Below are positions 1 through 64,000 of a stretch of 64,000 bases of DNA, piece by piece. The DNA is from Spirochaetales bacterium Spiro_05. Lineage in GTDB: Bacteria > Spirochaetota > Spirochaetia > Sphaerochaetales > Sphaerochaetaceae. The notes under the pieces were generated by a model. That model worked only from the letters and a program-made list of their open reading frames with translations, was not told where the DNA came from and searched no databases. Position 1 is the stretch's first letter, and every line of letters begins with the position of its first letter. Both the position numbers and the translations under genes were made by a program. Location: positions 62,001 to 126,000 of the forward strand of contig LVBG01000018.1 of the NCBI GenBank assembly GCA_001603115.1, in the 5' to 3' direction.

Positions 1-56
1 GCGATGGGAATGAGGGGAGTGAGGAAAAATCCAAGATGGAAAGTAGTATGCTTCAT
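1..56 (-). CDS. Unidentified gene, 5' end only
   Basis: The first 18 codons of a minus-strand gene run off the left edge of the window. Translation begins MKHTTFHLGFFLTPLIPI. The start is supported by a strong Shine-Dalgarno (AGGAGG) 5 bases upstream of the ATG at 56-54. The N-terminus is hydrophobic, like a signal peptide or first membrane segment, so it does not look like the LysR-type regulator often divergent from LysE exporters. Nothing more can be said about function. Confidence 0.5.
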   Translation of the reverse strand, partial: MKHTTFHLGFFLTPLIPI

Positions 57-69
57 CGGGACCTCCTGT

Positions 70-104
70 ACTAGGATGAACTCCTAGTGTTAACCTAGGG
101 TAAC
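70..104. promoter_or_regulatory. Two adjacent inverted repeats between divergent genes
   Basis: A perfect 7-base inverted repeat with a 5-base spacer (ACTAGGA / TCCTAGT, 70-88) is followed at once by a 16-base near-palindrome (GTTAACCTAGGGTAAC, 89-104, 14 of 16 positions symmetric). They lie between the minus-strand gene starting at 56 and the LysE-type gene. Position and symmetry suggest operators for a dimeric regulator. The regulator is unknown. Confidence 0.4.
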
Positions 105-113
105 ATTCCAGCT

Positions 114-145
114 CTTCTTCGGTCAAGGTGTGCACCTCCAAGAAG
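114..145 (+). promoter_or_regulatory. Leader hairpin upstream of the LysE-type exporter
   Basis: CTTCTT (114-119) pairs with AAGAAG (140-145), and inside it AGGT (126-129) pairs with ACCT (134-137) around a 4-base loop. The hairpin lies about 60 bases before the preferred start codon of the exporter. It could be a transcript leader structure. I do not recognise a known riboswitch class. Confidence 0.3.
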
Positions 146-205
146 ATGCAAGGAATAGTTGCAGATAAGCGTGCTGGATGCTTTGCCTCTTTGCAGGTTT
201 TGACT

Positions 206-862
206 ATGCTGTGTGCCATGGAAGTACCCTATCTTACCGGCATGGCAACCGGAGCCAGCCTGATCATTGCTATCGGAGCACAGAATGCCTTTGTCCTTAC
301 CCAAGGAATTCGCAAACAACACCGATTTATGGTAGCCCTCATCTGCTCGCTTTGCGATGCCTTGCTCATCACAGCAGGGGTTGCCGGCATGGGGGCGCTC
401 ATCGAGCAGTCTCCTCTGCTTATGAGCATTGCCTCTGTAGCAGGGGCCCTCTTTCTGTTTGTATATGGGCTGAAGAGCCTTCTCTCTGCGTTTCAGGCAA
501 AAACAGGGATGGAGGAATCCGGCGAACATCTGATCAGCCGAAAACAGGTTATCTTCACCACCTTGGCGATAACCTTGCTAAATCCTCATGTCTATCTTGA
601 TACCGTGGTACTGTTGGGCAGCATCAGTGCAACCTATGCAGGTCCAGGGAGGTATCTGTTCGGTGGGGGAGCGGTTACCATGTCTTTTCTCTGGTTTTTC
701 ATCCTAGCCTACGGATCAGGCTTTTTGGCTCCTCTCTTCAGAAAGGCCATTACCTGGCGTATTCTCGATACTTCAATCTTTTTGGTCATGTGGAGCATTG
801 CCTACAAGCTCTTGGTGTTCTCGGGGATTGCAGACTCCATCCGCATGTTGTATTTCCCGTAA
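206..862 (+). CDS. LysE/ArgO-type amino-acid exporter
   Basis: Predicted inner-membrane exporter of basic amino acids, 218 aa, the usual LysE-family length. The family signature near the N-terminus is clear (SLIIAIGAQNAFVLTQG), and about six hydrophobic segments follow, with the conserved NPH motif (LLNPHVYLDT) mid-protein. The ATG at 206 is chosen because GCAGG lies 8 bases upstream and it places the signature at the usual distance from the N-terminus. In-frame alternatives are GTG at 128 and ATG at 218. The upstream region has inverted repeats and a leader hairpin. Exact substrate (Lys, Arg or another amino acid) cannot be read from the sequence. Confidence 0.85.
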   Translation: MLCAMEVPYLTGMATGASLIIAIGAQNAFVLTQGIRKQHRFMVALICSLCDALLITAGVAGMGALIEQSPLLMSIASVAGALFLFVYGLKSLLSAFQAKTGMEESGEHLISRKQVIFTTLAITLLNPHVYLDTVVLLGSISATYAGPGRYLFGGGAVTMSFLWFFILAYGSGFLAPLFRKAITWRILDTSIFLVMWSIAYKLLVFSGIADSIRMLYFP

Positions 863-916
863 TCTATCTGCTTTCCTCTTTGTTGATACCTCTTAGTACG
901 TTGGGCTCGGTAGCTG

Positions 917-2005
917 CTAAAAAGTTTTCTCTACCTGCAGAATCTCGTCTATGGAGGACGTTTTGCTGGTTTCCTCAAAAGGTATTCCCCCACTGGCCAC
1001 GATAACTTTGATTTCAGGTTGTAGCATAACCCGTTTGGGAAAACCTTCCCAATTCCCACCGAGACGTTGGAGCAAGAGAGTAGCGACTTCTTCTCCAATT
1101 TGTTCAAATTGTTGCGAAACAGCATAATGGCAGAATTTGAGCAATGGCGCATAGCTAAGATAGTCAAAGCTGGCAAAAACCAGCTTGCTAAGCTCATTTG
1201 CATCCAAATTCTCGATTGCATGGATGGTGGCTCCCAAGTGCATGGAATCATTTGCAATGAAGAATGCGTGAGGATGGTCGGGGAGGGAGAGAGCCTGTTG
1301 AAGGAGTCCCCGCCCGTTGGCTTGTGTCATGGCTCCACGGTGCAGAACAAACTGCTCTTCAATGCGAAGACCATAGAGTGACATCGCTTCCAAATAACCG
1401 TTCAAGCGTTCACCAGCAGTATGAATGCTTGGATCCCCTCCGATGAAACCGATTCGATGAAACCCCTCGTTTTTCAGAGCTTGTATCATCTTGTGTACAC
1501 CAAAACGGTTGTCGGTCTCCACAGAGTCTACGCGGAGATTCTTTATGCGGCGGTCGACAAGAATGAGGGGAATATTTGCCAAGGCTTTGGACAGGAAATG
1601 ATCACCTTCGGCACCGGAAGGCATAACTACCATTCCGTCTACGTTGCGCTCAATAAGGATCTGTAATTTGCGTTTTTCCTCTTCCACCGAATCGTAGGAG
1701 GAGGTGATTATCATCGAATAGCCTTTGGGGGCCAAGCAACGTTCCAGCGCTTCAATGACTTCCATAAAAAAGATATTGGAAAGTTCTGGTGCAATAATAC
1801 CAATGGTACGAGTCTGACGGAATTTGAGAGAACGTGCCACCTCATTGCGGTTGTACCCGAGTTTCTCAACTGCTTCCAATACTGCTTTCTTGGTATTTGC
1901 TTTCACACCATCTCTTGCATTCAGGGCACGAGACACCGTTGCAATTGACACCCCTGCCAATCGTGCAACGTCCCTGATGGTTGCCGATACGTTCTCATCC
2001 ATCAT
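917..2005 (-). CDS. LacI-family transcriptional regulator
   Basis: A 362-aa repressor with an N-terminal LacI helix-turn-helix (ATIRDVARLAGVSIATVSRA) and a periplasmic-binding-protein-like ligand domain. It is the last gene after the sugar ABC transporter on the same strand, about 57 bases behind the binding-protein gene, so it is probably the local regulator. A LacI-type palindrome (5999-6012) stands in front of the operon. GGAGA (2015-2011) serves tandem ATGs at 2005 and 2002; I take the first. A strong hairpin lies between it and the binding-protein gene and may tune its expression. Confidence 0.9.
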   Translation of the reverse strand: MMDENVSATIRDVARLAGVSIATVSRALNARDGVKANTKKAVLEAVEKLGYNRNEVARSLKFRQTRTIGIIAPELSNIFFMEVIEALERCLAPKGYSMIITSSYDSVEEEKRKLQILIERNVDGMVVMPSGAEGDHFLSKALANIPLILVDRRIKNLRVDSVETDNRFGVHKMIQALKNEGFHRIGFIGGDPSIHTAGERLNGYLEAMSLYGLRIEEQFVLHRGAMTQANGRGLLQQALSLPDHPHAFFIANDSMHLGATIHAIENLDANELSKLVFASFDYLSYAPLLKFCHYAVSQQFEQIGEEVATLLLQRLGGNWEGFPKRVMLQPEIKVIVASGGIPFEETSKTSSIDEILQVEKTF

Positions 2006-2023
2006 GGAAATCTCCATACAAGT

Positions 2024-2045
2024 TGGGGGTCTTTTCAGACCCCCA
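2024..2045 (-). promoter_or_regulatory. Intercistronic hairpin before the LacI-family gene
   Basis: A perfect 9-base inverted repeat (TGGGGGTCT / AGACCCCCA) with a 4-base loop fills the gap between the binding-protein gene and the regulator. No T-run follows on the minus strand (ACTTGT), so it is a poor intrinsic terminator. It fits an mRNA-stabilising or partial read-through element that lets the transporter be made in excess over its regulator (inference). Confidence 0.55.
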
Positions 2046-2062
2046 TTTGAGAGTAAGATACA

Positions 2063-3154
2063 TCAATCGTAGATCAAGCCCTTGATGTCGGCGTCATCCA
2101 TGTTCTGATAATTATAGAACTTGGCTCCAGTATCAACATCACTGACCGGTTCACCCTTGTAGGCCTTATAGGACAACTCGACAGCCTTGTACCCAATCTG
2201 GTACGGATCCTGGGTGATGGAACCAAGGAAGTACTGATTGCGAACAGCGTTCTTCTGTGCAGCACCGGCATCGTAGCCGATAACCACCATGTTCTTGAAT
2301 GCCGCATTGGTCTTAAGCGTAGCGCCGTCGTTGGTGGCGGCCAGGAGGCCCTTGACGGTTGCTTCGTTCGAACAGAAGATGCCAAGAATGTTGTCACTTG
2401 TTACCTTATTCAACACTGCCTGTGCGGCATTGGTGGCATCGGTCATGGCAGCAGAAGCGGGGACAATCATCTCGATGATGACTTTCCTTCCGGTTCTGGG
2501 GCTGTCGGCGGCAATGTACGCGGTGTTTCCGATTACGGAGATATCACTCTTGGAAAGAGCGGTTTTCTCGTCAATCAGTTTGACCATGGTGTCCCTAAAG
2601 CCTTTACCACGGCTGAGCAGGGATTCACCGGAAGCATCCTGGTTCATGACAACAATCTTGACAGGTCTGGCAATGGTTGCAGCTTCAATTTTGCCCTTAA
2701 TCACTTCAAACATCTTTTCAGCGGCCATACCTGCTGCTGCATAGTTGTTTGTGGAAGCATTTGCCCAGATGGATCCAGCTGGTGCCTCGGGTACGCCCGA
2801 GTCAAAACCGATTACCGGAATCTTCTGATTCATGGCTTGCTGCAGCTGATCAAGCACACTGCTGGTGTTCAGAGCAGCCAATGCAATTGCCACAGGTTTC
2901 TTTGCCATAGCATTGTTGAGCATCTCTACCTGGATCTGCACATCGCTTTCAGAAGGAGGTCCTTCGAAGGTGATGTCAACTCCATATGCTGCAGCAGCTG
3001 CATTGGCTCCGAGCTTTACCTGTTGCCAAAAGTCATGTTGCTCTCCTTTGGAGACTACGGCGATGTACGGCTTGGTTTCTTGCATTGCTTGCGCAAAGAC
3101 AGATACCGAAGCAAGTACAACCAGAGCGAGTAAAACGACTAAGGTCTTCTTCAT
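2063..3154 (-). CDS. Sugar ABC transporter, periplasmic substrate-binding protein
   Basis: A 363-aa ribose/xylose-type binding protein (Peripla_BP_4 class). A classic signal peptide (MKKTLVVLLALVVLASVSVF, then AQA) lacks a lipobox Cys, so the protein is probably soluble in the periplasm. Type I motifs are visible, such as PVIGFDSGVPEAP and VVIGYDAGAAQKNAVR. The ATG at 3154 follows AGGAGG, and a longer reading frame upstream is not needed. It is third in an operon with an RbsA-like ATPase and RbsC-like permease. The sugar cannot be assigned from the sequence alone. Confidence 0.9.
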   Translation of the reverse strand: MKKTLVVLLALVVLASVSVFAQAMQETKPYIAVVSKGEQHDFWQQVKLGANAAAAAYGVDITFEGPPSESDVQIQVEMLNNAMAKKPVAIALAALNTSSVLDQLQQAMNQKIPVIGFDSGVPEAPAGSIWANASTNNYAAAGMAAEKMFEVIKGKIEAATIARPVKIVVMNQDASGESLLSRGKGFRDTMVKLIDEKTALSKSDISVIGNTAYIAADSPRTGRKVIIEMIVPASAAMTDATNAAQAVLNKVTSDNILGIFCSNEATVKGLLAATNDGATLKTNAAFKNMVVIGYDAGAAQKNAVRNQYFLGSITQDPYQIGYKAVELSYKAYKGEPVSDVDTGAKFYNYQNMDDADIKGLIYD

Positions 3155-3206
3155 GTTATTCCTCCTGTTTTTTCCCGGAATCATACAATCCCGGATAATG
3201 CTAAGA

Positions 3207-4427
3207 TTAAGTCTGTTCAAACCTCTTCTTCTGGGTTCGAAGTGAGGTTTTTTGTTGCTTCTCCTCTCGTTTGAGACGACGATATTCCTTGGCCATCTCC
3301 TGTTTCAGAGAATCTTCTTGAGCTTTCAGCGCAAGTTTCCCTTTGTCATCAGCTTTTGCTTCCTCTGCTTTCAATTGGTTCAGTTTCAGTAGTGTTTCTT
3401 GACGGTAGCGTTCAGGAGCGGAGAGGATGTGGACTTCTGTGGATTTTTTGGTTCGATAGATATCAAGCAACACTGCGCTTAAGACAACGACACCGGTGAA
3501 AAATGTTTGGTACTGGGCTTGCAGGTTCATCGAGGGAAGTCCTGCACGTAGTACACTCATGATGTAGACACCAATCATGGTTCCCAGTACAGATCCAGCA
3601 CCTCCACTGAGACTGGTTCCCCCAATGACGGCTCCTGCGATTGCATACAATTCAAAACCCTGTCCTTGTGCCGGCATGACGGTGGTGTACACTGCAGCAA
3701 AGGCAATGCCTCCAATACCTGCAAGAAAACCACTGATCACATATGCCATCATCTCCCACTTGGCTACATCTACACCACTAAGACGGGCAGCTTCCTTGTT
3801 TGAGCCAACAGCAAAAATATACCGACCCATTTTTGTACGCGTCAGGATGATATAGGCGATGAATGCAGTACCGAAAAGCACCAATGCACCGGTTGGGTAG
3901 CTGGCATTGTTTGGAGCGATGAACTTGAAGATACCCTTGAACCAGCTGTCAGCGGCACCTCGGGCTGGGAACGTTGCACTCCGAACGTTTGATACGATTG
4001 ATCCTGTTCCCAAGCTGATCATCATGGTTCCCAGGGTTGCGATAAAGGGAGGAAGTTTGAGTCGGCTTACCAAAATGCCGTTGAAGAGGCCGAATCCCGT
4101 CGATACCACCAAGATGAGCAGTAAAGACAGCCACATCGGCCAGCCCCATGTCTTGTAGGCGGTTCCTCCGATGATGGTGGCTGCCATCATGACTGTTCCG
4201 CAGGAGAGATCTATGCCTCCTGTGATGATGACAAAGGTTACCCCAATCGCAATGAAACCGATATAATAGGATGAGTCAAGGATGTTGACCAACGTCGTGT
4301 ATGAGAAGAAGTTTCTGCCGAAGAGGGCAAAGAATGCATAAACGATGACTAGAGCCAGTGGTGCTAGCAATTTTTGCCAATTCATTCCCTTTTTCTCACG
4401 TACTTTACTGATTTTTGTCGATTTCAT
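3207..4427 (-). CDS. Sugar ABC transporter permease, RbsC-like, with charged C-terminal tail
   Basis: A 406-aa membrane permease of the BPD_transp_2 (RbsC/XylH) family with about eight to ten hydrophobic segments and the typical ITGGIDLS and GAVIGGTSLSGGAGSV loops. The membrane domain ends near residue 330. A highly charged Lys/Glu/Gln-rich tail of roughly 70 residues follows, predicted helical or coiled-coil, which standard RbsC proteins (about 320 aa) lack. AGGAG precedes the ATG. The gene lies 12 bases after the ATPase gene and 52 before the binding protein. Confidence 0.9.
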   Translation of the reverse strand: MKSTKISKVREKKGMNWQKLLAPLALVIVYAFFALFGRNFFSYTTLVNILDSSYYIGFIAIGVTFVIITGGIDLSCGTVMMAATIIGGTAYKTWGWPMWLSLLLILVVSTGFGLFNGILVSRLKLPPFIATLGTMMISLGTGSIVSNVRSATFPARGAADSWFKGIFKFIAPNNASYPTGALVLFGTAFIAYIILTRTKMGRYIFAVGSNKEAARLSGVDVAKWEMMAYVISGFLAGIGGIAFAAVYTTVMPAQGQGFELYAIAGAVIGGTSLSGGAGSVLGTMIGVYIMSVLRAGLPSMNLQAQYQTFFTGVVVLSAVLLDIYRTKKSTEVHILSAPERYRQETLLKLNQLKAEEAKADDKGKLALKAQEDSLKQEMAKEYRRLKREEKQQKTSLRTQKKRFEQT

Positions 4428-4439
4428 AGATTGACACTC

Positions 4440-5936
4440 CTATCCGCGTTGGGTAGCCAAAGCCATAATTTGCTCTTGTGTTGCCTCTTCGATGTTAAGA
4501 ACTCCCGTGAGTTTTCCTTCACACATTACCGCGATACGATCGCTCATTCTGAGGATCTCATTCAGTTCACTGCTGATCATGATGATTGACTTTCCATCCT
4601 GGATAAGTTCGTTCATCAGATGGTAAATCTCACTCTTGGCACCGACATCGATGCCTCGTGTCGGCTCATCAAATATGAGCACTGAGCAATTCTTGATCAG
4701 CCACTTTGCGATTACCACTTTCTGTTGATTCCCTCCGGAGAGGTTTCTGACTATCTGGTCGAGCGAGGGTGTCTTTACATTCAGCTTATCAATATACTCC
4801 GCCGCGATCTCGACCAGTTTGGTACGGGGTAGGAAGAGGTTTGGGCAGAGGTCTTCATACGATGCCATGACGGCATTCTCCTGGACTGAGAGCTTGACGG
4901 CCAACCCAAAGCGTTTGCGATCCTCCGAAAGATAGCCAATACCGTTTCGCACCGCATCCTGAGGGTTTTCGATGATTGTTGGTACTCCGTTGACACTGAT
5001 AGTTCCTGTCGCCTTGTCTGCCCCGAAAAGGGCACGCATAGTTTCTGTGCGCCCGGCCCCCATCAAGCCGGCAAACCCAAGGATCTCTCCTTTTCTTAAT
5101 TCGAAGGAGATATTTTTGACAAGCTTTCCTGCATTGAGGTTCTCAACCTTCAACACTATGGGGGCATCAGGGGGAACAGTGCTCTTTGTCTTTGGTTTTT
5201 CGTAGATTACCCGCCCGACCATCATGTTGATCATCTCATCCTTACTGAGATCATTGGTAGCTTTTGTCCCGACATACTCACCATCACGGAGAACGGTAAC
5301 CCGATCGGTAATGATGCCGATCTCGTCAAGGCGATGACTGATGTAAATCATACCCACACCCTTCTTGGCGAGATCTCTCATGATGATGAACAAGTCATTG
5401 ATTTCCCTATCGGTCAACGCTGCCGTCGGTTCATCAAGAATGAGAATTTTCAAGTTGTGGGAAACAGCTTTGGCAATTTCAACCATTTGTTGTTTGCCCA
5501 CAGTCAGGTTGCTGACTTTTTCCTGTGGATCAATATGCATGTTCAACCGCTCAAAGAGTTCGGCTGCACGCTTGTTCTGTTCTTTTTCATCCAGCAACCA
5601 ACCGTTTCGTTTGGTCGCTTCCCGACCAATGAACAGATTCTGGGCAACGGTCAGATGCTCCATCATGTTCAGTTCCTGATGCACGATTGAGATTCCGGCA
5701 TCAAGCGCGTCTCTAGGTCCTTGAGGATTGAATGGTTGTCCAAGGTAGAGGATTTCTCCTGAGTCTTTTGGGAAAATGCCGGTCAAGGCTTTCATAAGAG
5801 TCGATTTGCCGGCCCCGTTTTCACCAACCAATGCATGAATTTCGCCTTCGCACAACTCGAAGTCAACACCCTTGAGAGCATGGACGCCGGCGAATCGTTT
5901 GTCGATTGATTTCATCGACAAGATTACGTTTTTCAT
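4440..5936 (-). CDS. Sugar ABC transporter ATP-binding protein, RbsA/MglA-like
   Basis: A 498-aa duplicated ABC ATPase. The first domain has an intact Walker A (GENGAGKST) and Walker B (LILDEPTAAL). The second has the degenerate Walker A (GLMGAGRTE) typical of RbsA proteins, plus the LSGGNQQK signature. It energises sugar uptake with the adjacent permease and binding protein. The ATG at 5936 follows AAGGAGA; a longer open frame extends to 6065 but contains the operator, so it is not the start. It is first in the operon, 63 bases behind the LacI-type operator. Confidence 0.92.
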   Translation of the reverse strand: MKNVILSMKSIDKRFAGVHALKGVDFELCEGEIHALVGENGAGKSTLMKALTGIFPKDSGEILYLGQPFNPQGPRDALDAGISIVHQELNMMEHLTVAQNLFIGREATKRNGWLLDEKEQNKRAAELFERLNMHIDPQEKVSNLTVGKQQMVEIAKAVSHNLKILILDEPTAALTDREINDLFIIMRDLAKKGVGMIYISHRLDEIGIITDRVTVLRDGEYVGTKATNDLSKDEMINMMVGRVIYEKPKTKSTVPPDAPIVLKVENLNAGKLVKNISFELRKGEILGFAGLMGAGRTETMRALFGADKATGTISVNGVPTIIENPQDAVRNGIGYLSEDRKRFGLAVKLSVQENAVMASYEDLCPNLFLPRTKLVEIAAEYIDKLNVKTPSLDQIVRNLSGGNQQKVVIAKWLIKNCSVLIFDEPTRGIDVGAKSEIYHLMNELIQDGKSIIMISSELNEILRMSDRIAVMCEGKLTGVLNIEEATQEQIMALATQRG

Positions 5937-5998
5937 GACCGTTTCTCCTTGCCAATTACCATGCTCACACGGGTTGTGGCATCTGTCAAGGCTTGGGG

Positions 5999-6012
5999 TG
6001 TAATCGTTTACA
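5999..6012. promoter_or_regulatory. LacI-family operator of the sugar ABC operon
   Basis: TGTAATCGTTTACA is a 14-base palindrome with 12 symmetric positions and the central CG typical of LacI-family operators. It lies 63 bases upstream of the ATPase start. A possible minus-strand promoter (TTGTAA, 17 bases, AATAAA) lies just upstream of it, so binding would block transcription. The LacI-family protein encoded at 917-2005 is the obvious candidate ligand (inference). Confidence 0.6.
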
Positions 6013-6200
6013 ATTCTGTTTGATTTATTCCAAGTACCAATATTGCTTACAATAAGAACGTGCATGAGGCATACGGTGGTGACAGGCGATTGGGGAGGAG
6101 AGATGTGTTGTAGGATACGGTATATATCTTGAGCTAAAAGCTAGGATATAGGTACACTTACCTAGGTACCCAACGAATTGTGGGTTCCGGGAGGTGATGC

Positions 6201-6767
6201 ATGAACCATAATGATAGGGCATTGACACCAGAGAAAACTGCAGCGCTTCTGGCAATCCTCAAAGATCGGTTTCAGATGAACATGTCCCGTCATAAGGGAA
6301 TAGCATGGGAAACCATAAAGCAGAGGTTGGAGACACAGCCCAAGAAGCTCTACTCGCTTGCTGAAATGGAGCGCACAGGAGGAGAACCGGATGTAATTGG
6401 GTACGATGCCACATCCGATTCCTATCTCTATGTCGATTGCAGTGCCGAGAGTCCTCTTGGGCGCAGAAGTCTCTGTTATGATGAGGATGCTCTGGCAAAG
6501 AGAAAAAAGAACCCTCCCTCAGGCAGTGCAGAAGGCCTTGCTGCTCAAATGGGTATTGAGCTGTTGGATGAGAAACAGTATGCACAACTGCAGGAATTTG
6601 GGGTGTTCGATACGAAATCCTCAAGCTGGATCCGTACCCCGCAATCCATGCGAAGGCTTGGCGGTGCCCTCTTCGGCGACAGCCGCTATGACAGGGTATT
6701 CTTCTACCATAACGGGGCAGACTCCTACTATGCATCCCGAGGATTCAGAGGACGGTTGTTGCTGTAG
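6201..6767 (+). CDS. DUF4256 domain-containing protein
   Basis: A 188-aa soluble protein recognised as the DUF4256 family from its whole-length pattern: an N-terminal helical part (LAILKDRFQMNMSRHKGIAW), a central VIGYDATSDSYLYVDCSAESP segment, and a C-terminal end naming Arg-rich and DRVFFYHNGADSYYASRGF parts. Function of the family is unknown to me. The ATG is preceded by GGGAGGTGATGC, an excellent ribosome-binding site. It is a single-gene unit with a CTAGG-containing upstream region. The convergent histidine-kinase gene ends 109 bases downstream. Confidence 0.75.
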   Translation: MNHNDRALTPEKTAALLAILKDRFQMNMSRHKGIAWETIKQRLETQPKKLYSLAEMERTGGEPDVIGYDATSDSYLYVDCSAESPLGRRSLCYDEDALAKRKKNPPSGSAEGLAAQMGIELLDEKQYAQLQEFGVFDTKSSSWIRTPQSMRRLGGALFGDSRYDRVFFYHNGADSYYASRGFRGRLLL

Positions 6768-6835
6768 TACAGAGAGTGAATCTCCTGTGCTGTTTGGGAA
6801 TACCCAGGGTCTCTCCGGGAAATGCATTGGATCAG

Positions 6836-6868
6836 GTCCTTCTGCAGGTGCATTGCAGGCAGTAGGAC
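6836..6868. terminator. Weak hairpin between convergent genes
   Basis: GTCCT-t-CTGC pairs with GCAG-t-AGGAC around a 13-base loop in the gap between the DUF4256 gene and the histidine kinase. There is no real T-run on either strand, so termination here is only a possibility. Confidence 0.3.
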
Positions 6869-6876
6869 TCTTGTTC

Positions 6877-8199
6877 CTACCCTTTGAGAGAAGGAGTGAA
6901 AGGGCCCACTGGGGAATCGATGAGCAGGCGTACGGTAAACAGATTCTGTTTGATGCTGTACAGCAGCTCTGCATGGTATTTGTTTGCAAAGGCCACCACG
7001 CTTTTTGTGCCAAGCCCATGATCATTTTGTGAACTGAAGGGGAGTCCTTTATGGTCAAGGGTGGTGTGCTCAGGACAAGGGTTGCTCATCTCCAGCAAAA
7101 GTCTGCCTTTATGACGACAGGTGAAATGGATGGTTCTTGCTTGGTCTTGCGGGAGAAGTTGGACGGCTTGTATGGCATTCTCCAAAAGGTTTGACACTAC
7201 CAAGGCTAGTTCGACTGAATCAAACGGGAGCTGAATAGGGATGTCCAGGGTAGTTTCAACAGACACACCACTTGCCTCTGCTTTTGCGATGTAGTAGCAG
7301 ATTGCTGCGTTCACCGCTTTGTTTTGGCAGTATACTCGTGTTTGTGGATTCGCTTGTGCAAGTTGCTGTTTTAGATAGGTTCGTGCTTCTTCCAGTTCCC
7401 CCTGATCCAAAAGATTGAGGAGCATGCTGTTGAAATGCCGTCGATCATGGGTGGCTAGGCTGTTTTGCTGAGCCACCTTGTCCATGAATTCAAGTCTATC
7501 AGCCATAATGGTGGCGGCTTGGGAGAGAAGGCCCCGTTCGTGTTGCATGTTCAAATTCTCCGTTTCCAAAGCATGCATGGCACTGAATCGCTTCAATGAA
7601 TAGAAGACCGTACCATAGGCTGCCGTGATAAGGAGCACGAGAAGCAACAGCGGAGTTTTTGCCGAAACCAATGTGTGCTGGATGTCCGTAGGTACATAAA
7701 AATAGTATGACAGGATCAGGAAGATACAGAAAACCAGAACAGAGAAGATGGGCCAGTTGAGGGATGCAGATTGGTAGAGAGGAAGCAAACGATGGTGAAA
7801 CAGCAAGATGACCAGAAGATAGAGCACCAACCGAATAGCTGTATTGGCGTAGTGCGGATGAGGAAATAGCCGGCCAAGATGGAAACTGAGGATGACGATG
7901 CCCATCATGATATTCAGCGTGGTCAGGTAATTGAAAGCCCATTGCATGCCATTGTCTTTCGATAAAGGTTTCAGGCAGATGCCCAAGACTATGAACATGA
8001 TGAGGTTTGCACGCGAGACGGTGGTAAGATTACTGTGCAGATACAGATAGAATGTGATTGTGAAGTCAGTGAGGAAGACGATTACGGCCGCAAGGGCAGT
8101 GCTTCCACGTCCCTTTGATTTGGTCAGGGTGAACAGAAGCAGAACGTTCATCAATGAGGTGACACTCCCTCTAAACACGTTGGAGATCAATTCCTGCAT
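6877..8199 (-). CDS. Sensor histidine kinase, GHKL family (AgrC/LytS-like)
   Basis: A 440-aa membrane sensor. About six hydrophobic segments fill residues 1-200, then a short coiled linker. The phosphoacceptor region THDRRHFNSML (His251) is the GHKL-type H-box, with an N-box near residue 345 (VVSNLLENAIQA) and a G-box (HGLGTKSVVAFA) near the C-terminus. It overlaps the LytTR response-regulator gene by 13 bases and is surely its partner. The ligand is unknown. Family members often sense peptides or cell-wall state, but nothing here identifies the signal. Confidence 0.9.
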   Translation of the reverse strand: MQELISNVFRGSVTSLMNVLLLFTLTKSKGRGSTALAAVIVFLTDFTITFYLYLHSNLTTVSRANLIMFIVLGICLKPLSKDNGMQWAFNYLTTLNIMMGIVILSFHLGRLFPHPHYANTAIRLVLYLLVILLFHHRLLPLYQSASLNWPIFSVLVFCIFLILSYYFYVPTDIQHTLVSAKTPLLLLVLLITAAYGTVFYSLKRFSAMHALETENLNMQHERGLLSQAATIMADRLEFMDKVAQQNSLATHDRRHFNSMLLNLLDQGELEEARTYLKQQLAQANPQTRVYCQNKAVNAAICYYIAKAEASGVSVETTLDIPIQLPFDSVELALVVSNLLENAIQAVQLLPQDQARTIHFTCRHKGRLLLEMSNPCPEHTTLDHKGLPFSSQNDHGLGTKSVVAFANKYHAELLYSIKQNLFTVRLLIDSPVGPFTPSLKG

Positions 8200-8933
8200 T
8201 GCGCGTTCTCTCCAGAGGTCAGATAGGTGAGATAGGAATCCCTTACTTTGCGATAGTGCCTGGCAACAATGGGAACACTCCCTCCTGATCGAAGGGTGAA
8301 ACGGGTTTGCGAGAACCCTTCGATGTAATCCATATTTACCAGATAGGAAATATGGGGTCGGAGGAATCGCGCATCTTTCAGCAAGGGCTCGATATGATGG
8401 GAAAAGGTGCCTTTCAAGATCTTCGTTGTGACTGTACGCTCTCCTGTCAATGTGTAGATTGCACTATGGTTCTTGCACTCGCAATAGAGGATTTCCGAGA
8501 ATCTGAGAACTCTGATGCCTTCCCGGGTTTTGATGATGCAGGTTTTCTCCTTTTGGGGCTCCATCTTTGGCAAGGCTTGGAGCAGCGTACTGCTCAGTTG
8601 ATTCATATCAATTGGTTTGAGAAGGTAGTTGATGGGGGTCGCCGCAAACGACTCGAGCGCAAAGCTGGGTTCATGGGTGGCAAAGATGATGATTGCCGCT
8701 TCATCCCGTTTCCTGATGGTCTTTCCCACTTCAACCCCATTGATCATGGGCATGACGATATCCAGGATATAGAGGTGATAATGATGGGTTTCACTGGAAG
8801 TTAAAAGTTCATCCGGATGATTGAACAGATGCAGCTTTGCTTCGATCTGATGGGTTTGGCAGAATTGTTCCGTATACGCACCAAGCAGCGCCAATTGGCC
8901 ATGATCATCATCGCATATCGCAAAATGAAGCAT
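8187..8933 (-). CDS. LytTR-family DNA-binding response regulator
   Basis: A 248-aa regulator with an N-terminal receiver domain (acidic pocket DDD at 8-10, phosphoacceptor Asp58 in YILDIVMPMINGVE, Lys of the LLKPID motif) and a C-terminal LytTR domain (residues about 140-240: REGIRVLRFSEILYCE, FLRPHISYLVNMDYIE). The ATG at 8933 follows AAGGA and gives the exact usual N-terminus. It is co-transcribed with the overlapping histidine kinase. A pair of direct repeats 60-92 bases upstream may be its own binding site. Confidence 0.92.
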   Translation of the reverse strand: MLHFAICDDDHGQLALLGAYTEQFCQTHQIEAKLHLFNHPDELLTSSETHHYHLYILDIVMPMINGVEVGKTIRKRDEAAIIIFATHEPSFALESFAATPINYLLKPIDMNQLSSTLLQALPKMEPQKEKTCIIKTREGIRVLRFSEILYCECKNHSAIYTLTGERTVTTKILKGTFSHHIEPLLKDARFLRPHISYLVNMDYIEGFSQTRFTLRSGGSVPIVARHYRKVRDSYLTYLTSGENAQCRN

Positions 8934-8992
8934 ACAACGTCCTTGTAGCAGAATCCAAGTTGATAGTATCGTCACTGTATCGAAAAACTTGA

Positions 8993-9025
8993 GTGAAGTC
9001 TAGGAAAAAAGTGAGAACTAGGAAA
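8993..9025. repeat. Direct-repeat pair upstream of the LytTR regulator
   Basis: GTGAAGTCTAGGAAA (8993-9007) and GTGAGAACTAGGAAA (9011-9025) agree at 12 of 15 positions and repeat with an 18-base period. They sit directly upstream of a plausible minus-strand promoter for the regulator. LytTR proteins usually bind paired direct repeats near -35, so autoregulation is a reasonable inference. Confidence 0.45.
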
Positions 9026-9072
9026 GATGCTGTGTCTATAGGCAGAGGATCCTTTTGGGTTGCATGAGATTG

Positions 9073-9109
9073 AAAAAAAAGGCAAACCCTTTATAGTAAA
9101 AGGTTTGCC
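9073..9109 (-). terminator. Intrinsic terminator after tRNA-Leu
   Basis: On the minus strand GGCAAACC pairs with GGTTTGCC around a 13-base loop and is followed by eight T residues. This is a textbook rho-independent terminator just downstream of the tRNA. Confidence 0.9.
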
Positions 9110-9114
9110 TATAG

Positions 9115-9198
9115 TGCCCAGAAGAAGACTCGAACTTCCACGAGTGTGACCCCGCTAGGACCTGAACCTAGTGCGTCTACCAATTCCGCCATCTGGGC
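9115..9198 (-). tRNA. tRNA-Leu (anticodon CAG)
   Basis: The 84-base class II tRNA folds with acceptor GCCCAGA/TCTGGGC, D-arm GGCGGAATTGGTAGACGC, anticodon stem CTAGG/CCTAG around loop TTCAGGT (CAG), a long variable arm, and T-arm GTTCGAGTC. CCA is not encoded. It follows ispF at 48 bases and is followed by an intrinsic terminator, so it may be processed from read-through of the carD-ispD-ispF unit or have its own promoter. Confidence 0.95.
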
Positions 9199-9246
9199 GC
9201 AGGCACAACTATAGAGTATTTGCAAAGGGTATGTCAACACGGTTTT

Positions 9247-9714
9247 TCAAGAAATCAACACAGTAGCCTGTGCAATGACAGCGTCTCCTGATCCCAATTC
9301 CCCAAGGATGCCCTCTGCGGTTTTGGCTTTCACCGATACCTGCTCGAACTTCAGGCCCATGGCCTTTGCGAGATTCTCCCGAATGGCTTCAATATGAGGA
9401 CGAAGTTTCGGAGTCTGCAAAATGAGGGTGGTGTCGATATTTTCGATGTGGTAGGGAGGAAGGTCTTCGGCAAGAACCTTTTTCAGCAACTGCATGCTGT
9501 CTGCATCCTTGTAGGCAGGATCAGTATCGGGGAAGTGGGAACCGATATCTCCTTTGGCAAGTGAGCCCAACAGAGCATCAATGATGGCATGGACCAAGAC
9601 ATCCCCATCACTATGGGCAGCCTCTCCCTTGTCACTGGGAATGACGACTCCACCGAGGACCAATGCCCTTTTGCTTACCAAGCGATGTAGGTCCCAACCG
9701 GTTCCGACTCTCAC
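9247..9714 (-). CDS. ispF: 2-C-methyl-D-erythritol 2,4-cyclodiphosphate synthase
   Basis: A 155-aa enzyme of the MEP isoprenoid pathway that cyclises CDP-methylerythritol 2-phosphate. Zinc ligands are visible at the N-terminus (GTGWDLHRL, Asp8 and His10) and in HSDGDVLVHAIIDALLG (second His). The DIGSHFPDTDP and C-terminal KAKTAEGIL motifs are intact, and the length is standard. The start is GTG at 9714, overlapping the ispD stop by 4 bases (GTGA), so translation is coupled to ispD. Confidence 0.95.
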   Translation of the reverse strand: MRVGTGWDLHRLVSKRALVLGGVVIPSDKGEAAHSDGDVLVHAIIDALLGSLAKGDIGSHFPDTDPAYKDADSMQLLKKVLAEDLPPYHIENIDTTLILQTPKLRPHIEAIRENLAKAMGLKFEQVSVKAKTAEGILGELGSGDAVIAQATVLIS

Positions 9715-10523
9715 GACTTACCTTGCTCCCTTCGTACCTCATCCATCGCCTGATGAAGAGCATGAGCAGCGTGTGCGCTTCTCTTTCCCTCTTCCAAAGC
9801 ATGCAGGTAGTCGGCAATTTGCTTCTCTGCATTGGGTACGTCTTCAATATACGTTATCTTTCTATTCTCACGGTCGCCCTCGCACACCCCGACTGTCAGA
9901 CCGAAGTCACTGAAGATCTGGGTATCATCCACATAGAGCGTGGGGCTATCCTTGGCAGCTTGGTGAGCTTGCCAGATTTCCGGATACCTGAATACCTGGG
10001 GAGTCTGCACTCCCACGGTATGTGAGCGGTCCATATGGGTTTTGATCACCCCATTGTTATCAATGGTTTTCAGGGCATCCGTGGTAGGGAGTGCAGGAAC
10101 CGCACCCTTGAACACTGTTGCTGTGGCAAGCGTCTTGATAATCAAGTCCGGAGTAACAAAACAACGGGCACCATCATGAATGGCAATGTATTGAGCGCCC
10201 AGTGCCATGGTGGAGAGCACCTTCAGTGCGTTGTAGACGGACTGCTGCCGGCTCTGACCACCCTTTACCAGGATGATAGGCACCAGATTCTGCTGCAAGA
10301 GATCTTCAAGTGCTACAGCACACTGGTCTTCCATTCCTTCCGGATACGTGACCAGGATGGCACAGCAATTGGGTACCTGCAAAAAGGGGAGGATTGCACG
10401 GTAGAGAACCGTATGTCCATCAAGCTCAAGGTACTCTTTCTTTACACCCAATTGCTTGGTTGTATTGAACCGCTCGCTGCTGCCTGCAGCGGTGACTATG
10501 ACAGCGTGTTGGGGAAAGGCCAT
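9711..10523 (-). CDS. ispD: 2-C-methyl-D-erythritol 4-phosphate cytidylyltransferase
   Basis: A 270-aa MEP-pathway enzyme that transfers CMP to methylerythritol phosphate. The nucleotide-binding loop VTAAGSSERF with the downstream KQ/KKEY Lys residues, the GGQSRQQSVYNAL segment, the IHDGARCFV metal site and the TPQVFRYPEI motif are all present. It lies one base after the carD stop and overlaps ispF by 4 bases. The C-terminus is about 30 residues longer than usual, rich in Ala, His and charged residues (EEGKRSAHAAHALHQAMDEV). This extension is predicted helical. Confidence 0.95.
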   Translation of the reverse strand: MAFPQHAVIVTAAGSSERFNTTKQLGVKKEYLELDGHTVLYRAILPFLQVPNCCAILVTYPEGMEDQCAVALEDLLQQNLVPIILVKGGQSRQQSVYNALKVLSTMALGAQYIAIHDGARCFVTPDLIIKTLATATVFKGAVPALPTTDALKTIDNNGVIKTHMDRSHTVGVQTPQVFRYPEIWQAHQAAKDSPTLYVDDTQIFSDFGLTVGVCEGDRENRKITYIEDVPNAEKQIADYLHALEEGKRSAHAAHALHQAMDEVRREQGKS

Positions 10524-10524
10524 G

Positions 10525-11028
10525 CTATTTCTCCAGCTTGGAGAATACGAGCATCTCGATCTCCTTCTTGTCTTTCTTCAAAGAGAACGAGGTCTCATCA
10601 ATCAACAGGCGCAAGGCGTTGTCATACAGCTTGCGTTCCTGAACCGGAAGCTCCTTGATCTTGCTGCGGTGGTAAAGGGCCTGCACCACCTTGGCAATGG
10701 ATGCAATCGATCCCTGCTTGAGAAGATCAACATTCATCTGGTAGCGGGCTTTCCAGTCGACAGGCATCGGCTCGTACTTGCTGGAGATGGAATCGATGGC
10801 AGCTTGTGCCTCTTTCTGCTCCACAATGGGCCGAATCCCCATCTCGTTTGATTTTTCCACAGGAATCATAACCGTCATATCAGAGATATCAAGGTAGATG
10901 ACGTAATACATCACAACTGCACCTCTGAACGTTCGCTCTTCGATGCGTTTGATGACGCCTACACCCTGAAGAGGATACACCACGTGTTCCCCAACGGCAA
11001 ATTGTACTTTTTCCTGCGGTAAATCCAT
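10525..11028 (-). CDS. CarD-family transcriptional regulator
   Basis: A 167-aa CarD_CdnL/TRCF-type protein that binds RNA polymerase beta and stabilises open complexes. The N-terminal RNAP-interaction domain is clear (FAVGEHVVYPLQGVGVIKRI, then YYVIYLDISDMTVMIPV), followed by an all-helical C-terminal domain (YHRSKIKELPVQERKLY). ATG at 11028 is the only start that fits the family. It has no Shine-Dalgarno, and a strong promoter ends 7 bases before it, so the mRNA is probably leaderless. CarD next to ispD-ispF is a recurrent bacterial neighbourhood. Confidence 0.92.
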   Translation of the reverse strand: MDLPQEKVQFAVGEHVVYPLQGVGVIKRIEERTFRGAVVMYYVIYLDISDMTVMIPVEKSNEMGIRPIVEQKEAQAAIDSISSKYEPMPVDWKARYQMNVDLLKQGSIASIAKVVQALYHRSKIKELPVQERKLYDNALRLLIDETSFSLKKDKKEIEMLVFSKLEK

Positions 11029-11034
11029 AGCACA

Positions 11035-11063
11035 AGTATATCCGATTTTTTCCGTTAAAACAA
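11035..11063 (-). promoter_or_regulatory. carD promoter, predicted leaderless
   Basis: TTGTTT (11063-11058), a 17-base spacer, and TATACT (11040-11035). Seven bases separate the -10 box from the carD ATG, so the first transcribed base should be at or next to the A of the start codon. Confidence 0.6.
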
Positions 11064-11132
11064 GGCGACTCATTGCAAACTCTTCGGAGCTCTGGATAGC
11101 CTCTCAGCATGAGAATGCGGTATAGTGAAGCC

Positions 11133-12656
11133 ATGAAACACAACACGCGACGCTGTGGGGTGCTGATGCACCCGACTTCCCTGCCATCCACCCATGGAAT
11201 TGGTTCCTTGGGCGATGAGGCTTTTGCATTCATCGACCTCTTGAGCCAAGCCCAAGTCAGGTTGTGGCAGATACTTCCCCTTGGGCCCACCGGGTATGGA
11301 GACTCTCCCTATGCAGCCCGTTCTTCCTTTGCAGGAAACGAACTCCTCATCGATCTGAAAAGCCTCGCCTATGACGGCTATCTTGATGTGGAGGATGTTC
11401 TTTTTTCCCCTGTCTTCCCTCTTGACCGAGTGGACTATGGACAGGTGAGAGCATATAAGGAACCCCTCCTTGAGAAGGCCGCTGATCTCTTCCTTGCTGA
11501 AGCAGAAGAAGACGAGCGAGCTGCATACGAAGCATTCAAGAACGAAAATGCCTGGTTTCTTGACGATTATGCACTCTATCAGGTGCTCTGCAGGGTGTAC
11601 AACGACTCTCGGTGGTTTGAGGTTTGGCCAGCAGAACTTCGGCTGCGCAAACCCTCTGCCCTGACTACGGTGAGAAAGACCTATGAGAAAGAAATCGAGC
11701 GGATCAAAGTCCAGCAGTACTTCTTCTTCACCCAATGGGCCAAGCTCAAAGCATATGCCAATACCCACCAAGTGCAAATCATCGGGGACATCCCCATCTT
11801 TGTCGCTCCCGACAGTGTAGATGCCTGGGCAAACCGCCATCTTTTGAAGATGGACAAGGATGGCAGGCAGACGGTCTCAAGCGGAGTTCCCCCCGATGCC
11901 TTCTCCTCCGACGGACAGCTTTGGGGAAATCCCGTCTATGATTGGGAAGCGCATCGCAAGGAGAAGTTCAGTTGGTGGATCAAGCGTATTGAAGAGACGC
12001 TCAAGAGCTGTGACATCATCAGAATAGACCACTTCCGTGGTTTTGCTGCCTATTGGGAAGTACCTCAGGGCGAAAAGACGGCAATGAACGGGTCCTGGGT
12101 GAAAGCCCCCGGAGAGGAGCTCTTCGCTGCCCTGAAAGAGAAACTTGGGGAGAATCTTCCGATCATCGCTGAGGACCTTGGGGTTATCACCGAAGATGTG
12201 GAGGCTCTGCGTGATTCGAACAACTTCCCCGGCATGAAAATCCTGCAGTTCGCGTTCAATGTGGAGCATGGTACGCTGGATGCAACCAACGCATACCTGC
12301 CGCACAACTGTGAGTACAACAGTGTCATCTATACCGGGACACACGACAACAACACATCACGAGGATGGTATGAGAGTCTGGATGGCCTTACCCAGGATCT
12401 GGTTCGCAGGTACTTGGAGTGTCCAGGTGAGCAGGTGGTCTGGCAGCTGATCAGGCAGATGTTGCTCTCCTCCTCCAAGGATGCCATCCTGCCGATGCAG
12501 GACTGGCTTGAGCTGGCTCAGGAGGGGAGGATGAACATCCCCTCCACTTGCGGTACCAGCAACTGGAGCTGGAGAGCGTCGAGCTTGCAGCTCGAAGCTT
12601 GGAGAATCGACCGGCTTCGCTCCCTCATCGAGATGAGCGGCAGGACAGGAGCCTAG
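11133..12656 (+). CDS. malQ: 4-alpha-glucanotransferase (GH77)
   Basis: A 507-aa amylomaltase that disproportionates maltodextrins. GH77 landmarks are present: the N-terminal RRCGVLMHPTSLPSTHGIGSLG, the QILPLGPTGYGDSPY subsite, IIGDIPIFV, nucleophile Asp in IIRIDHFRGFAAYWEVP, acid/base Glu in PIIAEDLGVIT, and TGTHDNNTSRGW. The start is placed at 11133 (MKHNTRRCGVL). A TATAGT box lies only 6 bases upstream and there is no good Shine-Dalgarno. Its TAG stop shares CTAG with the stop of the convergent lplA gene, and its terminator hairpin lies inside lplA. Confidence 0.95.
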   Translation: MKHNTRRCGVLMHPTSLPSTHGIGSLGDEAFAFIDLLSQAQVRLWQILPLGPTGYGDSPYAARSSFAGNELLIDLKSLAYDGYLDVEDVLFSPVFPLDRVDYGQVRAYKEPLLEKAADLFLAEAEEDERAAYEAFKNENAWFLDDYALYQVLCRVYNDSRWFEVWPAELRLRKPSALTTVRKTYEKEIERIKVQQYFFFTQWAKLKAYANTHQVQIIGDIPIFVAPDSVDAWANRHLLKMDKDGRQTVSSGVPPDAFSSDGQLWGNPVYDWEAHRKEKFSWWIKRIEETLKSCDIIRIDHFRGFAAYWEVPQGEKTAMNGSWVKAPGEELFAALKEKLGENLPIIAEDLGVITEDVEALRDSNNFPGMKILQFAFNVEHGTLDATNAYLPHNCEYNSVIYTGTHDNNTSRGWYESLDGLTQDLVRRYLECPGEQVVWQLIRQMLLSSSKDAILPMQDWLELAQEGRMNIPSTCGTSNWSWRASSLQLEAWRIDRLRSLIEMSGRTGA

Positions 12657-13615
12657 ATCAGGGTTATCAGATGGGCGAGCAGGCTGGCAAGATCGGCCTG
12701 CTCGATCTGTTTTTGCACCCTTCCGATTGCACTTGCATCGTAGGCGAGGCCGATCAATGCGTCTGCAGCCCGAGTGGCCAACGTCGTGTCCAATGCATCC
12801 GTGTAAAGTTTGACCTCAGAGATGAATCCCTTCTCCACCTGCACGTGGAGCGTAACCTCACCCCACGCGAAGCGATGGGTGAATGAGTGGGAGAACTGGG
12901 GAGTCTTTTCCAAGATCAGTGAACGGTCGCCAAACAATCGATAGTTTGCCTGAGCTTGCTCAAGTGTAGCAAAATCCACGGTCTGGATGTCGGTTGGACC
13001 GAATTTTTGGATGAAAGCATCAATCAGGGCTTGCTGCACCATGTCGCTGGTGATATCTTCCCGAGCTTCTGCAAGGTTTCCTACTCGTGAAGCGACCGAT
13101 TTGACCGCCTTCGAAGCAAGCTTTGTTGAACTCGGTGTCAAGTATCGGCTCATCACCGAGAGATCGCTTCGTATCAGCAAGGTCCCATGATGACAGAACT
13201 TGGTCGCTGTCGTCTGGAAGGCATTGCCGGAAACCTTTTTCCCTTGAAAGAGTATGTCGTTGCGTCCGGACAACTCACAGGTAATGCCCAGTGATGAGAG
13301 CGCATCAAGCAGAAACGCGAAGTTTTCCTCCTTGCTGCTTGTCTCCTTATTCCCGATCAAGGTGAAACAGAGGTTGCCACGGTCATGATAGACAGCACCC
13401 CCACCGCTGTGGCGGCGGACCAACTGGACCTGCTTTTCCTCCATCTTCTGGAGATTGCACTCACTGAAAGGATTCTGGAAACGTCCGATGACGATGCAGG
13501 GGTCGTTCTCCCAGAGGTAGAGCACATGGTCGTAGTCGAGGGTGAGCAGGTACGCTTCCCCTGCCAGATTGGCAGCACAGTCGTGTGATTCAGCTACGTA
13601 GATTGCGTTCTTCAT
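12653..13615 (-). CDS. lplA: Lipoate-protein ligase A
   Basis: A 320-aa enzyme that attaches free lipoate to acceptor proteins through lipoyl-AMP. The N-terminal domain shows the biotin/lipoyl-ligase fold motifs: WENDPCIVIGRFQNPFSE, RRHSGGGAVYHDRGNLCF, and the KKVSGNAFQTT lysine loop with HHGTLLI. A C-terminal accessory domain of about 80 residues follows. The ATG at 13615 is preferred; another in-frame ATG lies at 13621. Neither has a Shine-Dalgarno. It is divergent from rsmE, with 46 bases between starts, and shares stop-codon bases with malQ. Confidence 0.93.
   Translation of the reverse strand: MKNAIYVAESHDCAANLAGEAYLLTLDYDHVLYLWENDPCIVIGRFQNPFSECNLQKMEEKQVQLVRRHSGGGAVYHDRGNLCFTLIGNKETSSKEENFAFLLDALSSLGITCELSGRNDILFQGKKVSGNAFQTTATKFCHHGTLLIRSDLSVMSRYLTPSSTKLASKAVKSVASRVGNLAEAREDITSDMVQQALIDAFIQKFGPTDIQTVDFATLEQAQANYRLFGDRSLILEKTPQFSHSFTHRFAWGEVTLHVQVEKGFISEVKLYTDALDTTLATRAADALIGLAYDASAIGRVQKQIEQADLASLLAHLITLI
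12669..12714 (+). terminator. malQ terminator located inside lplA
   Basis: CGAGCAGGC (12676-12684) pairs perfectly with GCCTGCTCG (12696-12704) around 11 bases. AGAT/ATCT can extend the stem past a 3-base bulge, and TTTTT follows at 12710-12714. It begins 13 bases after the malQ stop and therefore lies in the antisense of the last codons of lplA. Confidence 0.7.
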
Positions 13616-13661
13616 GTGCATACTTTACTTACCTTGGGCGCGCTATGCTATACTCCTTTGC

Positions 13662-14384
13662 ATGAATATCATCCTTTTTCCTGCCTTGGAGGCAGAAAAT
13701 ATCCTCAGCATGGCCGATGAACGAGCCCTCCACATCAAAAAAGTGCTTCGGCTCAACGAGGGCGACAGCTTTCAGGCAGGCATCATCAACCAAGGCAAGG
13801 GAAAGGCCACCATCACCCGCATCAACGAGCAAGAGATTGCATTCACCTTTGCAATGGATGACAAGACAGGGGCGAAGCTCTATCCGGTCACTCTCTTGGT
13901 CGCTCAGGTACGCCCGATTTGCATGCGCAGGATCTTGCGTGAGGCAGTGAGTCTTGGAGTGGAACGAATTGTGCTCACCCAGACAGAGACCGGAGAGAAG
14001 TCGTACGCCCAGGCAAATCTCTACACCAGCGGTGAGTACCAATCCATTCTCATAGATGGGGCTATGCAAAGCGGGGAGTGTGCAGTCAGCGAAGTGCTTT
14101 TTGCTTCTTCTGTTCGAGACGCCCTTGCAAACCTTGGGCCCGACTCCACCAAGATTGTGCTGGACAATATCAGGCCCGGTGTGCCGCTTTCAACGCTCAA
14201 TCCCGGTGCAGGGAAGGAAGTTGTCCTGGCCATAGGCGGTGAACGGGGATTCACCGAAGCTGAACGAGATCGCTTTGAGGAAGCTGGCTTTCAGTTTGCC
14301 TCCCTTGGATCGCGCATTCTCAGGACAGAGACAGCCTGCAGCGCCGGCCTTGCAGTCCTGCTGGGGCGAATGGGATTGCTCTGA
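13662..14384 (+). CDS. rsmE: 16S rRNA (uracil-1498-N3)-methyltransferase
   Basis: A 240-aa SPOUT-class rRNA methyltransferase. Family landmarks include HIKKVLRLNEGDSFQAG in the N-terminal PUA-like domain, the RPICMRRILREAVSLGVERIVLTQTETG segment, and the knotted SAM-binding end (VVLAIGGERGFTEAERD, LGSRILRTETACSAGLAVL). The ATG has no Shine-Dalgarno, and TATACT (13649-13654) ends 7 bases before it, though no good -35 is visible at 17 bases. Divergent from lplA. Confidence 0.95.
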   Translation: MNIILFPALEAENILSMADERALHIKKVLRLNEGDSFQAGIINQGKGKATITRINEQEIAFTFAMDDKTGAKLYPVTLLVAQVRPICMRRILREAVSLGVERIVLTQTETGEKSYAQANLYTSGEYQSILIDGAMQSGECAVSEVLFASSVRDALANLGPDSTKIVLDNIRPGVPLSTLNPGAGKEVVLAIGGERGFTEAERDRFEEAGFQFASLGSRILRTETACSAGLAVLLGRMGLL

Positions 14385-14452
14385 CTTGTTGCATGAGCGA
14401 AAGGAATCAAGTACCATGATGGCCAGCATTATTGGTGTTGGGAGGAGTTGAC

Positions 14453-15274
14453 ATGGCGCATTGCATCGTACCTGCAGCAGAGGAGATCCTGGACAAGGAG
14501 TTTGCAGTCCTTGACCACGGGTTTGTACGACTCGTAGACTATCTGGGAAGCGATGAACGCATCGTGCAAAGTGCGCGTGTTTCCTATGGCAGCGGCACCA
14601 AAACCTACCGGCAGGACAAGGGCTTGATCAGCTACCTGCTTCGTAACGACCACACCTCGCCCTTTGAGCAGGTGAACTTCACCTTTCATGTGAAGATGCC
14701 CATCTTCGTTGCAAGGCAGTGGATCCGACACCGCACAGGTCGGGTGAACGAGATTAGCGGCCGCTACAGCGTCATGACCGACCAGTGCTACCTGCCTGAT
14801 CGCGAGCACATCAACTTCCAAAGCGAGGACAACAAGCAGGGAAGGGCGGATGGTGCTGTTGATGCAGAGCTTGCCGACCAGGTTCTCTCCTTGTTGTCAG
14901 AAGACCAGAAGAGAAGCTACGAAACCTACCAGAAGCTGCTTGACCTGGGTATCGCCCGTGAGCTTGCCCGAGTTGACCTTCCTTTGAGCATGTATACCGA
15001 GTGGTACTGGCAGATGGACCTGCACAACCTCTTCCACTTCCTTCAGCTGCGCCTGGATGCGCACGCCCAGTACGAGATCCGCGCCTATGCCCAGACCATC
15101 CTGGAGATGGTCCGCTTGGTCTGCCCGATGGCTACCGAAGCGTTCGAGGAACATAAGAGGGGAAGCAGGACGTTCAGCTCGAGTGAGCTGGACGCACTTA
15201 AGAGTCTGCTGAAGGGTGAGGGCAATCCCCTTACCGGCCGCTCGCTGGAGCTGTTTGAGCAGAAGCTTTCCTAG
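14453..15274 (+). CDS. thyX: Flavin-dependent thymidylate synthase
   Basis: A 273-aa FAD-dependent enzyme that makes dTMP from dUMP using methylenetetrahydrofolate and regenerates tetrahydrofolate directly. The ThyX signature RHRTGRVNEISGRYS is intact, as are the N-terminal SARVSYGSGTKT and C-terminal HNLFHFLQLRLDAHAQYEIR segments. The ATG at 14453 follows GGAGGAG at 7 bases. The 3' end overlaps the convergent CAT/E2-like gene by 44 bases. Its presence suggests the cell needs no classical ThyA/DHFR cycle. Confidence 0.95.
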   Translation: MAHCIVPAAEEILDKEFAVLDHGFVRLVDYLGSDERIVQSARVSYGSGTKTYRQDKGLISYLLRNDHTSPFEQVNFTFHVKMPIFVARQWIRHRTGRVNEISGRYSVMTDQCYLPDREHINFQSEDNKQGRADGAVDAELADQVLSLLSEDQKRSYETYQKLLDLGIARELARVDLPLSMYTEWYWQMDLHNLFHFLQLRLDAHAQYEIRAYAQTILEMVRLVCPMATEAFEEHKRGSRTFSSSELDALKSLLKGEGNPLTGRSLELFEQKLS

Positions 15275-16151
15275 AGCGCTTGTACTCGCGTTTGCTCAGT
15301 GGCTTTGGGGGGATCTCAGCTCTTGAGAGCAGGACTTCCGGGTTGGCCAGCAAATCCTGAAACAGTTTTATGGACTTGGTGAAATAGAAGCCGTCGGTGA
15401 TGCGCTCGTCGACGGTGAATCCCACCTCCATTGTATCCCGCCTCAAAAGACGCCCGCCCTCCTGATAGTGGCTTCGTTTCAGCACCCCCATGGTCACAAA
15501 CACGCTCGTCGTTCCCCACTCGTACAAATGGTGGTGGGGGCTTCCTCCTCCCAGGCCTATGCTGCCCATATTGCTGACAAACAAACTGGTATGGAGCCCA
15601 TCGGCATCACGCAGTGCTTTTGGAGCCTTCCCATGTCGGTCCAGCAGGCTTGCCGTACCTACGACCAAGCGGATGATCGGCCGGGGGAACTTGAGGAAGA
15701 ACAGGATGGCCTTGTCCGTGAAGTTGCTTGATGCGGGTTTTCTCTGTTCTTCAATGGCCGCATTGATGATTTCTGCAATCTCATTGAGGTTCATATCCTC
15801 TCTAAAGTAGAGTGGCATGCTGTGTTCCGGAGACTCATCGCTGTAATCCTCTTTCACCACAAAATTGATCGAGAGATCCTTGCGTTGCCAATGTTGGTAG
15901 TGAGAGACAAACCTGTTCAGCTCAGGTCGCAGGGTTATGGTACGCAAGAGAGCGGCAAGAAAGACTTCGAAGACGCGGTACGAACGTCCTTCCGGGCTTT
16001 TGTGGCGCTTGATGAACTCGACCGTTCCAGTGAGGTCGAGAACCATATTTTGGTAGACAAGCGATTCACACCGCTTGGGCATGATATAAGGGAATATTTG
16101 TTTGTAGGGTGCCAAGTCATAGACACGCACTGCATCGTTACGTCTGCTCAT
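15231..16151 (-). CDS. 2-oxoacid dehydrogenase E2/CAT-fold protein, catalytic His missing
   Basis: A 306-aa protein with the E2 catalytic-domain fold (PF00198-like) but no lipoyl or subunit-binding domain. The N-terminal half has ALLRTITLRPELNRFVSHYQ and SINFVVKEDY, the C-terminal half SLFVSNMGSIGLGG. The catalytic signature of E2/CAT enzymes, HxxxDG, reads DERITDG here (Glu249 where His is expected, Asp253 kept), so ordinary acyl transfer by general-base His is unlikely. GGAGC precedes the ATG at 16151. Related stand-alone proteins exist in other anaerobes, to my knowledge without an assigned function. Confidence 0.75.
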   Translation of the reverse strand: MSRRNDAVRVYDLAPYKQIFPYIMPKRCESLVYQNMVLDLTGTVEFIKRHKSPEGRSYRVFEVFLAALLRTITLRPELNRFVSHYQHWQRKDLSINFVVKEDYSDESPEHSMPLYFREDMNLNEIAEIINAAIEEQRKPASSNFTDKAILFFLKFPRPIIRLVVGTASLLDRHGKAPKALRDADGLHTSLFVSNMGSIGLGGGSPHHHLYEWGTTSVFVTMGVLKRSHYQEGGRLLRRDTMEVGFTVDERITDGFYFTKSIKLFQDLLANPEVLLSRAEIPPKPLSKREYKRSRKASAQTAPASGR

Positions 16152-16237
16152 CAACTGCTCCGCTCTGTGGGATGGGATTCGGTTTGAGTGTAGCGCGCTT
16201 GGGCACAGAGCTCAAGAACAAAAGCAAATCCTGGTTT

Positions 16238-17461
16238 TCAATCTTGCCTTTGCACTCTCTTTTCGAGATTTGTCAGGTACGATTGTCGCATGGCTGCCTC
16301 AAATGTCCGGTCATTGGGATAGCTGTACCCAAATGTGGGCTCCCAGAGGGAGGGATCCTCCATGCAGAGGTAGAAGAAGGGTGAGCCCTGCTTCCAGGTT
16401 GTGGGGAATCTGTCGTACGCGAAGCCAAAGAGGTTCTGCTTTGTTTCCAAGGGGTAGGAGTACTTGCCTGCGGTGAGGGTGAGATCCATGTCCAGGATCC
16501 TCGTCTTTCGCTGGGAACTGCGAAGCTCTCGCAGGACAGCCTTTGTGAAGGTGAGGGTCCCCAGGCTGAACATCATCAGGTCCTCTGGTTCGAAGCGGGA
16601 GACTATTGCATCAATCAAGGAACCGTACTCATCTTCCCAGCCCGAAAAATGGACCATTGGATGGAGATGGAATCCAATCAGCAGACCCTTGTCACGCGCA
16701 CGTTGGGCGGCATCGAGACGTTGGCCCAGCGAAGCTGTCAGATGCTCTTCCTTGGCGATGATCGTCTCTGCGTTGAGCGACCAGGTCGGTACCATATTTG
16801 CAGGGAGATCAAGATCCAGGTAATCGGTTCTCTTGCTCTTGGTCTTCAGCTCGATGATCAGGTTGGGGTGCTTTCGTGCAAATGCTGCAAGCGCATCAAG
16901 GGTGCCATAGTCGTTACCCCAGAGCAGTGAGTCACTGCTCTGCCCTGTTCCGATGTGCCAGGTTCCCTCTTCCAACTGGAGGGAGGAGAGCCTCTGCTCA
17001 AGGTTCTCCACCACCCGGATCTCATGGCTGTTATAGAAGGACTGAATGGAACAGTAGGAGCAACCAAAGGCACATTGCTGCACGACATCCAGGGTCTTTA
17101 GATTGCAGCAACGGGTTTTCTCACCCTCAACGGGGCAGGGACAGCGGCCCATCAGCGTATCGGAGGAGACAAAGAGGCTCTTGTATTTGTCAGGCATGCG
17201 TTCATCAGGCATGAAATCGTGGTAAGGGGTGGGCATCGAGCGCTCTTCTTTCATATGCTCCAGGTGGTCAGGAAAAATCAATCGATCGGATAACCCTTCA
17301 TCGATCCACCCCCTGATGCTTCCCTTGCCCCACATGCGCACATCACAAGCATTCTCAATGATTTGTCGTTGCTCTTGATAGCTGAAGCGTTTTCGCTCAA
17401 AGAGTCCGTTCAGGTATGTTTGGTCTTCAGGGGGAAGCGCTGAAAAAAGAGGGTGTTCCAT
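16238..17461 (-). CDS. Radical SAM protein, spore photoproduct lyase-like
   Basis: A 407-aa radical SAM enzyme with cluster motif CAFGCSYCS (CxxxCxxC) near residue 140 and an overall SplB-like pattern (LKTKSKRTDYLDLDLPANMVPTWSLN split over two motifs, then LLIGFHLHPMVHFSGWEDEY). Spore photoproduct lyase reverses thymine dimers by radical chemistry. Here the organism is not expected to sporulate, but the divergent neighbour is uvrC, which supports a DNA-repair role (inference). Start MEHPLFSALP at 17461 is chosen because a TTGTTT-17-TACAAT promoter ends 7 bases upstream; no Shine-Dalgarno is present. Confidence 0.75.
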   Translation of the reverse strand: MEHPLFSALPPEDQTYLNGLFERKRFSYQEQRQIIENACDVRMWGKGSIRGWIDEGLSDRLIFPDHLEHMKEERSMPTPYHDFMPDERMPDKYKSLFVSSDTLMGRCPCPVEGEKTRCCNLKTLDVVQQCAFGCSYCSIQSFYNSHEIRVVENLEQRLSSLQLEEGTWHIGTGQSSDSLLWGNDYGTLDALAAFARKHPNLIIELKTKSKRTDYLDLDLPANMVPTWSLNAETIIAKEEHLTASLGQRLDAAQRARDKGLLIGFHLHPMVHFSGWEDEYGSLIDAIVSRFEPEDLMMFSLGTLTFTKAVLRELRSSQRKTRILDMDLTLTAGKYSYPLETKQNLFGFAYDRFPTTWKQGSPFFYLCMEDPSLWEPTFGYSYPNDRTFEAAMRQSYLTNLEKRVQRQD

Positions 17462-17468
17462 GCAAGGC

Positions 17469-17497
17469 ATTGTAGCCATTGTGGATTGCCAAAACAA
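17469..17497 (-). promoter_or_regulatory. Promoter of the SPL-like gene, predicted leaderless
   Basis: TTGTTT (17497-17492), 17-base spacer, TACAAT (17474-17469), then 7 bases to the ATG at 17461. The same geometry and -35 sequence occur at carD. It overlaps the divergent uvrC promoter. Confidence 0.6.
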
Positions 17498-17514
17498 GGG
17501 GAGGTAGCTATGCT
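17486..17514 (+). promoter_or_regulatory. uvrC promoter, nearly leaderless
   Basis: TTGCCA (17486-17491), 17-base spacer, TATGCT (17509-17514), then 9 bases to the uvrC ATG at 17524. The predicted 5' leader is only 2-3 bases. The AAGGA just before the ATG is too close to act as a normal Shine-Dalgarno. Confidence 0.6.
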
Positions 17515-17523
17515 CTAAGGACG

Positions 17524-19374
17524 ATGGGTAAGAAGAAAGACAAGCAGGTATACCAGACAGCCTCGAGTATCGAGAGCTTTGGCACCGAGGTGGCTGAGGG
17601 CGTCAATCCTCACGAAATGGCGAAGCAGATGCCCCATGCCAGCGGCGTGTACCTCATGCGGGATGAAAAGGATACCATCATTTATGTGGGCAAGGCCAAG
17701 GATCTGAAGAAACGGGTGACCAGCTATTTCTTGGCGAACCGCAGTCCCAAGACAGCGGCCCTGGTGCGCAAGATTCATCGAATCGAGCACATCATCACCG
17801 GCAATGAGTACGAGGCTCTGGTTCTGGAGAACAACCTCATAAAAAAGTACTCGCCGCACTACAACATCTCGCTCAAGGACGGGAAGAGCTATCCACTGAT
17901 CCGCATCACCAATGAGCGCTTTCCCAAGGTCTTCAAGACCCGGCGCATCATCGATGACGGTTCCTCCTACTATGGCCCCTATCCTGATGGGGGCAAGCTC
18001 GAACTCTACTTGGATCTTATTGCCAAACTCTTCCCCCTCAGGCGTTGCGGGACCCCCCTTCGAATGCGGGAAAAGCCGTGTCTCTACTACCATATAGGAC
18101 TGTGCAGCGGACCTTGCGCAAACCTGGTCACCGAGAAGGAGTACCAAAGCTCCATCACTGCGGTAAAGAACTTGCTGGAGGGCAGGACAGAAGCCCTGGT
18201 AGCCCAGCTTGAGGAGCAGATGATGCAGGCCAGCAAGGCGATGAACTTTGAGGAAGCTGCCATCAAGCGGGATCAGATTTCCGCGATCAAGGCGATTGAA
18301 ACAGGACAGCAGGTCCAGGACTTCACCCAGGAGAGCCGTGACTATGCTGCCATCGAGATGCGCGGCCCCTTATGCACCATCAGTTTGATGCAGATGCGCA
18401 GCGGCCAACTCATCGGCCGTGCCCTCTATCGTGGGGAGACCTTTGGCGATGAGACCGAAACCTTGCTCAACTTCCTCGTCCAGTACTATGCGGATGGACT
18501 GAAGCTTCCTCAGTTTCTCTATGTCTCCCATGAGATTGATGTCGATCTGATCAGGCGATACTTTACCGAACAGCTTGGGGGCAGGCTTGAGGTGAATCTT
18601 CCCTCCGATGGGAAGCACTTCAGGATTCTGAGGATGGCACGTGAGAACGCCACCAGGGATGTGGAAAAGCGGCTCAAGAGCAGAGACAATTCCCGTGGCC
18701 TGGAGGACCTTGCAGAGATTCTGGGCCTTGCAACTCCTCCCACCTTGATCGAGGGGTTCGATATCGCACACCTTGCCGGAAAATACACAATCGCTTCCCT
18801 GATCAGTTTCCGGGACGGGAACCCTGACAAGCCGAACTACCGTAGGTACAACATCAAGAGCCTTGAGGGTAAGATTGATGACTATGAGTCCATCCGTGAG
18901 GCAGTTGCCCGCCGATACTCCAAGATACTGAACGAGAACCTTGAGCGTCCCGGCCTTCTGATCATCGATGGCGGCAAGGGGCAGGTCAACGCAGCACGCC
19001 AGATTCTTGATGACCTGGGCATGTTCGAGATCCCCATCATCGGACTTGCCGAGCAGTTTGAGACCATTGTCTTTGATGATGAAAGGGAGGACCTTCAGCT
19101 TCCCGAGGATAGTGAGGCTCTGCGTCTGGTCATTGCTGTTCGGGATGAGTGCCACCGCTTTGCAACCAGTGCCAACCAAGCGGCACGCAGCAAGGAGGCT
19201 TCCTTCCGCTTGCTTGAGTCGGTGGAAGGAATAGGCAAGAAGCGCAGTGAACAGCTTATGAAACGGTATGGCAGTCTGGAAGTCTTGCTCAGCAAGAGTG
19301 CCCAGGAGCTCGCAAAAGAGAGTTCATTGCCGCTTCCTGTTGCACAGCGACTGCTCAAGCAACTCTCTCTCTAG
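17524..19374 (+). CDS. uvrC: Excinuclease ABC subunit C
   Basis: A 616-aa nucleotide-excision-repair nuclease that cuts on both sides of UvrB-bound lesions. Domains in order: GIY-YIG nuclease (GVYLMRDEKDTIIYVGKAK, near residue 40), Cys-rich region (CGTPLRMREKPCLYYHIGLC), UVR helix pair (KAMNFEEAAIKRDQI), the RNase H-like 5' nuclease domain (IEGFDIAHLAGKYTIASLIS; LLIIDGGKGQVNAA), and C-terminal helix-hairpin-helix (LLESVEGIGKKRSEQLM). The ATG at 17524 (MGKKKDKQ) is selected. The stop codon shares CTAG with holA. Confidence 0.96.
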   Translation: MGKKKDKQVYQTASSIESFGTEVAEGVNPHEMAKQMPHASGVYLMRDEKDTIIYVGKAKDLKKRVTSYFLANRSPKTAALVRKIHRIEHIITGNEYEALVLENNLIKKYSPHYNISLKDGKSYPLIRITNERFPKVFKTRRIIDDGSSYYGPYPDGGKLELYLDLIAKLFPLRRCGTPLRMREKPCLYYHIGLCSGPCANLVTEKEYQSSITAVKNLLEGRTEALVAQLEEQMMQASKAMNFEEAAIKRDQISAIKAIETGQQVQDFTQESRDYAAIEMRGPLCTISLMQMRSGQLIGRALYRGETFGDETETLLNFLVQYYADGLKLPQFLYVSHEIDVDLIRRYFTEQLGGRLEVNLPSDGKHFRILRMARENATRDVEKRLKSRDNSRGLEDLAEILGLATPPTLIEGFDIAHLAGKYTIASLISFRDGNPDKPNYRRYNIKSLEGKIDDYESIREAVARRYSKILNENLERPGLLIIDGGKGQVNAARQILDDLGMFEIPIIGLAEQFETIVFDDEREDLQLPEDSEALRLVIAVRDECHRFATSANQAARSKEASFRLLESVEGIGKKRSEQLMKRYGSLEVLLSKSAQELAKESSLPLPVAQRLLKQLSL

Positions 19375-20405
19375 CCGAATGTGGCAAACGATGCTTCATG
19401 CATGGCCTTGCCTTTCCCCTTGATGATTCGATACAGCAGCCGCTCAAGCATCAGCGTTGCCAGCTCGCTTCCTGACTCCTTGACCTGGATGTCTGCCTCT
19501 GCAAGCAGTGCAATGATTCTTCTGATGGCATCTGCTTCGTAGTACTGCAGTCCTGCATGGTAGGTGCTCTTGTCCTTGGGCTTGCGGATCGGGCAACTCT
19601 TGAGTTGCACCTGTGCCTTTGCAAATGCCTCAGATTCGCTTGTACCTGTCTCACGCTCTTCCTGGATGGAGAGCAAGCGTCTGAATTGCCACAAAAGGCC
19701 ACTTACCAAGAGAATGGCTGTCTGGCTGTCCCCGCTTCCCAAAATCACATGCAATGAGCTGAGGCTCTTTTTCAGATCCCCTTGGGCGATGGAAGGAAAG
19801 AGGGTGAAGGCATCCTCCTGGCGGCTGTGAAAGACATAGGTTTCCACATCATCCTCATCGATGGGCCTGCCCTTGTCGGATATCTGCCAGAAAAGGCCAA
19901 GTTGGTTGCAGATGGTCCTCAACTCCTGGGTGTTGTCTTCGGTAAGCTCGATGAGCAGCTCAACAGCGTCGGCCTTGATGGAGAGACCCATCTTGCGAAA
20001 GTGGTTGCGTATCCAATCGGCCTTCTGATTCTCCAAAAGGTCATAGAAGGTCTTGGTGTTCTGCTTGCTCACACCCTTCATGATCTTTGCGGAGATGAAG
20101 AGCTCGCTGGAGATGATGACCAGGGTTGCGGTATCCACTGGGTGGGCCAGATACTCCGCAAGGCTGGTCGCAAGCGATGCACTGACCGCCTCCGCTTGGC
20201 TGAGGATTACCAGACGGTGATCACTGAACAACGAGTTGTTGTTCAGGGCGGTGAAAATCTCCCCATTCTCCGTTTCGAAGGGGTAGAAGCGAGACAGCTC
20301 GATCTCAGGACCATACTCGGCGCGCAGCTGTGCTCTGATATCCTTGAGTTCTTGTTCTTTCGCCCCGGTCTCAGGCCCGAGGAGCAGGTAGGTTCGTGCA
20401 CTCAT
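19371..20405 (-). CDS. holA: DNA polymerase III delta subunit
   Basis: A 344-aa clamp-loader subunit recognised by the HolA pattern: N-terminal YLLLGPETGAKEQELKDI, LVILSQAEAVSASLATSLAEYL, TLVIISSELF, and the C-terminal YHAGLQYYEADAIRRIIALLAEADIQVKES stretch in two blocks (LLAEADIQVKESGSELATLM). It overlaps the lexA stop by 4 bases (ATGA), so it is translationally coupled as the last gene of hprK-HPr-lexA-holA. The TAG stop shares CTAG with convergent uvrC. SOS control through LexA of this polymerase subunit is possible but no LexA box was identified. Confidence 0.88.
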   Translation of the reverse strand: MSARTYLLLGPETGAKEQELKDIRAQLRAEYGPEIELSRFYPFETENGEIFTALNNNSLFSDHRLVILSQAEAVSASLATSLAEYLAHPVDTATLVIISSELFISAKIMKGVSKQNTKTFYDLLENQKADWIRNHFRKMGLSIKADAVELLIELTEDNTQELRTICNQLGLFWQISDKGRPIDEDDVETYVFHSRQEDAFTLFPSIAQGDLKKSLSSLHVILGSGDSQTAILLVSGLLWQFRRLLSIQEERETGTSESEAFAKAQVQLKSCPIRKPKDKSTYHAGLQYYEADAIRRIIALLAEADIQVKESGSELATLMLERLLYRIIKGKGKAMHEASFATFG

Positions 20406-21022
20406 GCGTAATTGCGGATCAAGAGATGAAGCTTGCCATGAATCTTGCAAGAACGGGTGATGATGGGCCCCATGGTGGAATTGGCGGGCCTCAACTCAAT
20501 GTTGCCGTTGGAAGGGTAGTAGAGCTTGAGGGTGATTCCCATCTCCTCCTCCCCGACGGTTGCGGCAACGATATCCCCGGTATCGGCGACCTCACACTTG
20601 CGAAGAATGGCAATGTCTCCATCATAGATGCCTTCCTCGATCATGCTCTCGCCTCTGATGCGCAGGGCAAAGTAGGTGTTTCTGGTATTGCGGAGCATGG
20701 TTGCGGGAATACTGAGCAGGTATTCGGTGTTCTCTTCGCTCATCAGCGGCATTCCTGCAGCAATGGATCCGATCAGGGGGATTTGGATCATCTCCTCACG
20801 GGGAAAGAACTCTGAACCGATCACCTCGATAGAGCGGGAAATCCCACTCTTTGTCTTGATCACCTGTTTTGCTTCCAAGGCCTTGAGATGGTCGTGGGCA
20901 GCCTTCACAGAGAACTGAAAGTGGTCTGCAATGTCGCGTACAGACGGTGCATAGTTGTGCTCTTTGATGAAAGTGCTGATGAAGGTAGCGACATCTTTCT
21001 GCCGCTGGGTAAGCTCACGCAT
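20402..21022 (-). CDS. lexA: LexA repressor
   Basis: A 206-aa SOS repressor/self-protease. The N-terminal winged helix (TQRQKDVATFISTFIKEH, APSVRDIADHF) is followed by the cleavage site Ala89-Gly90 (SIAAGMP) and an S24 protease domain with Ser126 (GESM) and Lys166 (TLKLYY). GAGGAGTGAACG precedes the ATG. It lies three bases after the HPr gene, so it is transcribed from the hprK promoter or an internal one. This is an unusual location for lexA. No LexA box was recognised in the window. Confidence 0.95.
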   Translation of the reverse strand: MRELTQRQKDVATFISTFIKEHNYAPSVRDIADHFQFSVKAAHDHLKALEAKQVIKTKSGISRSIEVIGSEFFPREEMIQIPLIGSIAAGMPLMSEENTEYLLSIPATMLRNTRNTYFALRIRGESMIEEGIYDGDIAILRKCEVADTGDIVAATVGEEEMGITLKLYYPSNGNIELRPANSTMGPIITRSCKIHGKLHLLIRNYA

Positions 21023-21025
21023 CGT

Positions 21026-21289
21026 TCACTCCTCGAACCTGTTCTCGAACAGGGTCTGGATGGCATCCGCCATCTGTTGTTCGTCGGGACCTTCGCAGAT
21101 CATGGTGATGGTACTTTGGTGGGTAGCCCCCAAGGTGATGATTCCCATGATGGATTTCCCGTTTATCTTCATGCTCTCCTTCTCCAGGTAAAGCTCGCTT
21201 TGGTATTTGTTTGCTGTTTTGACAATGGAGGCAGCCGGCCGGGCGTGGATGCCTGCCCTGTTGTACACTTTCAGTTCTCTGGTAACCAT
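21026..21289 (-). CDS. HPr-family phosphocarrier protein
   Basis: An 87-aa HPr with the phosphorylated His15 (RAGIHARPAA) and the regulatory Ser46 (NGKSIMGI), both canonical. The start ATG at 21289 overlaps the hprK stop by one base (TGATG). Its partner kinase HprK lies directly upstream, so Ser46 phosphorylation is likely. No enzyme I or PTS permease is visible in the window, so whether it works in sugar transport or in a nitrogen-PTS-like regulatory chain is open. It is followed by lexA and holA. Confidence 0.93.
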   Translation of the reverse strand: MVTRELKVYNRAGIHARPAASIVKTANKYQSELYLEKESMKINGKSIMGIITLGATHQSTITMICEGPDEQQMADAIQTLFENRFEE

Positions 21290-22272
21290 CAGAGGGTCTC
21301 CTCGTTGATATAGTACATTTTTCGTGCAGATTCGCTTTCCAGCCACTTCAGGACGCTCTGGTCGAACTCCTTTGCCGAGTAGTATCCGAGTTTCTTCAAC
21401 CGTTCATTTCGTGCGGCTGTCTCGATGATGACAGGGATGTTGCGTCCGGGTTTCACTGGGATGACGACCTTGGGGATGCTGATGCCGAGATAGGTGTCCT
21501 CCATGGTGGCTTCCCCGACACGGTCGTAGTTTTTCTGGGAGTCCCACGGCTCGAGATGGATGGAGAGTTGGACCTGTTTGCGATCTCGGATGGCTCCGAC
21601 CCCATAGAGGTTTGCCAAGTTGATGATGCCCAGACCTCGGATCTCCATATGGTGGGCCAGCAAAGGGTTCTCCCCCATGCCGATGAGATAGTTGTCACTG
21701 ATGTTGCGCAGTTTCACCGTATCATCACTGATGAGGCGGTGTCCGCGCTCGATCAGCTCAAGGGCTGTCTCGCTCTTTCCCACACCGCTTTCCCCGGTGA
21801 TAAGAACGCCGATTCCATAGACTTCGACGAATACTCCGTGAATGGTCTGGGTTGGGGCAAAGACCTCATCAAGCGTCTGATAGAGGCGTCGGGAGAAGTC
21901 GGAGGAGAGGAGGTCGGTCTTCAGGATCGACGTTCCCGACTCTTCGGCGAGCTCGATGACCCGATCACTGGGATTCCCGCCATCGCAAAAGACACAGCAG
22001 GGGATATCGTAGCTGAACAAGCGCTCAATGCTCGCAAGATTTTGCTCAGACTCCAGCTTGTCGAGATAGACCTGCTCTCCACGCCCGAAAACTTGGATTG
22101 AGTTGTTGCTGAACTCATCGAAGAACCCTGAAAGAGGAAGGCCGGGCCGGCTGATCTTGCTGGTGGTAATCTTTCTGGAAAGTCCGGTACGGCCGGCAAT
22201 GCAACTCAACTGCAAGTGGTTGTGTTGCTTCAAGTCCAGGTCCAAAAGTTCCAGAACGGTGAAATCGGGCAT
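21289..22272 (-). CDS. hprK: HPr kinase/phosphorylase
   Basis: A 327-aa enzyme that phosphorylates and dephosphorylates Ser46 of HPr. N-terminal DRTGG-like domain, then the P-loop GESGVGKSETALEL near residue 150 and the family signature MEIRGLGIINLANLYGVGAI. The ATG at 22272 follows AAGGAG at 7 bases; the longer frame upstream is not supported. A promoter TTGCGA-17-TATAGT lies about 40 bases upstream, making this the first gene of hprK-HPr-lexA-holA. Confidence 0.95.
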   Translation of the reverse strand: MPDFTVLELLDLDLKQHNHLQLSCIAGRTGLSRKITTSKISRPGLPLSGFFDEFSNNSIQVFGRGEQVYLDKLESEQNLASIERLFSYDIPCCVFCDGGNPSDRVIELAEESGTSILKTDLLSSDFSRRLYQTLDEVFAPTQTIHGVFVEVYGIGVLITGESGVGKSETALELIERGHRLISDDTVKLRNISDNYLIGMGENPLLAHHMEIRGLGIINLANLYGVGAIRDRKQVQLSIHLEPWDSQKNYDRVGEATMEDTYLGISIPKVVIPVKPGRNIPVIIETAARNERLKKLGYYSAKEFDQSVLKWLESESARKMYYINEETL

Positions 22273-22311
22273 CTGCAACTCCTTGTTCGCCCTCAAGGCA
22301 AATCCTGTTTT

Positions 22312-22340
22312 ACTATACAATTGTTGATGTTCTTTCGCAA
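22312..22340 (-). promoter_or_regulatory. Promoter of hprK-HPr-lexA-holA
   Basis: TTGCGA (22340-22335), 17-base spacer, TATAGT (22317-22312) on the minus strand, about 40 bases before the hprK ATG. Unlike the leaderless set it is followed by a normal leader with AAGGAG. Confidence 0.55.
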
Positions 22341-22469
22341 GTACAATATGAGACAATAAGAGAAGTACTAGGAATTCAGTGATTCAGGTTGTTGTTTATT
22401 AAATAATTATATAGAAATAAATTAAAAATTACCTAAAGAGCAATAAAAATTGCAAATGACATTTGTCCA

Positions 22470-22498
22470 TTGACGATTGGCCTTCCAAGCCTTATCCT
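22470..22498 (+). promoter_or_regulatory. hpf promoter
   Basis: TTGACG (22470-22475), 17-base spacer, TATCCT (22493-22498), about 30 bases before the hpf ATG. A very AT-rich block (about 22390-22460) lies upstream and may act as an UP element or a curved region. Confidence 0.5.
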
Positions 22499-22528
22499 TA
22501 GTGTATGACCATAGTCAAAGGAGGGCTT

Positions 22529-22825
22529 ATGAATTTGACTGTCAGAGGCATCCGTTACAACCCAAGCGATGAGACCCGTGAGTTCCTGGACAAGAAACTC
22601 CAGAAACTGCAATTCGCCGAAGGATACCTGCACGATCTCGATATCGTGATCACTCGCGAGACCGAGGGGCAGGGATTCCATTTGGACGCAAAGCTCCACT
22701 TCTCTTGGGGTACCATCAAGATGGTCAGCTATGATTGCTACGAGCTGTACGAAGGCATCGAGTTGATTACCGACAAGATTGAGGCAACGGCTCGGAAGGA
22801 GAAGAGCAAAATCAAGGAACATTGA
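22529..22825 (+). CDS. hpf: Ribosome hibernation promoting factor, short form
   Basis: A 98-aa HPF/RaiA-family protein that sits in the ribosomal A/P site region and silences ribosomes in stationary phase. The N-terminus NLTVRGIRYNPSDETREFL and the later HLDAKLHF and DLYEGIEL-like (ELYEGIELITDKIEA) segments match the family. It lacks the C-terminal dimerisation domain of long HPF. The ATG at 22529 follows AAAGGAGGG. It is convergent to rpoN with a shared hairpin terminator between them, echoing the rpoN-hpf linkage of proteobacteria but in inverted orientation. Confidence 0.9.
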   Translation: MNLTVRGIRYNPSDETREFLDKKLQKLQFAEGYLHDLDIVITRETEGQGFHLDAKLHFSWGTIKMVSYDCYELYEGIELITDKIEATARKEKSKIKEH

Positions 22826-22843
22826 TAGTGAAATGTAGATACC

Positions 22844-22869
22844 GAGGGGCGCGAAAGCGCCCCTCTTTT
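22844..22869 (+). terminator. Strong terminator between hpf and rpoN
   Basis: GAGGGGCGC pairs perfectly with GCGCCCCTC around GAAA and is followed by TTTT. It serves hpf and could also stop rpoN transcription coming from the other side. Confidence 0.85.
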
Positions 22870-22886
22870 CAATGCATGTTTGTACG

Positions 22887-24296
22887 CTAGTTTGTACCGC
22901 GAATGAAAGAAGGATCGATGTTCAGCTCGTTGCGATACTTGGCAACCGTGCGCCGTGCCACCGAAATGCCTTTCTCCTTGAGAATATCCGAGATCTTCTG
23001 GTCAGAAAGAGCTTTCTGCCCTTGGTGTTCCTCGAGAATCTGGCGGATGGTCTCCTTCACTGCTTGCTTGGAGAGTTCTGAGCCCTCTTCTCCCACTGCA
23101 TTGCTGAACAGCTTCTTGATGGGGATGATGCCCCAGTCGGTATCGATGTATTTGGCTGTGGCAATTCGGCTGATGGTTGTCTCATGGACACCCAGCTGCT
23201 CTGCAACTGCCTTCTGGGTCAGCGGCTTGATGTACTGGGGTCCGAAGAGGAAGAACTCCTGCTGTTCCTGCAAGAGGATGTGGGCAACCTTGTAGAGCGT
23301 CTGGTTTCGCACCTGCACCTGGAAAATAAGGGCGTTGGCACTCTTGATCTGTTCCTTGATGTACTGCTGGGCTTTCTTGGACTCCTCGGAACTCCCAAGG
23401 TCTTCGGCAAGGGACTCGAACTCTGTGTTGATTGCAAGGTCGGGCAACGATGAGTTGTTCATACTCAGTACCAGCTGCCCCTCCTCGTTCTTGATGGAGA
23501 GGTCTGGGATGACGTACTGCTCAGGTCCGCTGGAGAAGCTCTGTCCCGGAAATGGGGTGAGTGTCTTGAGAAAGGCGAAGAGCTCTTCCAGTTCCTCAGC
23601 ATCGATGCCCAGGTTTTTGGCCACCTGAGCCTGCTTGTTTGCCCGCATCAGTTCCAGGTTCTCCTCGACAAGCGCTTTGAAGTGCTCGAGATCCTCGCCA
23701 CTGAGGCCCTTGGCCTGTGCCTGAAGGATCAGGGACTCCCTCCAATCCTTGGCGCATACCCCAGGTGGATCGAACTGGCGGATGAGTTGCAGAAGATCAG
23801 GCAGGTGCTCTGCTTGTTTTTCGGAGAGGATGGTATTCGGTTCTTCACGAAAGAAGCCGTTTGCGTCGAGGTTGGTGATCAGGATTTCTCCCACCTTGTA
23901 TGCTTCCTCGGTGAGGTGCTCGCACCCAAGCTGGGAGAGCAGGTGTTCCTGCAGTGTCTCCTCAAGCGATAGGGCGTTCTCCATGAACTTCTGCTGGCGA
24001 TCGCTTGCCTCGTAGTCATAGCCGCCTCCCCTGTCACTTCCGTAGCTTGAGGAGTCGGAGTAGGTGTCATCGAGTCCGCTGGTCTCCCGTCTCTGCTTCT
24101 CCTGGGCAAACCGCTCATAGCTGACATCCCAGGAGGAGGGGAGATCGAGGGCAGGATTCGATTCAATCTCTGCCTTGATCCTTGCCTGCAACTCGGTAAG
24201 AGGCAGAGCCATCAGCTCGAACGACTGAAGCAATTGCGGGCTGAGCTTAAGCTGTTGTTTTTGGCTAAGGGAGAGGTTTGGTGAGAATTCCATCAT
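22887..24296 (-). CDS. rpoN: RNA polymerase sigma-54 factor
   Basis: A 469-aa sigma-54. Region I is Gln/Leu-rich (LSLSQKQQLKLSPQLLQSFE), region II acidic, then the core-binding domain and the C-terminal DNA-binding domain with an HTH (AEQLGVHETTISRIATAKYI) and the RpoN box (ARRTVAKYR) close to the end. The ATG at 24296 overlaps the lptB stop by 4 bases and follows GAGG. It is the last gene of lptC-lptA-lptB-rpoN, the same order as in proteobacteria. A sigma-54 activator of NtrC type is encoded at 49119-50477. Confidence 0.95.
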   Translation of the reverse strand: MMEFSPNLSLSQKQQLKLSPQLLQSFELMALPLTELQARIKAEIESNPALDLPSSWDVSYERFAQEKQRRETSGLDDTYSDSSSYGSDRGGGYDYEASDRQQKFMENALSLEETLQEHLLSQLGCEHLTEEAYKVGEILITNLDANGFFREEPNTILSEKQAEHLPDLLQLIRQFDPPGVCAKDWRESLILQAQAKGLSGEDLEHFKALVEENLELMRANKQAQVAKNLGIDAEELEELFAFLKTLTPFPGQSFSSGPEQYVIPDLSIKNEEGQLVLSMNNSSLPDLAINTEFESLAEDLGSSEESKKAQQYIKEQIKSANALIFQVQVRNQTLYKVAHILLQEQQEFFLFGPQYIKPLTQKAVAEQLGVHETTISRIATAKYIDTDWGIIPIKKLFSNAVGEEGSELSKQAVKETIRQILEEHQGQKALSDQKISDILKEKGISVARRTVAKYRNELNIDPSFIRGTN

Positions 24297-25039
24297 GCAT
24301 CCCCCTCGAAGTCCTGTCCAAAATAGATATCCTTTGCTATCTGGTTGGAAAGCAGTTCCTGCCTTCCTCCCGAAACGAGGATGGTTCCTGCATTGATGAT
24401 GTGTGAGCACGAGGTGATCGAGAGGGTATCGCGCACATTGTGGTCGGTCAGCAGGATGCCGATGCCCCTGCTTGAGAGGGATTTGATCAACTGCTTGATC
24501 TCATAGACGGCTTTCGGGTCGATTCCTGCAAAGGGTTCATCGAGAAGGAGAAACTGAGGATTGGAAGCCAAGGCACGGGCTATCTCGGTTCGTCTGCGCT
24601 CACCTCCGCTGAGAGTATAGCCCTTTTGTTTGCGCACTTCTTGGATGCCGAACTCCTCAAGCAGCTCTTCCACACGTTCATCCTGCTCACTTCTGCTCAG
24701 GTCCCTGCGTGTCTGGGCTACGAGGCGAATGTTGTCTTCAACGCTGAGTTTTCGGAAGATCGAGGGCTCTTGGGGCAGGTAGGAGAGACCCTTTTTGGAG
24801 CGTATATACATCGGAAGCTCGGTGATATCCTCCCCGTTGAGGAGAATGGTTCCTTGCTTGGCTTTCAGAAAGCCGACGATCATGTAGAAGGTGGTGGTCT
24901 TTCCCGCCCCATTGGGACCGAGGAGTCCGATGACTTCCCCTGAGTGCATGGAAAAGGAGATGTCCTTCACTACCTCTTTCTTGCCATAGGACTTTGCCAG
25001 ATGCTGGACCTCAAGCAGGCTGGTGAACTGATTATCCAT
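24293..25039 (-). CDS. lptB: Lipopolysaccharide export ATPase LptB
   Basis: A 248-aa ABC ATPase that powers extraction of lipopolysaccharide from the inner membrane. Walker A GPNGAGKTTTFYMIVG, the LptB-type Q-loop region (SYLPQEPSIFRKLSVEDNI), signature LSGGERRRTEIARAL and Walker B FLLLDEPFAGIDP are intact. Location between lptA and rpoN confirms the assignment. It overlaps lptA by 8 bases and rpoN by 4. The permeases LptF/LptG are not in the window. Confidence 0.95.
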   Translation of the reverse strand: MDNQFTSLLEVQHLAKSYGKKEVVKDISFSMHSGEVIGLLGPNGAGKTTTFYMIVGFLKAKQGTILLNGEDITELPMYIRSKKGLSYLPQEPSIFRKLSVEDNIRLVAQTRRDLSRSEQDERVEELLEEFGIQEVRKQKGYTLSGGERRRTEIARALASNPQFLLLDEPFAGIDPKAVYEIKQLIKSLSSRGIGILLTDHNVRDTLSITSCSHIINAGTILVSGGRQELLSNQIAKDIYFGQDFEGDA

Positions 25040-25658
25040 TGATCACCCCCTTGATCGTTCCATCCATGGTAATCTGTTCCGTATCGAGGTCAACCGTGAT
25101 CCGCTGTGCCTCATAGCGGTCTCCCGCCCAGTCGATGGTGGCGTTCCCCCCCAGCTCAAGCGTTCGTTTTTCCCTATCCAGACGCAGAGAATCGGCTTTG
25201 CAGGCCATAACCCCGCTGTCGGTATGTTTGTAGAGCCTTACCTGAACCTGCAGGAGAACCGTTCCCTCATCAAGCGAAAATTCCAGAAAGAAGGAGGTTG
25301 CCTGCACTTCATTGGTCAGATCTTCCAGTTCCAGATACCCATCGACCACCACCAGCTCTTCCTCCCTGTCGTAGAAGAGGTTGTTGCCCATCAGCTTTAC
25401 CCCGCGCTCGTCGTCGTTGAGCTTCACCGAGTCATTGCACGTGACATAACGGAACTCTTTGCCTGATAGTTCGATTGAGTCGGCGGTGAGGGTAAGCGTA
25501 CCGCTGGTAATCTCTGCCCCGCCGGAGAGTGCGATGCTCTGGTATCCTTCTTGCATCTGCATGCGGGTAGAACCACCGCTGAACCGTATCTCTTTGGCAA
25601 ACAAGAGGGTGGGGGGAACAAACAGAAGCAGCAAAAGAGTGTACAGCAACTTTCTCAT
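25032..25658 (-). CDS. lptA: LptA/OstA-like periplasmic LPS-transport protein
   Basis: A 208-aa secreted protein with a signal peptide (MRKLLYTLLLLLFVPPTLLFA) and repeated beta-strand units of the OstA jellyroll (SGGAEITSGTLTLTADSIEL; LMGNNLFYDREEELVVVDGYL; LELGGNATIDWAGDRYEAQR). LptA forms the periplasmic bridge that carries lipopolysaccharide to the outer membrane. It starts in the lptC stop (ATGA) and overlaps lptB. Sequence similarity to enterobacterial LptA is weak, so the name rests on fold pattern and gene order. Confidence 0.8.
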   Translation of the reverse strand: MRKLLYTLLLLLFVPPTLLFAKEIRFSGGSTRMQMQEGYQSIALSGGAEITSGTLTLTADSIELSGKEFRYVTCNDSVKLNDDERGVKLMGNNLFYDREEELVVVDGYLELEDLTNEVQATSFFLEFSLDEGTVLLQVQVRLYKHTDSGVMACKADSLRLDREKRTLELGGNATIDWAGDRYEAQRITVDLDTEQITMDGTIKGVING

Positions 25659-26194
25659 AGGAATATCACCCCTTCGTCGAGCTGGGTGAAGGAGACACTG
25701 CCGTCTTTGAGCTGAATATCCATGCCTACTCCCCGGATGGTCTTGTTTCCTTCAAACTGGAGACTTACCATCTCTTCCCCAACGCTGAGGAGGTGCTGCT
25801 CATCGTGGTACCACACAAGATGCTCAGCCTCAACCACAAGCATATCCGAAGGTTTTTCGACTCGGATGGCACCGGTTAGCGTAGCATCATAGGTGGTGAG
25901 GTTCACTTCTGCCCTCTGTGCTTTTCCCAAAAGCAGAAGCGTACCGTCAGCACTGGTTTGGGTGAAGGTGAAGTTGGTTATGATGGCTTTGTTGGTTGCA
26001 TGGTAGAGGGATATCTCGGCTGCGGTTACGGAGAGCGGTTCATTGTCCCCGCGGTCGAGGCGGTAGGTGGCATTGGTAAGCCTGAGGTCAGGAAGTTCAA
26101 GGGTGCGTGCATACGCCTCCTGCTCAGGAGAGAGGGAGCAGGAGAAGAGAAGCAGTGATGCAAGAACCATGCCAAGAACGAGCTTTTTCCTCAT
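25655..26194 (-). CDS. lptC: LptC-like lipoprotein
   Basis: A 179-aa protein with a lipoprotein signal (MRKKLVLGMVLASLLLFSCS; lipobox Cys about residue 19) and beta-rich repeats like LptC/OstA (AAEISLYHATNKAIITNFTF; VVEAEHLVWYHDEQHLLSVG). LptC normally anchors LptA to the LptBFG complex. Here it may be a lipid-anchored rather than transmembrane version. It heads lptC-lptA-lptB-rpoN. The start ATG at 26194 has no Shine-Dalgarno and lies 6 bases after a TATACT box, so the operon mRNA is probably leaderless. Confidence 0.75.
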   Translation of the reverse strand: MRKKLVLGMVLASLLLFSCSLSPEQEAYARTLELPDLRLTNATYRLDRGDNEPLSVTAAEISLYHATNKAIITNFTFTQTSADGTLLLLGKAQRAEVNLTTYDATLTGAIRVEKPSDMLVVEAEHLVWYHDEQHLLSVGEEMVSLQFEGNKTIRGVGMDIQLKDGSVSFTQLDEGVIFL

Positions 26195-26200
26195 ATGCTG

Positions 26201-26229
26201 AGTATACCCGTGGTTCAAGCTTTGGGCAA
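26201..26229 (-). promoter_or_regulatory. lptC-lptA-lptB-rpoN promoter, predicted leaderless
   Basis: TTGCCC (26229-26224), 17-base spacer, TATACT (26206-26201), then 6 bases to the lptC ATG. The -35 box almost touches the end of the rseC-like gene (26232). Confidence 0.6.
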
Positions 26230-26231
26230 TC

Positions 26232-26648
26232 TCAATTTTCCTTCTCATCGGAGAGGATTCGCTCAACTACCGGCAGGTAGTGGTTCTGACTGCTTCGGAA
26301 GTAGATCCAAACACCTAAAAAACCAACCAGAATACCAAGAAGCCCAAAGAAGAAGGAAGCCAGCTCGCCTGAGCCGAACATAACGGAGAGATAATACCCC
26401 AAGGGGAAGAGCAGAAGGGGGAAAATCAGGGTAATGAGTGTCCCGGCGATGGTACGGCCTGGTTGCAGGTAGATTTCCACCGTCGAACCTGGCTCGGCAG
26501 GAAGCAAATGCTTGTTCCATGCTTCGAAACGCTTGCCCTTGGTGTTGCAGAAGGCTTCCCCTTTGCACCCATTGCAAGCGGAACTGGTGCATGATACTTC
26601 CAGCATCTGCTTCGAAATGATTTTGGTTACGGTAACTATCTCAAACAT
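26232..26648 (-). CDS. SoxR-reducing/RseC-family membrane protein
   Basis: A 138-aa protein with the RseC/MucC pattern: an N-terminal Cys cluster (CTSSACNGCKGEAFC, CX5CX2CX5C) followed by a basic stretch and two hydrophobic segments (LITLIFPLLLFPLGYYLSVM; FFFGLLGILVGFLGVWIY). In proteobacteria RseC belongs to the Rsx/Rnf electron-transfer context and modulates SoxR or sigma-E. No rnf genes are in the window. The start at 26648 overlaps the ymdB-like stop by 8 bases, so the two genes form an operon. Confidence 0.8.
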   Translation of the reverse strand: MFEIVTVTKIISKQMLEVSCTSSACNGCKGEAFCNTKGKRFEAWNKHLLPAEPGSTVEIYLQPGRTIAGTLITLIFPLLLFPLGYYLSVMFGSGELASFFFGLLGILVGFLGVWIYFRSSQNHYLPVVERILSDEKEN

Positions 26649-27462
26649 CCTTCTGTTCCTTCTCGTCCGTTTTTGCCTCCACCGGAATCTGAACGGTCTC
26701 AATCGATGTCGCCTTGCCATCATCTGCAATATCCACCAAAACTCCGACCAGCTTCAGGTCCTCCCAGCACTCAAACGAGCGGGAGGGGACCTGGGAGATA
26801 TGCTTGTCAATCTCCACCTGCTTGTCAAAGCCCCCGACACTCATCTGGCTTCCGCAGCGACCGTTGTCGGTGATGTATGCCGTGCCCCCCTTGAGAATGG
26901 TGGCATCGGCAGAGAGGACCTTGGTATGGGTCCCGATGACTGCGCTTGCCTTGCCATCCAACATGAAGCCCATCGAGAGCTTTTCAGCAGTAGGAGACGC
27001 ATGGAACTGCACCAGGGCGAGCGCTCCATCCTCTTTCGCCTTTTCCACCAGTATTTGGGCAAGGCTGAAAGCGTTGGAGAGATGGGTGCGCGGAAAATCG
27101 GCATTACCGAGGATGTTGATCACGCAGACCTTGATCTCCTTGACGGTGAGGTAGCGCACACCCCGCCCCGGATTCTGTTGCGGATAGTTTGCCGGCCTGA
27201 GAATGCTGGGGTTCTTTGCAATGAACTCAACCATATCCATCTTGTAATAGATTTTCTCACCGCCGGTAAGCACATCAATGCCAAGCTTCAGCAACTGCAT
27301 GCTGTGGGCGCGTCCAAGGCCAAAGCCGTTGGTAGCTCCTTCGCCGTTGGCAATGACCAAGTCGATCTGTTTTTCCTGCCTGAGTGTCTTCAAGGTTTCC
27401 TTGACAGTCTGGATGCCAGGTCTCCCCACTATTTCGCCTAAAAAGAGTACGCGTATGCTCAT
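26641..27462 (-). CDS. YmdB-like (TIGR00282-type) metallophosphoesterase, altered metal site
   Basis: A 273-aa homologue of YmdB phosphodiesterases, recognised along its whole length (LFLGEIVGRPGIQTVKE; SILRPANYPQQNPGRG; GGTAYITDNGRCG). Compared with B. subtilis YmdB several metal ligands are changed: D8 is Glu10, N40 is Gly42, N67 is Gly68 and H177 is Lys181, while E39, H150 and H175 are kept (Glu41, His154, His179). Catalysis may be lost or different. It starts an operon with the rseC-like gene. The ATG at 27462 lacks a Shine-Dalgarno, and a promoter ends 7 bases upstream. Confidence 0.8.
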   Translation of the reverse strand: MSIRVLFLGEIVGRPGIQTVKETLKTLRQEKQIDLVIANGEGATNGFGLGRAHSMQLLKLGIDVLTGGEKIYYKMDMVEFIAKNPSILRPANYPQQNPGRGVRYLTVKEIKVCVINILGNADFPRTHLSNAFSLAQILVEKAKEDGALALVQFHASPTAEKLSMGFMLDGKASAVIGTHTKVLSADATILKGGTAYITDNGRCGSQMSVGGFDKQVEIDKHISQVPSRSFECWEDLKLVGVLVDIADDGKATSIETVQIPVEAKTDEKEQKDV

Positions 27463-27469
27463 GCTCAGT

Positions 27470-27499
27470 AGAGTACCGAGTTTCTTTACCCGAAGGCAA
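27470..27499 (-). promoter_or_regulatory. Promoter of the ymdB-like gene, predicted leaderless
   Basis: TTGCCT (27499-27494), 18-base spacer, TACTCT (27475-27470), then 7 bases to the ATG at 27462. The -10 box is weak. Confidence 0.45.
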
Positions 27500-27537
27500 G
27501 GCTTACCGTGTTACAATGCAGAGGGCGGAGGCATACC

Positions 27538-29673
27538 ATGATCCTAAGGGGTTTCGAGCAATTGAAGAAGCGCATCGTACAGATGAGAATGCAAGAGATG
27601 CTTGCTCCCCGGGTGTGTCTACCCGACTACGAGCCCATGCACTTGCTCCTTCCTCCCAGCGATGAGCCTTCGGTGGCCAAGCGTCTTCTTGCACACCTTA
27701 CTGCAGATGAGAAGATTTCCCTGCTTTCGGGAGTTGAGGAGTTTTGCATACCTGCTGTTCCTCGTGTCGGACTCAAAGCTGTGTGGAGCAGTGATGCCAC
27801 CCTTGGTCTGAGGAACTGGAAGACGGAAGTCACCGACTTTCCCGCATCCTCAGCACTGGCATCGAGCTTCGATCGTGAGCTGCTTGAGCGCGTAGGCACC
27901 ATATTGGGTGAGGAGTGCCGGGCTTTGGGAGTGGGAGTGCTCCTGGGGCCGGGGGTGAACTTGGCCCGGGTCCCTGTGTGTGGGAGAAACTTCGAGTATT
28001 ATGGTGAGGACCCGTATCTGAGCGGGGAGATGGCAGCTGCTTACATCAAGGGTGTCACCACCTACCCGGTCATCACCTGCGTAAAGCATTTTGCCTGCAA
28101 CAACAGCGAGTATGACCGGCATAAATCAAACTCTGTGGTGGATGAACGGACGCTCAGAGAGCTCTATCTGCCTGCATTCAAACGCAGCCTTGAATCTGGT
28201 TCTCTTGCCCTGATGACCAGTTACAACCAAGTGAACGGAACCTATACCAGCGAACATCCCTACCTGTTGGAGGGCATTCTCAGGGGAGAGTGGGGCTTTG
28301 ATACGCTGGTGGTCTCAGATTGGAATTCGCTGTACAGCACCCAAGGGGTGCTCGCTCATGGTGTAGATCTTGAGATGCCTGCTCCCAGATACTTGGGAAA
28401 GGAGCAAGTGCAGAAGAGCCTGCAAACAGATAAGGCTACCCAAGCGATGATTGATGCCAAAGTACTGCATCTGCTCACAACGTATGAGAGAGCAGGGCTC
28501 TTCACTGTCCCGATGGCCGACACTACCTGCAAGGCGGGCACTGCCGAACATCGTCAGGCAGCCCTCGGGGCTGCCCTCTCCTCGGTAGTGTTGCTCAAGA
28601 ATGATGATGCAGTCCTCCCGCTCGACAAGCATGCACATCTTTGCATCGGAGGCAGCCTCATCGACAAGGTGAGCCAAGGCGGTGGATCGTCCATGATTGC
28701 CTTGCAAGCAGGTGTGCAGACACTTGCTTCTGCTTTGCAAGAACGGGCAGATCGCCTTCCCCGGTTCTGGTATCGTGCGCCGAAGTGGAGAAAGAGAGTG
28801 GCACAGGCCGATGCTGTGGTACTGCAGGTTGGCTTTGATCATATTGAGGAGAGCGAAGCATACGACAAGCCGTGGCGATTGCTTGCCAGCGACAGGGAGT
28901 CGATTCGCCAAGCAGCAAAGCTGAACGGCAAGACAGTGGTGATTGTGCAAAGTGGCGGGGCGGTGGAGATGGAGAGTTGGCACGCCTGCGTTCCCTCGAT
29001 TCTCTCAGCATCCTTCCTCGGCTCCTCAACAGCCCAAGCCTTGGAGGCCTTGTTGTTCGGAGATGCCAACCCATCAGGAAAGCTCTGCTATACCATTGCT
29101 CATTCGCTTGACGACTACCGCTCAATGCGCACGTATCCCCGGGATTTTGCTCATCTGAGCCTTGCTCGGCTTCGAAAGGGGCAGGGTGATCCGACTGTGC
29201 GTTCGGTGCAAAACCTGGAGTACAACGAGGCCTTGATGATGGGGTACCGGCAGTTTGACACAGAAAAACAGGAACCGCTCTTCTGCTTCGGCCATGGGCT
29301 TTCCTATACACATTTTTTCTACGAAAATTTGAAGTGTGAGGAGCTCAGTGATGGCTGGGAGCTCTCCTTTACGGTACGCAACTGCACTGAAAGAGCAGGC
29401 AGCGAGGTATGTCAGCTCTATGTCCGTTCCTTCGAACCGGTAGTGTTCCGCCCGATGCAAGAGCTGAAGGGGTTTGTGAAAGTGGCCTTGGGACCTCATG
29501 CATCCAAACAGGTCTCGCTCGTTGTGGGCTTTGAGGCTCTCTCCCGGTGGGATCTGGAACGTTGGGCTTTTGTCAGTGATCCTGGACAGTATGAGCTGTG
29601 CGTGGGTTCCAGCAGCCGCGATATCCGGCTGCAGTGCGTAGTGGAGCACAAAAAAAGGAAGCCATTCGACTGA
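27538..29673 (+). CDS. Glycoside hydrolase family 3 beta-glycosidase
   Basis: A 711-aa GH3 enzyme without a signal peptide, so probably cytoplasmic. The N-terminal barrel includes LGPGVNLARVPVCGRNFEYY, VKHFACNNSEYDR and the nucleophile Asp in LVVSDWNSLYS. The second alpha/beta domain contains SSVVLLKNDDAVLPL and SFLGSSTAQALEALLFGDANPSGKL as two motifs. A C-terminal fibronectin-III-like domain follows (GHGLSYTHFFYE; RSFEPVVFRPMQELKGF). It likely cleaves beta-glucosides or related oligosaccharides. GGAGG lies 7 bases before ATG 27538. The stop codon lies in the loop of the neighbouring tRNA terminator. Confidence 0.93.
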   Translation: MILRGFEQLKKRIVQMRMQEMLAPRVCLPDYEPMHLLLPPSDEPSVAKRLLAHLTADEKISLLSGVEEFCIPAVPRVGLKAVWSSDATLGLRNWKTEVTDFPASSALASSFDRELLERVGTILGEECRALGVGVLLGPGVNLARVPVCGRNFEYYGEDPYLSGEMAAAYIKGVTTYPVITCVKHFACNNSEYDRHKSNSVVDERTLRELYLPAFKRSLESGSLALMTSYNQVNGTYTSEHPYLLEGILRGEWGFDTLVVSDWNSLYSTQGVLAHGVDLEMPAPRYLGKEQVQKSLQTDKATQAMIDAKVLHLLTTYERAGLFTVPMADTTCKAGTAEHRQAALGAALSSVVLLKNDDAVLPLDKHAHLCIGGSLIDKVSQGGGSSMIALQAGVQTLASALQERADRLPRFWYRAPKWRKRVAQADAVVLQVGFDHIEESEAYDKPWRLLASDRESIRQAAKLNGKTVVIVQSGGAVEMESWHACVPSILSASFLGSSTAQALEALLFGDANPSGKLCYTIAHSLDDYRSMRTYPRDFAHLSLARLRKGQGDPTVRSVQNLEYNEALMMGYRQFDTEKQEPLFCFGHGLSYTHFFYENLKCEELSDGWELSFTVRNCTERAGSEVCQLYVRSFEPVVFRPMQELKGFVKVALGPHASKQVSLVVGFEALSRWDLERWAFVSDPGQYELCVGSSSRDIRLQCVVEHKKRKPFD

Positions 29674-29679
29674 CTTCCT
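29650..29679 (-). terminator. Terminator of tRNA-Arg overlapping the GH3 gene end
   Basis: On the minus strand AGGAAG pairs with CTTCCT around a 12-base loop and is followed by seven T residues. It begins just downstream of the tRNA-Arg and lies in the last codons and stop of the GH3 gene on the other strand. Confidence 0.8.
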
Positions 29680-29685
29680 TGCTAT

Positions 29686-29759
29686 TGAGCCCGGCGGGGT
29701 TCGAACTCACGACCTTCTCCTCCGGAGGGAGACGCTCTATCCAGCTGAGCTACGGGCCC
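29686..29759 (-). tRNA. tRNA-Arg (anticodon CCG)
   Basis: A 74-base tRNA with acceptor GGGCCCG/CGGGCTC (one G-T pair), D-arm GTAGCTCAGCTGGATAGAGC, anticodon stem TCTCC/GGAGA around loop CTCCGGA (CCG), and T-arm GTTCGAACC. CCA is not encoded. A clear terminator follows. Confidence 0.95.
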
Positions 29760-29921
29760 ATAACCCACACATCCTACGGTAGAGAGGATAGCATTGTCAA
29801 GTAAGGGCTTGGGAAATCCTATGACACGAGATGAAAATTATATAAAATGATTTATGGTAAATATTTAATAGGTAATTACCAATAAGAAATGAAAGTTGTA
29901 GGAAATAGAGAGTATCAACTC

Positions 29922-29950
29922 TTGACACGTGTTTCCCGTCTTATTACACT
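29922..29950 (+). promoter_or_regulatory. Promoter of the secreted protein gene at 29974
   Basis: A perfect -35 (TTGACA, 29922-29927), 17-base spacer and TACACT (29945-29950). The predicted leader is about 17 bases. The 29815-29900 stretch upstream is very AT-rich and holds no gene. Confidence 0.55.
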
Positions 29951-29973
29951 TTCACATAGAGGAATGGATCACC

Positions 29974-30549
29974 ATGGGAAATGCAGTCAGACAACTCAAG
30001 CGAGCAATGATATGCTTCCTTCTTCTTGGAGGCCTCTCTTCCTTTGCCCTGACTGCCTCACCACTTCCTTTTACCAGAATCGAGGTCTTGGGACAGATGC
30101 CGGTAACTGAGGTCTTTCGGGTTATCCAGAACCAGAATGCCCTGAGCTTCAATCTTGCAGACAGCCGCAACAGCATCGTGCAGGTTGGTACGTACACCCT
30201 GATCTCCAATAATTCAGTTTCTCAGTTCAAGATGGTTATCCGTCCGGGAGAATTTGGAGAGAAATTGCGGTTTTCCTTCATGCTTGACGAGGATGAGCCG
30301 CTGCTTCCCGGTCAGTTGTCCGAGCTACCCTTTTCGGTTCGGGTCACCAGCGATGTGTCCAGGGCAGTGAGTGTTGCTGGAAGCGAAGCGATGGAGAAGG
30401 ATTTGGGCGTTCGTGGTGTCTATGCCAACAACAATAACATCCTCTATGAAACCGGATCAATTCTTGCTGAGATTCCTGATTTTGATCCCGATCAATACGC
30501 AACCGGCTGGTATTCGGCAGCAATTCAGCTGAGCATCGAGGTGCTCTAG
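29974..30549 (+). CDS. Putative secreted protein, unknown family
   Basis: A 191-aa protein with an N-terminal signal (MICFLLLGGLSSFALTAS) after a short basic stretch, so it is probably exported. The mature part is predicted mostly beta (NSIVQVGTYTLISNNSVSQF; GEKLRFSFMLDEDEPLLPG; FSVRVTSDVSRAVSV), like a small beta-sandwich. I do not recognise the family. ATG 29974 is chosen to give a compact signal peptide; GAGG lies 11 bases upstream. The TAG stop shares CTAG with the convergent small protein gene. Confidence 0.65.
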   Translation: MGNAVRQLKRAMICFLLLGGLSSFALTASPLPFTRIEVLGQMPVTEVFRVIQNQNALSFNLADSRNSIVQVGTYTLISNNSVSQFKMVIRPGEFGEKLRFSFMLDEDEPLLPGQLSELPFSVRVTSDVSRAVSVAGSEAMEKDLGVRGVYANNNNILYETGSILAEIPDFDPDQYATGWYSAAIQLSIEVL

Positions 30550-30836
30550 CAGAGTTCTTCATCCAGAAGCCACGCATCATCCTCTTCATCAAACTGCACT
30601 TTCAAGAGTTCCTTGAGCCACTGATGGTCATCTTCTGTCTCTTCAAGGGATCTGTCTCGATCATGTGGAGCGCTGAGCCAAGCGTCAAGTTGGAGCAGAG
30701 CTTGTTTGTCACTAAAGCAGGGTCGTTCTTTGGTGATGTCTGCTTGCCCGGTGAGCAATTGATAGGGGCAAGTGGTGCACGTAGGGGAAAGCTGGCAGAA
30801 TTTGAGAGCTTCTGCATACCATTCTCGGTTATTCAT
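30546..30836 (-). CDS. Small Cys-motif protein of unknown function
   Basis: A 96-aa soluble protein with a compact Cys cluster (CQLSPTCTTCPYQLL, CX5CX2C, plus Cys about 17 residues later) that could bind metal, and an acidic C-terminal half (EETEDDHQWLKELLKVQFDE) ending in Cys. No family recognised. The frame continues upstream to a GTG at 30872, but ATG 30836 is preferred because TGGAAA-17-TATGCT ends 6 bases before it. It has no Shine-Dalgarno. Convergent with the secreted protein gene with shared stop bases. Confidence 0.6.
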   Translation of the reverse strand: MNNREWYAEALKFCQLSPTCTTCPYQLLTGQADITKERPCFSDKQALLQLDAWLSAPHDRDRSLEETEDDHQWLKELLKVQFDEEDDAWLLDEELC

Positions 30837-30842
30837 GTGCCA

Positions 30843-30871
30843 AGCATACTGCACACGCTCTCTTTTTTCCA
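30843..30871 (-). promoter_or_regulatory. Promoter of the small Cys-motif gene, predicted leaderless
   Basis: TGGAAA (30871-30866), 17-base spacer, TATGCT (30848-30843), then 6 bases to ATG 30836. Confidence 0.5.
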
Positions 30872-30891
30872 CACCAAAGTCCTACTCCTGT

Positions 30892-30921
30892 TTGACTCTC
30901 CTTACAAACAAGGTCTACAAT
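30892..30921 (+). promoter_or_regulatory. Promoter of the nucleotidyltransferase gene
   Basis: TTGACT (30892-30897), 18-base spacer, TACAAT (30916-30921), followed by a leader of about 30 bases carrying GAGGAG. This is a conventional promoter, in contrast to the leaderless set nearby. Confidence 0.55.
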
Positions 30922-30957
30922 ACAGAGCAACTTCAGTCACGTTGAGGAGCAAACACG

Positions 30958-31863
30958 ATGAAACCGACTCTCTTGGTATTGGCAGCTGGTATGGGAAGCC
31001 GTTACGGCGGTATCAAACAGATAGACAGCGTGGGAAGCCACGGAGAAACCTTGCTCGACTATGGGGTGTTTGATGCCCACAAGAGTGGGTTTGGCAAGGT
31101 GGTTTTCATGATCCGCAAGGATATTGAAAAAGATTTCCGCGAGCGCTTGTTTGACCGTATTGCCCGCAACATGGACGCATCCTATCTCTTCCAGAGTCAG
31201 GACTCCTTGCTCAGTGAGGAGCAGAAGCGCCTCTCTGCAGGTCGAAAGAAGCCTTGGGGAACCATCCATGCAGTATTGTGTGCCAAGGATGCAATTGCTG
31301 AACCGTTCGCCGTCATCAATGCCGATGACTACTATGGGCGTGAATCCTTCTCCATCCTTGCAAAGCACCTCTCATCGCTTACGCCGGACAGCACAGAGCA
31401 TGCCATGGTCGGCTATGTGCTCGACCACACCATGAGTCGCAGCGGTACCGTAAGCCGAGCCATCTGCAATGTACAGGATGGGTACCTCGTCGATATGGAG
31501 GAGCACACCAAGATCGGGTATGAGGGTGAGCAGGTGGTGAGTTACCGGGAGAATGAAAAGTTGTTGCTCACCGGCAAGGAACTGGTTTCCATGAACTTCT
31601 TTGGCTTCGCTCCCACCATCTTCGAAAGTTTCACTTCCTACTGGGAAGCGTTCATCAAGGAGAACATCCAAGCTGAAAAGACCGAGTGCTACCTTCCCAA
31701 CGGGACCAGTGCAATGGTGACCAAGAAAGAGGGGCGGCTCAAGTTCTATTCGACTCAGGAGACCTGGTTCGGTATGACCTACAGTGAGGATCGGGAGAAC
31801 GTGAAGGACCAGCTTGCCTTGAAGGTAAAGAAGGGTACCTATCCTGAGAAGCTCTGGAACTAG
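30958..31863 (+). CDS. Sugar-phosphate nucleotidyltransferase-like protein
   Basis: A 301-aa protein with the nucleotidyltransferase signature LVLAAGMGSRYGGIKQID at the N-terminus and the metal-binding segment FAVINADDYYG near residue 120. A GTIHAVLCAKDAI segment completes the nucleotide site. The family makes NDP-sugars from sugar phosphates, but the specific sugar cannot be read. No acetyltransferase domain follows, unlike GlmU. GAGGAG precedes the ATG. The TAG stop shares CTAG with the convergent yitT-like gene. Confidence 0.8.
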   Translation: MKPTLLVLAAGMGSRYGGIKQIDSVGSHGETLLDYGVFDAHKSGFGKVVFMIRKDIEKDFRERLFDRIARNMDASYLFQSQDSLLSEEQKRLSAGRKKPWGTIHAVLCAKDAIAEPFAVINADDYYGRESFSILAKHLSSLTPDSTEHAMVGYVLDHTMSRSGTVSRAICNVQDGYLVDMEEHTKIGYEGEQVVSYRENEKLLLTGKELVSMNFFGFAPTIFESFTSYWEAFIKENIQAEKTECYLPNGTSAMVTKKEGRLKFYSTQETWFGMTYSEDRENVKDQLALKVKKGTYPEKLWN

Positions 31864-32786
31864 GACTCCTTCTTTCGTTTCTGCGTTACATCCGACAGCC
31901 CTGCCCAAGCAGCTTCCTCGATGGGGGTGAATCCCTCACCGAGGACTTTGTATGCCTCCTGGACAACCATGAATGCAAGCTTGTCGTGGCGATGGACGAT
32001 ATTGGTCAATGCCCCGATTTTATGGTTGGAGACCACGGTCATGATGACCGGCCGGTCGAAGCCGGTGTACATTCCGCTGCCATAGAGGATCGTGCCCCCA
32101 TGGCCGAGCTCTTCCAGGATGGCTGTCTCAATCTGCTTGCGTTTCTCGCTGATGATGAAGACCGTCTTTGCGGAACGGGTTCCGAAGGAGAGCACCACCC
32201 GGTCGATGGTAACCGATACAATATATACCGTCATGATGGCATACAGTGCCATTTCCAAGCTGAAAATGAAGGCACTGGCAACAATGATGAGTGCATCAAC
32301 CAAGAAGAGGGACGTTCCCATGGAGAGCGGGGTGTACCGGGCGAGAATCTGGCCAAGGATATCTGTTCCCCCGGTATTCGCACCACTACGCAGCACGAGC
32401 CCCACTCCCAGTCCCATCAAAACTCCTCCTGAAATGGCTGAGAGGAGGATCGAAAGGGGGTTGGAGTAGTCAAGCACCCCATCATAACCTCCCCATGCGT
32501 TGATCAGTGAGGTGAAAACGGAGAGCAGGACCGTACCTGTCAGGGATTTTGCCCCGTACTGCTTGCCAAAGATCATCACCCCCAACAGGAAGAGAGGAAC
32601 AGAGAGCACGAAAATTGAAAGACCGGTATCCAGCCCAAGCGTATGGTAGAGGATGATGGCGATGCCACTTACCCCGCCGCTTGCAATCTTGGCAGGGGAG
32701 GTGAAAAGGGCGATGCCCAGGGCTGTAAGGAACGACCCTGTTGTAATGTAGAAGAGCTCAAGCAGATGATACTGGCGTTTGGTCAT
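31860..32786 (-). CDS. YitT-family membrane protein
   Basis: A 308-aa protein with five or six hydrophobic segments (YitT_membrane/DUF161; ALGIALFTSPAKIASGGVSG and GLVLRSGANTGGTDILGQIL) and a C-terminal cytoplasmic DUF2179 domain (VFIISEKRKQIETAILEELG; GGTILYGSGMYTG). The transported substrate or role is not established to my knowledge. ATG 32786 has no Shine-Dalgarno; TAGAAA-17-TATGCT ends 6 bases upstream and its -35 overlaps the stop of the LOG-family gene. The stop shares CTAG with the nucleotidyltransferase gene. Confidence 0.9.
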   Translation of the reverse strand: MTKRQYHLLELFYITTGSFLTALGIALFTSPAKIASGGVSGIAIILYHTLGLDTGLSIFVLSVPLFLLGVMIFGKQYGAKSLTGTVLLSVFTSLINAWGGYDGVLDYSNPLSILLSAISGGVLMGLGVGLVLRSGANTGGTDILGQILARYTPLSMGTSLFLVDALIIVASAFIFSLEMALYAIMTVYIVSVTIDRVVLSFGTRSAKTVFIISEKRKQIETAILEELGHGGTILYGSGMYTGFDRPVIMTVVSNHKIGALTNIVHRHDKLAFMVVQEAYKVLGEGFTPIEEAAWAGLSDVTQKRKKES

Positions 32787-32792
32787 GGCAAA

Positions 32793-32821
32793 AGCATAGT
32801 CCCAATCGCTTGAATTTTCTA
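32793..32821 (-). promoter_or_regulatory. Promoter of the yitT-like gene, predicted leaderless
   Basis: TAGAAA (32821-32816), 17-base spacer, TATGCT (32798-32793), then 6 bases to ATG 32786. The -35 box overlaps the stop codon of the upstream LOG-family gene. Confidence 0.45.
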
Positions 32822-33406
32822 CTGGTGAGGTCCTAGCTTGTCAGGAAGCTTTGCCTCCCAGTTCTCCAGTCGGGCTAGCAGGGCCTCCACCTCCGACTCT
32901 ACGATGAGCGCAGAGAGCAACTCGCTCTGGATGAAGCCTTCACGAGCACTCTGGTGGAGGAAGGAGAGAAGACTATCGTAGAACCCGCCCAGGTTCAGCA
33001 GCGCAACCGGTTTGTGGTGGTAGCCGAGCTGCAGCCAAGTGTATACCTCAAAAAACTCCTCAAAGGTTCCAATGCCGCCGGGAAGCGCTACAAAGGCATC
33101 AGCAAGCTCATACATCCGAGCCTTACGCTCATGCATTCCCGGAACAATGATCAGCTGACTCTCGACCTTGCGTAGGCGTACATCCGCTCGGTTGAGCGCT
33201 TCGGGCAACACACCGATGACACTTCCCCCCAAGGTGTGGAGGCTTTCGGCCAAAAGACCCATGAGCCCTCGGTTTCCTCCCCCGTAGACCAAGGAGAGTT
33301 GCTTTTCATGCATAGCTTTTCCCAGTTCTTGTGCTCCTTGTGCATAGATGCCGTCACGCCCTTCGCTGCTGCCGCAGAAAACTGCCAATGTCTTGATCGT
33401 ATTCAT
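32819..33406 (-). CDS. LOG-family (TIGR00730) nucleoside 5'-monophosphate phosphoribohydrolase-like protein
   Basis: A 195-aa Rossmann-fold protein with the LOG signatures LAVFCGSSEG, LVYGGGNRGLMG and ALPGGIGTFEEFFEVYTW (PGGxGTxxE). Family members release the base from nucleoside monophosphates, including cytokinin precursors in plants; many bacterial members act on AMP-like substrates. ATG 33406 (MNTIKTLAVF) is the only start that fits the family. It lacks a Shine-Dalgarno, and TTGCCA-17-TACGAT ends 8 bases upstream. The yitT-like gene follows on the same strand 32 bases later. Confidence 0.92.
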   Translation of the reverse strand: MNTIKTLAVFCGSSEGRDGIYAQGAQELGKAMHEKQLSLVYGGGNRGLMGLLAESLHTLGGSVIGVLPEALNRADVRLRKVESQLIIVPGMHERKARMYELADAFVALPGGIGTFEEFFEVYTWLQLGYHHKPVALLNLGGFYDSLLSFLHQSAREGFIQSELLSALIVESEVEALLARLENWEAKLPDKLGPHQ

Positions 33407-33414
33407 GGAAACCA

Positions 33415-33443
33415 ATCGTACTGATATGGCATAAGTATGGCAA
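33415..33443 (-). promoter_or_regulatory. Promoter of the LOG-family gene, predicted leaderless
   Basis: TTGCCA (33443-33438), 17-base spacer, TACGAT (33420-33415), then 8 bases to ATG 33406. Confidence 0.5.
33427..33442 (+). promoter_or_regulatory. Possible sigma-54 promoter
   Basis: TGGCAT-N5-TGGCA keeps the GG and GC dinucleotides with the required 10-base separation of sigma-54 promoters (consensus TGGCAC-N5-TTGCA). It lies about 130 bases before the barrel-protein gene at 33576 and overlaps the opposing LOG promoter. A TATAAT box at 33485-33490 offers a competing sigma-70 explanation, so this is a weak call. Confidence 0.2.
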
Positions 33444-33575
33444 CATGGAGAGAAGAGGGGGTTACCCTTCACACATTTGCTTGTTATAATTGACTGAGAA
33501 GTGTATGATTGACCTAACCAATGAGTGATGTTTGCATTGTTGTAGTCTCGCTTCGAAGCTACACAGAGGAGTTGA

Positions 33576-34676
33576 ATGAATATGAAGAGGAAATTCATTG
33601 CAGTACTGGCGGCCCTGATCCTGGTGCCGACCTTCCTGTTTGCAGTTCCCGTAGTTGTGACATGGGAGTGGCTTTTGGAAGATCCGATGGTCACCACCTT
33701 CCGTTATCAGATTGATGGGGAGGAGGAAGATAAGTGGACTGTTGTCGACTCCTCAGTAACCAGCTATACGGAGCGGGGTCTGGATGGGACCAAGGCTCAT
33801 ACCCTGTATCTCCAGCAATCCTATGATGGAGTCTATTTCAGTGGCAGTGCTCTCTCTGTCGCAGAGGCAATGTTCCCTGTTGAGGAGCCGACGCTCATCG
33901 CTGCAGAAGAGCCGGTCATGGAAGCAGAACCGGTGGTTGTTGCAGAAGAGCCTGTGGCCAGCGAAGCTGCGCCTGAAGTGATTGCTGAAGCAGTGGTTGC
34001 CGAAGAAATAGTTACTGAATCTGAGCCTGTCGAGATACTTGAAGCAGAACCCGTCGTTGCAAAAGCTGAGCCGGTTGTGGAAGCTCCTGTCGAGCAACCC
34101 GCTGCAGTTGTCGAGCCTGAGCCTGTCAAGCAGAAAGCTGAGAGTCGGTACTCCACCACCATTACCTTGGGTGGAACCTTCAACTCCGCCAATCCGAGCA
34201 TTGGAGCCTATACCGGCTACAACTTGCAGGGCAACCTGGGCATCCAGCTGAACAACCTGATGACCTTCAACAAGAGCCTGGGCTTGGGTGTTGATATCGA
34301 TCTGGCCTATTCGCCGTACCTGCTCTCTTCCTATGGATGGAGGGCAGCCGCCTCGGATGTGCTTGACTTCGATTTCGCCACCCCGTTCTCCAAGCTGGCT
34401 CAGGCAGTTACAATCTCAGCAGCCCCGATGCTCAACATCGATCTGGGTAAGGTCTCCTTCGATCTTGGTGTGGGTGGATTCTTCACCTACGGCCCGGGTA
34501 TCACGACCACCGATGGGGACAAGTACCTCTTCGGCGCCTTTGCAAAGGGCTCTTTGGAGTACAGGTTCAACAAGTCCTTCTCCATGGGCTTGAGCGGCAA
34601 GTATGGCTTCATTCTCAGTGAAAGCGCAAAGCCGCAATTTGTAGAAGGGAGTGTCTACATGGGATTCTCTTTCTGA
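33576..34676 (+). CDS. Secreted/outer-membrane protein with Pro-Val-Glu-rich linker and C-terminal beta-barrel
   Basis: A 366-aa exported protein. Signal peptide MKRKFIAVLAALILVPTFLFA, then a small domain (VVTWEWLLEDPMVTTFRYQI) of about 90 residues. A low-complexity linker rich in E, P, V and A covers about residues 105-190 (EEPVMEAEPVVVAEEPV). About 170 residues of alternating beta-strand sequence ending in VYMGFSF follow. The terminal Phe after a Gly-rich barrel is typical of outer-membrane proteins. The linker could span the periplasm. GAGGAG precedes tandem ATGs at 33576 and 33582. A strong terminator follows. Confidence 0.75.
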   Translation: MNMKRKFIAVLAALILVPTFLFAVPVVVTWEWLLEDPMVTTFRYQIDGEEEDKWTVVDSSVTSYTERGLDGTKAHTLYLQQSYDGVYFSGSALSVAEAMFPVEEPTLIAAEEPVMEAEPVVVAEEPVASEAAPEVIAEAVVAEEIVTESEPVEILEAEPVVAKAEPVVEAPVEQPAAVVEPEPVKQKAESRYSTTITLGGTFNSANPSIGAYTGYNLQGNLGIQLNNLMTFNKSLGLGVDIDLAYSPYLLSSYGWRAAASDVLDFDFATPFSKLAQAVTISAAPMLNIDLGKVSFDLGVGGFFTYGPGITTTDGDKYLFGAFAKGSLEYRFNKSFSMGLSGKYGFILSESAKPQFVEGSVYMGFSF

Positions 34677-34700
34677 CAAAACGGGATAGAGCAGGAAAAG

Positions 34701-34725
34701 AGAGCCCAGCAATGGGCTCTTTTTT
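34701..34725 (+). terminator. Terminator of the barrel-protein gene
   Basis: AGAGCCCA pairs with TGGGCTCT around GCAA and is followed by TTTTT. It lies 25 bases after the stop codon. Confidence 0.9.
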
Positions 34726-34807
34726 CGCACTGTGCCTTGACCTCCCTTCTTCGGTATGGCTATCATAGACAAAGATAGGGTATAGGTTTCTGGCAAAGAA
34801 ACAGTTC

Positions 34808-34824
34808 TTGCCTCGATGAGGCAA
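34808..34824 (+). promoter_or_regulatory. Hairpin just before the fic start codon
   Basis: TTGCCTC pairs perfectly with GAGGCAA around a 3-base loop, ending 4 bases before ATG 34829 and 19 before ATG 34844. It could be an operator or restrict ribosome access to the start. Confidence 0.4.
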
Positions 34825-34828
34825 AAGG

Positions 34829-35596
34829 ATGGTCAGCGTTTTTATGAAAACAAGCCGAGTGCAAGCTTGCATCGACTATATCAAGTTCAATCATGAAGCT
34901 GAGGGTTTTGAGTTCTCCGAGGAAGAGGAGCAATCGATACGTTCGATTCTCGAGGAGGAAGTGGAGGCCGATGAGCTGATTCAGCGCTATATCGACAGTC
35001 ATGACCTTTCCACCTCGTATCATCCTCCCAAAGATGAGTTTTCTGTCTATCCTCATACCTCTTCGCTGGTAAACTTCTTTTCCATCAAGGAACGTACGAA
35101 ACTTCGCAAGGTTGAAGCCTATATGGCCAACCTTCGCTCAGCAGAAATGCTTACCGATTCGGTGCAAAATACCTATGATTTCGCATATTTGAAGTCCATC
35201 CACAGCCGGATGTTCGGGGATGTGTATCCCTCTGCCGGAACGATACGGACTACTATTGCTGCAAAGCGTACCGTCTTTTGCAGTCCGGAATTCATCGAAA
35301 GTGCAGCCGAGGATATCTTTACCCGACTGAGAAAGGACCGGTACCTTTGCCAGATGGACCGTGAGACTTTCATCAATGACCTGGCTTTCTATATGGGCGA
35401 GGTTGAAGCACTGCACCCCTTCAGGGACGGGAATGGAAGGGCTGCACGACTGTTCTTCTATCAGCTCTCCATGAACGCCGGCTATGATATTGATTGGTCG
35501 CTGGTGGATGCGGACAGGCTTTTGGAAGCTGACATCAGCGCAATCGATGGGGACTACCAGTTGCTTATCGATGTGCTCGAAGAAGTGGTGATCTGA
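34829..35596 (+). CDS. Fic-family protein with N-terminal VbhA-like inhibitory helix
   Basis: A 255-aa Fic-domain protein, presumably an AMP-transferase or related nucleotidyl/phospho-transferase. The active-site motif HPFRDGNGRAARLFF starts at His196. The N-terminal segment (residues 12-60) resembles the VbhA-type antitoxin helix, with NHEAEG at 21-26 in the place of the (S/T)xxxE(G/N) inhibitory motif; the Glu25-Gly26 is kept but Ser/Thr is replaced by Asn. The start is ATG 34829 or ATG 34844. A 7-base hairpin (34808-34824) lies right before it. The target protein is unknown. Confidence 0.88.
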   Translation: MVSVFMKTSRVQACIDYIKFNHEAEGFEFSEEEEQSIRSILEEEVEADELIQRYIDSHDLSTSYHPPKDEFSVYPHTSSLVNFFSIKERTKLRKVEAYMANLRSAEMLTDSVQNTYDFAYLKSIHSRMFGDVYPSAGTIRTTIAAKRTVFCSPEFIESAAEDIFTRLRKDRYLCQMDRETFINDLAFYMGEVEALHPFRDGNGRAARLFFYQLSMNAGYDIDWSLVDADRLLEADISAIDGDYQLLIDVLEEVVI

Positions 35597-35615
35597 CGAT
35601 CAAGGAGAAACTACG

Positions 35616-36641
35616 ATGACACGCGTTGCGTTTTTTGATACCAAACCCTACGATAAGGTTTGGTTCGGCCGCTTATGCTCAGAGTATGAGGTGGAAATCG
35701 TTTACTTTGAGTCCAAGCTCAGTGAGAAGACATCTGCCCTTGCCGCCGATTTCGAGGTGGTTTGCGCATTCGTCAATGACAGCATCACCGAAGAGGTCAT
35801 TGAGAGTCTGTATGCAGGTGGAACCCGGCTGCTCGCCATGCGCTGTGCCGGCTACAACAACATCGACTTCAAGGCAGCTTTCGGCAAGATTCATGTGGTA
35901 CGGGTTCCTGCCTACTCGCCCTACGCAGTAGCAGAGCATGCCATGGCACTGCTGCTCAGCAGTGTGCGCAAAATCCATCACAGCTACGTCCGGACCCGTG
36001 AGTTCAACTTCAGCCTGAACGGCTTGGTAGGGTTCGACCTGCATGGAAAGACAGTCGGGGTAGTGGGAACCGGAAAGATCGGAAGGGTATTCATTGACAT
36101 CTGCAAGGGTTTCGGGATGAGGGTCTTGGCCTATGATCCGTACCCGGATGAGAAGCTGGGGGTGACGTACTGCAGCTTTGAAGAACTTTGCAAGGAGTCG
36201 GACATCATCAGCCTCCACTGTCCCCTGACCGAGGAGTCTCTGCACCTGATCAACCGGGAGAGCATCGCCATGATGAAGGACCAGGTTGTGCTCATCAATA
36301 CCAGCCGTGGGGCTCTTGTGGATAGCCAGGCTTTGTTGGAAGGTGTCCGAAGCAAGAAGATTGGGGCGGCAGCCCTTGATGTCTACGAGGAGGAGGGAGA
36401 ACTCTTCTATGAGGACAAGTCAACCACCATCCTGGATGACGATACGCTGATGCTGCTCATCGCCATGCCCAATGTGCTGGTTACCAGCCATCAGGCTTTC
36501 CTGACCCGGGAGGCATTGGGCAATATCGCCAGAACCACGCTCTCAAGCATAGCGAGCTACGTCAAGGGCGAGGTCATGGAGCATGAAATCTGCTACCAGT
36601 GCGATACCTGCCACAAGGTCACCGGCCAGCGCTGTTTCTGA
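35616..36641 (+). CDS. D-lactate dehydrogenase-like D-2-hydroxyacid dehydrogenase
   Basis: A 341-aa NAD-dependent enzyme close to fermentative D-lactate dehydrogenase (LdhA). Landmarks: LLAMRCAGYNNIDF, VPAYSPYAVAEHAMALLL, the Rossmann loop GVVGTGKIGRVF, catalytic Arg in LINTSRGALVD, Glu in the LDVYEEEGELF loop, and His in VLVTSHQAFLT. It would reduce pyruvate to D-lactate in fermentation. The C-terminus carries an unusual Cys tail, CYQCDTCHKVTGQRC (Cys 326, 329, 332, 340). AAGGAG precedes the ATG, 19 bases after fic. The 3' end overlaps the convergent CpXC gene by 23 bases. Confidence 0.9.
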   Translation: MTRVAFFDTKPYDKVWFGRLCSEYEVEIVYFESKLSEKTSALAADFEVVCAFVNDSITEEVIESLYAGGTRLLAMRCAGYNNIDFKAAFGKIHVVRVPAYSPYAVAEHAMALLLSSVRKIHHSYVRTREFNFSLNGLVGFDLHGKTVGVVGTGKIGRVFIDICKGFGMRVLAYDPYPDEKLGVTYCSFEELCKESDIISLHCPLTEESLHLINRESIAMMKDQVVLINTSRGALVDSQALLEGVRSKKIGAAALDVYEEEGELFYEDKSTTILDDDTLMLLIAMPNVLVTSHQAFLTREALGNIARTTLSSIASYVKGEVMEHEICYQCDTCHKVTGQRCF

Positions 36642-37242
36642 TCATCTGGTACGCCCACATCTGGTCGACCTTGGTGAAATAGCCTTTGCGCAGTGCAAAG
36701 GCTTTCACTGTCTCAACCAGTTGTGTGTACAACTCCATTTCGCAGGCGATGGAACCAAGTACGTGTGAATCTGCATCCAGAACCGTAAAGAGGAGTGTCT
36801 GCTCCTCTTTCTGGATGTCAGTGAAAAGGAGCTGGACATCCTTCTCCTTCACGTTCATCGAAAGGTAGAGCTTGCAGAGTTCTACGACCCGGTCATCAAG
36901 GTTGTTGTCAAGCAGCAGCAGTTTCTCTTTCAGGCTGGCATTTGAGCTGACAAGACGAAGTGTATACTCCCCAACCTCCTCCTTTCCGGTAACCTTCCCA
37001 TCCACCTCGCCAAGCTCAGTATCGGGAATCAGCATGAGTGCAAAGTGCTCCTGCTCATCCACCACCAAGAGCTCGTGCAATACCGAGAACTGCTCTTTGC
37101 AGGAAGGGCAGGTGAGGGTGAAGAGTGAGTCGGTGAGAATGGCAAGCTTCTGCTTGGGATGTTTGCCAAGGTCAAGAAAGGGGGTGAGTGTCTGCTCGCC
37201 CTGCGTGTTGCAGTGCGGGCACGTGAGCATTGCTTGTTGCAT
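36619..37242 (-). CDS. CpXC-domain protein
   Basis: A 207-aa soluble protein. The N-terminal part is a CpXC zinc-ribbon-like domain: LTCPHCNTQGEQTL and LTCPSCKEQFSVL give two CPxC pairs about 35 residues apart, followed by an acidic beta-rich region. The C-terminal half is helical and unassigned. Function of the family is unknown. GGAGG lies 6 bases before ATG 37242. The first open codon upstream is GTG at 37257, which would place the Shine-Dalgarno inside the gene. Confidence 0.75.
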   Translation of the reverse strand: MQQAMLTCPHCNTQGEQTLTPFLDLGKHPKQKLAILTDSLFTLTCPSCKEQFSVLHELLVVDEQEHFALMLIPDTELGEVDGKVTGKEEVGEYTLRLVSSNASLKEKLLLLDNNLDDRVVELCKLYLSMNVKEKDVQLLFTDIQKEEQTLLFTVLDADSHVLGSIACEMELYTQLVETVKAFALRKGYFTKVDQMWAYQMIRNSAGR

Positions 37243-37262
37243 GAGTTCCTCCGGCACAATGA

Positions 37263-37287
37263 GCAGGCCCCCGTTCAGGGAGCCTGC
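37263..37287. terminator. Intercistronic hairpin after rlmKL
   Basis: GCAGGC (37263-37268) pairs with GCCTGC (37282-37287), with an inner CCC/GGG pairing. It lies between the end of rlmKL and the Shine-Dalgarno of the CpXC gene. No T-run follows, so it may only attenuate. Confidence 0.4.
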
Positions 37288-37296
37288 ATCCAGCGT

Positions 37297-39528
37297 TTAC
37301 TTTCTGCGTACCAGCTTTGTACTTGTTTTGGGTTGTTGGACCTTAACCACGGTACGATGCTTGATGAGGAAGGTGTAGTGGATCTTCTGATCCCGTGCAA
37401 AATCCTCGGCAATTGTCATAGGGGTGATATCCTGGACATCGAACTCTTCCAGCAGTCGTTCATCCATGCTGAACTTGCGGAAGTTGCAGCTGAAGATGAG
37501 TGTTCCTTTCTGGTCGAGGTGCATCATGCACGCCTTGATCAGACGCACCTGGTCGCGGTCGACATCGAAATTCTGTCTTCCCTTGCCGTTTGAGAAGGTT
37601 GGGGGGTCGCAGAAGATCAGGTCGTAGCGGTCGAAGGTGTCGAAGAGGAACTCAAGGCAGTCACTTCGGTAGAAGAAGTGGTTCATGCCGGTGTAGCCGT
37701 TGAGCTGCATGTTCTTCACCGCCCAATCCAGATAGGTGGACGAGGCGTCGACGCTGACGGTGCTCAGTGCCCCTCCCTTTGCTGCCTGGACGGTTGCCGT
37801 TCCGGTGTAGCAGAAGAGATTCAAAAAGCGCTTGCCCTCGGCAAGCTGGGCGATCTGGGCCCTGATCGGTCGATGGTCGAGGAAGATGCCCGTGTCGAGG
37901 TAGTCGGTGAAGTTCACCAGATACTTTGCATCATTCTCATTGATGATGTAGAACTTATCGGTGCTTGCCATCTTCTCATACTGCTTTTCCCCCTTCTGCG
38001 GGGTCCTTTGTCTCACATAGATCTGATCGCGGTCAATGCCGGTAGCACGTTCGGTGGCATCGATGAGCTCGCCAAGACGCTTGAGTGCTGCTTCAGGCTC
38101 GATGGTTGCAGGGGGTGCATACTCCTGCAAGCTGATGTACTTATCCTCATACAGGTCGATAGCGGCACTGTATTCGGGCATATCGGCATCATAGATGCGG
38201 TAACAGGTGACGTTCTGCTCAGCCATGATCGGCTTGAGAGCGGCAAGGTTCTTCACCAGGCGGTTGTATGCCATCTGTGCACCGTCGCTCAATGGCTGGG
38301 CAAGGCGCTCTTTCTTGCGTTCGATGGCACGCTCGATCATCTGCTGACGTTCCTCATCGGTGAAGACGTAGTAGTGGGCGATCTGGCAGGTGACACCGCC
38401 ATTGTTCACCGTGTTGGTCCGATCGGGTTTCATGTCGACGTGGCTGAGCAGCTCCTGCTGCCCGCAGAGGATGGCGGCGTGCCAGCCCCCGAAGAGGGTG
38501 CTGATCTGTTTGCCCATCTGGCGATAGAGCACCTGCAGATCGATCGGTCCATCCATTCTCAGCCCATAGGGAGGATCGGTGATGATATAGCCTGCCTCAG
38601 GGGGGACATCCTCTTTGGTAACCTTGGTGAAATCCTTCACGCCAAAGGTAATCAGGTGGTCTACCTGAGCAAGCTGTGCATGCTTTTTGGAAATTGCCAC
38701 AGCCTTCGGATCACTGTCCCAGGCGTAGATGGCAATCTTGCGCTCCTTTGCCTGTTCTGCACGCAAGAGGGCTTCATCAACCACTTCTTCGTACAAATCG
38801 ACGTCGTGGATGGGAAGGTCGAAGAAGTTGAAACGGCGCGCACTCACCAAGCCGGGTGCACGGTCGCTGGCCCAAAGTGCAGCCTCGATGGCCAGGGTTC
38901 CCGAACCGCAGAAGGGATCGAGCAGGGTGGGGACACCCTCACCCCTATCCAAGGCTTTTCGCCATTCGGAGCGGTAGATGACGGAACTGGCAAGATACTC
39001 GCTGAGCACCGCATCGGTTTGGGCAACACGGTATCCCCGCTTATGCAACCCGCGGCCGGAGAAATCGACATACCATGCCACCTTGTCACCTTCGATGTGA
39101 AGATGGAAGACCACATCGCTCTCATCCTTGTCAACCAAGGGGCGTTCTCCCTCGAATTTCTCACGGATACGGTCGACGATGGCATCCTTGAGGCGGATGG
39201 CAGCGAAGTGGGAGTTTTTCATGTAAGGGCAGTTCTTCACCGTCTCAGTAACGGAGAAAGTTAGACTTGGATTGACCCACTCTTCCCAGGGGATCTGCAC
39301 GGAGGCTTCGTAGAGCTCGTCGGCATTGAGGATATCCTCATCCTGAAAGAGCCCCATCATGACTCTTGTTGCGGTACGGGACCAGAGGCAGAAACGGTAA
39401 GCGCTGGCGAGGTCGGCACAGAATTCCACCCCTCCGCTTACGCTCTTGATGTCGGTAGCCCCGGCAAGCCGGGCTTCCTCTTCGATGATGTCATTCATGT
39501 ACAGGGCGGATGTTGCGAAGAAAATCAT
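37297..39528 (-). CDS. rlmL: Bifunctional 23S rRNA guanine methyltransferase RlmKL
   Basis: A 743-aa fusion. N-terminal THUMP domain, then the RlmL methyltransferase (m2G2445: PTLLDPFCGSGTLAIEAAL; ITDPPYGLRMDG), a linker, and the C-terminal RlmK methyltransferase (m7G2069: FLNLFCYTGTATVQAAKGGA; IFCDPPTFSNGKGRQ). Full-length and intact as in proteobacterial RlmKL. ATG 39528 overlaps the hslO stop by 4 bases, so it is the third gene of ftsH-hslO-rlmKL. Confidence 0.93.
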   Translation of the reverse strand: MIFFATSALYMNDIIEEEARLAGATDIKSVSGGVEFCADLASAYRFCLWSRTATRVMMGLFQDEDILNADELYEASVQIPWEEWVNPSLTFSVTETVKNCPYMKNSHFAAIRLKDAIVDRIREKFEGERPLVDKDESDVVFHLHIEGDKVAWYVDFSGRGLHKRGYRVAQTDAVLSEYLASSVIYRSEWRKALDRGEGVPTLLDPFCGSGTLAIEAALWASDRAPGLVSARRFNFFDLPIHDVDLYEEVVDEALLRAEQAKERKIAIYAWDSDPKAVAISKKHAQLAQVDHLITFGVKDFTKVTKEDVPPEAGYIITDPPYGLRMDGPIDLQVLYRQMGKQISTLFGGWHAAILCGQQELLSHVDMKPDRTNTVNNGGVTCQIAHYYVFTDEERQQMIERAIERKKERLAQPLSDGAQMAYNRLVKNLAALKPIMAEQNVTCYRIYDADMPEYSAAIDLYEDKYISLQEYAPPATIEPEAALKRLGELIDATERATGIDRDQIYVRQRTPQKGEKQYEKMASTDKFYIINENDAKYLVNFTDYLDTGIFLDHRPIRAQIAQLAEGKRFLNLFCYTGTATVQAAKGGALSTVSVDASSTYLDWAVKNMQLNGYTGMNHFFYRSDCLEFLFDTFDRYDLIFCDPPTFSNGKGRQNFDVDRDQVRLIKACMMHLDQKGTLIFSCNFRKFSMDERLLEEFDVQDITPMTIAEDFARDQKIHYTFLIKHRTVVKVQQPKTSTKLVRRK

Positions 39529-40469
39529 TGGTGTGCTCCCCCTGTTTCTTGCAACAGGTGCTCGAGTTCGAATTTTTCCCAGTGGTAGTGGGTATTGCAA
39601 TTGATACAGACAAGCTCCAAGGGGAACGGTCCGTTCTTCAGGATGTCCTGCTTCTCTGCTGTATTCAGATGTTTCAGGTACTTGGTGTACTGCTCTCTCG
39701 AGCAGGGACAGGAGAAAGCCAAGGGTTGGTGGGCCAGATGACGCACCCCGAAGGAGGCAAACTGCTCTTCGACGTAGGAGCGGATGGATTTTCCCTCGGA
39801 TAGGTAGGTCCCGATGGATGGCAAGGTCTCTGCTTTCTTCTCCAACTCCTCAAGGATGTGCTCGTCACATCCCGGCATTGCTTGGAGGAAGATTGCTCCG
39901 CTTCCATTCACCCTTGCCTTATCGTCGAAGTGCAAAGAGAGGATGAATAGGGTGGGTGTCTGCTCAGACTGCTGGTAGTGCAGCGCAAGATCTTTTGCCA
40001 GGTCCCCATAGGCCATCATGGTCTGTCCGGTGAATGGTGCCTTGTGTCCTTCCAGCAGTTTGGAGACGGAGAGAAATCCCGGGCCGTAGAGCTCATTCAG
40101 ATCAAGGCTCTTCAACGGAGCCTTCAAGGGGATGGGGTTGTGCTTGAGGTATCCACGGACGGCCCCAACCGCCCAAGATTCTACGTAGACACCGCCGATA
40201 GGGCCTCCGCATTCGATATTCAGCTGGATGCGGTCGTTGCCTTTGACGGTTGCGCTGAGCAAGCCGGCGGCAAGGTAGGCCTGACCGAGAACATAGGTCT
40301 CAAGCGGGCCGAGCTGGTGGTTCTCACGCATCTGGTTGATAAGGGTGGTGGCCCCGAGTGCAGTAACGCGTATCTGGTCGTTATGCAAAAGAAACACCTC
40401 GCGCCCATCTTCCGGCAGGGCTGCGAGATGCTCCACTAAATCATTATCTTCAATCTTTTTCTTGATCAT
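39525..40469 (-). CDS. hslO: Hsp33 redox-regulated chaperone
   Basis: A 314-aa oxidation-activated holdase. The N-terminal domain is typical (VEHLAALPEDGREVFLLHND; GGPIGGVYVES; YLSEGKSIRSYVEEQFASFG). The C-terminal zinc switch has the CxC (FSCPCSREQY) and CxxC (CINCNTHYH) pairs. Under oxidative stress these cysteines form disulfides and unfold the linker. It begins 11 bases after the ftsH stop and overlaps rlmKL by 4 bases. The link with ftsH suggests a protein quality-control operon. Confidence 0.93.
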   Translation of the reverse strand: MIKKKIEDNDLVEHLAALPEDGREVFLLHNDQIRVTALGATTLINQMRENHQLGPLETYVLGQAYLAAGLLSATVKGNDRIQLNIECGGPIGGVYVESWAVGAVRGYLKHNPIPLKAPLKSLDLNELYGPGFLSVSKLLEGHKAPFTGQTMMAYGDLAKDLALHYQQSEQTPTLFILSLHFDDKARVNGSGAIFLQAMPGCDEHILEELEKKAETLPSIGTYLSEGKSIRSYVEEQFASFGVRHLAHQPLAFSCPCSREQYTKYLKHLNTAEKQDILKNGPFPLELVCINCNTHYHWEKFELEHLLQETGGAHQ

Positions 40470-40480
40470 ACGGAAGCAGA

Positions 40481-42445
40481 TTAGTCAATGACCTCACTTT
40501 TTGCAAGTGCTTGGAACTCAGAACCATTGAGAACTTCTTTCTCAAGCAGTTTTGTGGTGATTGTCTCAAGAGCCTTGCGGTTCTTCTCCAGATTCGTTTT
40601 CACCTTCGTATACCGTTCATTGACGATTCTTGCGGTTTCGCAATCGATATACTCCTGTGCCTTCTCCGAGTACTCCCGGGCTCCGGAAATTCCTGCGATA
40701 CCACTTTGGGTGGTAGGCAGGGTAATGTTGCGATACCGCTCACTCATGCCGAATTCGGTGAGCATCCTGCGTACCAAGTCGCTTGCCCTGCTGATGTCAT
40801 TGCCAGCCCCGGTGGAGATCTCTTGGTAGATGACCTCCTCAGCGGCACGGCCTCCAAGCAAGGTGTCGATTGTGTTGAGCAATTCACTCTCGCTGAGCAA
40901 GAATCGGTCCTCGGTGGGGTACTGCAACGTATAGCCCAAGGCTCCCATGCCACGGGGAACGATGGATATCTTGCTTACCGGCTCTGCTCCCTCGGTGAGG
41001 AAGGCGGTCAGGGCATGACCGGTTTCATGATATGCCACCCGCTCCCGCTCCTTTGCATTGAGCAATCTGCTCTTGCGTTCAAGGCCAGCCACTGATTTTT
41101 CAATTGCTTCCTCAAGGTCTGCTTGCAGGACGGTTTTCCGTTTCTGCCTGACTGCAAGCAGTGCTGCTTCGTTGGCTATGTTGGCAAGGTCTGCACCGGC
41201 AAGGCCCGCAGCACTCTGGGCAATTTTGCGAAGATCGACATCCTCACCAAGCTTGATGTTGCGGGTGTGAATCTTAAGGATGGCAAGCCGTCCCTCAAGG
41301 TCGGGTTTGTCGATGAGAACCTGACGGTCGAAACGTCCGGGCCTGAGCAGGGCAGGGTCGAGGATCTCCGGGCGGTTGGTCGCTGCGAGGATGATGACAC
41401 CGGTCCTGGAGTCAAAGCCATCCATTTCCACGAGAAGCATGTTCAAGGTCTGTTCCCGCTCATCGTTTCCCCCCATACCGGCAGAAACACGTGAGCGTCC
41501 GATTGCGTCGATCTCATCGATGAAGATGATACAGGGGGAGTTCTCCCGTGCCTGACGGAAGAGATCCCGTACCCTGGCAGCTCCCACACCGACGAACATC
41601 TCGACAAAGTCTGCGCCACTCATCTTGAAGAAGGGAACTCCCGCTTCTCCTGCAACGGCTTTTGCCAAGAGGGTCTTACCGGTTCCAGGAGGGCCTACCA
41701 AGAGAACGCCCTTGGGAATCTTTCCCCCGATTTCGGTATATTTTTCCGGTCGCTTGAGAAAGTCCACTACCTCCTCAAGCTCATATTTGCTTTCATCGGC
41801 ACCTGCGACATCGTCAAAACGCACCCCAGTGTCCCCTTCAGCCACGATTTTGGCCTTGTTCTGGTTGAAGGAGAGCACACCCTGTCCGCCTTGGCCTCCC
41901 ATCTTGGAAAAGAGGAAACGCCAGATCAGGAGAATGAAGACGAAGGGCAGGGCGTAGGAGAGCAGAGTGGAGAGGAGGCTCGGCTTTGCCGGTGGGGTGG
42001 CGTAATACTCTACCTTCTTTTCATCAAGAAGCGGAATGAAGGCGGGGTCATCCACCTTATAGGTGCTGAACGACTGCAACAGTGCCGTTGCGGTGCTGGC
42101 ATTGGGGTCGGAGGTAAGCGAGCGAAGATCGGTTACTGCTTGGTCACGGGAGAAGGGGTAGCCGATGTAGCGTTCTTCCTCGATGGCTACGCGCCTGATC
42201 GTCCCATCGCTGACGAGCTGTTTGAACTGGGTGTAGTCCACTGCATAGACGTTTGCCTGCCTGCTGACCATGAAGGTGTTCAGGGCGAGAAACAGCAAAA
42301 GAATGATGAAGAAATACCAGAAAGAGAAGGTGAATTTCTTCTTGTCCTTGGAACCGGATTCACCAAGGTGTACTCCCGGTTCAATATTGAGCTTCTTCTT
42401 GAATGTCTCTTTCCAGTCCTTGTCCGATTTATTGTCTTTACTCAT
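40481..42445 (-). CDS. ftsH: ATP-dependent zinc metalloprotease FtsH
   Basis: A 654-aa membrane-anchored AAA protease that degrades misfolded membrane proteins and regulators. Two transmembrane helices ([40 protein letters not shown]) flank a periplasmic domain. The AAA domain has Walker [16 protein letters not shown], Walker [14 protein letters not shown] and the SRH ([10 protein letters not shown]). The zinc motif is HETGH ([13 protein letters not shown]). AAGGA lies about 10 bases before the ATG. It heads ftsH-hslO-rlmKL and is divergent from the SDR gene, with 100 bases between starts. Confidence 0.96.
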
Positions 42446-42508
42446 CTGTTTGGAATCCTTGTATGGGCTTGCCTCATGGCTCCCTCACTATCGAATATAC
42501 TCCCGCGA

Positions 42509-42537
42509 TTGCTAATCGGCAACAAGCTCGGTATAGT
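42509..42537 (+). promoter_or_regulatory. Promoter of the FolM-like gene, predicted leaderless
   Basis: TTGCTA (42509-42514), 17-base spacer, TATAGT (42532-42537), then 8 bases to ATG 42546. No convincing Shine-Dalgarno is present. Confidence 0.55.
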
Positions 42538-42545
42538 GGAAGACT

Positions 42546-43271
42546 ATGACAGAGGGACAGGTTGTATTGATCAGTGGAGGCGCAAAACGTATCGGCAGGG
42601 CTCTTGCTGTGCATCTTGCTCATCAGGGTTTTCGTGTGGTGGTCCATTACCATACCAGTGAACAAGAGGCAAAGCGGCTGCAAACTGAGCTGGAATCTGA
42701 GGGTCTTTCCCTCAAGCTTGTCAGGGGGGACCTCGCTGCTTCCTCAGACTTGCACCTCTTGTTCAATCGTACTGTGGAGGCTTTCGGCCAGGTGGACCAC
42801 CTTATCAACAATGCTTCTTTTTTCCCCACGCAAACCATCGAGGAGACGGATCTTGCTTCCTTTGAGCAGCTTATGGCAGTTCACCATACCGCACCGTTTT
42901 TTCTCTCCCAAGCGCTTTACAGCCACCTGCTCAGTCGCTCTGCAAAGGGATCTGTAATCAATCTTCTTGATACCAAGCTGTCCAACCCCACTGCCAGCCG
43001 TCCCGCCTACTATTGTGCGAAGGGCGCTCTCTCTGCCCAGACAAAGGCCCTCGCGGTCGCCCTTGGTCCTGTGGTCCGGGTGAATGCCATCAGTCCGGGC
43101 GCAGTGCTGAGCAACGGGGAGGATGCATACTTTCGCAAGATGGCGGAAATTTTGCCTTTGAGATCCACCGGCTCGGCACAGGATATCTGTGAGGCAGTCT
43201 CGTATCTTCTGGGCGCTTTATTTGTTACTGGGGTTGACCTCCCGGTGGACGGGGGACAGCGACTTTTGTAG
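42546..43271 (+). CDS. SDR-family reductase, FolM/pteridine-reductase-like
   Basis: A 241-aa short-chain dehydrogenase. NADPH site ISGGAKRIGRALAVHLA (the KRIG/RRIG arrangement is typical of pteridine reductases and FolM), the HLINNASFF segment, and catalytic Tyr/Lys in AYYCAKGALS. FolM-type enzymes reduce dihydromonapterin or dihydrofolate and can replace DHFR. With thyX in the same window this is an attractive source of reduced pterin or folate (inference). A generic SDR oxidoreductase remains possible. The mRNA is probably leaderless. Confidence 0.75.
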   Translation: MTEGQVVLISGGAKRIGRALAVHLAHQGFRVVVHYHTSEQEAKRLQTELESEGLSLKLVRGDLAASSDLHLLFNRTVEAFGQVDHLINNASFFPTQTIEETDLASFEQLMAVHHTAPFFLSQALYSHLLSRSAKGSVINLLDTKLSNPTASRPAYYCAKGALSAQTKALAVALGPVVRVNAISPGAVLSNGEDAYFRKMAEILPLRSTGSAQDICEAVSYLLGALFVTGVDLPVDGGQRLL

Positions 43272-43366
43272 TTTATGTGGAGTTGGGCCTGTTGGCGTTG
43301 TCGTTTGCAGGCAAGGTATAGGATAGTATACGTACGATACCGCCAAGCAAGAAGGAGCATGTTCTG

Positions 43367-44791
43367 ATGCGATTACGATATATACGGCCTCTGGTTCTCA
43401 TTCCGATGGCTTTGCTGCTGATGCTGCCTGCCTATTCGCTTCCTTTGCAGACTCTGGTCGATCGAGCGTTTGAACAGAGTGTACGAATGCAGAATTTGGA
43501 GTTGCAGAAGCGCGATGCCCTGCTCTCCCTCTCGCGCAGTGAAGCAAAAGAGGAGGTCGGCATCACCCTCTCCAGTGGGGATGTGTCGGCAACCTACGAT
43601 GAGAGCACCAATTCCTACACCTTTGGTACCGCTGGTACTGAAGCTAACTTTGTTCTTCCCAATGACGGAAAGACCACCATCAGCGTGGGGGCCAATGCAC
43701 TGAGTTGGACACCGTCCACCTCTGCCTATACCATTGCTCCCAGCGCTGCTGTAGCTCACACGATCACCTACGGCTATACCGATGACAACCGAAAGACGTT
43801 GTCAAACAAAAGCAGTGAGTTGGCAGCTCTCTCCACCTATGCATCCAGTCGCCTGAGCTTTACGAAATCACTGTATTCCTTGGTGGAGGGCTTGCTCACC
43901 AACGAAATGAACCTCAGAAGCGTGGAAAAGAGCCTTGCTGACCAAATGCTCAGTCTGGAGCAAAATCTGCAGCTGAAGCTGATGAGAGAGGACAGTCTTG
44001 CATATCTGGAAGCACAGGGGAAGATCAGTGGTTTGGAGATTCAGCGTGATGGGCTTACTGCAACCAGAGCGTTGCTGCTCAAGCAGTTCGAATCCACTGC
44101 CGGCTTTGCCTGGCAAGGAGTTGAGGATATCCCGCTTCCTTCTCTCTCCCTCAATCCGAATCCGGCTGGAAACTCCTCCGTTCAGTTGAAGGCCCTCTCC
44201 TTGCAGCTGGCCAAAGAAGAGCTGGCCCTCAAGCAAGCCGAGCAGACCAACCGCAAGCTTGTTGTGGGAGGGCGTCTTTCTGCAAATAGTTCATCCTCCA
44301 TACTCACACGGGATTCCATTACGGGAGCAGCTTCTGCAACGCTCTCCAGCAAGCCGTTTGATGTCTCTGCATCCTTCAGTACCTCCTATTTTCCCGGACC
44401 GGAAAGCTTTTCCAGCACCCTTACGGTGGGAGGAACTTGGCGCAACAACCCAGCTTCTGCATCCGATAGCCTTACGTTGCAGCAGATGGAGAATACCGTG
44501 CTGATACGGGAGATGGAGTACAACGCTGCGTTGGATTCCTACCTGTATTCTGTTGCAGATTATCAAGCAAAGATAGCTTCCTGGACGATGCACCATCAGT
44601 TGCTCGAACAAACGAGGGAGTACAACCAGCGTCTGCTAGCTCAAATGGAGGCCCTTTTTGCAAAGGGTCTTGCAACCAAGAGTGCGGTTGAGAGTGCACA
44701 GTTTACCGTAGCACAAGATGCCTATGAGCTCTCCATCCACTTGCTCCAGGGGTTGGCCCTGCAAGCTGATATCCAAACCACGCTACTCTAA
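43367..44791 (+). CDS. TolC-family outer-membrane efflux protein
   Basis: A 474-aa exported protein with a signal peptide (VLIPMALLLMLPAYSLP) and the two-repeat helical organisation of TolC-like channels (KALSLQLAKEELALKQAEQT; MEALFAKGLATKSAVESAQ; repeated Ala/Leu heptads). The middle segment carries beta-strand-like repeats (SATLSSKPFDVSASFSTSYF). It is the first gene of a tripartite efflux operon followed by HlyD-like, ABC ATPase and MacB-like permease genes. AAGGAG lies 9 bases before the ATG. The upstream 95 bases contain several TATA-like boxes but no clear consensus promoter. Confidence 0.82.
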   Translation: MRLRYIRPLVLIPMALLLMLPAYSLPLQTLVDRAFEQSVRMQNLELQKRDALLSLSRSEAKEEVGITLSSGDVSATYDESTNSYTFGTAGTEANFVLPNDGKTTISVGANALSWTPSTSAYTIAPSAAVAHTITYGYTDDNRKTLSNKSSELAALSTYASSRLSFTKSLYSLVEGLLTNEMNLRSVEKSLADQMLSLEQNLQLKLMREDSLAYLEAQGKISGLEIQRDGLTATRALLLKQFESTAGFAWQGVEDIPLPSLSLNPNPAGNSSVQLKALSLQLAKEELALKQAEQTNRKLVVGGRLSANSSSSILTRDSITGAASATLSSKPFDVSASFSTSYFPGPESFSSTLTVGGTWRNNPASASDSLTLQQMENTVLIREMEYNAALDSYLYSVADYQAKIASWTMHHQLLEQTREYNQRLLAQMEALFAKGLATKSAVESAQFTVAQDAYELSIHLLQGLALQADIQTTLL

Positions 44792-44806
44792 GGGAGATAT
44801 GAATCC

Positions 44807-45913
44807 ATGCAAGATATGTCGAATGAACTGAATACCGAAAACCAGATCAGAAACCAATTTCGCAAGAAACTACGCAGACAGCGAGTCAGAAGGGTGCTGA
44901 CCACCATCATCGTGCTTGCACTCATTGTTGCGGGACTCTATCTCTATACTTTCTACAAGGAGAACAACCGCTTTCCTTGGGCTGGGGAACAGGCTCCTGT
45001 TTCCCAGGTACGGGAAGTGGAAGCCCAGGTGTATGAGAGCACCTTCACCACCACCATCGACCTTTCGGGCTACGTGGAGCCGAACGACATCCAGAAGGTG
45101 GTGGTGCGGGCAACCGGTGCTGTCACCGATGTGTTTGTGAAGGAAGGGGACCGGGTGAGCAAAGGTGATGTGCTCATCGCAATCGACAATACCAATCAGC
45201 TCTACAGGGTAGCAGAGCTCACATCGTCGCTGGAAAAAGCCCAGCTGACCGGAAGTGAGCGGGATATCGAGCTATTGGAGCTCCAACTGAAGAATGCGCA
45301 GAACAACCTTGACTACACCAAGGCCTATGCCAATTTTGATGGGGTGGTTGCCCAGGTAAGCGTCAGTGAGGGGGATTTCTTTGAAGCCGGGAGTTCGGCT
45401 ATGACGATCATCGACCGTTCCAACCTGAAGGCTACGGTGGAGATTGATGAGATAGATATGCAATATGTACAGCTTGGGCAGAAGGCTGTGCTCTACTTCG
45501 ACTCCTATACAGCCTCATCGCTGGAGGCGGAGGTGACGTACATCCCGATGCTTGGTAAGTACACCAACCAAGGAATCGGCGTGATGGAAGTGGAGCTGAC
45601 CATACCCAATCCCCCCTCAACCATTGCTCCTGGGTATACCTTCAAGGGTTCCATTACCAGCGGAGGGGAGACAAAGTTGGTGCTTCTTCCCCAGAGTGCC
45701 GTCACCACCACACGTGGCAGCAGCACCGTTACCAAGAAAAATCAGGATGGGACGTCAGCCAGGGTTCCTGTCACCGTCAAATACTTGGGTGAAGGTATCA
45801 GCCAACTGCTCAGTGGCGACCTGAAGGTGGGAGACACCCTCATCATCCGTCGTACCGACACCTCGGCAACCGGCATCTCCATGGGTGGGCCCGGCCAGAT
45901 AAGGATACGTTAG
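44807..45913 (+). CDS. HlyD/MacA-type periplasmic adaptor (membrane fusion protein)
   Basis: A 368-aa adaptor with one N-terminal transmembrane helix ([20 protein letters not shown]) after a very basic cytoplasmic stretch, then a lipoyl/barrel-sandwich half-motif ([20 protein letters not shown]), a helical hairpin ([20 protein letters not shown]), a second lipoyl half ([20 protein letters not shown]) and beta-barrel domains. It links the inner-membrane MacB-like permease to the TolC-like channel. The gene starts 15 bases after the TolC-like gene and ends one base before the ATPase gene. Confidence 0.9.
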
Positions 45914-45914
45914 C

Positions 45915-46589
45915 ATGGCACAGAGTGTAATACGACTGCAGGATGTCAGGCGCTACTACGTCATGGGGGATTTCATCGTGAAAGCCCTCGATGGGGTGAG
46001 CGTGGACATCAAGCGGGGTGAGTTCACTTCGATCATGGGACCATCGGGAAGCGGAAAGTCGACGATGATGAACCTCATTGGTTGCCTTGACACCCCCACC
46101 AGCGGTCTCATTGATATCGATGGCGAGGATACTGCAGGTCTCAATGAGACTGAGCTTGCCTATATCCGCAACAGAAAGGTTGGCTTTATCTTCCAGCAGT
46201 TCAATCTGCTGGGAAAGCTCTCTGCTCTTGACAATGTGGCCACTCCCTTGCTCTATGCGGGGATGCCGGTGCGGGAACGAAGGCAAAGAGCCATCGAGGC
46301 CTTGGAGCGGGTAGGGCTTGCCGACCGCATCCACCATCGGCCCAACGAGCTCTCCGGTGGACAGAAACAGCGGGTGGCCGTTGCCCGTGCTCTGGTGAAC
46401 AATCCAACAATCTTGTTGGCTGATGAACCGACCGGTGCTTTGGACAGCAAGACCGGAAACCAGATCATGGAGCTGTTTGAGGAGCTGAACAGCGAGGGCA
46501 GGACCGTTGTAATTGTTACCCACGATCGTGAACTGGGACTCAGGTGCAATCGACAGATCCGCATCCGTGACGGAAAGGTGGAGGAGTAA
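45915..46589 (+). CDS. MacB/LolD-type ABC transporter ATPase
   Basis: A 224-aa ATPase of the MacB/LolD/FtsE type: Walker [17 protein letters not shown]-loop [11 protein letters not shown], signature [15 protein letters not shown] and Walker [13 protein letters not shown]. It energises the following permease. One base separates it from the HlyD-like gene and one base from the permease, so it is tightly co-transcribed. Substrate could be a lipid, lipoprotein, peptide or drug; nothing in the sequence decides. Confidence 0.92.
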
Positions 46590-46590
46590 T

Positions 46591-47772
46591 ATGCTGTTTG
46601 AAAATATCAAGCTTGCTTTCTCTGCCATGCGTGGCAGCAAGATGCGTACTGCCCTTTCACTGTTGGGGATTGTCATAGGCGTTGCTTCGGTGGTAGCCAT
46701 CCTGACCATTGGCCAGAGTGCAAGCCAAAGCATCACCGAAAGCATTGCAGTCGGTGGTTTGGACATGATCACCATCTATCCCTCGTTCGGACAGCGTTCC
46801 ACCGGCATTTTCAACGAGGAGTTCTCAGATATGCTGATCCGTGATGTTGAAGGACTGGAGGTGGTCCTTCCCCAAAACAACAGCAATGCCCAGATTCGTA
46901 ATGGGCAGGAGTCGATGAACGCCTCGGTATCGGGTGTGTTGGCCGACTATGGGAAGATGCTCAACCTCGAGTATGACCAAGGGGAGTTTTTCAGCAATAT
47001 GGATAACATCAATCGCCGTCAGGTGGTTGTGTTGGGTTCCTCGGTGGCTGAGAATCTATTCCCCGACCAGACGGCTGTGGGCTCCTATGTGAGCATTTTC
47101 CGCAACCAGGCAAAAAGCTATCTGGTGGTCGGCGTGCTTGAGCCCAAGGACGCCACATTCAACCTCTCCTACAACAATACTGTATTCATTCCCTACAATA
47201 CCTATGGGCAGCGATTTGTCCGTACTACCGGTGTCGGTGCATATGTCATCAAGGTGAAGGAGGGCAATGATACCATCGAGGTCTCTGACCGAGTGACCGA
47301 GTATCTTGACGGTATCGTCGGTACCGACGGATACAATCTCTTCAGCCCGGCTTCCCTTGCGGAGATGGCCAACCAGATCACCGGCACGTTCAGTGCCTTC
47401 CTTGCAGCCATTGCAGCCATCAGCCTCTTGGTCGGTGGCATCGGGATCATGAATATCATGCTTGTCTCGGTTGCTGAGCGTACCAAGGAGATTGGCATCC
47501 GCAAGGCGCTCGGGGCAAGCCCGAATGTCATCAGGGGACAGTTCATCAGTGAAGCGCTCACCCTCACCATCCTGGGAGGCATCCTGGGGATTGCTCTTGG
47601 CTCCTTGCTCAGCTATGCGGTGACCAACCTCATGGATTGGACGTTGCATTTATCCTACGCCTCGTTCATACTTGCAATGGGCTTTTCCATGTTTGTCGGT
47701 GTCTTCTTTGGGTGGTATCCTGCGATGAAAGCCTCCCGACTTGACCCGATTGATGCCCTCAACTATGAATAA
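46591..47772 (+). CDS. MacB-like ABC transporter permease
   Basis: A 393-aa permease with the MacB/FtsX architecture. An N-terminal transmembrane helix (RTALSLLGIVIGVASVVAIL) is followed by a periplasmic domain of about 220 residues and three C-terminal helices (AAIAAISLLVGGIGIMNIML; ALTLTILGGILGIALGSLLS; FILAMGFSMFVGVFFGW). The cytoplasmic motif ERTKEIGIRKALGAS is characteristic. GGAGGAG precedes ATG 46591. It works with the ATPase upstream and a histidine kinase gene follows 21 bases later. Confidence 0.92.
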   Translation: MLFENIKLAFSAMRGSKMRTALSLLGIVIGVASVVAILTIGQSASQSITESIAVGGLDMITIYPSFGQRSTGIFNEEFSDMLIRDVEGLEVVLPQNNSNAQIRNGQESMNASVSGVLADYGKMLNLEYDQGEFFSNMDNINRRQVVVLGSSVAENLFPDQTAVGSYVSIFRNQAKSYLVVGVLEPKDATFNLSYNNTVFIPYNTYGQRFVRTTGVGAYVIKVKEGNDTIEVSDRVTEYLDGIVGTDGYNLFSPASLAEMANQITGTFSAFLAAIAAISLLVGGIGIMNIMLVSVAERTKEIGIRKALGASPNVIRGQFISEALTLTILGGILGIALGSLLSYAVTNLMDWTLHLSYASFILAMGFSMFVGVFFGWYPAMKASRLDPIDALNYE

Positions 47773-47793
47773 CCATTCCGGGGGACTGGGCCG

Positions 47794-49122
47794 TTGAACG
47801 CAAAAAAAACTCGATGGATGATTATGGACAACAAAGAGCCGTTCATTGTCATCACCTCTCTTGCCTTTGCCTTTCTGGTGTTGTTGGCCTTGGTCATTTT
47901 TCTCACCTCAGCTCTGCTCGAACGAGAGCAACTCAGGATGCAAAGTGAAGCTGAGCGTGCCTTCAACTCTGTTTTTCTTGCATTGCAGGACAGCACGGCC
48001 AAGGCACTGAAGACCATGCAGGACGAGCATATAAGTGGTATCGGTGTGTACAGTTCGATGGGCAGGAAGGTCCTCAGTCTGGGAAACGTCCCCATGACCA
48101 TTCCTCTCGAAGGTTTCACCAATGCGGAAATCTCCCCAAAAGGTAGTTCGGGTAACAGTGGAACGGCTACCTACAACACCCAGACAGGAATGATCGAGTA
48201 CATCCGTTTCAGCAGGCTCACCATCCTCTTGGACACAGGAGAGCTCACGCTCACAGAAAATGGCTTGCTCCCCACTCCCATAGATTTCCCTGATGTGCTC
48301 TATCTCCACTTTGACGGCAAGGACTATCACCACCGCAAGATGGTGATCATGATGATCGGTATCATCTCCTCGATGACGCTGATTGGGCTTTTTCTCCTGG
48401 TGCTCAGCATCTACCGAAACAACCGCAGATATCGGGTGACACTGGCCAAACAGGAGAGCTTGGTGAACCTTGGACAGGCAGCCCGTACCTTGACCCATGA
48501 GATAAAGAACCCACTCAGTGCCATCACCATCCAGCTTGCCCTTCTGAAAAAGACGATGCCCAAGGAGAATACCAAGGATCTTCTGCTCATTGAGCAGGAA
48601 GTGCAGCGACTCACCCAGCTTACCAACAAGGTCAGTGACTTTTTGCGCAATCCCTTGGGGACTCCTGTTACGGTCGATCTTACCGAGCTCTTCACTTCGC
48701 TGATCAAGACCTTTGACAGACCGATTCGGTTTTCCAGTGAGCAACGCCAGCAGATTGTGATCGACAGCGATCGTGCCCGTTCGGTCTTTGAGAACTTGCT
48801 CAAGAATGCGGTGGAGAGCGCCGGAGATGGCAACCCCCAAGTTGAAGTCCGTATCACCAATGACAAGCGGGGTTTTGTCCATGTCTATGTCATGGATCGT
48901 GGAGAGGGTATCCGCGGTTCGGATGCAAAGAAGATTTTCGACCCCTTCTTCACCACGAAGATTCACGGCTCTGGCATCGGGCTTTCCATCTCCCAGCAGT
49001 TCGTGAAGGCCAGGGGAGGGCATATCCGACTGTACAGCCGTGATGGAGGGGGCACTGTTGCCGAAGTTATCCTGCCCAAATCGATTCATGCTCTCAAACC
49101 CAAGGAAAAGGAACCATCATGA
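47794..49122 (+). CDS. Sensor histidine kinase of the NtrB/AtoS type
   Basis: A 442-aa membrane sensor. Transmembrane helix 1 near residues 17-39, a periplasmic domain to about residue 180, helix 2 (MMIGIISSMTLIGLFLLVLS), then HisKA with His235 (RTLTHEIKNPLSAI) and HATPase_c (VFENLLKNAVESAG; DRGEGIRG; GSGIGLSISQ). The start is probably TTG 47794 (GGGGGA 8 bases upstream); ATG 47818 or 47824 are alternatives without Shine-Dalgarno. It overlaps the sigma-54 activator gene by 4 bases and is its partner. Placement behind the efflux genes suggests it senses the exported compound or envelope stress (inference). Confidence 0.9.
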   Translation: MNAKKTRWMIMDNKEPFIVITSLAFAFLVLLALVIFLTSALLEREQLRMQSEAERAFNSVFLALQDSTAKALKTMQDEHISGIGVYSSMGRKVLSLGNVPMTIPLEGFTNAEISPKGSSGNSGTATYNTQTGMIEYIRFSRLTILLDTGELTLTENGLLPTPIDFPDVLYLHFDGKDYHHRKMVIMMIGIISSMTLIGLFLLVLSIYRNNRRYRVTLAKQESLVNLGQAARTLTHEIKNPLSAITIQLALLKKTMPKENTKDLLLIEQEVQRLTQLTNKVSDFLRNPLGTPVTVDLTELFTSLIKTFDRPIRFSSEQRQQIVIDSDRARSVFENLLKNAVESAGDGNPQVEVRITNDKRGFVHVYVMDRGEGIRGSDAKKIFDPFFTTKIHGSGIGLSISQQFVKARGGHIRLYSRDGGGTVAEVILPKSIHALKPKEKEPS

Positions 49123-50477
49123 AGCTTTTGATTGTTGACGACGAGCCGAATATCCGCGACCTCATGCACCGCTATCTGAGTCTGGATGGTATTGACAGCG
49201 ACTGCGCAGAGAACGGTCTATCAGCCCAGAGGATGCTCTCCAGTGAGGCATATGATGCTTGTCTGGTGGATTTGAAGATGCCGGGTATGGACGGATTGTC
49301 GCTCATACATTGGATTCGCAGCGAAGGGTTTCGGATGCCCATCATCATGATCAGCGCCCATGGGGAGATCAGCGATGCGGTTTCAGCCTTGAAAGAGGGT
49401 GCCCAGGACTACATCGTCAAACCATTCGACCCCGAAGAGTTGGTGATCAGGCTCAAGAAACTGGTTGATGCACAGAACCTGCGCAACATGGTGGAGAGCG
49501 AAACCAGGAACAAGAACGAGGATGACAAGCAGATTTTTGTGGGCGAGAGTGCCTCGATCAAGCGGATCAAGGAGATCATCTCCAAAATCAGTGATACCAA
49601 CTCTACGGTACTCATTACCGGTGAGAGCGGTACCGGAAAGGAAGTGGTTGCACGCGAAATTCATGCCTGCAGTCCGGTCAAGGGTGGTCCGTTTGTAGCG
49701 ATCAATATTGGTGGAGTTCCTGAGAACCTGCTGGAAAGCGAGCTCTTCGGCTACGAAAAGGGGGCTTTTACGGGAGCCGCCAATCGCAAGACCGGTATGT
49801 TTGAACTCGCCAGCGGAGGTACGCTCTTTTTAGATGAGATCGGTGATATGCCCCTTTCGTTGCAGGTGAAAATACTCAGGGTTCTGCAGGAGCGGAAAAT
49901 CACCCGCCTTGGCGGTACTTCGGCGATGCCCATCAATGCCCGTATCATTGCAGCCACGAACAAGGACCTCGAGCAACAGGTACGGGAGGGGAAGTTCCGC
50001 GAGGACCTCTTTTACCGTTTGAATGTCGTCAGGATTATCATTCCCCCGCTACGGGACCGCAGGGAGGATATTCCCCTGCTTGCTGCGGGAATTCTTAAAC
50101 GTTTGAACCGTCAGATGGGGAGCAGGGTCTCAGGTTTCAGTGCCGATGCACTCCAGCTGTTGTGCAACCATGAGTTCTACGGCAATGTGCGGGAACTGGA
50201 GAATATCCTTGAGCGTGCGGTCATCTTCGCCAATGCCGAAGAGATCGGGGTTGATGATCTGGATCTCAGAGGCTCCGTTTCTTTGCATACCCAGACAAAG
50301 GATGAACCAAAGGCAGGGCAAGTCAGCGAGGCGAAGAGCTTGAAGGATGTGGAGATCGATGCCATTATCAGGGCGCTCCACCGTTGGGAAGGAAACCGCA
50401 CCCGTGCTGCAGAGGAGTTGGGTATCAGCCGAAGGACCCTCATCAACAAGATTGCCGAGTACGAGCTGAACCTGTAG
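49119..50477 (+). CDS. Sigma-54-dependent response regulator (NtrC family)
   Basis: A 452-aa activator: receiver domain with Asp51 (CLVDLKMPGMDGL), AAA domain with Walker A GESGTGKEVVARE, the sigma-54 contact loop GAFTGA and Walker B GGTLFLDEIGDM, and a Fis-type HTH at the C-terminus (NRTRAAEELGISRRTLINKI). It requires RpoN, encoded at 22887-24296. Translationally coupled to the kinase (ATGA). Its target promoter is unknown; a sigma-54-like sequence upstream of the efflux operon has spacing one base too long. Confidence 0.95.
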   Translation: MKLLIVDDEPNIRDLMHRYLSLDGIDSDCAENGLSAQRMLSSEAYDACLVDLKMPGMDGLSLIHWIRSEGFRMPIIMISAHGEISDAVSALKEGAQDYIVKPFDPEELVIRLKKLVDAQNLRNMVESETRNKNEDDKQIFVGESASIKRIKEIISKISDTNSTVLITGESGTGKEVVAREIHACSPVKGGPFVAINIGGVPENLLESELFGYEKGAFTGAANRKTGMFELASGGTLFLDEIGDMPLSLQVKILRVLQERKITRLGGTSAMPINARIIAATNKDLEQQVREGKFREDLFYRLNVVRIIIPPLRDRREDIPLLAAGILKRLNRQMGSRVSGFSADALQLLCNHEFYGNVRELENILERAVIFANAEEIGVDDLDLRGSVSLHTQTKDEPKAGQVSEAKSLKDVEIDAIIRALHRWEGNRTRAAEELGISRRTLINKIAEYELNL

Positions 50478-50492
50478 AAGGAGAACATCACC

Positions 50493-52208
50493 ATGCACAA
50501 TCTGCCTACCTGGGACTTGAGCCCCATCTATCCTGCTGTCGACAGCAAGGAGTTTCTTGAAGACCTTCGTACCATGACCACCCGCTCCAAGGCCCTGGAG
50601 GCAACGATCACACGTCCTGGGGCCGAGCTTTACTCCTGTATCAGGGAGTATGAAGTGATTCTTGACTATCAGGAGACCCTTGATGCTTACAGCTCTGCCT
50701 GCTTGACCACCGATACTGCCAATGAACGATATCTGAAAGCCACCTCACAGGTGGAAGAGGCTTCTCTGGTGGTTCAGCACCTTGAGGTTTCCTTCCGCAA
50801 CTTTCTTGCCACCCGTTCCGAGGAGATTGCAAAGCGATGCGGTGAGGGAGGGGACTTGGCTTCCTACCGCTTTGTGCTCTCCGAGTTGCTCTTTGAGCAG
50901 GCTCATCAGATGGACAGCGAGCTGGAAGCTCTCGCTTCCGATCTTGGGCGGTCTGGAACTGATGCTTTTTCCCGTCTGCAGGAGGCTATGGGTTCAAGCA
51001 TCCAGAGCCAGGGTAAGACGGTGGTGCAGCTGCGCAATGAGGCAAGCAGTGCTGACAGAGATGTTCGAAAGCTCGCTTTCGAGCAGGAGCTCTCGCTTCT
51101 GAAGATGTATGAGGTACCCTTTGCTGCAGCGCTGAACGGCGTGAAAGGGACGACGATATCCCTGGATGGGCGCAGAGGTTATGCATCTCCTTTGGATCGC
51201 TCACTCAGCCAGTCGAGGATCGACCGACCGATACTCTCTGCACTGATCGCCACCATCGAACAAAATCTTCCGCTATTCCGTACCTATCTCAAGCACAAGG
51301 CTGCTCACTTGCAGGTGGAAGGTTGTGCTTTCTATGACCTCTTCGCTCCCATCGGCAGCGAGGAGAGCCGCTATAGCTATGAGCAAGCTCACGCACTCAT
51401 CGTCCAGCAGTTCACTGTCTTCTCTCCCGAGATGGGGGCCTTTGCCGATCAGGCTTTCAAGCAACGTTGGATTGATGCAGGAAGCCGCAAGGGCAAGGTG
51501 GGGGGAGCCTATGATACGGCCTTCCCCTTGGCACAGCAGAGCAGGATCCTGGCCAACTTCGACTACTCTTATGGAGGGGTCTCCACCTTGGCTCATGAGC
51601 TGGGACATGCCTGGCACGACCATGTGGTGCTGAAGAAGAGCAACCTTCTCAGGACGTATCCGATGACATTGGCTGAAACAGCCTCAATCTTCAGTGAATT
51701 CCTTGTTTTCCAAGGCGCCTTGGAGAAAAGCAACGGTTCAGCGCGACTAACCTTGGTGGAGCACTTCCTTCAGGAAGCCTGCCAAGTCTGTGTGGATATT
51801 CTCAGCCGCTTCTATTTCGAATCAGCTGTCTTTGAGCGAAGGGCGGAAGGGGAGTTGAGTGCTTCTGAGCTCTGCTCGCTCATGGAGGAGGCTCAGGATC
51901 GGACGTACGGCTTAGCGCTGGTGGTCAAACACCCCTACATGTGGGCGGTCAAGGGGCACTACTACTCCTCGGACTTTTCCTATTACAACTATCCTTACGC
52001 CTTTGGACAACTCTTTGCCCTCGGCTTGTATCAGCTGGGACTGAGAAGTGAGCAGTACAACCAGGTGCTTTCGCTTGCCGGCAGCCTTGATGCCCGTCAG
52101 GTTGCCTCAACGGTGGGCATCGACCTTGCAGACCCTGCTTTCTGGCAGCAAGGGATCGACCTCATTGCTGCCTACGTGAAGGAGCTCGGTGATGCCTTAT
52201 CGCATTGA
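50493..52208 (+). CDS. M3-family oligoendopeptidase (PepF-like)
   Basis: A 571-aa cytosolic zinc peptidase of the M3 (thimet/PepF) family. The zinc motif HELGH (TLAHELGHAWHDHVV) lies near residue 368 and the third ligand Glu is expected in LAETASIFSEFLV. The N-terminal domain (YSCIREYEVILDYQETLDAY) and the C-terminal FSYYNYPYAFGQLFALGLY segment match PepF proteins. It degrades short peptides. AAGGAG precedes the ATG, 15 bases after the sigma-54 activator gene. It overlaps the following methyltransferase gene by 17 bases. Confidence 0.93.
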   Translation: MHNLPTWDLSPIYPAVDSKEFLEDLRTMTTRSKALEATITRPGAELYSCIREYEVILDYQETLDAYSSACLTTDTANERYLKATSQVEEASLVVQHLEVSFRNFLATRSEEIAKRCGEGGDLASYRFVLSELLFEQAHQMDSELEALASDLGRSGTDAFSRLQEAMGSSIQSQGKTVVQLRNEASSADRDVRKLAFEQELSLLKMYEVPFAAALNGVKGTTISLDGRRGYASPLDRSLSQSRIDRPILSALIATIEQNLPLFRTYLKHKAAHLQVEGCAFYDLFAPIGSEESRYSYEQAHALIVQQFTVFSPEMGAFADQAFKQRWIDAGSRKGKVGGAYDTAFPLAQQSRILANFDYSYGGVSTLAHELGHAWHDHVVLKKSNLLRTYPMTLAETASIFSEFLVFQGALEKSNGSARLTLVEHFLQEACQVCVDILSRFYFESAVFERRAEGELSASELCSLMEEAQDRTYGLALVVKHPYMWAVKGHYYSSDFSYYNYPYAFGQLFALGLYQLGLRSEQYNQVLSLAGSLDARQVASTVGIDLADPAFWQQGIDLIAAYVKELGDALSH

Positions 52209-53349
52209 GAAGCTGGTCCAAGGAGGAGATGGTCTTTCCACCACCGATGAGGGAAAGCGACTCTTCATCCCTGAGACATTGGAAGGAGAGGTGGTTGAAG
52301 CCAGGATTGTTCAGCAGAAGACTGGCTACGCCATCGGAGAAGTGACCAGCATCGTTGAGGCCAGCGATGTTCGCATTCATCCCCCCTGTCCTTACTGGGG
52401 TGCCTGTGGCGGTTGTGACTTCCAGTATGCTCACCCTGATGCACAAGGCGGCATCAAGCAGCAGATTGTGCTGGACAACCTTGTTCGCCTGGGATCCCTT
52501 GACCTAGGGAAGATTGTGGTCGAGCCGGTTGAGACCGGTCCCGCTTTTGCCTATCGCAACCGGGTGCGTTTTCATGTGGACCTGGCAGGCAAGCAGGTCG
52601 GATTCTTAGGCAAGGGAAGCAATACCCTTGTTCCCATCAAGACCTGCATGGTCCTTACCGATGCACTCAATGCCCTGCTTGCCGATCCCCAGCCTCTTTT
52701 TGCCGCTGCCCGAAAACTCATGTTTGCCAACCGCAAAGGCAAGGGAGGTTTTCTGGAAGTTCCTGTCTTTGCTGCTGATTCCAAACTCTCTTTCTTTGAT
52801 GAGGAGGTGGTTGCCACGGTCGGACGCAGACAGTTCGTGGTAACCAGTGAAGTATTCTTTCAGTCGAACCTCTCACTGCTTCCTTCCTTGGGTGAGTATG
52901 TGGCAGCAAATGCAATCGGTTCTTCTGTCATGGATCTGTACAGCGGGGTGGGTACCTTCAGTGCTTTCCTTGAGCAGGATGGGAGGCACCTGATAGCGGT
53001 CGAGCGGCAGAAACAGTGCTTGAGCTTGGCGAAACGCAATGTCAAGCAGTGCGAGTACTACACCCAAGCAGTGGAGGAGTGGGCGAAGGGCAGGCAAACG
53101 CATGTGGATACGGTTGTTGTTGATCCTCCCCGTACCGGTCTTGATGAGAGTCTGGTCCCGCTGATTGCTTCCTGGAAGCCGATGCGCATCATCTACGTCT
53201 CCTGCAACAGTGTTACCTTGGGACGAGACTTGCAACGCTTTGCCTCCGAGGGCTACACTGTGGGCAAGGTCAAGGTGTTTGATCTCTATCCACAGACGTT
53301 CCATCATGAGGTGGTCGCCATCCTTGACCGTGGGGGAGCTGAGGTATGA
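52192..53349 (+). CDS. RlmD/TrmA-family RNA (uracil-5-) methyltransferase
   Basis: A 385-aa SAM-dependent 5-methyluridine methyltransferase, most like RlmD. N-terminal TRAM domain, a 4Fe-4S site (CPYWGACGGC plus Cys in IKTCMVLTD), the SAM motif VMDLYSGVGTFSAFLEQDG, DPPRTGLDE, and the catalytic Cys in IYVSCNSVTLGRDL. Substrate is 23S rRNA or tRNA; the Fe-S cluster favours an RlmD/RlmC-type enzyme. ATG 52192 has AAGGAG at 7 bases. It overlaps pepF by 17 bases and nadE by 4. Confidence 0.9.
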   Translation: MPYRIEKLVQGGDGLSTTDEGKRLFIPETLEGEVVEARIVQQKTGYAIGEVTSIVEASDVRIHPPCPYWGACGGCDFQYAHPDAQGGIKQQIVLDNLVRLGSLDLGKIVVEPVETGPAFAYRNRVRFHVDLAGKQVGFLGKGSNTLVPIKTCMVLTDALNALLADPQPLFAAARKLMFANRKGKGGFLEVPVFAADSKLSFFDEEVVATVGRRQFVVTSEVFFQSNLSLLPSLGEYVAANAIGSSVMDLYSGVGTFSAFLEQDGRHLIAVERQKQCLSLAKRNVKQCEYYTQAVEEWAKGRQTHVDTVVVDPPRTGLDESLVPLIASWKPMRIIYVSCNSVTLGRDLQRFASEGYTVGKVKVFDLYPQTFHHEVVAILDRGGAEV

Positions 53350-55262
53350 AAGACGGGTTCATCAAGTGTGCAGTTGCATCTCCGACGGTACGGGTGGCCG
53401 ATACCACCTTCAATACGAACAGCATTCTTTCGCTCATCACGGAAGCGGCTGGGAAGCAGGTGAAAGTCCTTGTTCTCCCGGAGTTGGTCACCACTGCCTA
53501 CAGCTGTGCGGACTTGTTTTTGCACAAGCGCCTGCAGCAGGGCTGGGAAGCAGCTGTCTCCGCCATTCTTACGATGAGCCAAGACATCGATATGCTCATT
53601 GTGTTCGGCTCTCCTGTCATGGTCCACGGGTCGCTCTACAACTGTGCCCTCAGCATCCACAAGGGACAATTGCTTTCCGTGGTTCCCAAGCGCCATCTCC
53701 CCAACTATCAGGAGTTCTATGAGAAGCGTTGGTTCTCGACTCCCCGCGAAGGCAATGAAGAGGTTACCCTCTTTGGGCAGAAAACCTGGTTCGGCACTCA
53801 CCTGCTTCTCAGCTGTACCTCCCTTGAGGAGTTGGTGGTGGCCAATGAGATATGTGAGGACCTTTGGGTGCCCCTCTCCCCCAGCACCTCCCACGCCCTC
53901 GCTGGAGCAACGGTGATAACCAACTGTTCTGCCAGTGATGAATTGGTAGGCAAGGAGGAGTACCGCAGGTCGCTCGTTGCCAGCCAGAGTGCAAAGCTGG
54001 TCTGTGCATACCTGTATAGTGATGCCGGCTACGGTGAATCTGCGACCGACCTGGTGTTCACCCCCCACGACCTTATCTACGAGAACGGGCAGTGCCTGGG
54101 TGAGTCCTTTGATGTGAGTGATGCGCTTTTGGTCACCGAGATAGATGTACAGAAATTGCAGCTGGAGCGAGTAAGATTGCAAAGCTTCTCTACGCGCCCG
54201 GAAGGCTATGTACGCATTCCGTTCACCTTGGATGTTGGTACATGTACACTGACCCGCCACTATGAGAAGGCTCCCTTCGTGCCCTCGGATGAGCGGGGAA
54301 GGGAAGCTCGGTGCGAGAAGATTCTGCGATTGCAGGCTCTGGGGCTGAAAAAGCGTCTTGAGCACACCCTCTGCAAAAGCGTGGTGATAGGCCTCAGCGG
54401 AGGACTCGACTCTACCCTTGCCCTTCTGGTCTCCGTACGGGCCTTCGACTTGCTGGGCTTGGAACGCAAGCACATTGTTGCGGTAACGATGCCGGGATTT
54501 GGCACCACCAAACGCACCAAGGGCAATGCAACCAAGCTGGCACAAGCTCTGGGTGTTGAGTTGCGCACCATCTCCATCTCCAAGGCTGTGGGTCAGCACT
54601 TCAAGGATATCGGTCACGATCCGAAGGCGCTGGATGTCACCTACGAGAACAGTCAGGCGCGCGAACGGACCCAAGTGTTGATGGACCTGGCAAACAAGCT
54701 CAACGCCCTGGTGATCGGAACGGGTGACCTTTCTGAGCTGGCTCTTGGCTGGGCGACCTACAACGGGGATCATATGTCGATGTACGGGGTCAACAGTTCG
54801 GTACCGAAGACCTTGGTTCGGCACCTGGTCAGGCATGTGGCCTCGATCAGTGAGCCTTCGCTGAAGAAGGTACTGCTGGATGTCGTCGATACCCCGGTAA
54901 GCCCTGAACTCCTTCCTGCTAAAGGTGATGGAACGATAAGCCAGGTTACCGAGGATTTGGTGGGCCCCTATGAACTGCATGACTTCTTCCTCTACCAGGC
55001 GATACGCTGGGGCTATTCTCCGGCTAAGATTTACCGATTGGCATGCGTTGCATTTTCACAAGTGTATGATCAGTCGGTCATTCTCAAGTGGCTCAATACC
55101 TTTTACTCGCGCTTTTTCAGCCAGCAGTTCAAACGTTCCTGCCTGCCCGATGGTCCGAAGGTTGGTTCTCTGGCCCTCTCTCCCCGAGGGGATTGGCGGA
55201 TGCCCAGTGATGCATCGGTTGCCCTTTGGAGGGCGCAGCTGGCCGAACTTGGGAACTTATAG
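53346..55262 (+). CDS. nadE: Glutamine-dependent NAD+ synthetase
   Basis: A 638-aa two-domain enzyme that amidates nicotinate adenine dinucleotide to NAD+. The N-terminal nitrilase-type glutaminase has the Glu-Lys-Cys triad (VLVLPELVTTAY; VVPKRHLPNYQEF; NEICEDLWVP). The C-terminal synthetase has the PPi loop GLSGGLDSTLALL and the TGDLSELALGWATYNGD segment. The start overlaps the previous stop (ATGA). It completes a three-gene run pepF-rlmD-like-nadE that may continue the efflux/two-component transcript. Confidence 0.96.
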   Translation: MKDGFIKCAVASPTVRVADTTFNTNSILSLITEAAGKQVKVLVLPELVTTAYSCADLFLHKRLQQGWEAAVSAILTMSQDIDMLIVFGSPVMVHGSLYNCALSIHKGQLLSVVPKRHLPNYQEFYEKRWFSTPREGNEEVTLFGQKTWFGTHLLLSCTSLEELVVANEICEDLWVPLSPSTSHALAGATVITNCSASDELVGKEEYRRSLVASQSAKLVCAYLYSDAGYGESATDLVFTPHDLIYENGQCLGESFDVSDALLVTEIDVQKLQLERVRLQSFSTRPEGYVRIPFTLDVGTCTLTRHYEKAPFVPSDERGREARCEKILRLQALGLKKRLEHTLCKSVVIGLSGGLDSTLALLVSVRAFDLLGLERKHIVAVTMPGFGTTKRTKGNATKLAQALGVELRTISISKAVGQHFKDIGHDPKALDVTYENSQARERTQVLMDLANKLNALVIGTGDLSELALGWATYNGDHMSMYGVNSSVPKTLVRHLVRHVASISEPSLKKVLLDVVDTPVSPELLPAKGDGTISQVTEDLVGPYELHDFFLYQAIRWGYSPAKIYRLACVAFSQVYDQSVILKWLNTFYSRFFSQQFKRSCLPDGPKVGSLALSPRGDWRMPSDASVALWRAQLAELGNL

Positions 55263-55357
55263 CAAAATCGTACGGAAGTTCAACAAAAAATTATCCCTCT
55301 ATGTTGTAGCCTTTTGTCTCTGAGTACTGTTATAGAGATGAGGAGTTGCTGCGACCT

Positions 55358-55975
55358 ATGCGAAAACATCTGCCCACACTGATGGTCATCATCTTGTTGT
55401 CGCTTCCTGTCTCCGTTGGAGCCAGAAGCCTTGTAAATGTAAGTCTTGGATTTGGCGCCACCTATTCACCCCAAGAGGATCAAGCCTTTGATCTCGGTCT
55501 TCAGGATCCGGACAACTGGTTGATCGGAGGGGAAATCAGTGCTCGGCTGGCCTTTGTACAGGCACAGGCGATGGTGCTGCCCATTGAATGTGGTGAGGCT
55601 AGTGGGGTGTTGATGCTCGGCATGGGCTCCCTGAGTATTCCGGCGATCGGCTCGCTGGTCGCGGTGGAAGTCGGCGGTGGGGTAGGTGTCACCTATGTTC
55701 CTTCCAGTTCCGACTCCTCCCGTTCCTTCTACAAGTTGGCAAACGGAACACAGGCGGATGCTTCACAGAAAAGCTTTGCCGATGCGGTTCTGGCAAGTCC
55801 GATGTATTTGCAGGTAGGACTTGGGTCCGAACTTGGTCCCATTGGCGTGAAAATACGGTACCTGATGGAAAGTCAGGCAACCTTGGGTTCGGTTATGGCG
55901 GATAATGCATGGTGGAGCGTCTTTGCTCTGAAAAAGCAATCTCTCTCCCTTGCGTTGGCTCTGAAAATGTTCTAG
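55358..55975 (+). CDS. Putative secreted beta-rich protein, unknown family
   Basis: A 205-aa protein with a signal peptide (TLMVIILLSLPVSVGA) and mostly beta-strand sequence rich in Gly, Ser and Val (LVAVEVGGGVGVTYVP; PMYLQVGLGSELGPIGVKIR), ending ALALKMF. The terminal Phe and alternating pattern suggest a small outer-membrane barrel or an outer-membrane-associated protein. Family not recognised. ATG 55358 is used; GAGGAG is 12 bases upstream and a TTG at 55346 immediately follows it. A second protein of the same kind follows 52 bases later. Confidence 0.65.
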   Translation: MRKHLPTLMVIILLSLPVSVGARSLVNVSLGFGATYSPQEDQAFDLGLQDPDNWLIGGEISARLAFVQAQAMVLPIECGEASGVLMLGMGSLSIPAIGSLVAVEVGGGVGVTYVPSSSDSSRSFYKLANGTQADASQKSFADAVLASPMYLQVGLGSELGPIGVKIRYLMESQATLGSVMADNAWWSVFALKKQSLSLALALKMF

Positions 55976-56027
55976 ATTTAGAACAGAAATGCTGATATGA
56001 CAGGAAAACTGGCAAAAGGGGTATGAT

Positions 56028-56657
56028 ATGAAGAAGAAGCTGATGATTTCACTGCTCGTTGTATGTGTCCTGCTTCCCGCAGCTCTCAGTGCTGCAGTAC
56101 TTGATTTGAGTCTTGGTGTCACGGCGCAGTACAAGGATAGTCTTGGTAAGATCAAGACTGCCATTGACAGTGACAATTTCGACGGACTGGCAAATTTCGA
56201 TAACTATGCTCTTGGTGCAGATGTCCGCTTCAAGCTCCTTATTGCAGAGGTTGACTTGGTAGGTAAGTTCTCACAGGAAACAATCGGGTCTGTTGATTAC
56301 ACCAAGATCGAGGTGCTCTCCACCGCCGGTGTCTCGATGGATCTGCTCGGCTTTACCCGCCTCGGCTTCGGTATGGGACCGAACTGGATCGTACGCATGG
56401 ATAAGGATGGAAAGTTCACCATTTTTGATGCCAACGACAATCCTCAAACTCTGTCTTCCTTGGGCGAGACCTTCATCAACTCCCCGGTTGCCTATCGTGC
56501 TACGCTCGATTTCAACCTTGGCAAGCTGATGCTCGGCCTCAACTACACCCTTGAGACTGACTACACCTTCAAGAAGCCTGGAGAAGTGGACAAGCTCTTC
56601 AATGCAAAAATGGATGATGGTACGGTGGGCGTATCCCTCCTTTTCTCACTTTTCTAA
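56028..56657 (+). CDS. Putative outer-membrane beta-barrel protein, unknown family
   Basis: A 209-aa exported protein (signal MKKKLMISLLVVCVLLPAAL, cleaved about SAA) with amphipathic beta-strands throughout (LGADVRFKLLIAEVDLVGKF; ATLDFNLGKLMLGLNYTLET) and a C-terminal GVSLLFSLF ending in Phe, the outer-membrane barrel signature. Similar in size and layout to the preceding gene and perhaps a diverged paralogue, though sequence identity is not obvious. AAGGGG precedes the ATG. A GC-rich hairpin follows the stop. Confidence 0.7.
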   Translation: MKKKLMISLLVVCVLLPAALSAAVLDLSLGVTAQYKDSLGKIKTAIDSDNFDGLANFDNYALGADVRFKLLIAEVDLVGKFSQETIGSVDYTKIEVLSTAGVSMDLLGFTRLGFGMGPNWIVRMDKDGKFTIFDANDNPQTLSSLGETFINSPVAYRATLDFNLGKLMLGLNYTLETDYTFKKPGEVDKLFNAKMDDGTVGVSLLFSLF

Positions 56658-56678
56658 AACAATAGTGCAGCAACCTTC

Positions 56679-56711
56679 AGGCCCGGAGAAATCCGGGCCT
56701 GAGTTGCTTTT
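56679..56711 (+). terminator. GC-rich hairpin after the barrel protein gene
   Basis: AGGCCCGGA pairs perfectly with TCCGGGCCT around GAAA. A short T-run (TTTT) comes only after 6 further bases, so termination efficiency is uncertain. Confidence 0.65.
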
Positions 56712-56755
56712 CGCCTTCGCCCAAGTGTGCTAGAGTAGCCAAGAGGAGTAGTGTC

Positions 56756-57094
56756 ATGGCAAAGAAAGGATTCTTTCGCTCGTTTCTCTCGGCGTTGAGC
56801 GTTGCAACGCTGTGCTTCTTCATCATGTATTTCTTTATTCCCAGCATGAGCATGCAGTTTCTGGGAGTGAGCTTTGCCTTGCGCAAAGGCTCGGTCAACG
56901 CCCAGGTGATGGATGCTGTGGGTCTTGCTGTTGATCAGGTGAAGGGAAGTCCCGAGTTCACCCAAGAGTCCTTCGAACGGCTGCAGAGTCTCCTTTCCAG
57001 CGATGAGGTGCAGCAGAAGCTCAAAGACGCCGCCAAGCAGGGACAGCAGGTGCTGGAGAACTCCGTGAAACAAGTGACGGATATGGCTCGATGA
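56756..57094 (+). CDS. Small membrane-anchored protein of unknown function
   Basis: A 112-aa protein with a basic start (MAKKGFFRSF), one transmembrane helix (LSVATLCFFIMYFFIPSMSM) and a hydrophilic helical C-terminal part rich in Gln, Val and Leu (FERLQSLLSSDEVQQKLKDA). It looks like a signal-anchored protein with most of its length outside the membrane. Not recognised. GAGGAG lies 7 bases before the ATG. It overlaps the following hydrolase gene by 4 bases, so it heads the unit leading into polA. Confidence 0.65.
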   Translation: MAKKGFFRSFLSALSVATLCFFIMYFFIPSMSMQFLGVSFALRKGSVNAQVMDAVGLAVDQVKGSPEFTQESFERLQSLLSSDEVQQKLKDAAKQGQQVLENSVKQVTDMAR

Positions 57095-57873
57095 GCAGGA
57101 TGGACGTCACGTTTCTGGGTACCGGGACGAGCCATGGGATTCCGGTCATTGGGTGTACCTGCTCGGTGTGCACCTCAAGCGATGTGCACGATGCACGTTA
57201 CCGCAGCAGCATCCTGATTCAGAGCGAAGGGAAGACCTTGCTTGTTGACACCACCCCTGAGTTCCGACTGCAAGCTCTGAGGGCAAACCTGACCAGACTC
57301 GATGCAGTCTTGTACACGCATGCTCATGCCGATCACTTCAATGGCATCGATGACCTACGGGTGTTTTGCAAGCACAACAGCCTTCCTGTGTACTGCAAGG
57401 AGGAGGTTGCCCAGGATATCAGGGACCGATTTCCGTATGTACTGCATGGAGAGGATGTGGCAGGAGGGATACCTCACCTTGACCTTAAGGTGCTCACTTC
57501 CTATGAGGAGGTGGAAATTGCATCCTTCAAGGTAATGCCCATTCCCATCCTCCACGGAAAACAGACGATTTTTGCATTTCGCATTGGATCGTTTGCGTAC
57601 GCTACCGATTGCAGTGAGGTGCCCGTCCAGAGTCTTCCCTACTTTGAAGGCCTGGATACCTTGGTGGTGGGAGCTCTTCGCTACTGGCCTCACCCCACAC
57701 ATTACAGTGTATTTGAGGCACTGGCGTTCGCACAGCGAGTAAGACCGAGAAGGGTGTACCTCACCCATCTCAGTCATGGATTGAGCCACCAAAGCCTGCA
57801 GGCGGAGTTGCCTGAGGGCGTCCAGGTGGCCTATGATACTTTGTCATTGACCATAGGGGGCCAGGATGGATGA
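57091..57873 (+). CDS. MBL-fold metallohydrolase, PhnP-like
   Basis: A 260-aa metallo-beta-lactamase-fold hydrolase. The binuclear zinc motif is THAHADHFNGIDDLR, with further ligands in IPILHGKQ, FAYATDCSE and LTHLSHGLSH. The N-terminus GTGTSHGIPVIGCTCSVC is the PhnP-type start with the Cys-rich structural zinc loop. PhnP acts on cyclic ribose phosphates, but in the absence of phn genes the substrate here is unknown. It overlaps the small membrane protein gene and polA (8 bases). Confidence 0.9.
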   Translation: MSRMDVTFLGTGTSHGIPVIGCTCSVCTSSDVHDARYRSSILIQSEGKTLLVDTTPEFRLQALRANLTRLDAVLYTHAHADHFNGIDDLRVFCKHNSLPVYCKEEVAQDIRDRFPYVLHGEDVAGGIPHLDLKVLTSYEEVEIASFKVMPIPILHGKQTIFAFRIGSFAYATDCSEVPVQSLPYFEGLDTLVVGALRYWPHPTHYSVFEALAFAQRVRPRRVYLTHLSHGLSHQSLQAELPEGVQVAYDTLSLTIGGQDG

Positions 57874-60703
57874 GTTGTTTTCCCAGCAGGATTTTGATCA
57901 GGAGAAACTGAAGGAGGAGGCAAAGGAGCAGGTTCTTTCGGTTCCGCCGAAGCAGGAGAAGCTCGAGCCAACGGTGTTGGGGGAGAATAAGAAGCTCTAT
58001 ATCATTGACGGATATGGCCTGATTTACCGATCGTTCTACGGCTTCTTTGCCAATCCGATCAGGGATACCCAAGGAAAGAACATCAGTGCCGTGTATGGAT
58101 TCTTCTCCACCATTCTCAAGCTGATCCGCGAATACCATCCCACCTATTTGGTGGTTGCGATGGATAGCATGGGCCCCACGTTCCGCCATACCATGTACGA
58201 ACCGTACAAGGCCAACCGTGATGCTGCTCCCGAAGAGCTGCATGAGCAGGTTCCTGTGATCAGGAGGCTTTTGGAGGCGCTTCGCATCCCCTCCATCGAA
58301 ATGCAGGGCTTTGAGGCCGATGATATCATCGCCACCCTCAGCGATGAGGCAACCCGCCATCAGATCGATACCATCATGTTCACCGGTGACAAGGACCTCT
58401 TGCAGCTGGTGGATGACCATACGTTCGCGCTGCGTCCTGCCAAGAAGAACGAGAAGTTCTACCGCCTGCTCGGAAAAGCTGAGGTGGCAGAGGAGTACGG
58501 AATCCTTCCCGAACAGATTGTTGACTACCTTTCGCTGCTTGGAGACTCCTCCGACAACATTCCTGGGGTCAAGGGAATCGGAGAAAAGGGTGCGGTCAAG
58601 CTCTTGCAGCAGTTCGGCAGTTTGGAAGGCATCTACGCCAATCTCAAGTTGGTGGCTCCGGGCTTGCAGAAGAAGCTCGTTGAGGGAGAGGAGGCTGCAA
58701 AGCTGAGCAAGAGCCTGGTTGTGCTTCGACGTGATCTTTTCACCGTCGATACCTTCGACACCGAACAGTACCTGGTCAAGGATGTAGACTATGAGACAGC
58801 CATCCCCGTCTTCCAGGAGATTGGTATGAGGACCATCATCAAGGAGCTGGGAAGGGCAGGAGGCGTAGAGGCAAGCACGATCAAGGGCGAGCCGGTTGCT
58901 GCGAAAGCCGAACAGGCCAAATCCACCTATGAGGCAGTCACCGCTTTCGAACGACTCTCGGCTCTGCTTGATTCGGCGCTGAAGTGTGGCCATCCGGTTG
59001 CTTTCGACCTGGAGACCACCAGCCTCGATGAGATGAACGCCCAGGTAATCGGCTTTTCGTTCTGCTTTGAGGAAGGCAAGGCCTACTATGTCCCCTTGGT
59101 TCACGAGGAGAAAGCTTTGCTGGACCGGGACAAGGTGAAGTCCTTGCTGAAAGAGTATCTTGAGACGAAACAGCTTCCGCTGGTAGGACAGAATATCAAG
59201 TACGACTACAAGGTGCTCTGCCAATGGGGAATCGAGCCGAAGCGTGTGGTCTTTGATACCATGGTGGCCGCGTGGCTCTTAGACTCCACCTCGGTCTTCA
59301 ATATGGACTATCTGGCAGAGAAGTATCTCGGGTATAAGACGGTCCACTATACCGATATTGTTCCCAAGGGAAAGCATCTCAGTGATATTGACCTCGACCA
59401 GGCAGTGTTCTATGGGGCAGAGGATGCCGATGTCACCTATCGGCTCTATACGCTTTTCTGCGAACTGCTGCAAGCCAGGGGTCTGTTATCCCTCCTTGAG
59501 GATGTTGAGATGCCGCTTCTGCTCATCATCGCAAAGATGGAGATGGAAGGCATCCGTCTCGACCGCTCCCTGATAGAGCCGCTTTCACTTGAGTTTGAGA
59601 AACGGCTGGATGCAATCAAAGCTGAGGTGTTCTCCATCTGCGGCCATGAGTTCAACCTCAACTCCCCCCAGCAGCTGCAGGAGGTGCTCTTTGTTGAGCG
59701 CAACATCCCCACAGGGGCGAAGACCCGTTCAGGGTTCTCCACCTCAACCGACGTACTGGAGCCGCTGAGGGAGAGCTATCCTGAGGTTGAGCTCATTCTC
59801 CAGTACCGTATGCTCAATAAGCTCAAGAGCACCTACATTGACAAGCTTCCCCTTCAGATCAATGAGCGGACGGGACGCATTCATCCCTCGTTCTCCCAGA
59901 CAGGGACTGAAACTGGAAGGCTCAGCTGCAAGGATCCGAACCTGCAGAATATTCCTGTACGGAGTGAAGAGGGCCGGCGCATCCGATCAGCCTTCGTTCC
60001 CAAGGAGGGGCATCTCTTCCTCTCTGCCGACTACTCTCAGATTGAACTGGTGGTGCTCGCCCATATGGCCGATGACCCGGGTTTGAAACAGGCCTTTGCC
60101 ACCGGGGTGGATGTGCACCGAAGTACCGCCAGCCTGATCTTCAACATCCCTCTTGATGAAGTGAGCCCTGAACAGAGAAGAATCGCCAAGACGATCAACT
60201 TTGGTGTGATGTATGGCATGGGGACCCACAGTCTGGCGATGGATCTGAACATTGCCCATGCTGAGGCGAAGCAGTTCATCGATCAGTACTTCGAACGGTA
60301 CAGTGCGGTAAAGGCATTCGTCGAGTCGACGCGCAAGAGCTCGGAGGAGATTGGGTATGTGACAACCCTGCTCGGTCACGTCAGAACCATTACCGAGATC
60401 AACAGCCGCAGCGCTGTCGAACGGGCAAAGGCGCAGCGTATTGCGGTGAACACGGTTATTCAGGGAACTGCAGCCGATCTGGTGAAGCTTGCCATGCTCA
60501 GGGTGGAGAAGCTGCTCACTGAACGGGGATTGGGAGCGCGTTTGTTGCTCCAGATCCACGACGAACTGGTATTTGAGGTGCCTATCGCGGAAGTGGAACA
60601 AACCAAGGTTGTGGTCAAGGAGGCGATGGAGGGTGCTGCCAAGCTCAGCATCCCGCTGAAGACCAGCATTGAGGTGGGCGCCAACTGGGGAGAGATCCAC
60701 TGA
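57866..60703 (+). CDS. polA: DNA polymerase I
   Basis: A 945-aa full-length PolI. It has a 5'-3' flap nuclease domain (YIIDGYGLIYRSFYG; FEADDIIATLS; GDSSDNIPGVKGIGEKGA), and a proofreading exonuclease with an intact DxE motif (FDLETTSLDE) plus NIKYDYKVL and GAEDADVTYRL. The polymerase domain includes SADYSQIELVVLAHM, the O helix RRIAKTINFGVMYGMG and LLQIHDELVFEVP. About 40 residues precede the nuclease domain, an extension most PolI proteins lack. It overlaps the MBL gene upstream and shares one base with coaE downstream. Confidence 0.97.
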   Translation: MDELFSQQDFDQEKLKEEAKEQVLSVPPKQEKLEPTVLGENKKLYIIDGYGLIYRSFYGFFANPIRDTQGKNISAVYGFFSTILKLIREYHPTYLVVAMDSMGPTFRHTMYEPYKANRDAAPEELHEQVPVIRRLLEALRIPSIEMQGFEADDIIATLSDEATRHQIDTIMFTGDKDLLQLVDDHTFALRPAKKNEKFYRLLGKAEVAEEYGILPEQIVDYLSLLGDSSDNIPGVKGIGEKGAVKLLQQFGSLEGIYANLKLVAPGLQKKLVEGEEAAKLSKSLVVLRRDLFTVDTFDTEQYLVKDVDYETAIPVFQEIGMRTIIKELGRAGGVEASTIKGEPVAAKAEQAKSTYEAVTAFERLSALLDSALKCGHPVAFDLETTSLDEMNAQVIGFSFCFEEGKAYYVPLVHEEKALLDRDKVKSLLKEYLETKQLPLVGQNIKYDYKVLCQWGIEPKRVVFDTMVAAWLLDSTSVFNMDYLAEKYLGYKTVHYTDIVPKGKHLSDIDLDQAVFYGAEDADVTYRLYTLFCELLQARGLLSLLEDVEMPLLLIIAKMEMEGIRLDRSLIEPLSLEFEKRLDAIKAEVFSICGHEFNLNSPQQLQEVLFVERNIPTGAKTRSGFSTSTDVLEPLRESYPEVELILQYRMLNKLKSTYIDKLPLQINERTGRIHPSFSQTGTETGRLSCKDPNLQNIPVRSEEGRRIRSAFVPKEGHLFLSADYSQIELVVLAHMADDPGLKQAFATGVDVHRSTASLIFNIPLDEVSPEQRRIAKTINFGVMYGMGTHSLAMDLNIAHAEAKQFIDQYFERYSAVKAFVESTRKSSEEIGYVTTLLGHVRTITEINSRSAVERAKAQRIAVNTVIQGTAADLVKLAMLRVEKLLTERGLGARLLLQIHDELVFEVPIAEVEQTKVVVKEAMEGAAKLSIPLKTSIEVGANWGEIH

Positions 60704-61311
60704 TGATGGTCATCGGTTTGACAGGCAGGGCCTGTGCGGGAAAGAACCAGTATGCCTCAGAGTTTTCCATGCTCGGATGCACGATTGTTGACGTTGACCT
60801 GCTGGGACACCAAGCCCTTGAAGAGAGCAAGCGTGAGCTCACGCAAACCTTTGGCAATGAGGTGCTTGAGGAGGGTAGGGTCAACCGCAAGGCTCTCGGT
60901 GCACTCGTCTTCTCCGACCCTGCCAAGCTGAGGAGTTTGGAACGCATCACGCATCCCAAGATGGTCGAGGCTTGCAAGGCCCTCATCGAGGAAGCTCGTG
61001 CTGAAGGTGCTCCTGCTCTGATTCTCAATGCTGCGCTGCTCTCACGCATGGGCCTTGATGCACTTTGTGACCAGGTGCTGTTCATCAAGGCGCCCCTCTT
61101 GCTGCGGTATCGGCGTTGCGCTCAACGCGAGAGGCTGACCTTTCGGCGGTTCTTCCAGCGTGAACGTGCCCAGAAGGATATCAGCACCAAGACTTTGGGT
61201 AGGAAAGCAGGGGTGCAGGTTCTGCACAATACCGGCTCAAAGGCGTTAATTCATCGACAAGTTGCAAGCTATTGTGCTACGATAGGAATCAGTATTTCAC
61301 CCAATGGGTGA
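60703..61311 (+). CDS. coaE: Dephospho-CoA kinase, unusual P-loop
   Basis: A 202-aa CoaE-type kinase, last enzyme of CoA synthesis. Start MMVIGLTGRACAGKNQYA; the P-loop reads G8-x4-G13-K14-Asn15, with Asn where Ser or Thr normally coordinates magnesium. Other features fit CoaE: VDVDLLGHQAL, the ERITHPKMVEACKALI segment, and VLFIKAPLLLRYRRCAQRER. The ATG overlaps the polA stop (TGATG). Annotation as coaE is likely but the changed P-loop makes activity a question. A perfect 19-base palindrome covers its stop codon. Confidence 0.8.
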   Translation: MMVIGLTGRACAGKNQYASEFSMLGCTIVDVDLLGHQALEESKRELTQTFGNEVLEEGRVNRKALGALVFSDPAKLRSLERITHPKMVEACKALIEEARAEGAPALILNAALLSRMGLDALCDQVLFIKAPLLLRYRRCAQRERLTFRRFFQRERAQKDISTKTLGRKAGVQVLHNTGSKALIHRQVASYCATIGISISPNG

Positions 61312-61313
61312 AA
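61295..61313. promoter_or_regulatory. Perfect 19-base palindrome at the coaE stop
   Basis: TTTCACCCA-A-TGGGTGAAA: 9-base arms with a single central base. It spans the coaE stop and lies 23 bases before the next start codon. It looks more like an operator than a terminator, because no hairpin loop or T-run is available. Confidence 0.4.
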
Positions 61314-61336
61314 GCGTTGCAGGATGAGGGTTTGAA

Positions 61337-62494
61337 ATGAAGAAATCGGTTCGGATCAATGTGCTGGTCATCACCGTTGTTGTGACACTCTTTGCAGGGA
61401 CAGGGCTTTGGTACCTGCGCCCGAGTGTCCCCAATGAGATCCTCGAACAGGCCAGGCAGCGCCAAAGCATACCCTTGATGGAAGTGACCCCACCTGTCAA
61501 GAAGCCCAGCGTGGAGGAAGTTTCCAATACCAAGGCGTTGGTCTCACAGTTGCTGCCTGAACTTGAGATGAAGCTCGCCCCGACCCTGACTGAGAGTATC
61601 CGCTCTTCTCTGCTTGCCGATGAGAATCTGGTTTCCGAACTTGCCAAGCAAATTGAACCGCTGTTGGCCTCTTCCCTTTCCCCCACTCTTGAGGCGGCGT
61701 TGGCCTCAGGAACCGAGGCGGCGGAAAATCGTCTTACTGCGATGCTGGACAGGCGACTTGCCGAATACACTTCCTCCGTGGAGCGTGAAGGTATGAAGCT
61801 TGCTTCAGAAGTTGAAGCACGACTTGCCGGCCAGATCGCCCAGGCAAAGATTGAGGTGGAGGCATATGTACCGCAGGTGGTGGATGCTCTGCTGCCCGCT
61901 TTGACTGAGCAGACAATCGCCGCAATTGAAGCCAACAAAGATGCCTATGTCGCGTATCTTACCCAAGTTCTCCCCAAAGGTTTGGGTGAAGCGGAGTTGA
62001 TCGAGCTCTACACTGCCTACCGACAGCAGATAGTGCAGGACTTGGTTCCAACCCTTCTTGATGGTCTTGAAGCGGAAGCCCGCAAGAGCGTTGATGCATA
62101 TGTGGCACAAATGCCGTTGGTTCGTGTTCCTGCATCCCCTTCCACCCCCAAGCCATCAGTGAAGGTAGTGCCTCAGGTTGAGAGCGTGCCAGAGGTTGTG
62201 CAGCAACCGGTTGTAGCGCCTGCCCCGGCGGTAGTGAAGCCTGTGGTATCTCCTGCCGAACCGGTGGTGACAGAGCCGGAACCTGTTGTCGTTGAAATCG
62301 TGGAACCAGAGCCTGCCCCGGTTGGGATTGTCGAGCCAAAGCCGGTGATCAAAGAGGGACAAAAGATCATCACGCTTCCTGATTTCGAGGAGGAGCAGCA
62401 AGTGATCTTCCTTGATCCGGCCGAATATGAGGCACAGCGTCAGGAAATCCGTAAGCAAGCCATCGACGAGGTTCTCAGAAGGATTGCCCCTTAG
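61337..62494 (+). CDS. Membrane-anchored helical protein with Pro-Val-Glu-rich region
   Basis: A 385-aa protein with an N-terminal signal anchor (INVLVITVVVTLFAGTGLWY), then about 190 residues of predicted alpha-helical/coiled-coil sequence rich in Ala, Glu and Leu (LEAALASGTEAAENRLTAML), then a P/V/E-rich low-complexity stretch of about 85 residues (VVTEPEPVVVEIVEPEPAPV). A charged C-terminal helix (PAEYEAQRQEIRKQAIDEVL) ends it. Family not recognised. GAGGG precedes the ATG. The TAG stop overlaps the TAA stop of the convergent KamA-like gene (TTAG). Confidence 0.7.
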   Translation: MKKSVRINVLVITVVVTLFAGTGLWYLRPSVPNEILEQARQRQSIPLMEVTPPVKKPSVEEVSNTKALVSQLLPELEMKLAPTLTESIRSSLLADENLVSELAKQIEPLLASSLSPTLEAALASGTEAAENRLTAMLDRRLAEYTSSVEREGMKLASEVEARLAGQIAQAKIEVEAYVPQVVDALLPALTEQTIAAIEANKDAYVAYLTQVLPKGLGEAELIELYTAYRQQIVQDLVPTLLDGLEAEARKSVDAYVAQMPLVRVPASPSTPKPSVKVVPQVESVPEVVQQPVVAPAPAVVKPVVSPAEPVVTEPEPVVVEIVEPEPAPVGIVEPKPVIKEGQKIITLPDFEEEQQVIFLDPAEYEAQRQEIRKQAIDEVLRRIAP

Positions 62495-63558
62495 GCCTCT
62501 GGGTCTGGATAGGAGCGTACTTCCCCTTCCACCGTCCTGAATGTCCATACCCCACATCCAGATTGTTCAGCAAGGTACCCCTGATTCAGGGGTACTTTTC
62601 CGCCTCCATCGGGAAGATCTATTGCATAGAGGGGCATGGCCAGGCCGCTGAGGCGTCTGCGCAGCTCCTGTTCCAGCGCAAGACCGGCCTGCAGCGGAAC
62701 CCTGAAATGGGAAGTCCCACTCACCAAATCCCCTTGGAACAGGTAGTAAGGCTTGATACGGTTGAAGATCAGTTGGTTGCAGAGCGTTTCCAATACATCC
62801 ACGTTGTCGTTCACACCTTTGAGCAGCACCGTCTGGTTCATGGCCGGTATTCCGGCATCCACAAAGAGGCTGACTGCCTTGATGGCCTGCTCGGTCAACT
62901 CCTTGGGGTGGTTGAACTGAGTCATCAGGTAGAAAGGGGCAGTGGAGAACTCACCGAGCATGCTGATGAGCGCTTTGGTGATCCGCATCGGATAGGAAGC
63001 GGGCATTCGGGTGCACAGGCGTATGACCAAATCCTTGCGCTTGCTTCGGAAGGCTGCGATCATCTGCTTGAGTCGTGCATCGGAGAGGGTAAGCACATCT
63101 CCTCCTGTGAAAAGGATCTCCTTTACCTCGGGATGCCCGGCCACATATGCTGATGCCTCCTCAATCTGCTCATCGGTTGCCGGTCCCTGGAAGGTTCCGG
63201 TGAAGCGCCGGCGGAAGCAGTGGCGGCAGTGGATGGGGCAGATGTCGGTGGTAAGGAAGGCCACGCGGCTTGGGTAGCGGTGGATGAGGCGCCGGGTAAC
63301 ACTGTAGGTAACCTCAGCAAGGGGATCGATATCCTCCTGGGAAGTGCAAATCAGTTCGGCGGACTTGGGTACCACTTGGAGCCTGAGCGGGTCATGCACA
63401 TCATGTTTGTCGATAAGGTCCAAGAAATAGGAGGGGATTCTCAAGGGAAGTGTCTGGGTGGTGTGGTAATCGAACGCCAACTCCTCTTCGGTGAGGCTGA
63501 GCTGGTGTTCGAGTTCTTCTTTTGTGGTGATGAGCGCATTGCTCGGTGTCTCGTGCAT
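62491..63558 (-). CDS. KamA/EpmB-family radical SAM aminomutase
   Basis: A 355-aa radical SAM protein of the lysine 2,3-aminomutase family: cluster motif CPIHCRHCFRRRF, ILFTGGDVLTL, TQFNHPKELT, QTVLLKGVND, and the PLP lysine in the DLPDGGGKVPLN motif. At 355 aa it is shorter than true KamA (about 415 aa, with a zinc-binding C-terminus) and closer to EpmB, which makes beta-lysine for EF-P modification. Neither EF-P nor EpmA lies in the window, so the role is undecided. ATG 63558 has only a close-spaced AAGG. Confidence 0.85.
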   Translation of the reverse strand: MHETPSNALITTKEELEHQLSLTEEELAFDYHTTQTLPLRIPSYFLDLIDKHDVHDPLRLQVVPKSAELICTSQEDIDPLAEVTYSVTRRLIHRYPSRVAFLTTDICPIHCRHCFRRRFTGTFQGPATDEQIEEASAYVAGHPEVKEILFTGGDVLTLSDARLKQMIAAFRSKRKDLVIRLCTRMPASYPMRITKALISMLGEFSTAPFYLMTQFNHPKELTEQAIKAVSLFVDAGIPAMNQTVLLKGVNDNVDVLETLCNQLIFNRIKPYYLFQGDLVSGTSHFRVPLQAGLALEQELRRRLSGLAMPLYAIDLPDGGGKVPLNQGYLAEQSGCGVWTFRTVEGEVRSYPDPEA

Positions 63559-63672
63559 GACCTTGGTGTACCGTAAAGTGGGAATTTCGTCCAGAGCCTT
63601 GGTTTCCTATCTGCAGGTTTGGCATTTCATGGTACACTGAAGTCACGTGCGCGTGTATGCAAGGAGATGTGG

Positions 63673-64000
63673 TATGGCCAAACAACAGAAACGGGGTCTG
63701 AAGGGGTACTATCTTACGACCTTCCTCATTGGACTTGGATTTTTCACCATGGGGTTGATGGACCCCTTGTACGATACCTATGTGCCGATTTTCCTGGCAA
63801 GATTCATTGAATCGAAGGCCCTGATCGGTTCGATCATGACCTTTGACAACATGCTTGCCATCTTCCTGATTCCTGTGTTCAGTGCCATAAGCGACCGCAC
63901 CCGGACTCGCATCGGACGCAGGATGCCCTTCATCCTTGTCTGCTTGCCGGTCACCGCAGTGGCCTTTGGTCTCATTCCCTTTTCCGCACTCTCCAGCCTT
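63673..64000 (+). CDS. MFS transporter, N-terminal part
   Basis: Only the first 109 codons are in the window; the gene continues past the right edge. The start (MAKQQKRGLKGYYLTTFLIG) follows AAGGAG at 7 bases. The visible part has three or four hydrophobic segments and the loop motif SDRTRTRIGRRMPFIL, which is the MFS/GPH motif A variant seen in SLC45-like and sugar:cation symporters. A sugar transporter is a fair guess, no more. Confidence 0.8.

Follow-up and report, generated by a model that had tools for sequence, protein, structure and literature searches.

The locus studied here raises the question of what becomes of an enzyme that keeps its fold and gives up much of its metal site. The window (the whole 64,000-nucleotide stretch of DNA that we analyzed) contains a gene, here called ymdB2, whose product resembles the phosphodiesterase YmdB of Bacillus subtilis, and a preliminary description, made by eye from the sequence, had read its metal site as either rebuilt or dead. 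That description left three options side by side, namely a site for one metal, another activity, or a purely structural or ligand-binding role.

The metal site of YmdB2

The open reading frame is intact, as had been described, and its strand is minus:

26641 to 27462, minus strand: ymdB2, a YmdB-family paralogue of clade B, 273 amino acids (P0001)

The earlier assignment to the YmdB family stands. The product matches PF13277 with 285.2 bits over residues 6-257 (cut-off 27), its best-scoring solved relative is 4b2o (phmmer, E 3.4e-47), and all 37 members of alignment A1 match PF13277 at E <= 0.001. Structure prediction and superposition on YmdB, which had been proposed as a check, returned the same fold: the AF2 model has a mean pLDDT of 93.4 and superposes on 4b2o with a TM of 0.90 and an rmsd of 1.6 (in the VIA comparison, Z 38.9 over 258 residues). 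Even a Borrelia-like member of clade B that keeps none of the seven YmdB ligands is predicted with a pLDDT of 90.2 and a TM of 0.89. The YmdB fold is thus predicted to be intact in YmdB2.

We read the ligand positions from a MAFFT alignment of YmdB2 with B. subtilis YmdB. Four of the seven are replaced (Asp8 by Glu10, Asn40 by Gly42, Asn67 by Glu69 and His177 by Lys181), and three are kept (Glu39 as Glu41, His150 as His154 and His175 as His179). The preliminary description had given the same count and the same three kept residues, and three of its four replacements were correct; it had, however, paired Asn67 with Gly68, whose YmdB counterpart is Gly66, whereas the residue at the ligand position is Glu69. 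The codons concerned are listed below with the residues found at the same positions in clade B, the group of ymdB2, and clade A, the group of canonical YmdB.

27433 to 27435, minus strand: Glu10 codon; YmdB Asp8, a second-iron ligand; Glu in 114, Asp in 2 and Gln in 1 of 117 B proteins, Asp in 110/110 A proteins
27340 to 27342, minus strand: Glu41 codon; YmdB Glu39, kept; Glu in 53, Asp in 45 and Asn in 19 of 117 B
27337 to 27339, minus strand: Gly42 codon; YmdB Asn40, lost; Asn in 3/117 B
27256 to 27258, minus strand: Glu69 codon; YmdB Asn67; Glu in 77, Asp in 39 and Tyr in 1 of 117 B
27253 to 27255, minus strand: Lys70 codon; YmdB catalytic His68, lost; His in 0/117 B
27001 to 27003, minus strand: His154 codon; YmdB His150, kept; His in 101/117 B
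26926 to 26928, minus strand: His179 codon; YmdB His175, kept; His in 81/117 B
26920 to 26922, minus strand: Lys181 codon; YmdB His177, a second-iron ligand, replaced; Arg in 59, Lys in 57 and Leu in 1 of 117 B

Two points go beyond the preliminary description: the loss of the catalytic His68, which is Lys70 in YmdB2, and the presence of a second, canonical copy. His68 and Asp71 are named as the catalytic dyad of YmdB in the part of PMC10406935 that treats its active site, and the pair corresponds to Lys70 and Tyr73 here. An active YmdB phosphodiesterase would be expected to have all seven ligands and the catalytic histidine; YmdB2 has replaced four of the former and lacks the latter. It therefore resembles the YmdB/DR1281 family (PF13277), to which its solved relatives 4b2o, 1t70, 2cv9 and 1t71 belong, in sequence, whole fold and three of seven ligands, but differs in the other four ligands and His68, and its TIGR00282 score of 222.7 bits falls under the NCBI cut-off of 254.15.

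Canonical ligands at shifted positions were looked for in YmdB2 and not found. Misalignment was rejected on two grounds, as the ligand columns give identical query residues in three alignments, and the alignments with 4b2o cover almost the whole protein (query 3-259 in phmmer, 3-262 in VIA).

The same section of PMC10406935 names Asp8 and His177 as second-iron ligands. It further states that in MslH, a YmdB-like Ca(II) peptide epimerase of Streptomyces, the second metal is missing partly because there is no residue at the Asn40 equivalent, and that the single metal sits on the equivalents of Glu39, Asn67, His150 and His175. On these assignments, the changes at Asp8, His177 and Asn40 would all fall in the second-iron site, and the change of Asn67 to Glu would leave a possible first-site ligand. 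The single-metal-site residues of YmdB2 are Glu41, Glu69 (where the MslH-type pattern has Asn), His154 and His179. It is possible that Glu69 itself could serve as a metal ligand and that a one-metal site made of these four residues survives, and an acid/base pair seems to have taken the place of the second-iron site.

A second clade beside canonical YmdB

The source genome also encodes a canonical YmdB (L002), which scores 275.4 bits against TIGR00282, keeps all ligands and lies directly after the gene for RNase Y (TIGR03319, 664.5 bits, cut-off 454). To place both copies, we sampled loci from the window's family (119 genomes), phylum (247) and class (297), and added 19 from named contigs (14 from Sphaerochaeta, other Spirochaetales and Spirochaetia, and 5 from Bacillota) and those of 15 genomes elsewhere in the phylum, outside the class. 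ORFs shorter than 200 amino acids, or whose last 150 residues were the same as those of an earlier ORF, were excluded, after which 117 B and 110 A non-redundant proteins remained; the duplicate loci L003 and L004 were left out of the alignment. In a quick, unrooted tree of 170 rows, with several long branches and with L193 and L198 left out, all 104 in-class B rows fell on one side of a branch (SH-aLRT 100), and the 56 in-class canonical rows likewise grouped on one side (SH-aLRT 97).

The conservation of the changed residues in relatives, another of the checks proposed at the outset, proved to be more than chance. All 110 A proteins have D, E, N, N, H, H, H and H at positions 8, 39, 40, 67, 68, 150, 175 and 177, although Asp71 is not universal among them (26/110). 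In clade B, the three key changes occur together in 112/117 proteins, the exceptions being L070, L144, L176, L180 and L182. Because the same replacements recur through clade B, the altered metal site is not a local accident, and because these substitutions are nearly fixed in the 117 B proteins and the ligands are invariant in the 110 A proteins, the sequences support the view that the canonical di-iron site, and with it normal phosphodiesterase chemistry, has been lost. This part of the preliminary reading holds. "Dead" is too simple a word for the site, though, given that Glu10, an acid at 69 and Lys or Arg at 181 are close to invariant. In a literature search on spirochaetes, none of the matches listed showed an altered or additional YmdB.

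Residues 69 and 181 pair as Glu-Lys in 55, Glu-Arg in 22, Asp-Arg in 37 and Asp-Lys in 1 of 115 proteins, counts that would be suggestive of a contact in which side-chain lengths compensate each other (Glu69 with Lys181, Asp69 with Arg181). With only 3 phylogenetically independent pairs on supported branches and a median p of 1, we did not count this as evidence.

The main rival to a binding role is that YmdB2 is a one-metal enzyme with a new activity, in which Glu41, Glu69, His154 and His179 would hold one divalent ion, Lys181 would act as a cation or base, and other chemistry or another substrate would have been taken up, much as MslH became a Ca(II) epimerase. In clade B, the quartet of Glu or Asp at 39 and 67 with His150 and His175 is intact in 80/117 proteins, YmdB2 of the window included, and Glu39 is never found without both histidines (53/53); the equivalent four positions hold the one metal of MslH in the active-site account of PMC10406935. 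The quartet is broken, however, in 37/117 members of an otherwise conserved clade, so that its members cannot all share a function based on one fixed metal chemistry, and where position 39 is Asn, His175 is gone in 18/19. Moreover, His68 has been lost in 117/117 and replaced by 13 residue types, which leaves no common general acid at this position. We regard a one-metal enzyme as an unlikely, if serious, alternative. The preliminary description had listed a mononuclear site without choosing among its three options, and the first-iron positions could still hold one metal, as that account of MslH has it.

We also considered whether clade B might be a decaying duplicate on its way to loss. First-site ligands have been lost in some branches: the Borrelia-like member introduced above reads E-N-F-E-N-D-G-R at the seven ligand positions and that of His68. 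There are also copies that seem to be split (G998), and both copies have been lost in Treponema-like genomes. (The labels "Borrelia-like" and "Treponema-like" are our own, drawn from copy pattern and gene order.) Selection argues against decay. Among species pairs of the window's genus with unsaturated values, dN/dS was 0.024 for B against 0.037 for A (G000-G002), 0.028 for both (G023-G055), and 0.071 and 0.075 for B against 0.036 and 0.039 for A (G059-G067 and G063-G067), the last two pairs showing B a little looser; we discarded pairs in which dS was saturated (nan or well above 1), as well as G059-G063, which are nearly identical. ymdB2 is under strong purifying selection, and with dN/dS between 0.02 and 0.08 in the unsaturated pairs we rejected a pseudogene. 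In addition, 37 diverse members of clade B share a mean column identity of 49%, B-specific residues including T44, H53, K59 and R202 are near-invariant, and matches occur in most of the class Spirochaetia. Decay thus appears very improbable.

Some copies show breaks of another kind. The matches of four B copies, L196 and L199 (f75) and L201 and L202 (f58), break near residue 105 with the frame open, pointing to an extra inserted stretch, and B-type matches in G975, G980 and G986 (genus g25) break near residue 190, also with the frame open, pointing to an insertion.

Gene neighborhood and retention of the two copies

In the window, ymdB2 heads a minus-strand run that reads ymdB2-rseC-lptC-lptA-lptB-rpoN:

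26232 to 26648, minus strand: rseC, an RseC_MucC-like protein with CX2CX5C and two hydrophobic stretches
25655 to 26266, minus strand: LptC-related protein (PF06835, 25.4 bits, cut-off 21)
25032 to 25658, minus strand: LptA/OstA-like protein (PF03968, 35.8 bits)
24293 to 25039, minus strand: LptB, LPS-export ABC ATPase (TIGR04406, 348.3 bits, cut-off 240)
22887 to 24410, minus strand: RpoN, sigma-54 (PF04552, PF04963, PF00309)

An RseC-like redox protein had been proposed as the operon partner. The rseC start codon (ATG, 26648-26646) does overlap the end of ymdB2 (stop, 26643-26641), by 8 bases, and the longer, 165-amino-acid rseC ORF matches PF04246 (RseC_MucC) with 59.5 bits (cut-off 24.4); against NF008115, the NCBI model for the RseC of SoxR-reducing systems, however, it reaches only 19.2 bits, far below the cut-off of 184. 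The protein is like RseC/RnfF/MucC in its PF04246 match and in its CX2CX5C motif; in E. coli RseC, this motif makes up an Fe-S cluster of the N-terminal domain that is sensitive to oxygen, according to the portion of PMC11729352 concerned with it. E. coli RseC belongs to rpoE-rseABC, whereas the window's rseC follows ymdB2 and precedes lptC. Around this run lie a divergent GH3 glycosidase gene upstream of ymdB2 (27508-29673, plus strand), which, within the window's genus, is also a neighbor of B at many loci, as it is in some other families, an ORF for an S30AE ribosome-associated protein that lies by rpoN on the other strand (22505-22825, plus strand), and an HPr kinase ORF adjoining rpoN (21289-22356, minus strand).

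We counted neighbors at 119 non-redundant B loci, 117 of which had at least 600 bases downstream; these 117 loci form a different list from the 117 proteins used for ligand counts. The next gene downstream, on the same strand, is an RseC-like ORF at 80/117 B loci and at 0/103 A loci; at the other 37/117 B loci none was detected in that place. The adjacency occurs in 28 of 40 labelled families. The upstream side differs as well, with RNase Y directly upstream of 71/103 A but 0/111 B genes. Among 81 non-redundant RseC-like ORFs of B loci, the cysteine motif is strict CX2CX5C in 40, CX2CX3-8C in 29, CX2C only in 10 and absent in 2. An LptC-like (or LptA-like) ORF occurs within 6 kb downstream at 22/41 wide B loci, a count that may include LptA because the LptC profile also matched LptA ORFs. 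The order varies, as in a Borrelia-like locus (L172) where lptC/A/B lie upstream of B and murA follows (TIGR01072, 512.9 bits).

RseC was rejected as an obligate partner, both on the 37/117 B loci without it directly downstream and on its presence in at least 56 Treponema-like genomes that have no YmdB match. These counts also bear on the idea that YmdB2 is a metal-free sensor, whose Lys/Arg181 pocket would bind phosphate or a cyclic nucleotide without hydrolyzing it and relay the signal to RseC or to chemotaxis or membrane partners. Lys or Arg at 181 in 116/117 B proteins and the RseC neighbor at most B loci are consistent with such a sensor, as are chemoreceptor genes beside L283 and L288 and one gene away from L285. 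Against it stand the B loci at which RseC was not detected, and no nucleotide-specific residue was identified; we consider a sensor of this kind quite improbable.

Outside the class, ten genomes of the phylum gave two matches. Seven of them (G119, G133, G145, G156, G164, G171 and G192) have one B and one canonical copy, the B copy with the pattern E-D-G-D-x-H-(H/N)-(R/K), and in the remaining three the canonical gene is in pieces. We detected neither an RseC-like ORF directly downstream of the seven out-of-class B copies nor an Lpt match near the six of them with wider flanks. L283 and L288, two of these copies, adjoin methyl-accepting chemotaxis protein genes, and L285 is the one a gene away. 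In a second tree, built without the ligand columns and with every second in-class B row and about two-thirds of the A rows left out, all 62 sampled B rows were separated from all 42 A rows (SH-aLRT 99), the seven out-of-class B copies forming one group (100) and the 55 sampled in-class B another (98). Given this grouping, clade B probably arose before the class Spirochaetia did. A canonical-type YmdB in an out-of-class genome that is otherwise complete in a single contig is apparently split in two frames (G254:C1:222988-223774; L216 and L225).

Within Spirochaetia, 266/297 genomes match the YmdB family, and of the 178 matching genomes of good quality, all but 7 have at least two matches, a count made by eye that includes some split matches and does not type them as A or B. 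Most examined Spirochaetia carry a second YmdB-shaped protein with an altered metal site beside a normal YmdB. In Bacillota, by comparison, 352 of 398 sampled genomes match, 349 of the 352 with a single match and three with two, and ligands were canonical at 32/32 loci (the 30 best-scoring and two more). Canonical YmdB stands alone in nearly all sampled Bacillota and in most matching Spirochaetota outside Spirochaetia, and so A does not need B.

The Treponema-like family offers a view of loss. Only 40/145 genomes match, and 105/145 have neither copy; assigned by score and span, 38 of the 40 have both copies (some in pieces), two draft genomes (G959 and G987) have only B, and none has only A. 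RNase Y, on the other hand, matches in 143/145 genomes, on which we rejected a link to it through shared loss, and RseC in 96/145. On these counts, the presence of B tracks that of canonical YmdB better than that of RseC or RNase Y. The independent losses of the pair are probably few in number; the genus g25 holds both states (neither copy in G174, both in G967), and several other genera are without both. In G998, G957 and G990, one YmdB-family copy is apparently in pieces; these are possibly broken genes or assembly errors.

A probable binding role and its precedents

YmdB2 has kept its family and predicted fold, has lost the second-iron ligands and the catalytic histidine, and is held by purifying selection. 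A positive side chain occupies the place of a metal-binding histidine, so YmdB2 is probably no longer the YmdB enzyme and, as judged from sequence, is now probably a conserved binding or control protein. The explanation that we favor, and think on balance likely, is that ymdB2 encodes an anciently duplicated, conserved pseudo-phosphodiesterase that acts as a regulatory or scaffold partner of canonical YmdB, with RseC optional.

Under this explanation, Lys or Arg181 would replace the positive charge of the second iron and pair with Glu10 and the acid at 69. In the window's subclade the pocket would hold at most one divalent metal (on Glu41, Glu69, His154 and His179), whereas Borrelia-like and some Treponema-like members might bind none; canonical two-metal, His-assisted hydrolysis would be impossible for YmdB2. 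The protein would most likely work by binding, whether in a hetero-oligomer with the canonical YmdB of the same cell or in competition for the same nucleotide or RNA ligand, and membrane RseC would be a common but optional second partner. A narrower version, in which a protein class predating Spirochaetia has Lys or Arg as a permanent substitute for one metal and B serves as a regulatory subunit of its canonical twin, the two being retained or lost as a pair and B being tied, where rseC is adjacent, to a membrane Fe-S protein encoded next to LPS-export genes, seems doubtful to us.

Canonical YmdB appears to be the best-supported partner of YmdB2, although several observations run against this pairing. 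Most matching Spirochaetota outside Spirochaetia have canonical YmdB without B, two Treponema-like genomes have B only, 7/178 good-quality genomes have one copy, and B is looser than A in two dN/dS pairs; the co-loss of A and B may reflect only a few loss events.

Two known systems offer precedents by analogy. MslH, which shows that a YmdB-like fold can become a one-metal enzyme, resembles YmdB2 in the loss of the second metal site and in a one-metal site, which is only a possible one in the case of YmdB2, at the equivalents of Glu39, Asn67, His150 and His175. As far as the active-site section of PMC10406935 describes it, however, MslH keeps Asp11, His295 (YmdB Asp8 and His177) and His88 (His68) as catalytic dyads; all three are replaced in YmdB2, and the gene contexts of the two differ. 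VPS29 of retromer, described in the relevant part of PMC3101248 as a scaffold with a metallophosphoesterase fold and an altered metal pocket, shows that a scaffold can arise from such a fold. At the position of the bridging acid, VPS29, by the same account, and 19/117 B proteins have Asn; VPS29 is nonetheless eukaryotic, has different partners and is structurally far from YmdB2 (a weak Foldseek row, TM 0.29).

As of 2018, the physiological substrate of YmdB had still not been found in Bacillus, according to the part of PMC6123443 on this point. The question can also be approached from a second side, through a twin that is widespread and probably inactive and that accompanies the active enzyme: whatever YmdB2 binds, or whatever its deletion removes, should point to what YmdB does. 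Clade B likewise offers a naturally occurring set of metal-site changes (His to Lys or Arg, Asn to Glu or Asp, Asp to Glu), through which the passage from metalloenzyme to binding protein can be studied.

Where a genome has two YmdB-family genes, as Borrelia-like genomes apparently do, one of the products is probably an enzyme and the other probably not. Judging by gene order and a one-residue indel, we take the Borrelia copy of B to be BB_0471. In the portion of PMC6711536 where it is listed, BB_0471 appears as a hypothetical protein.
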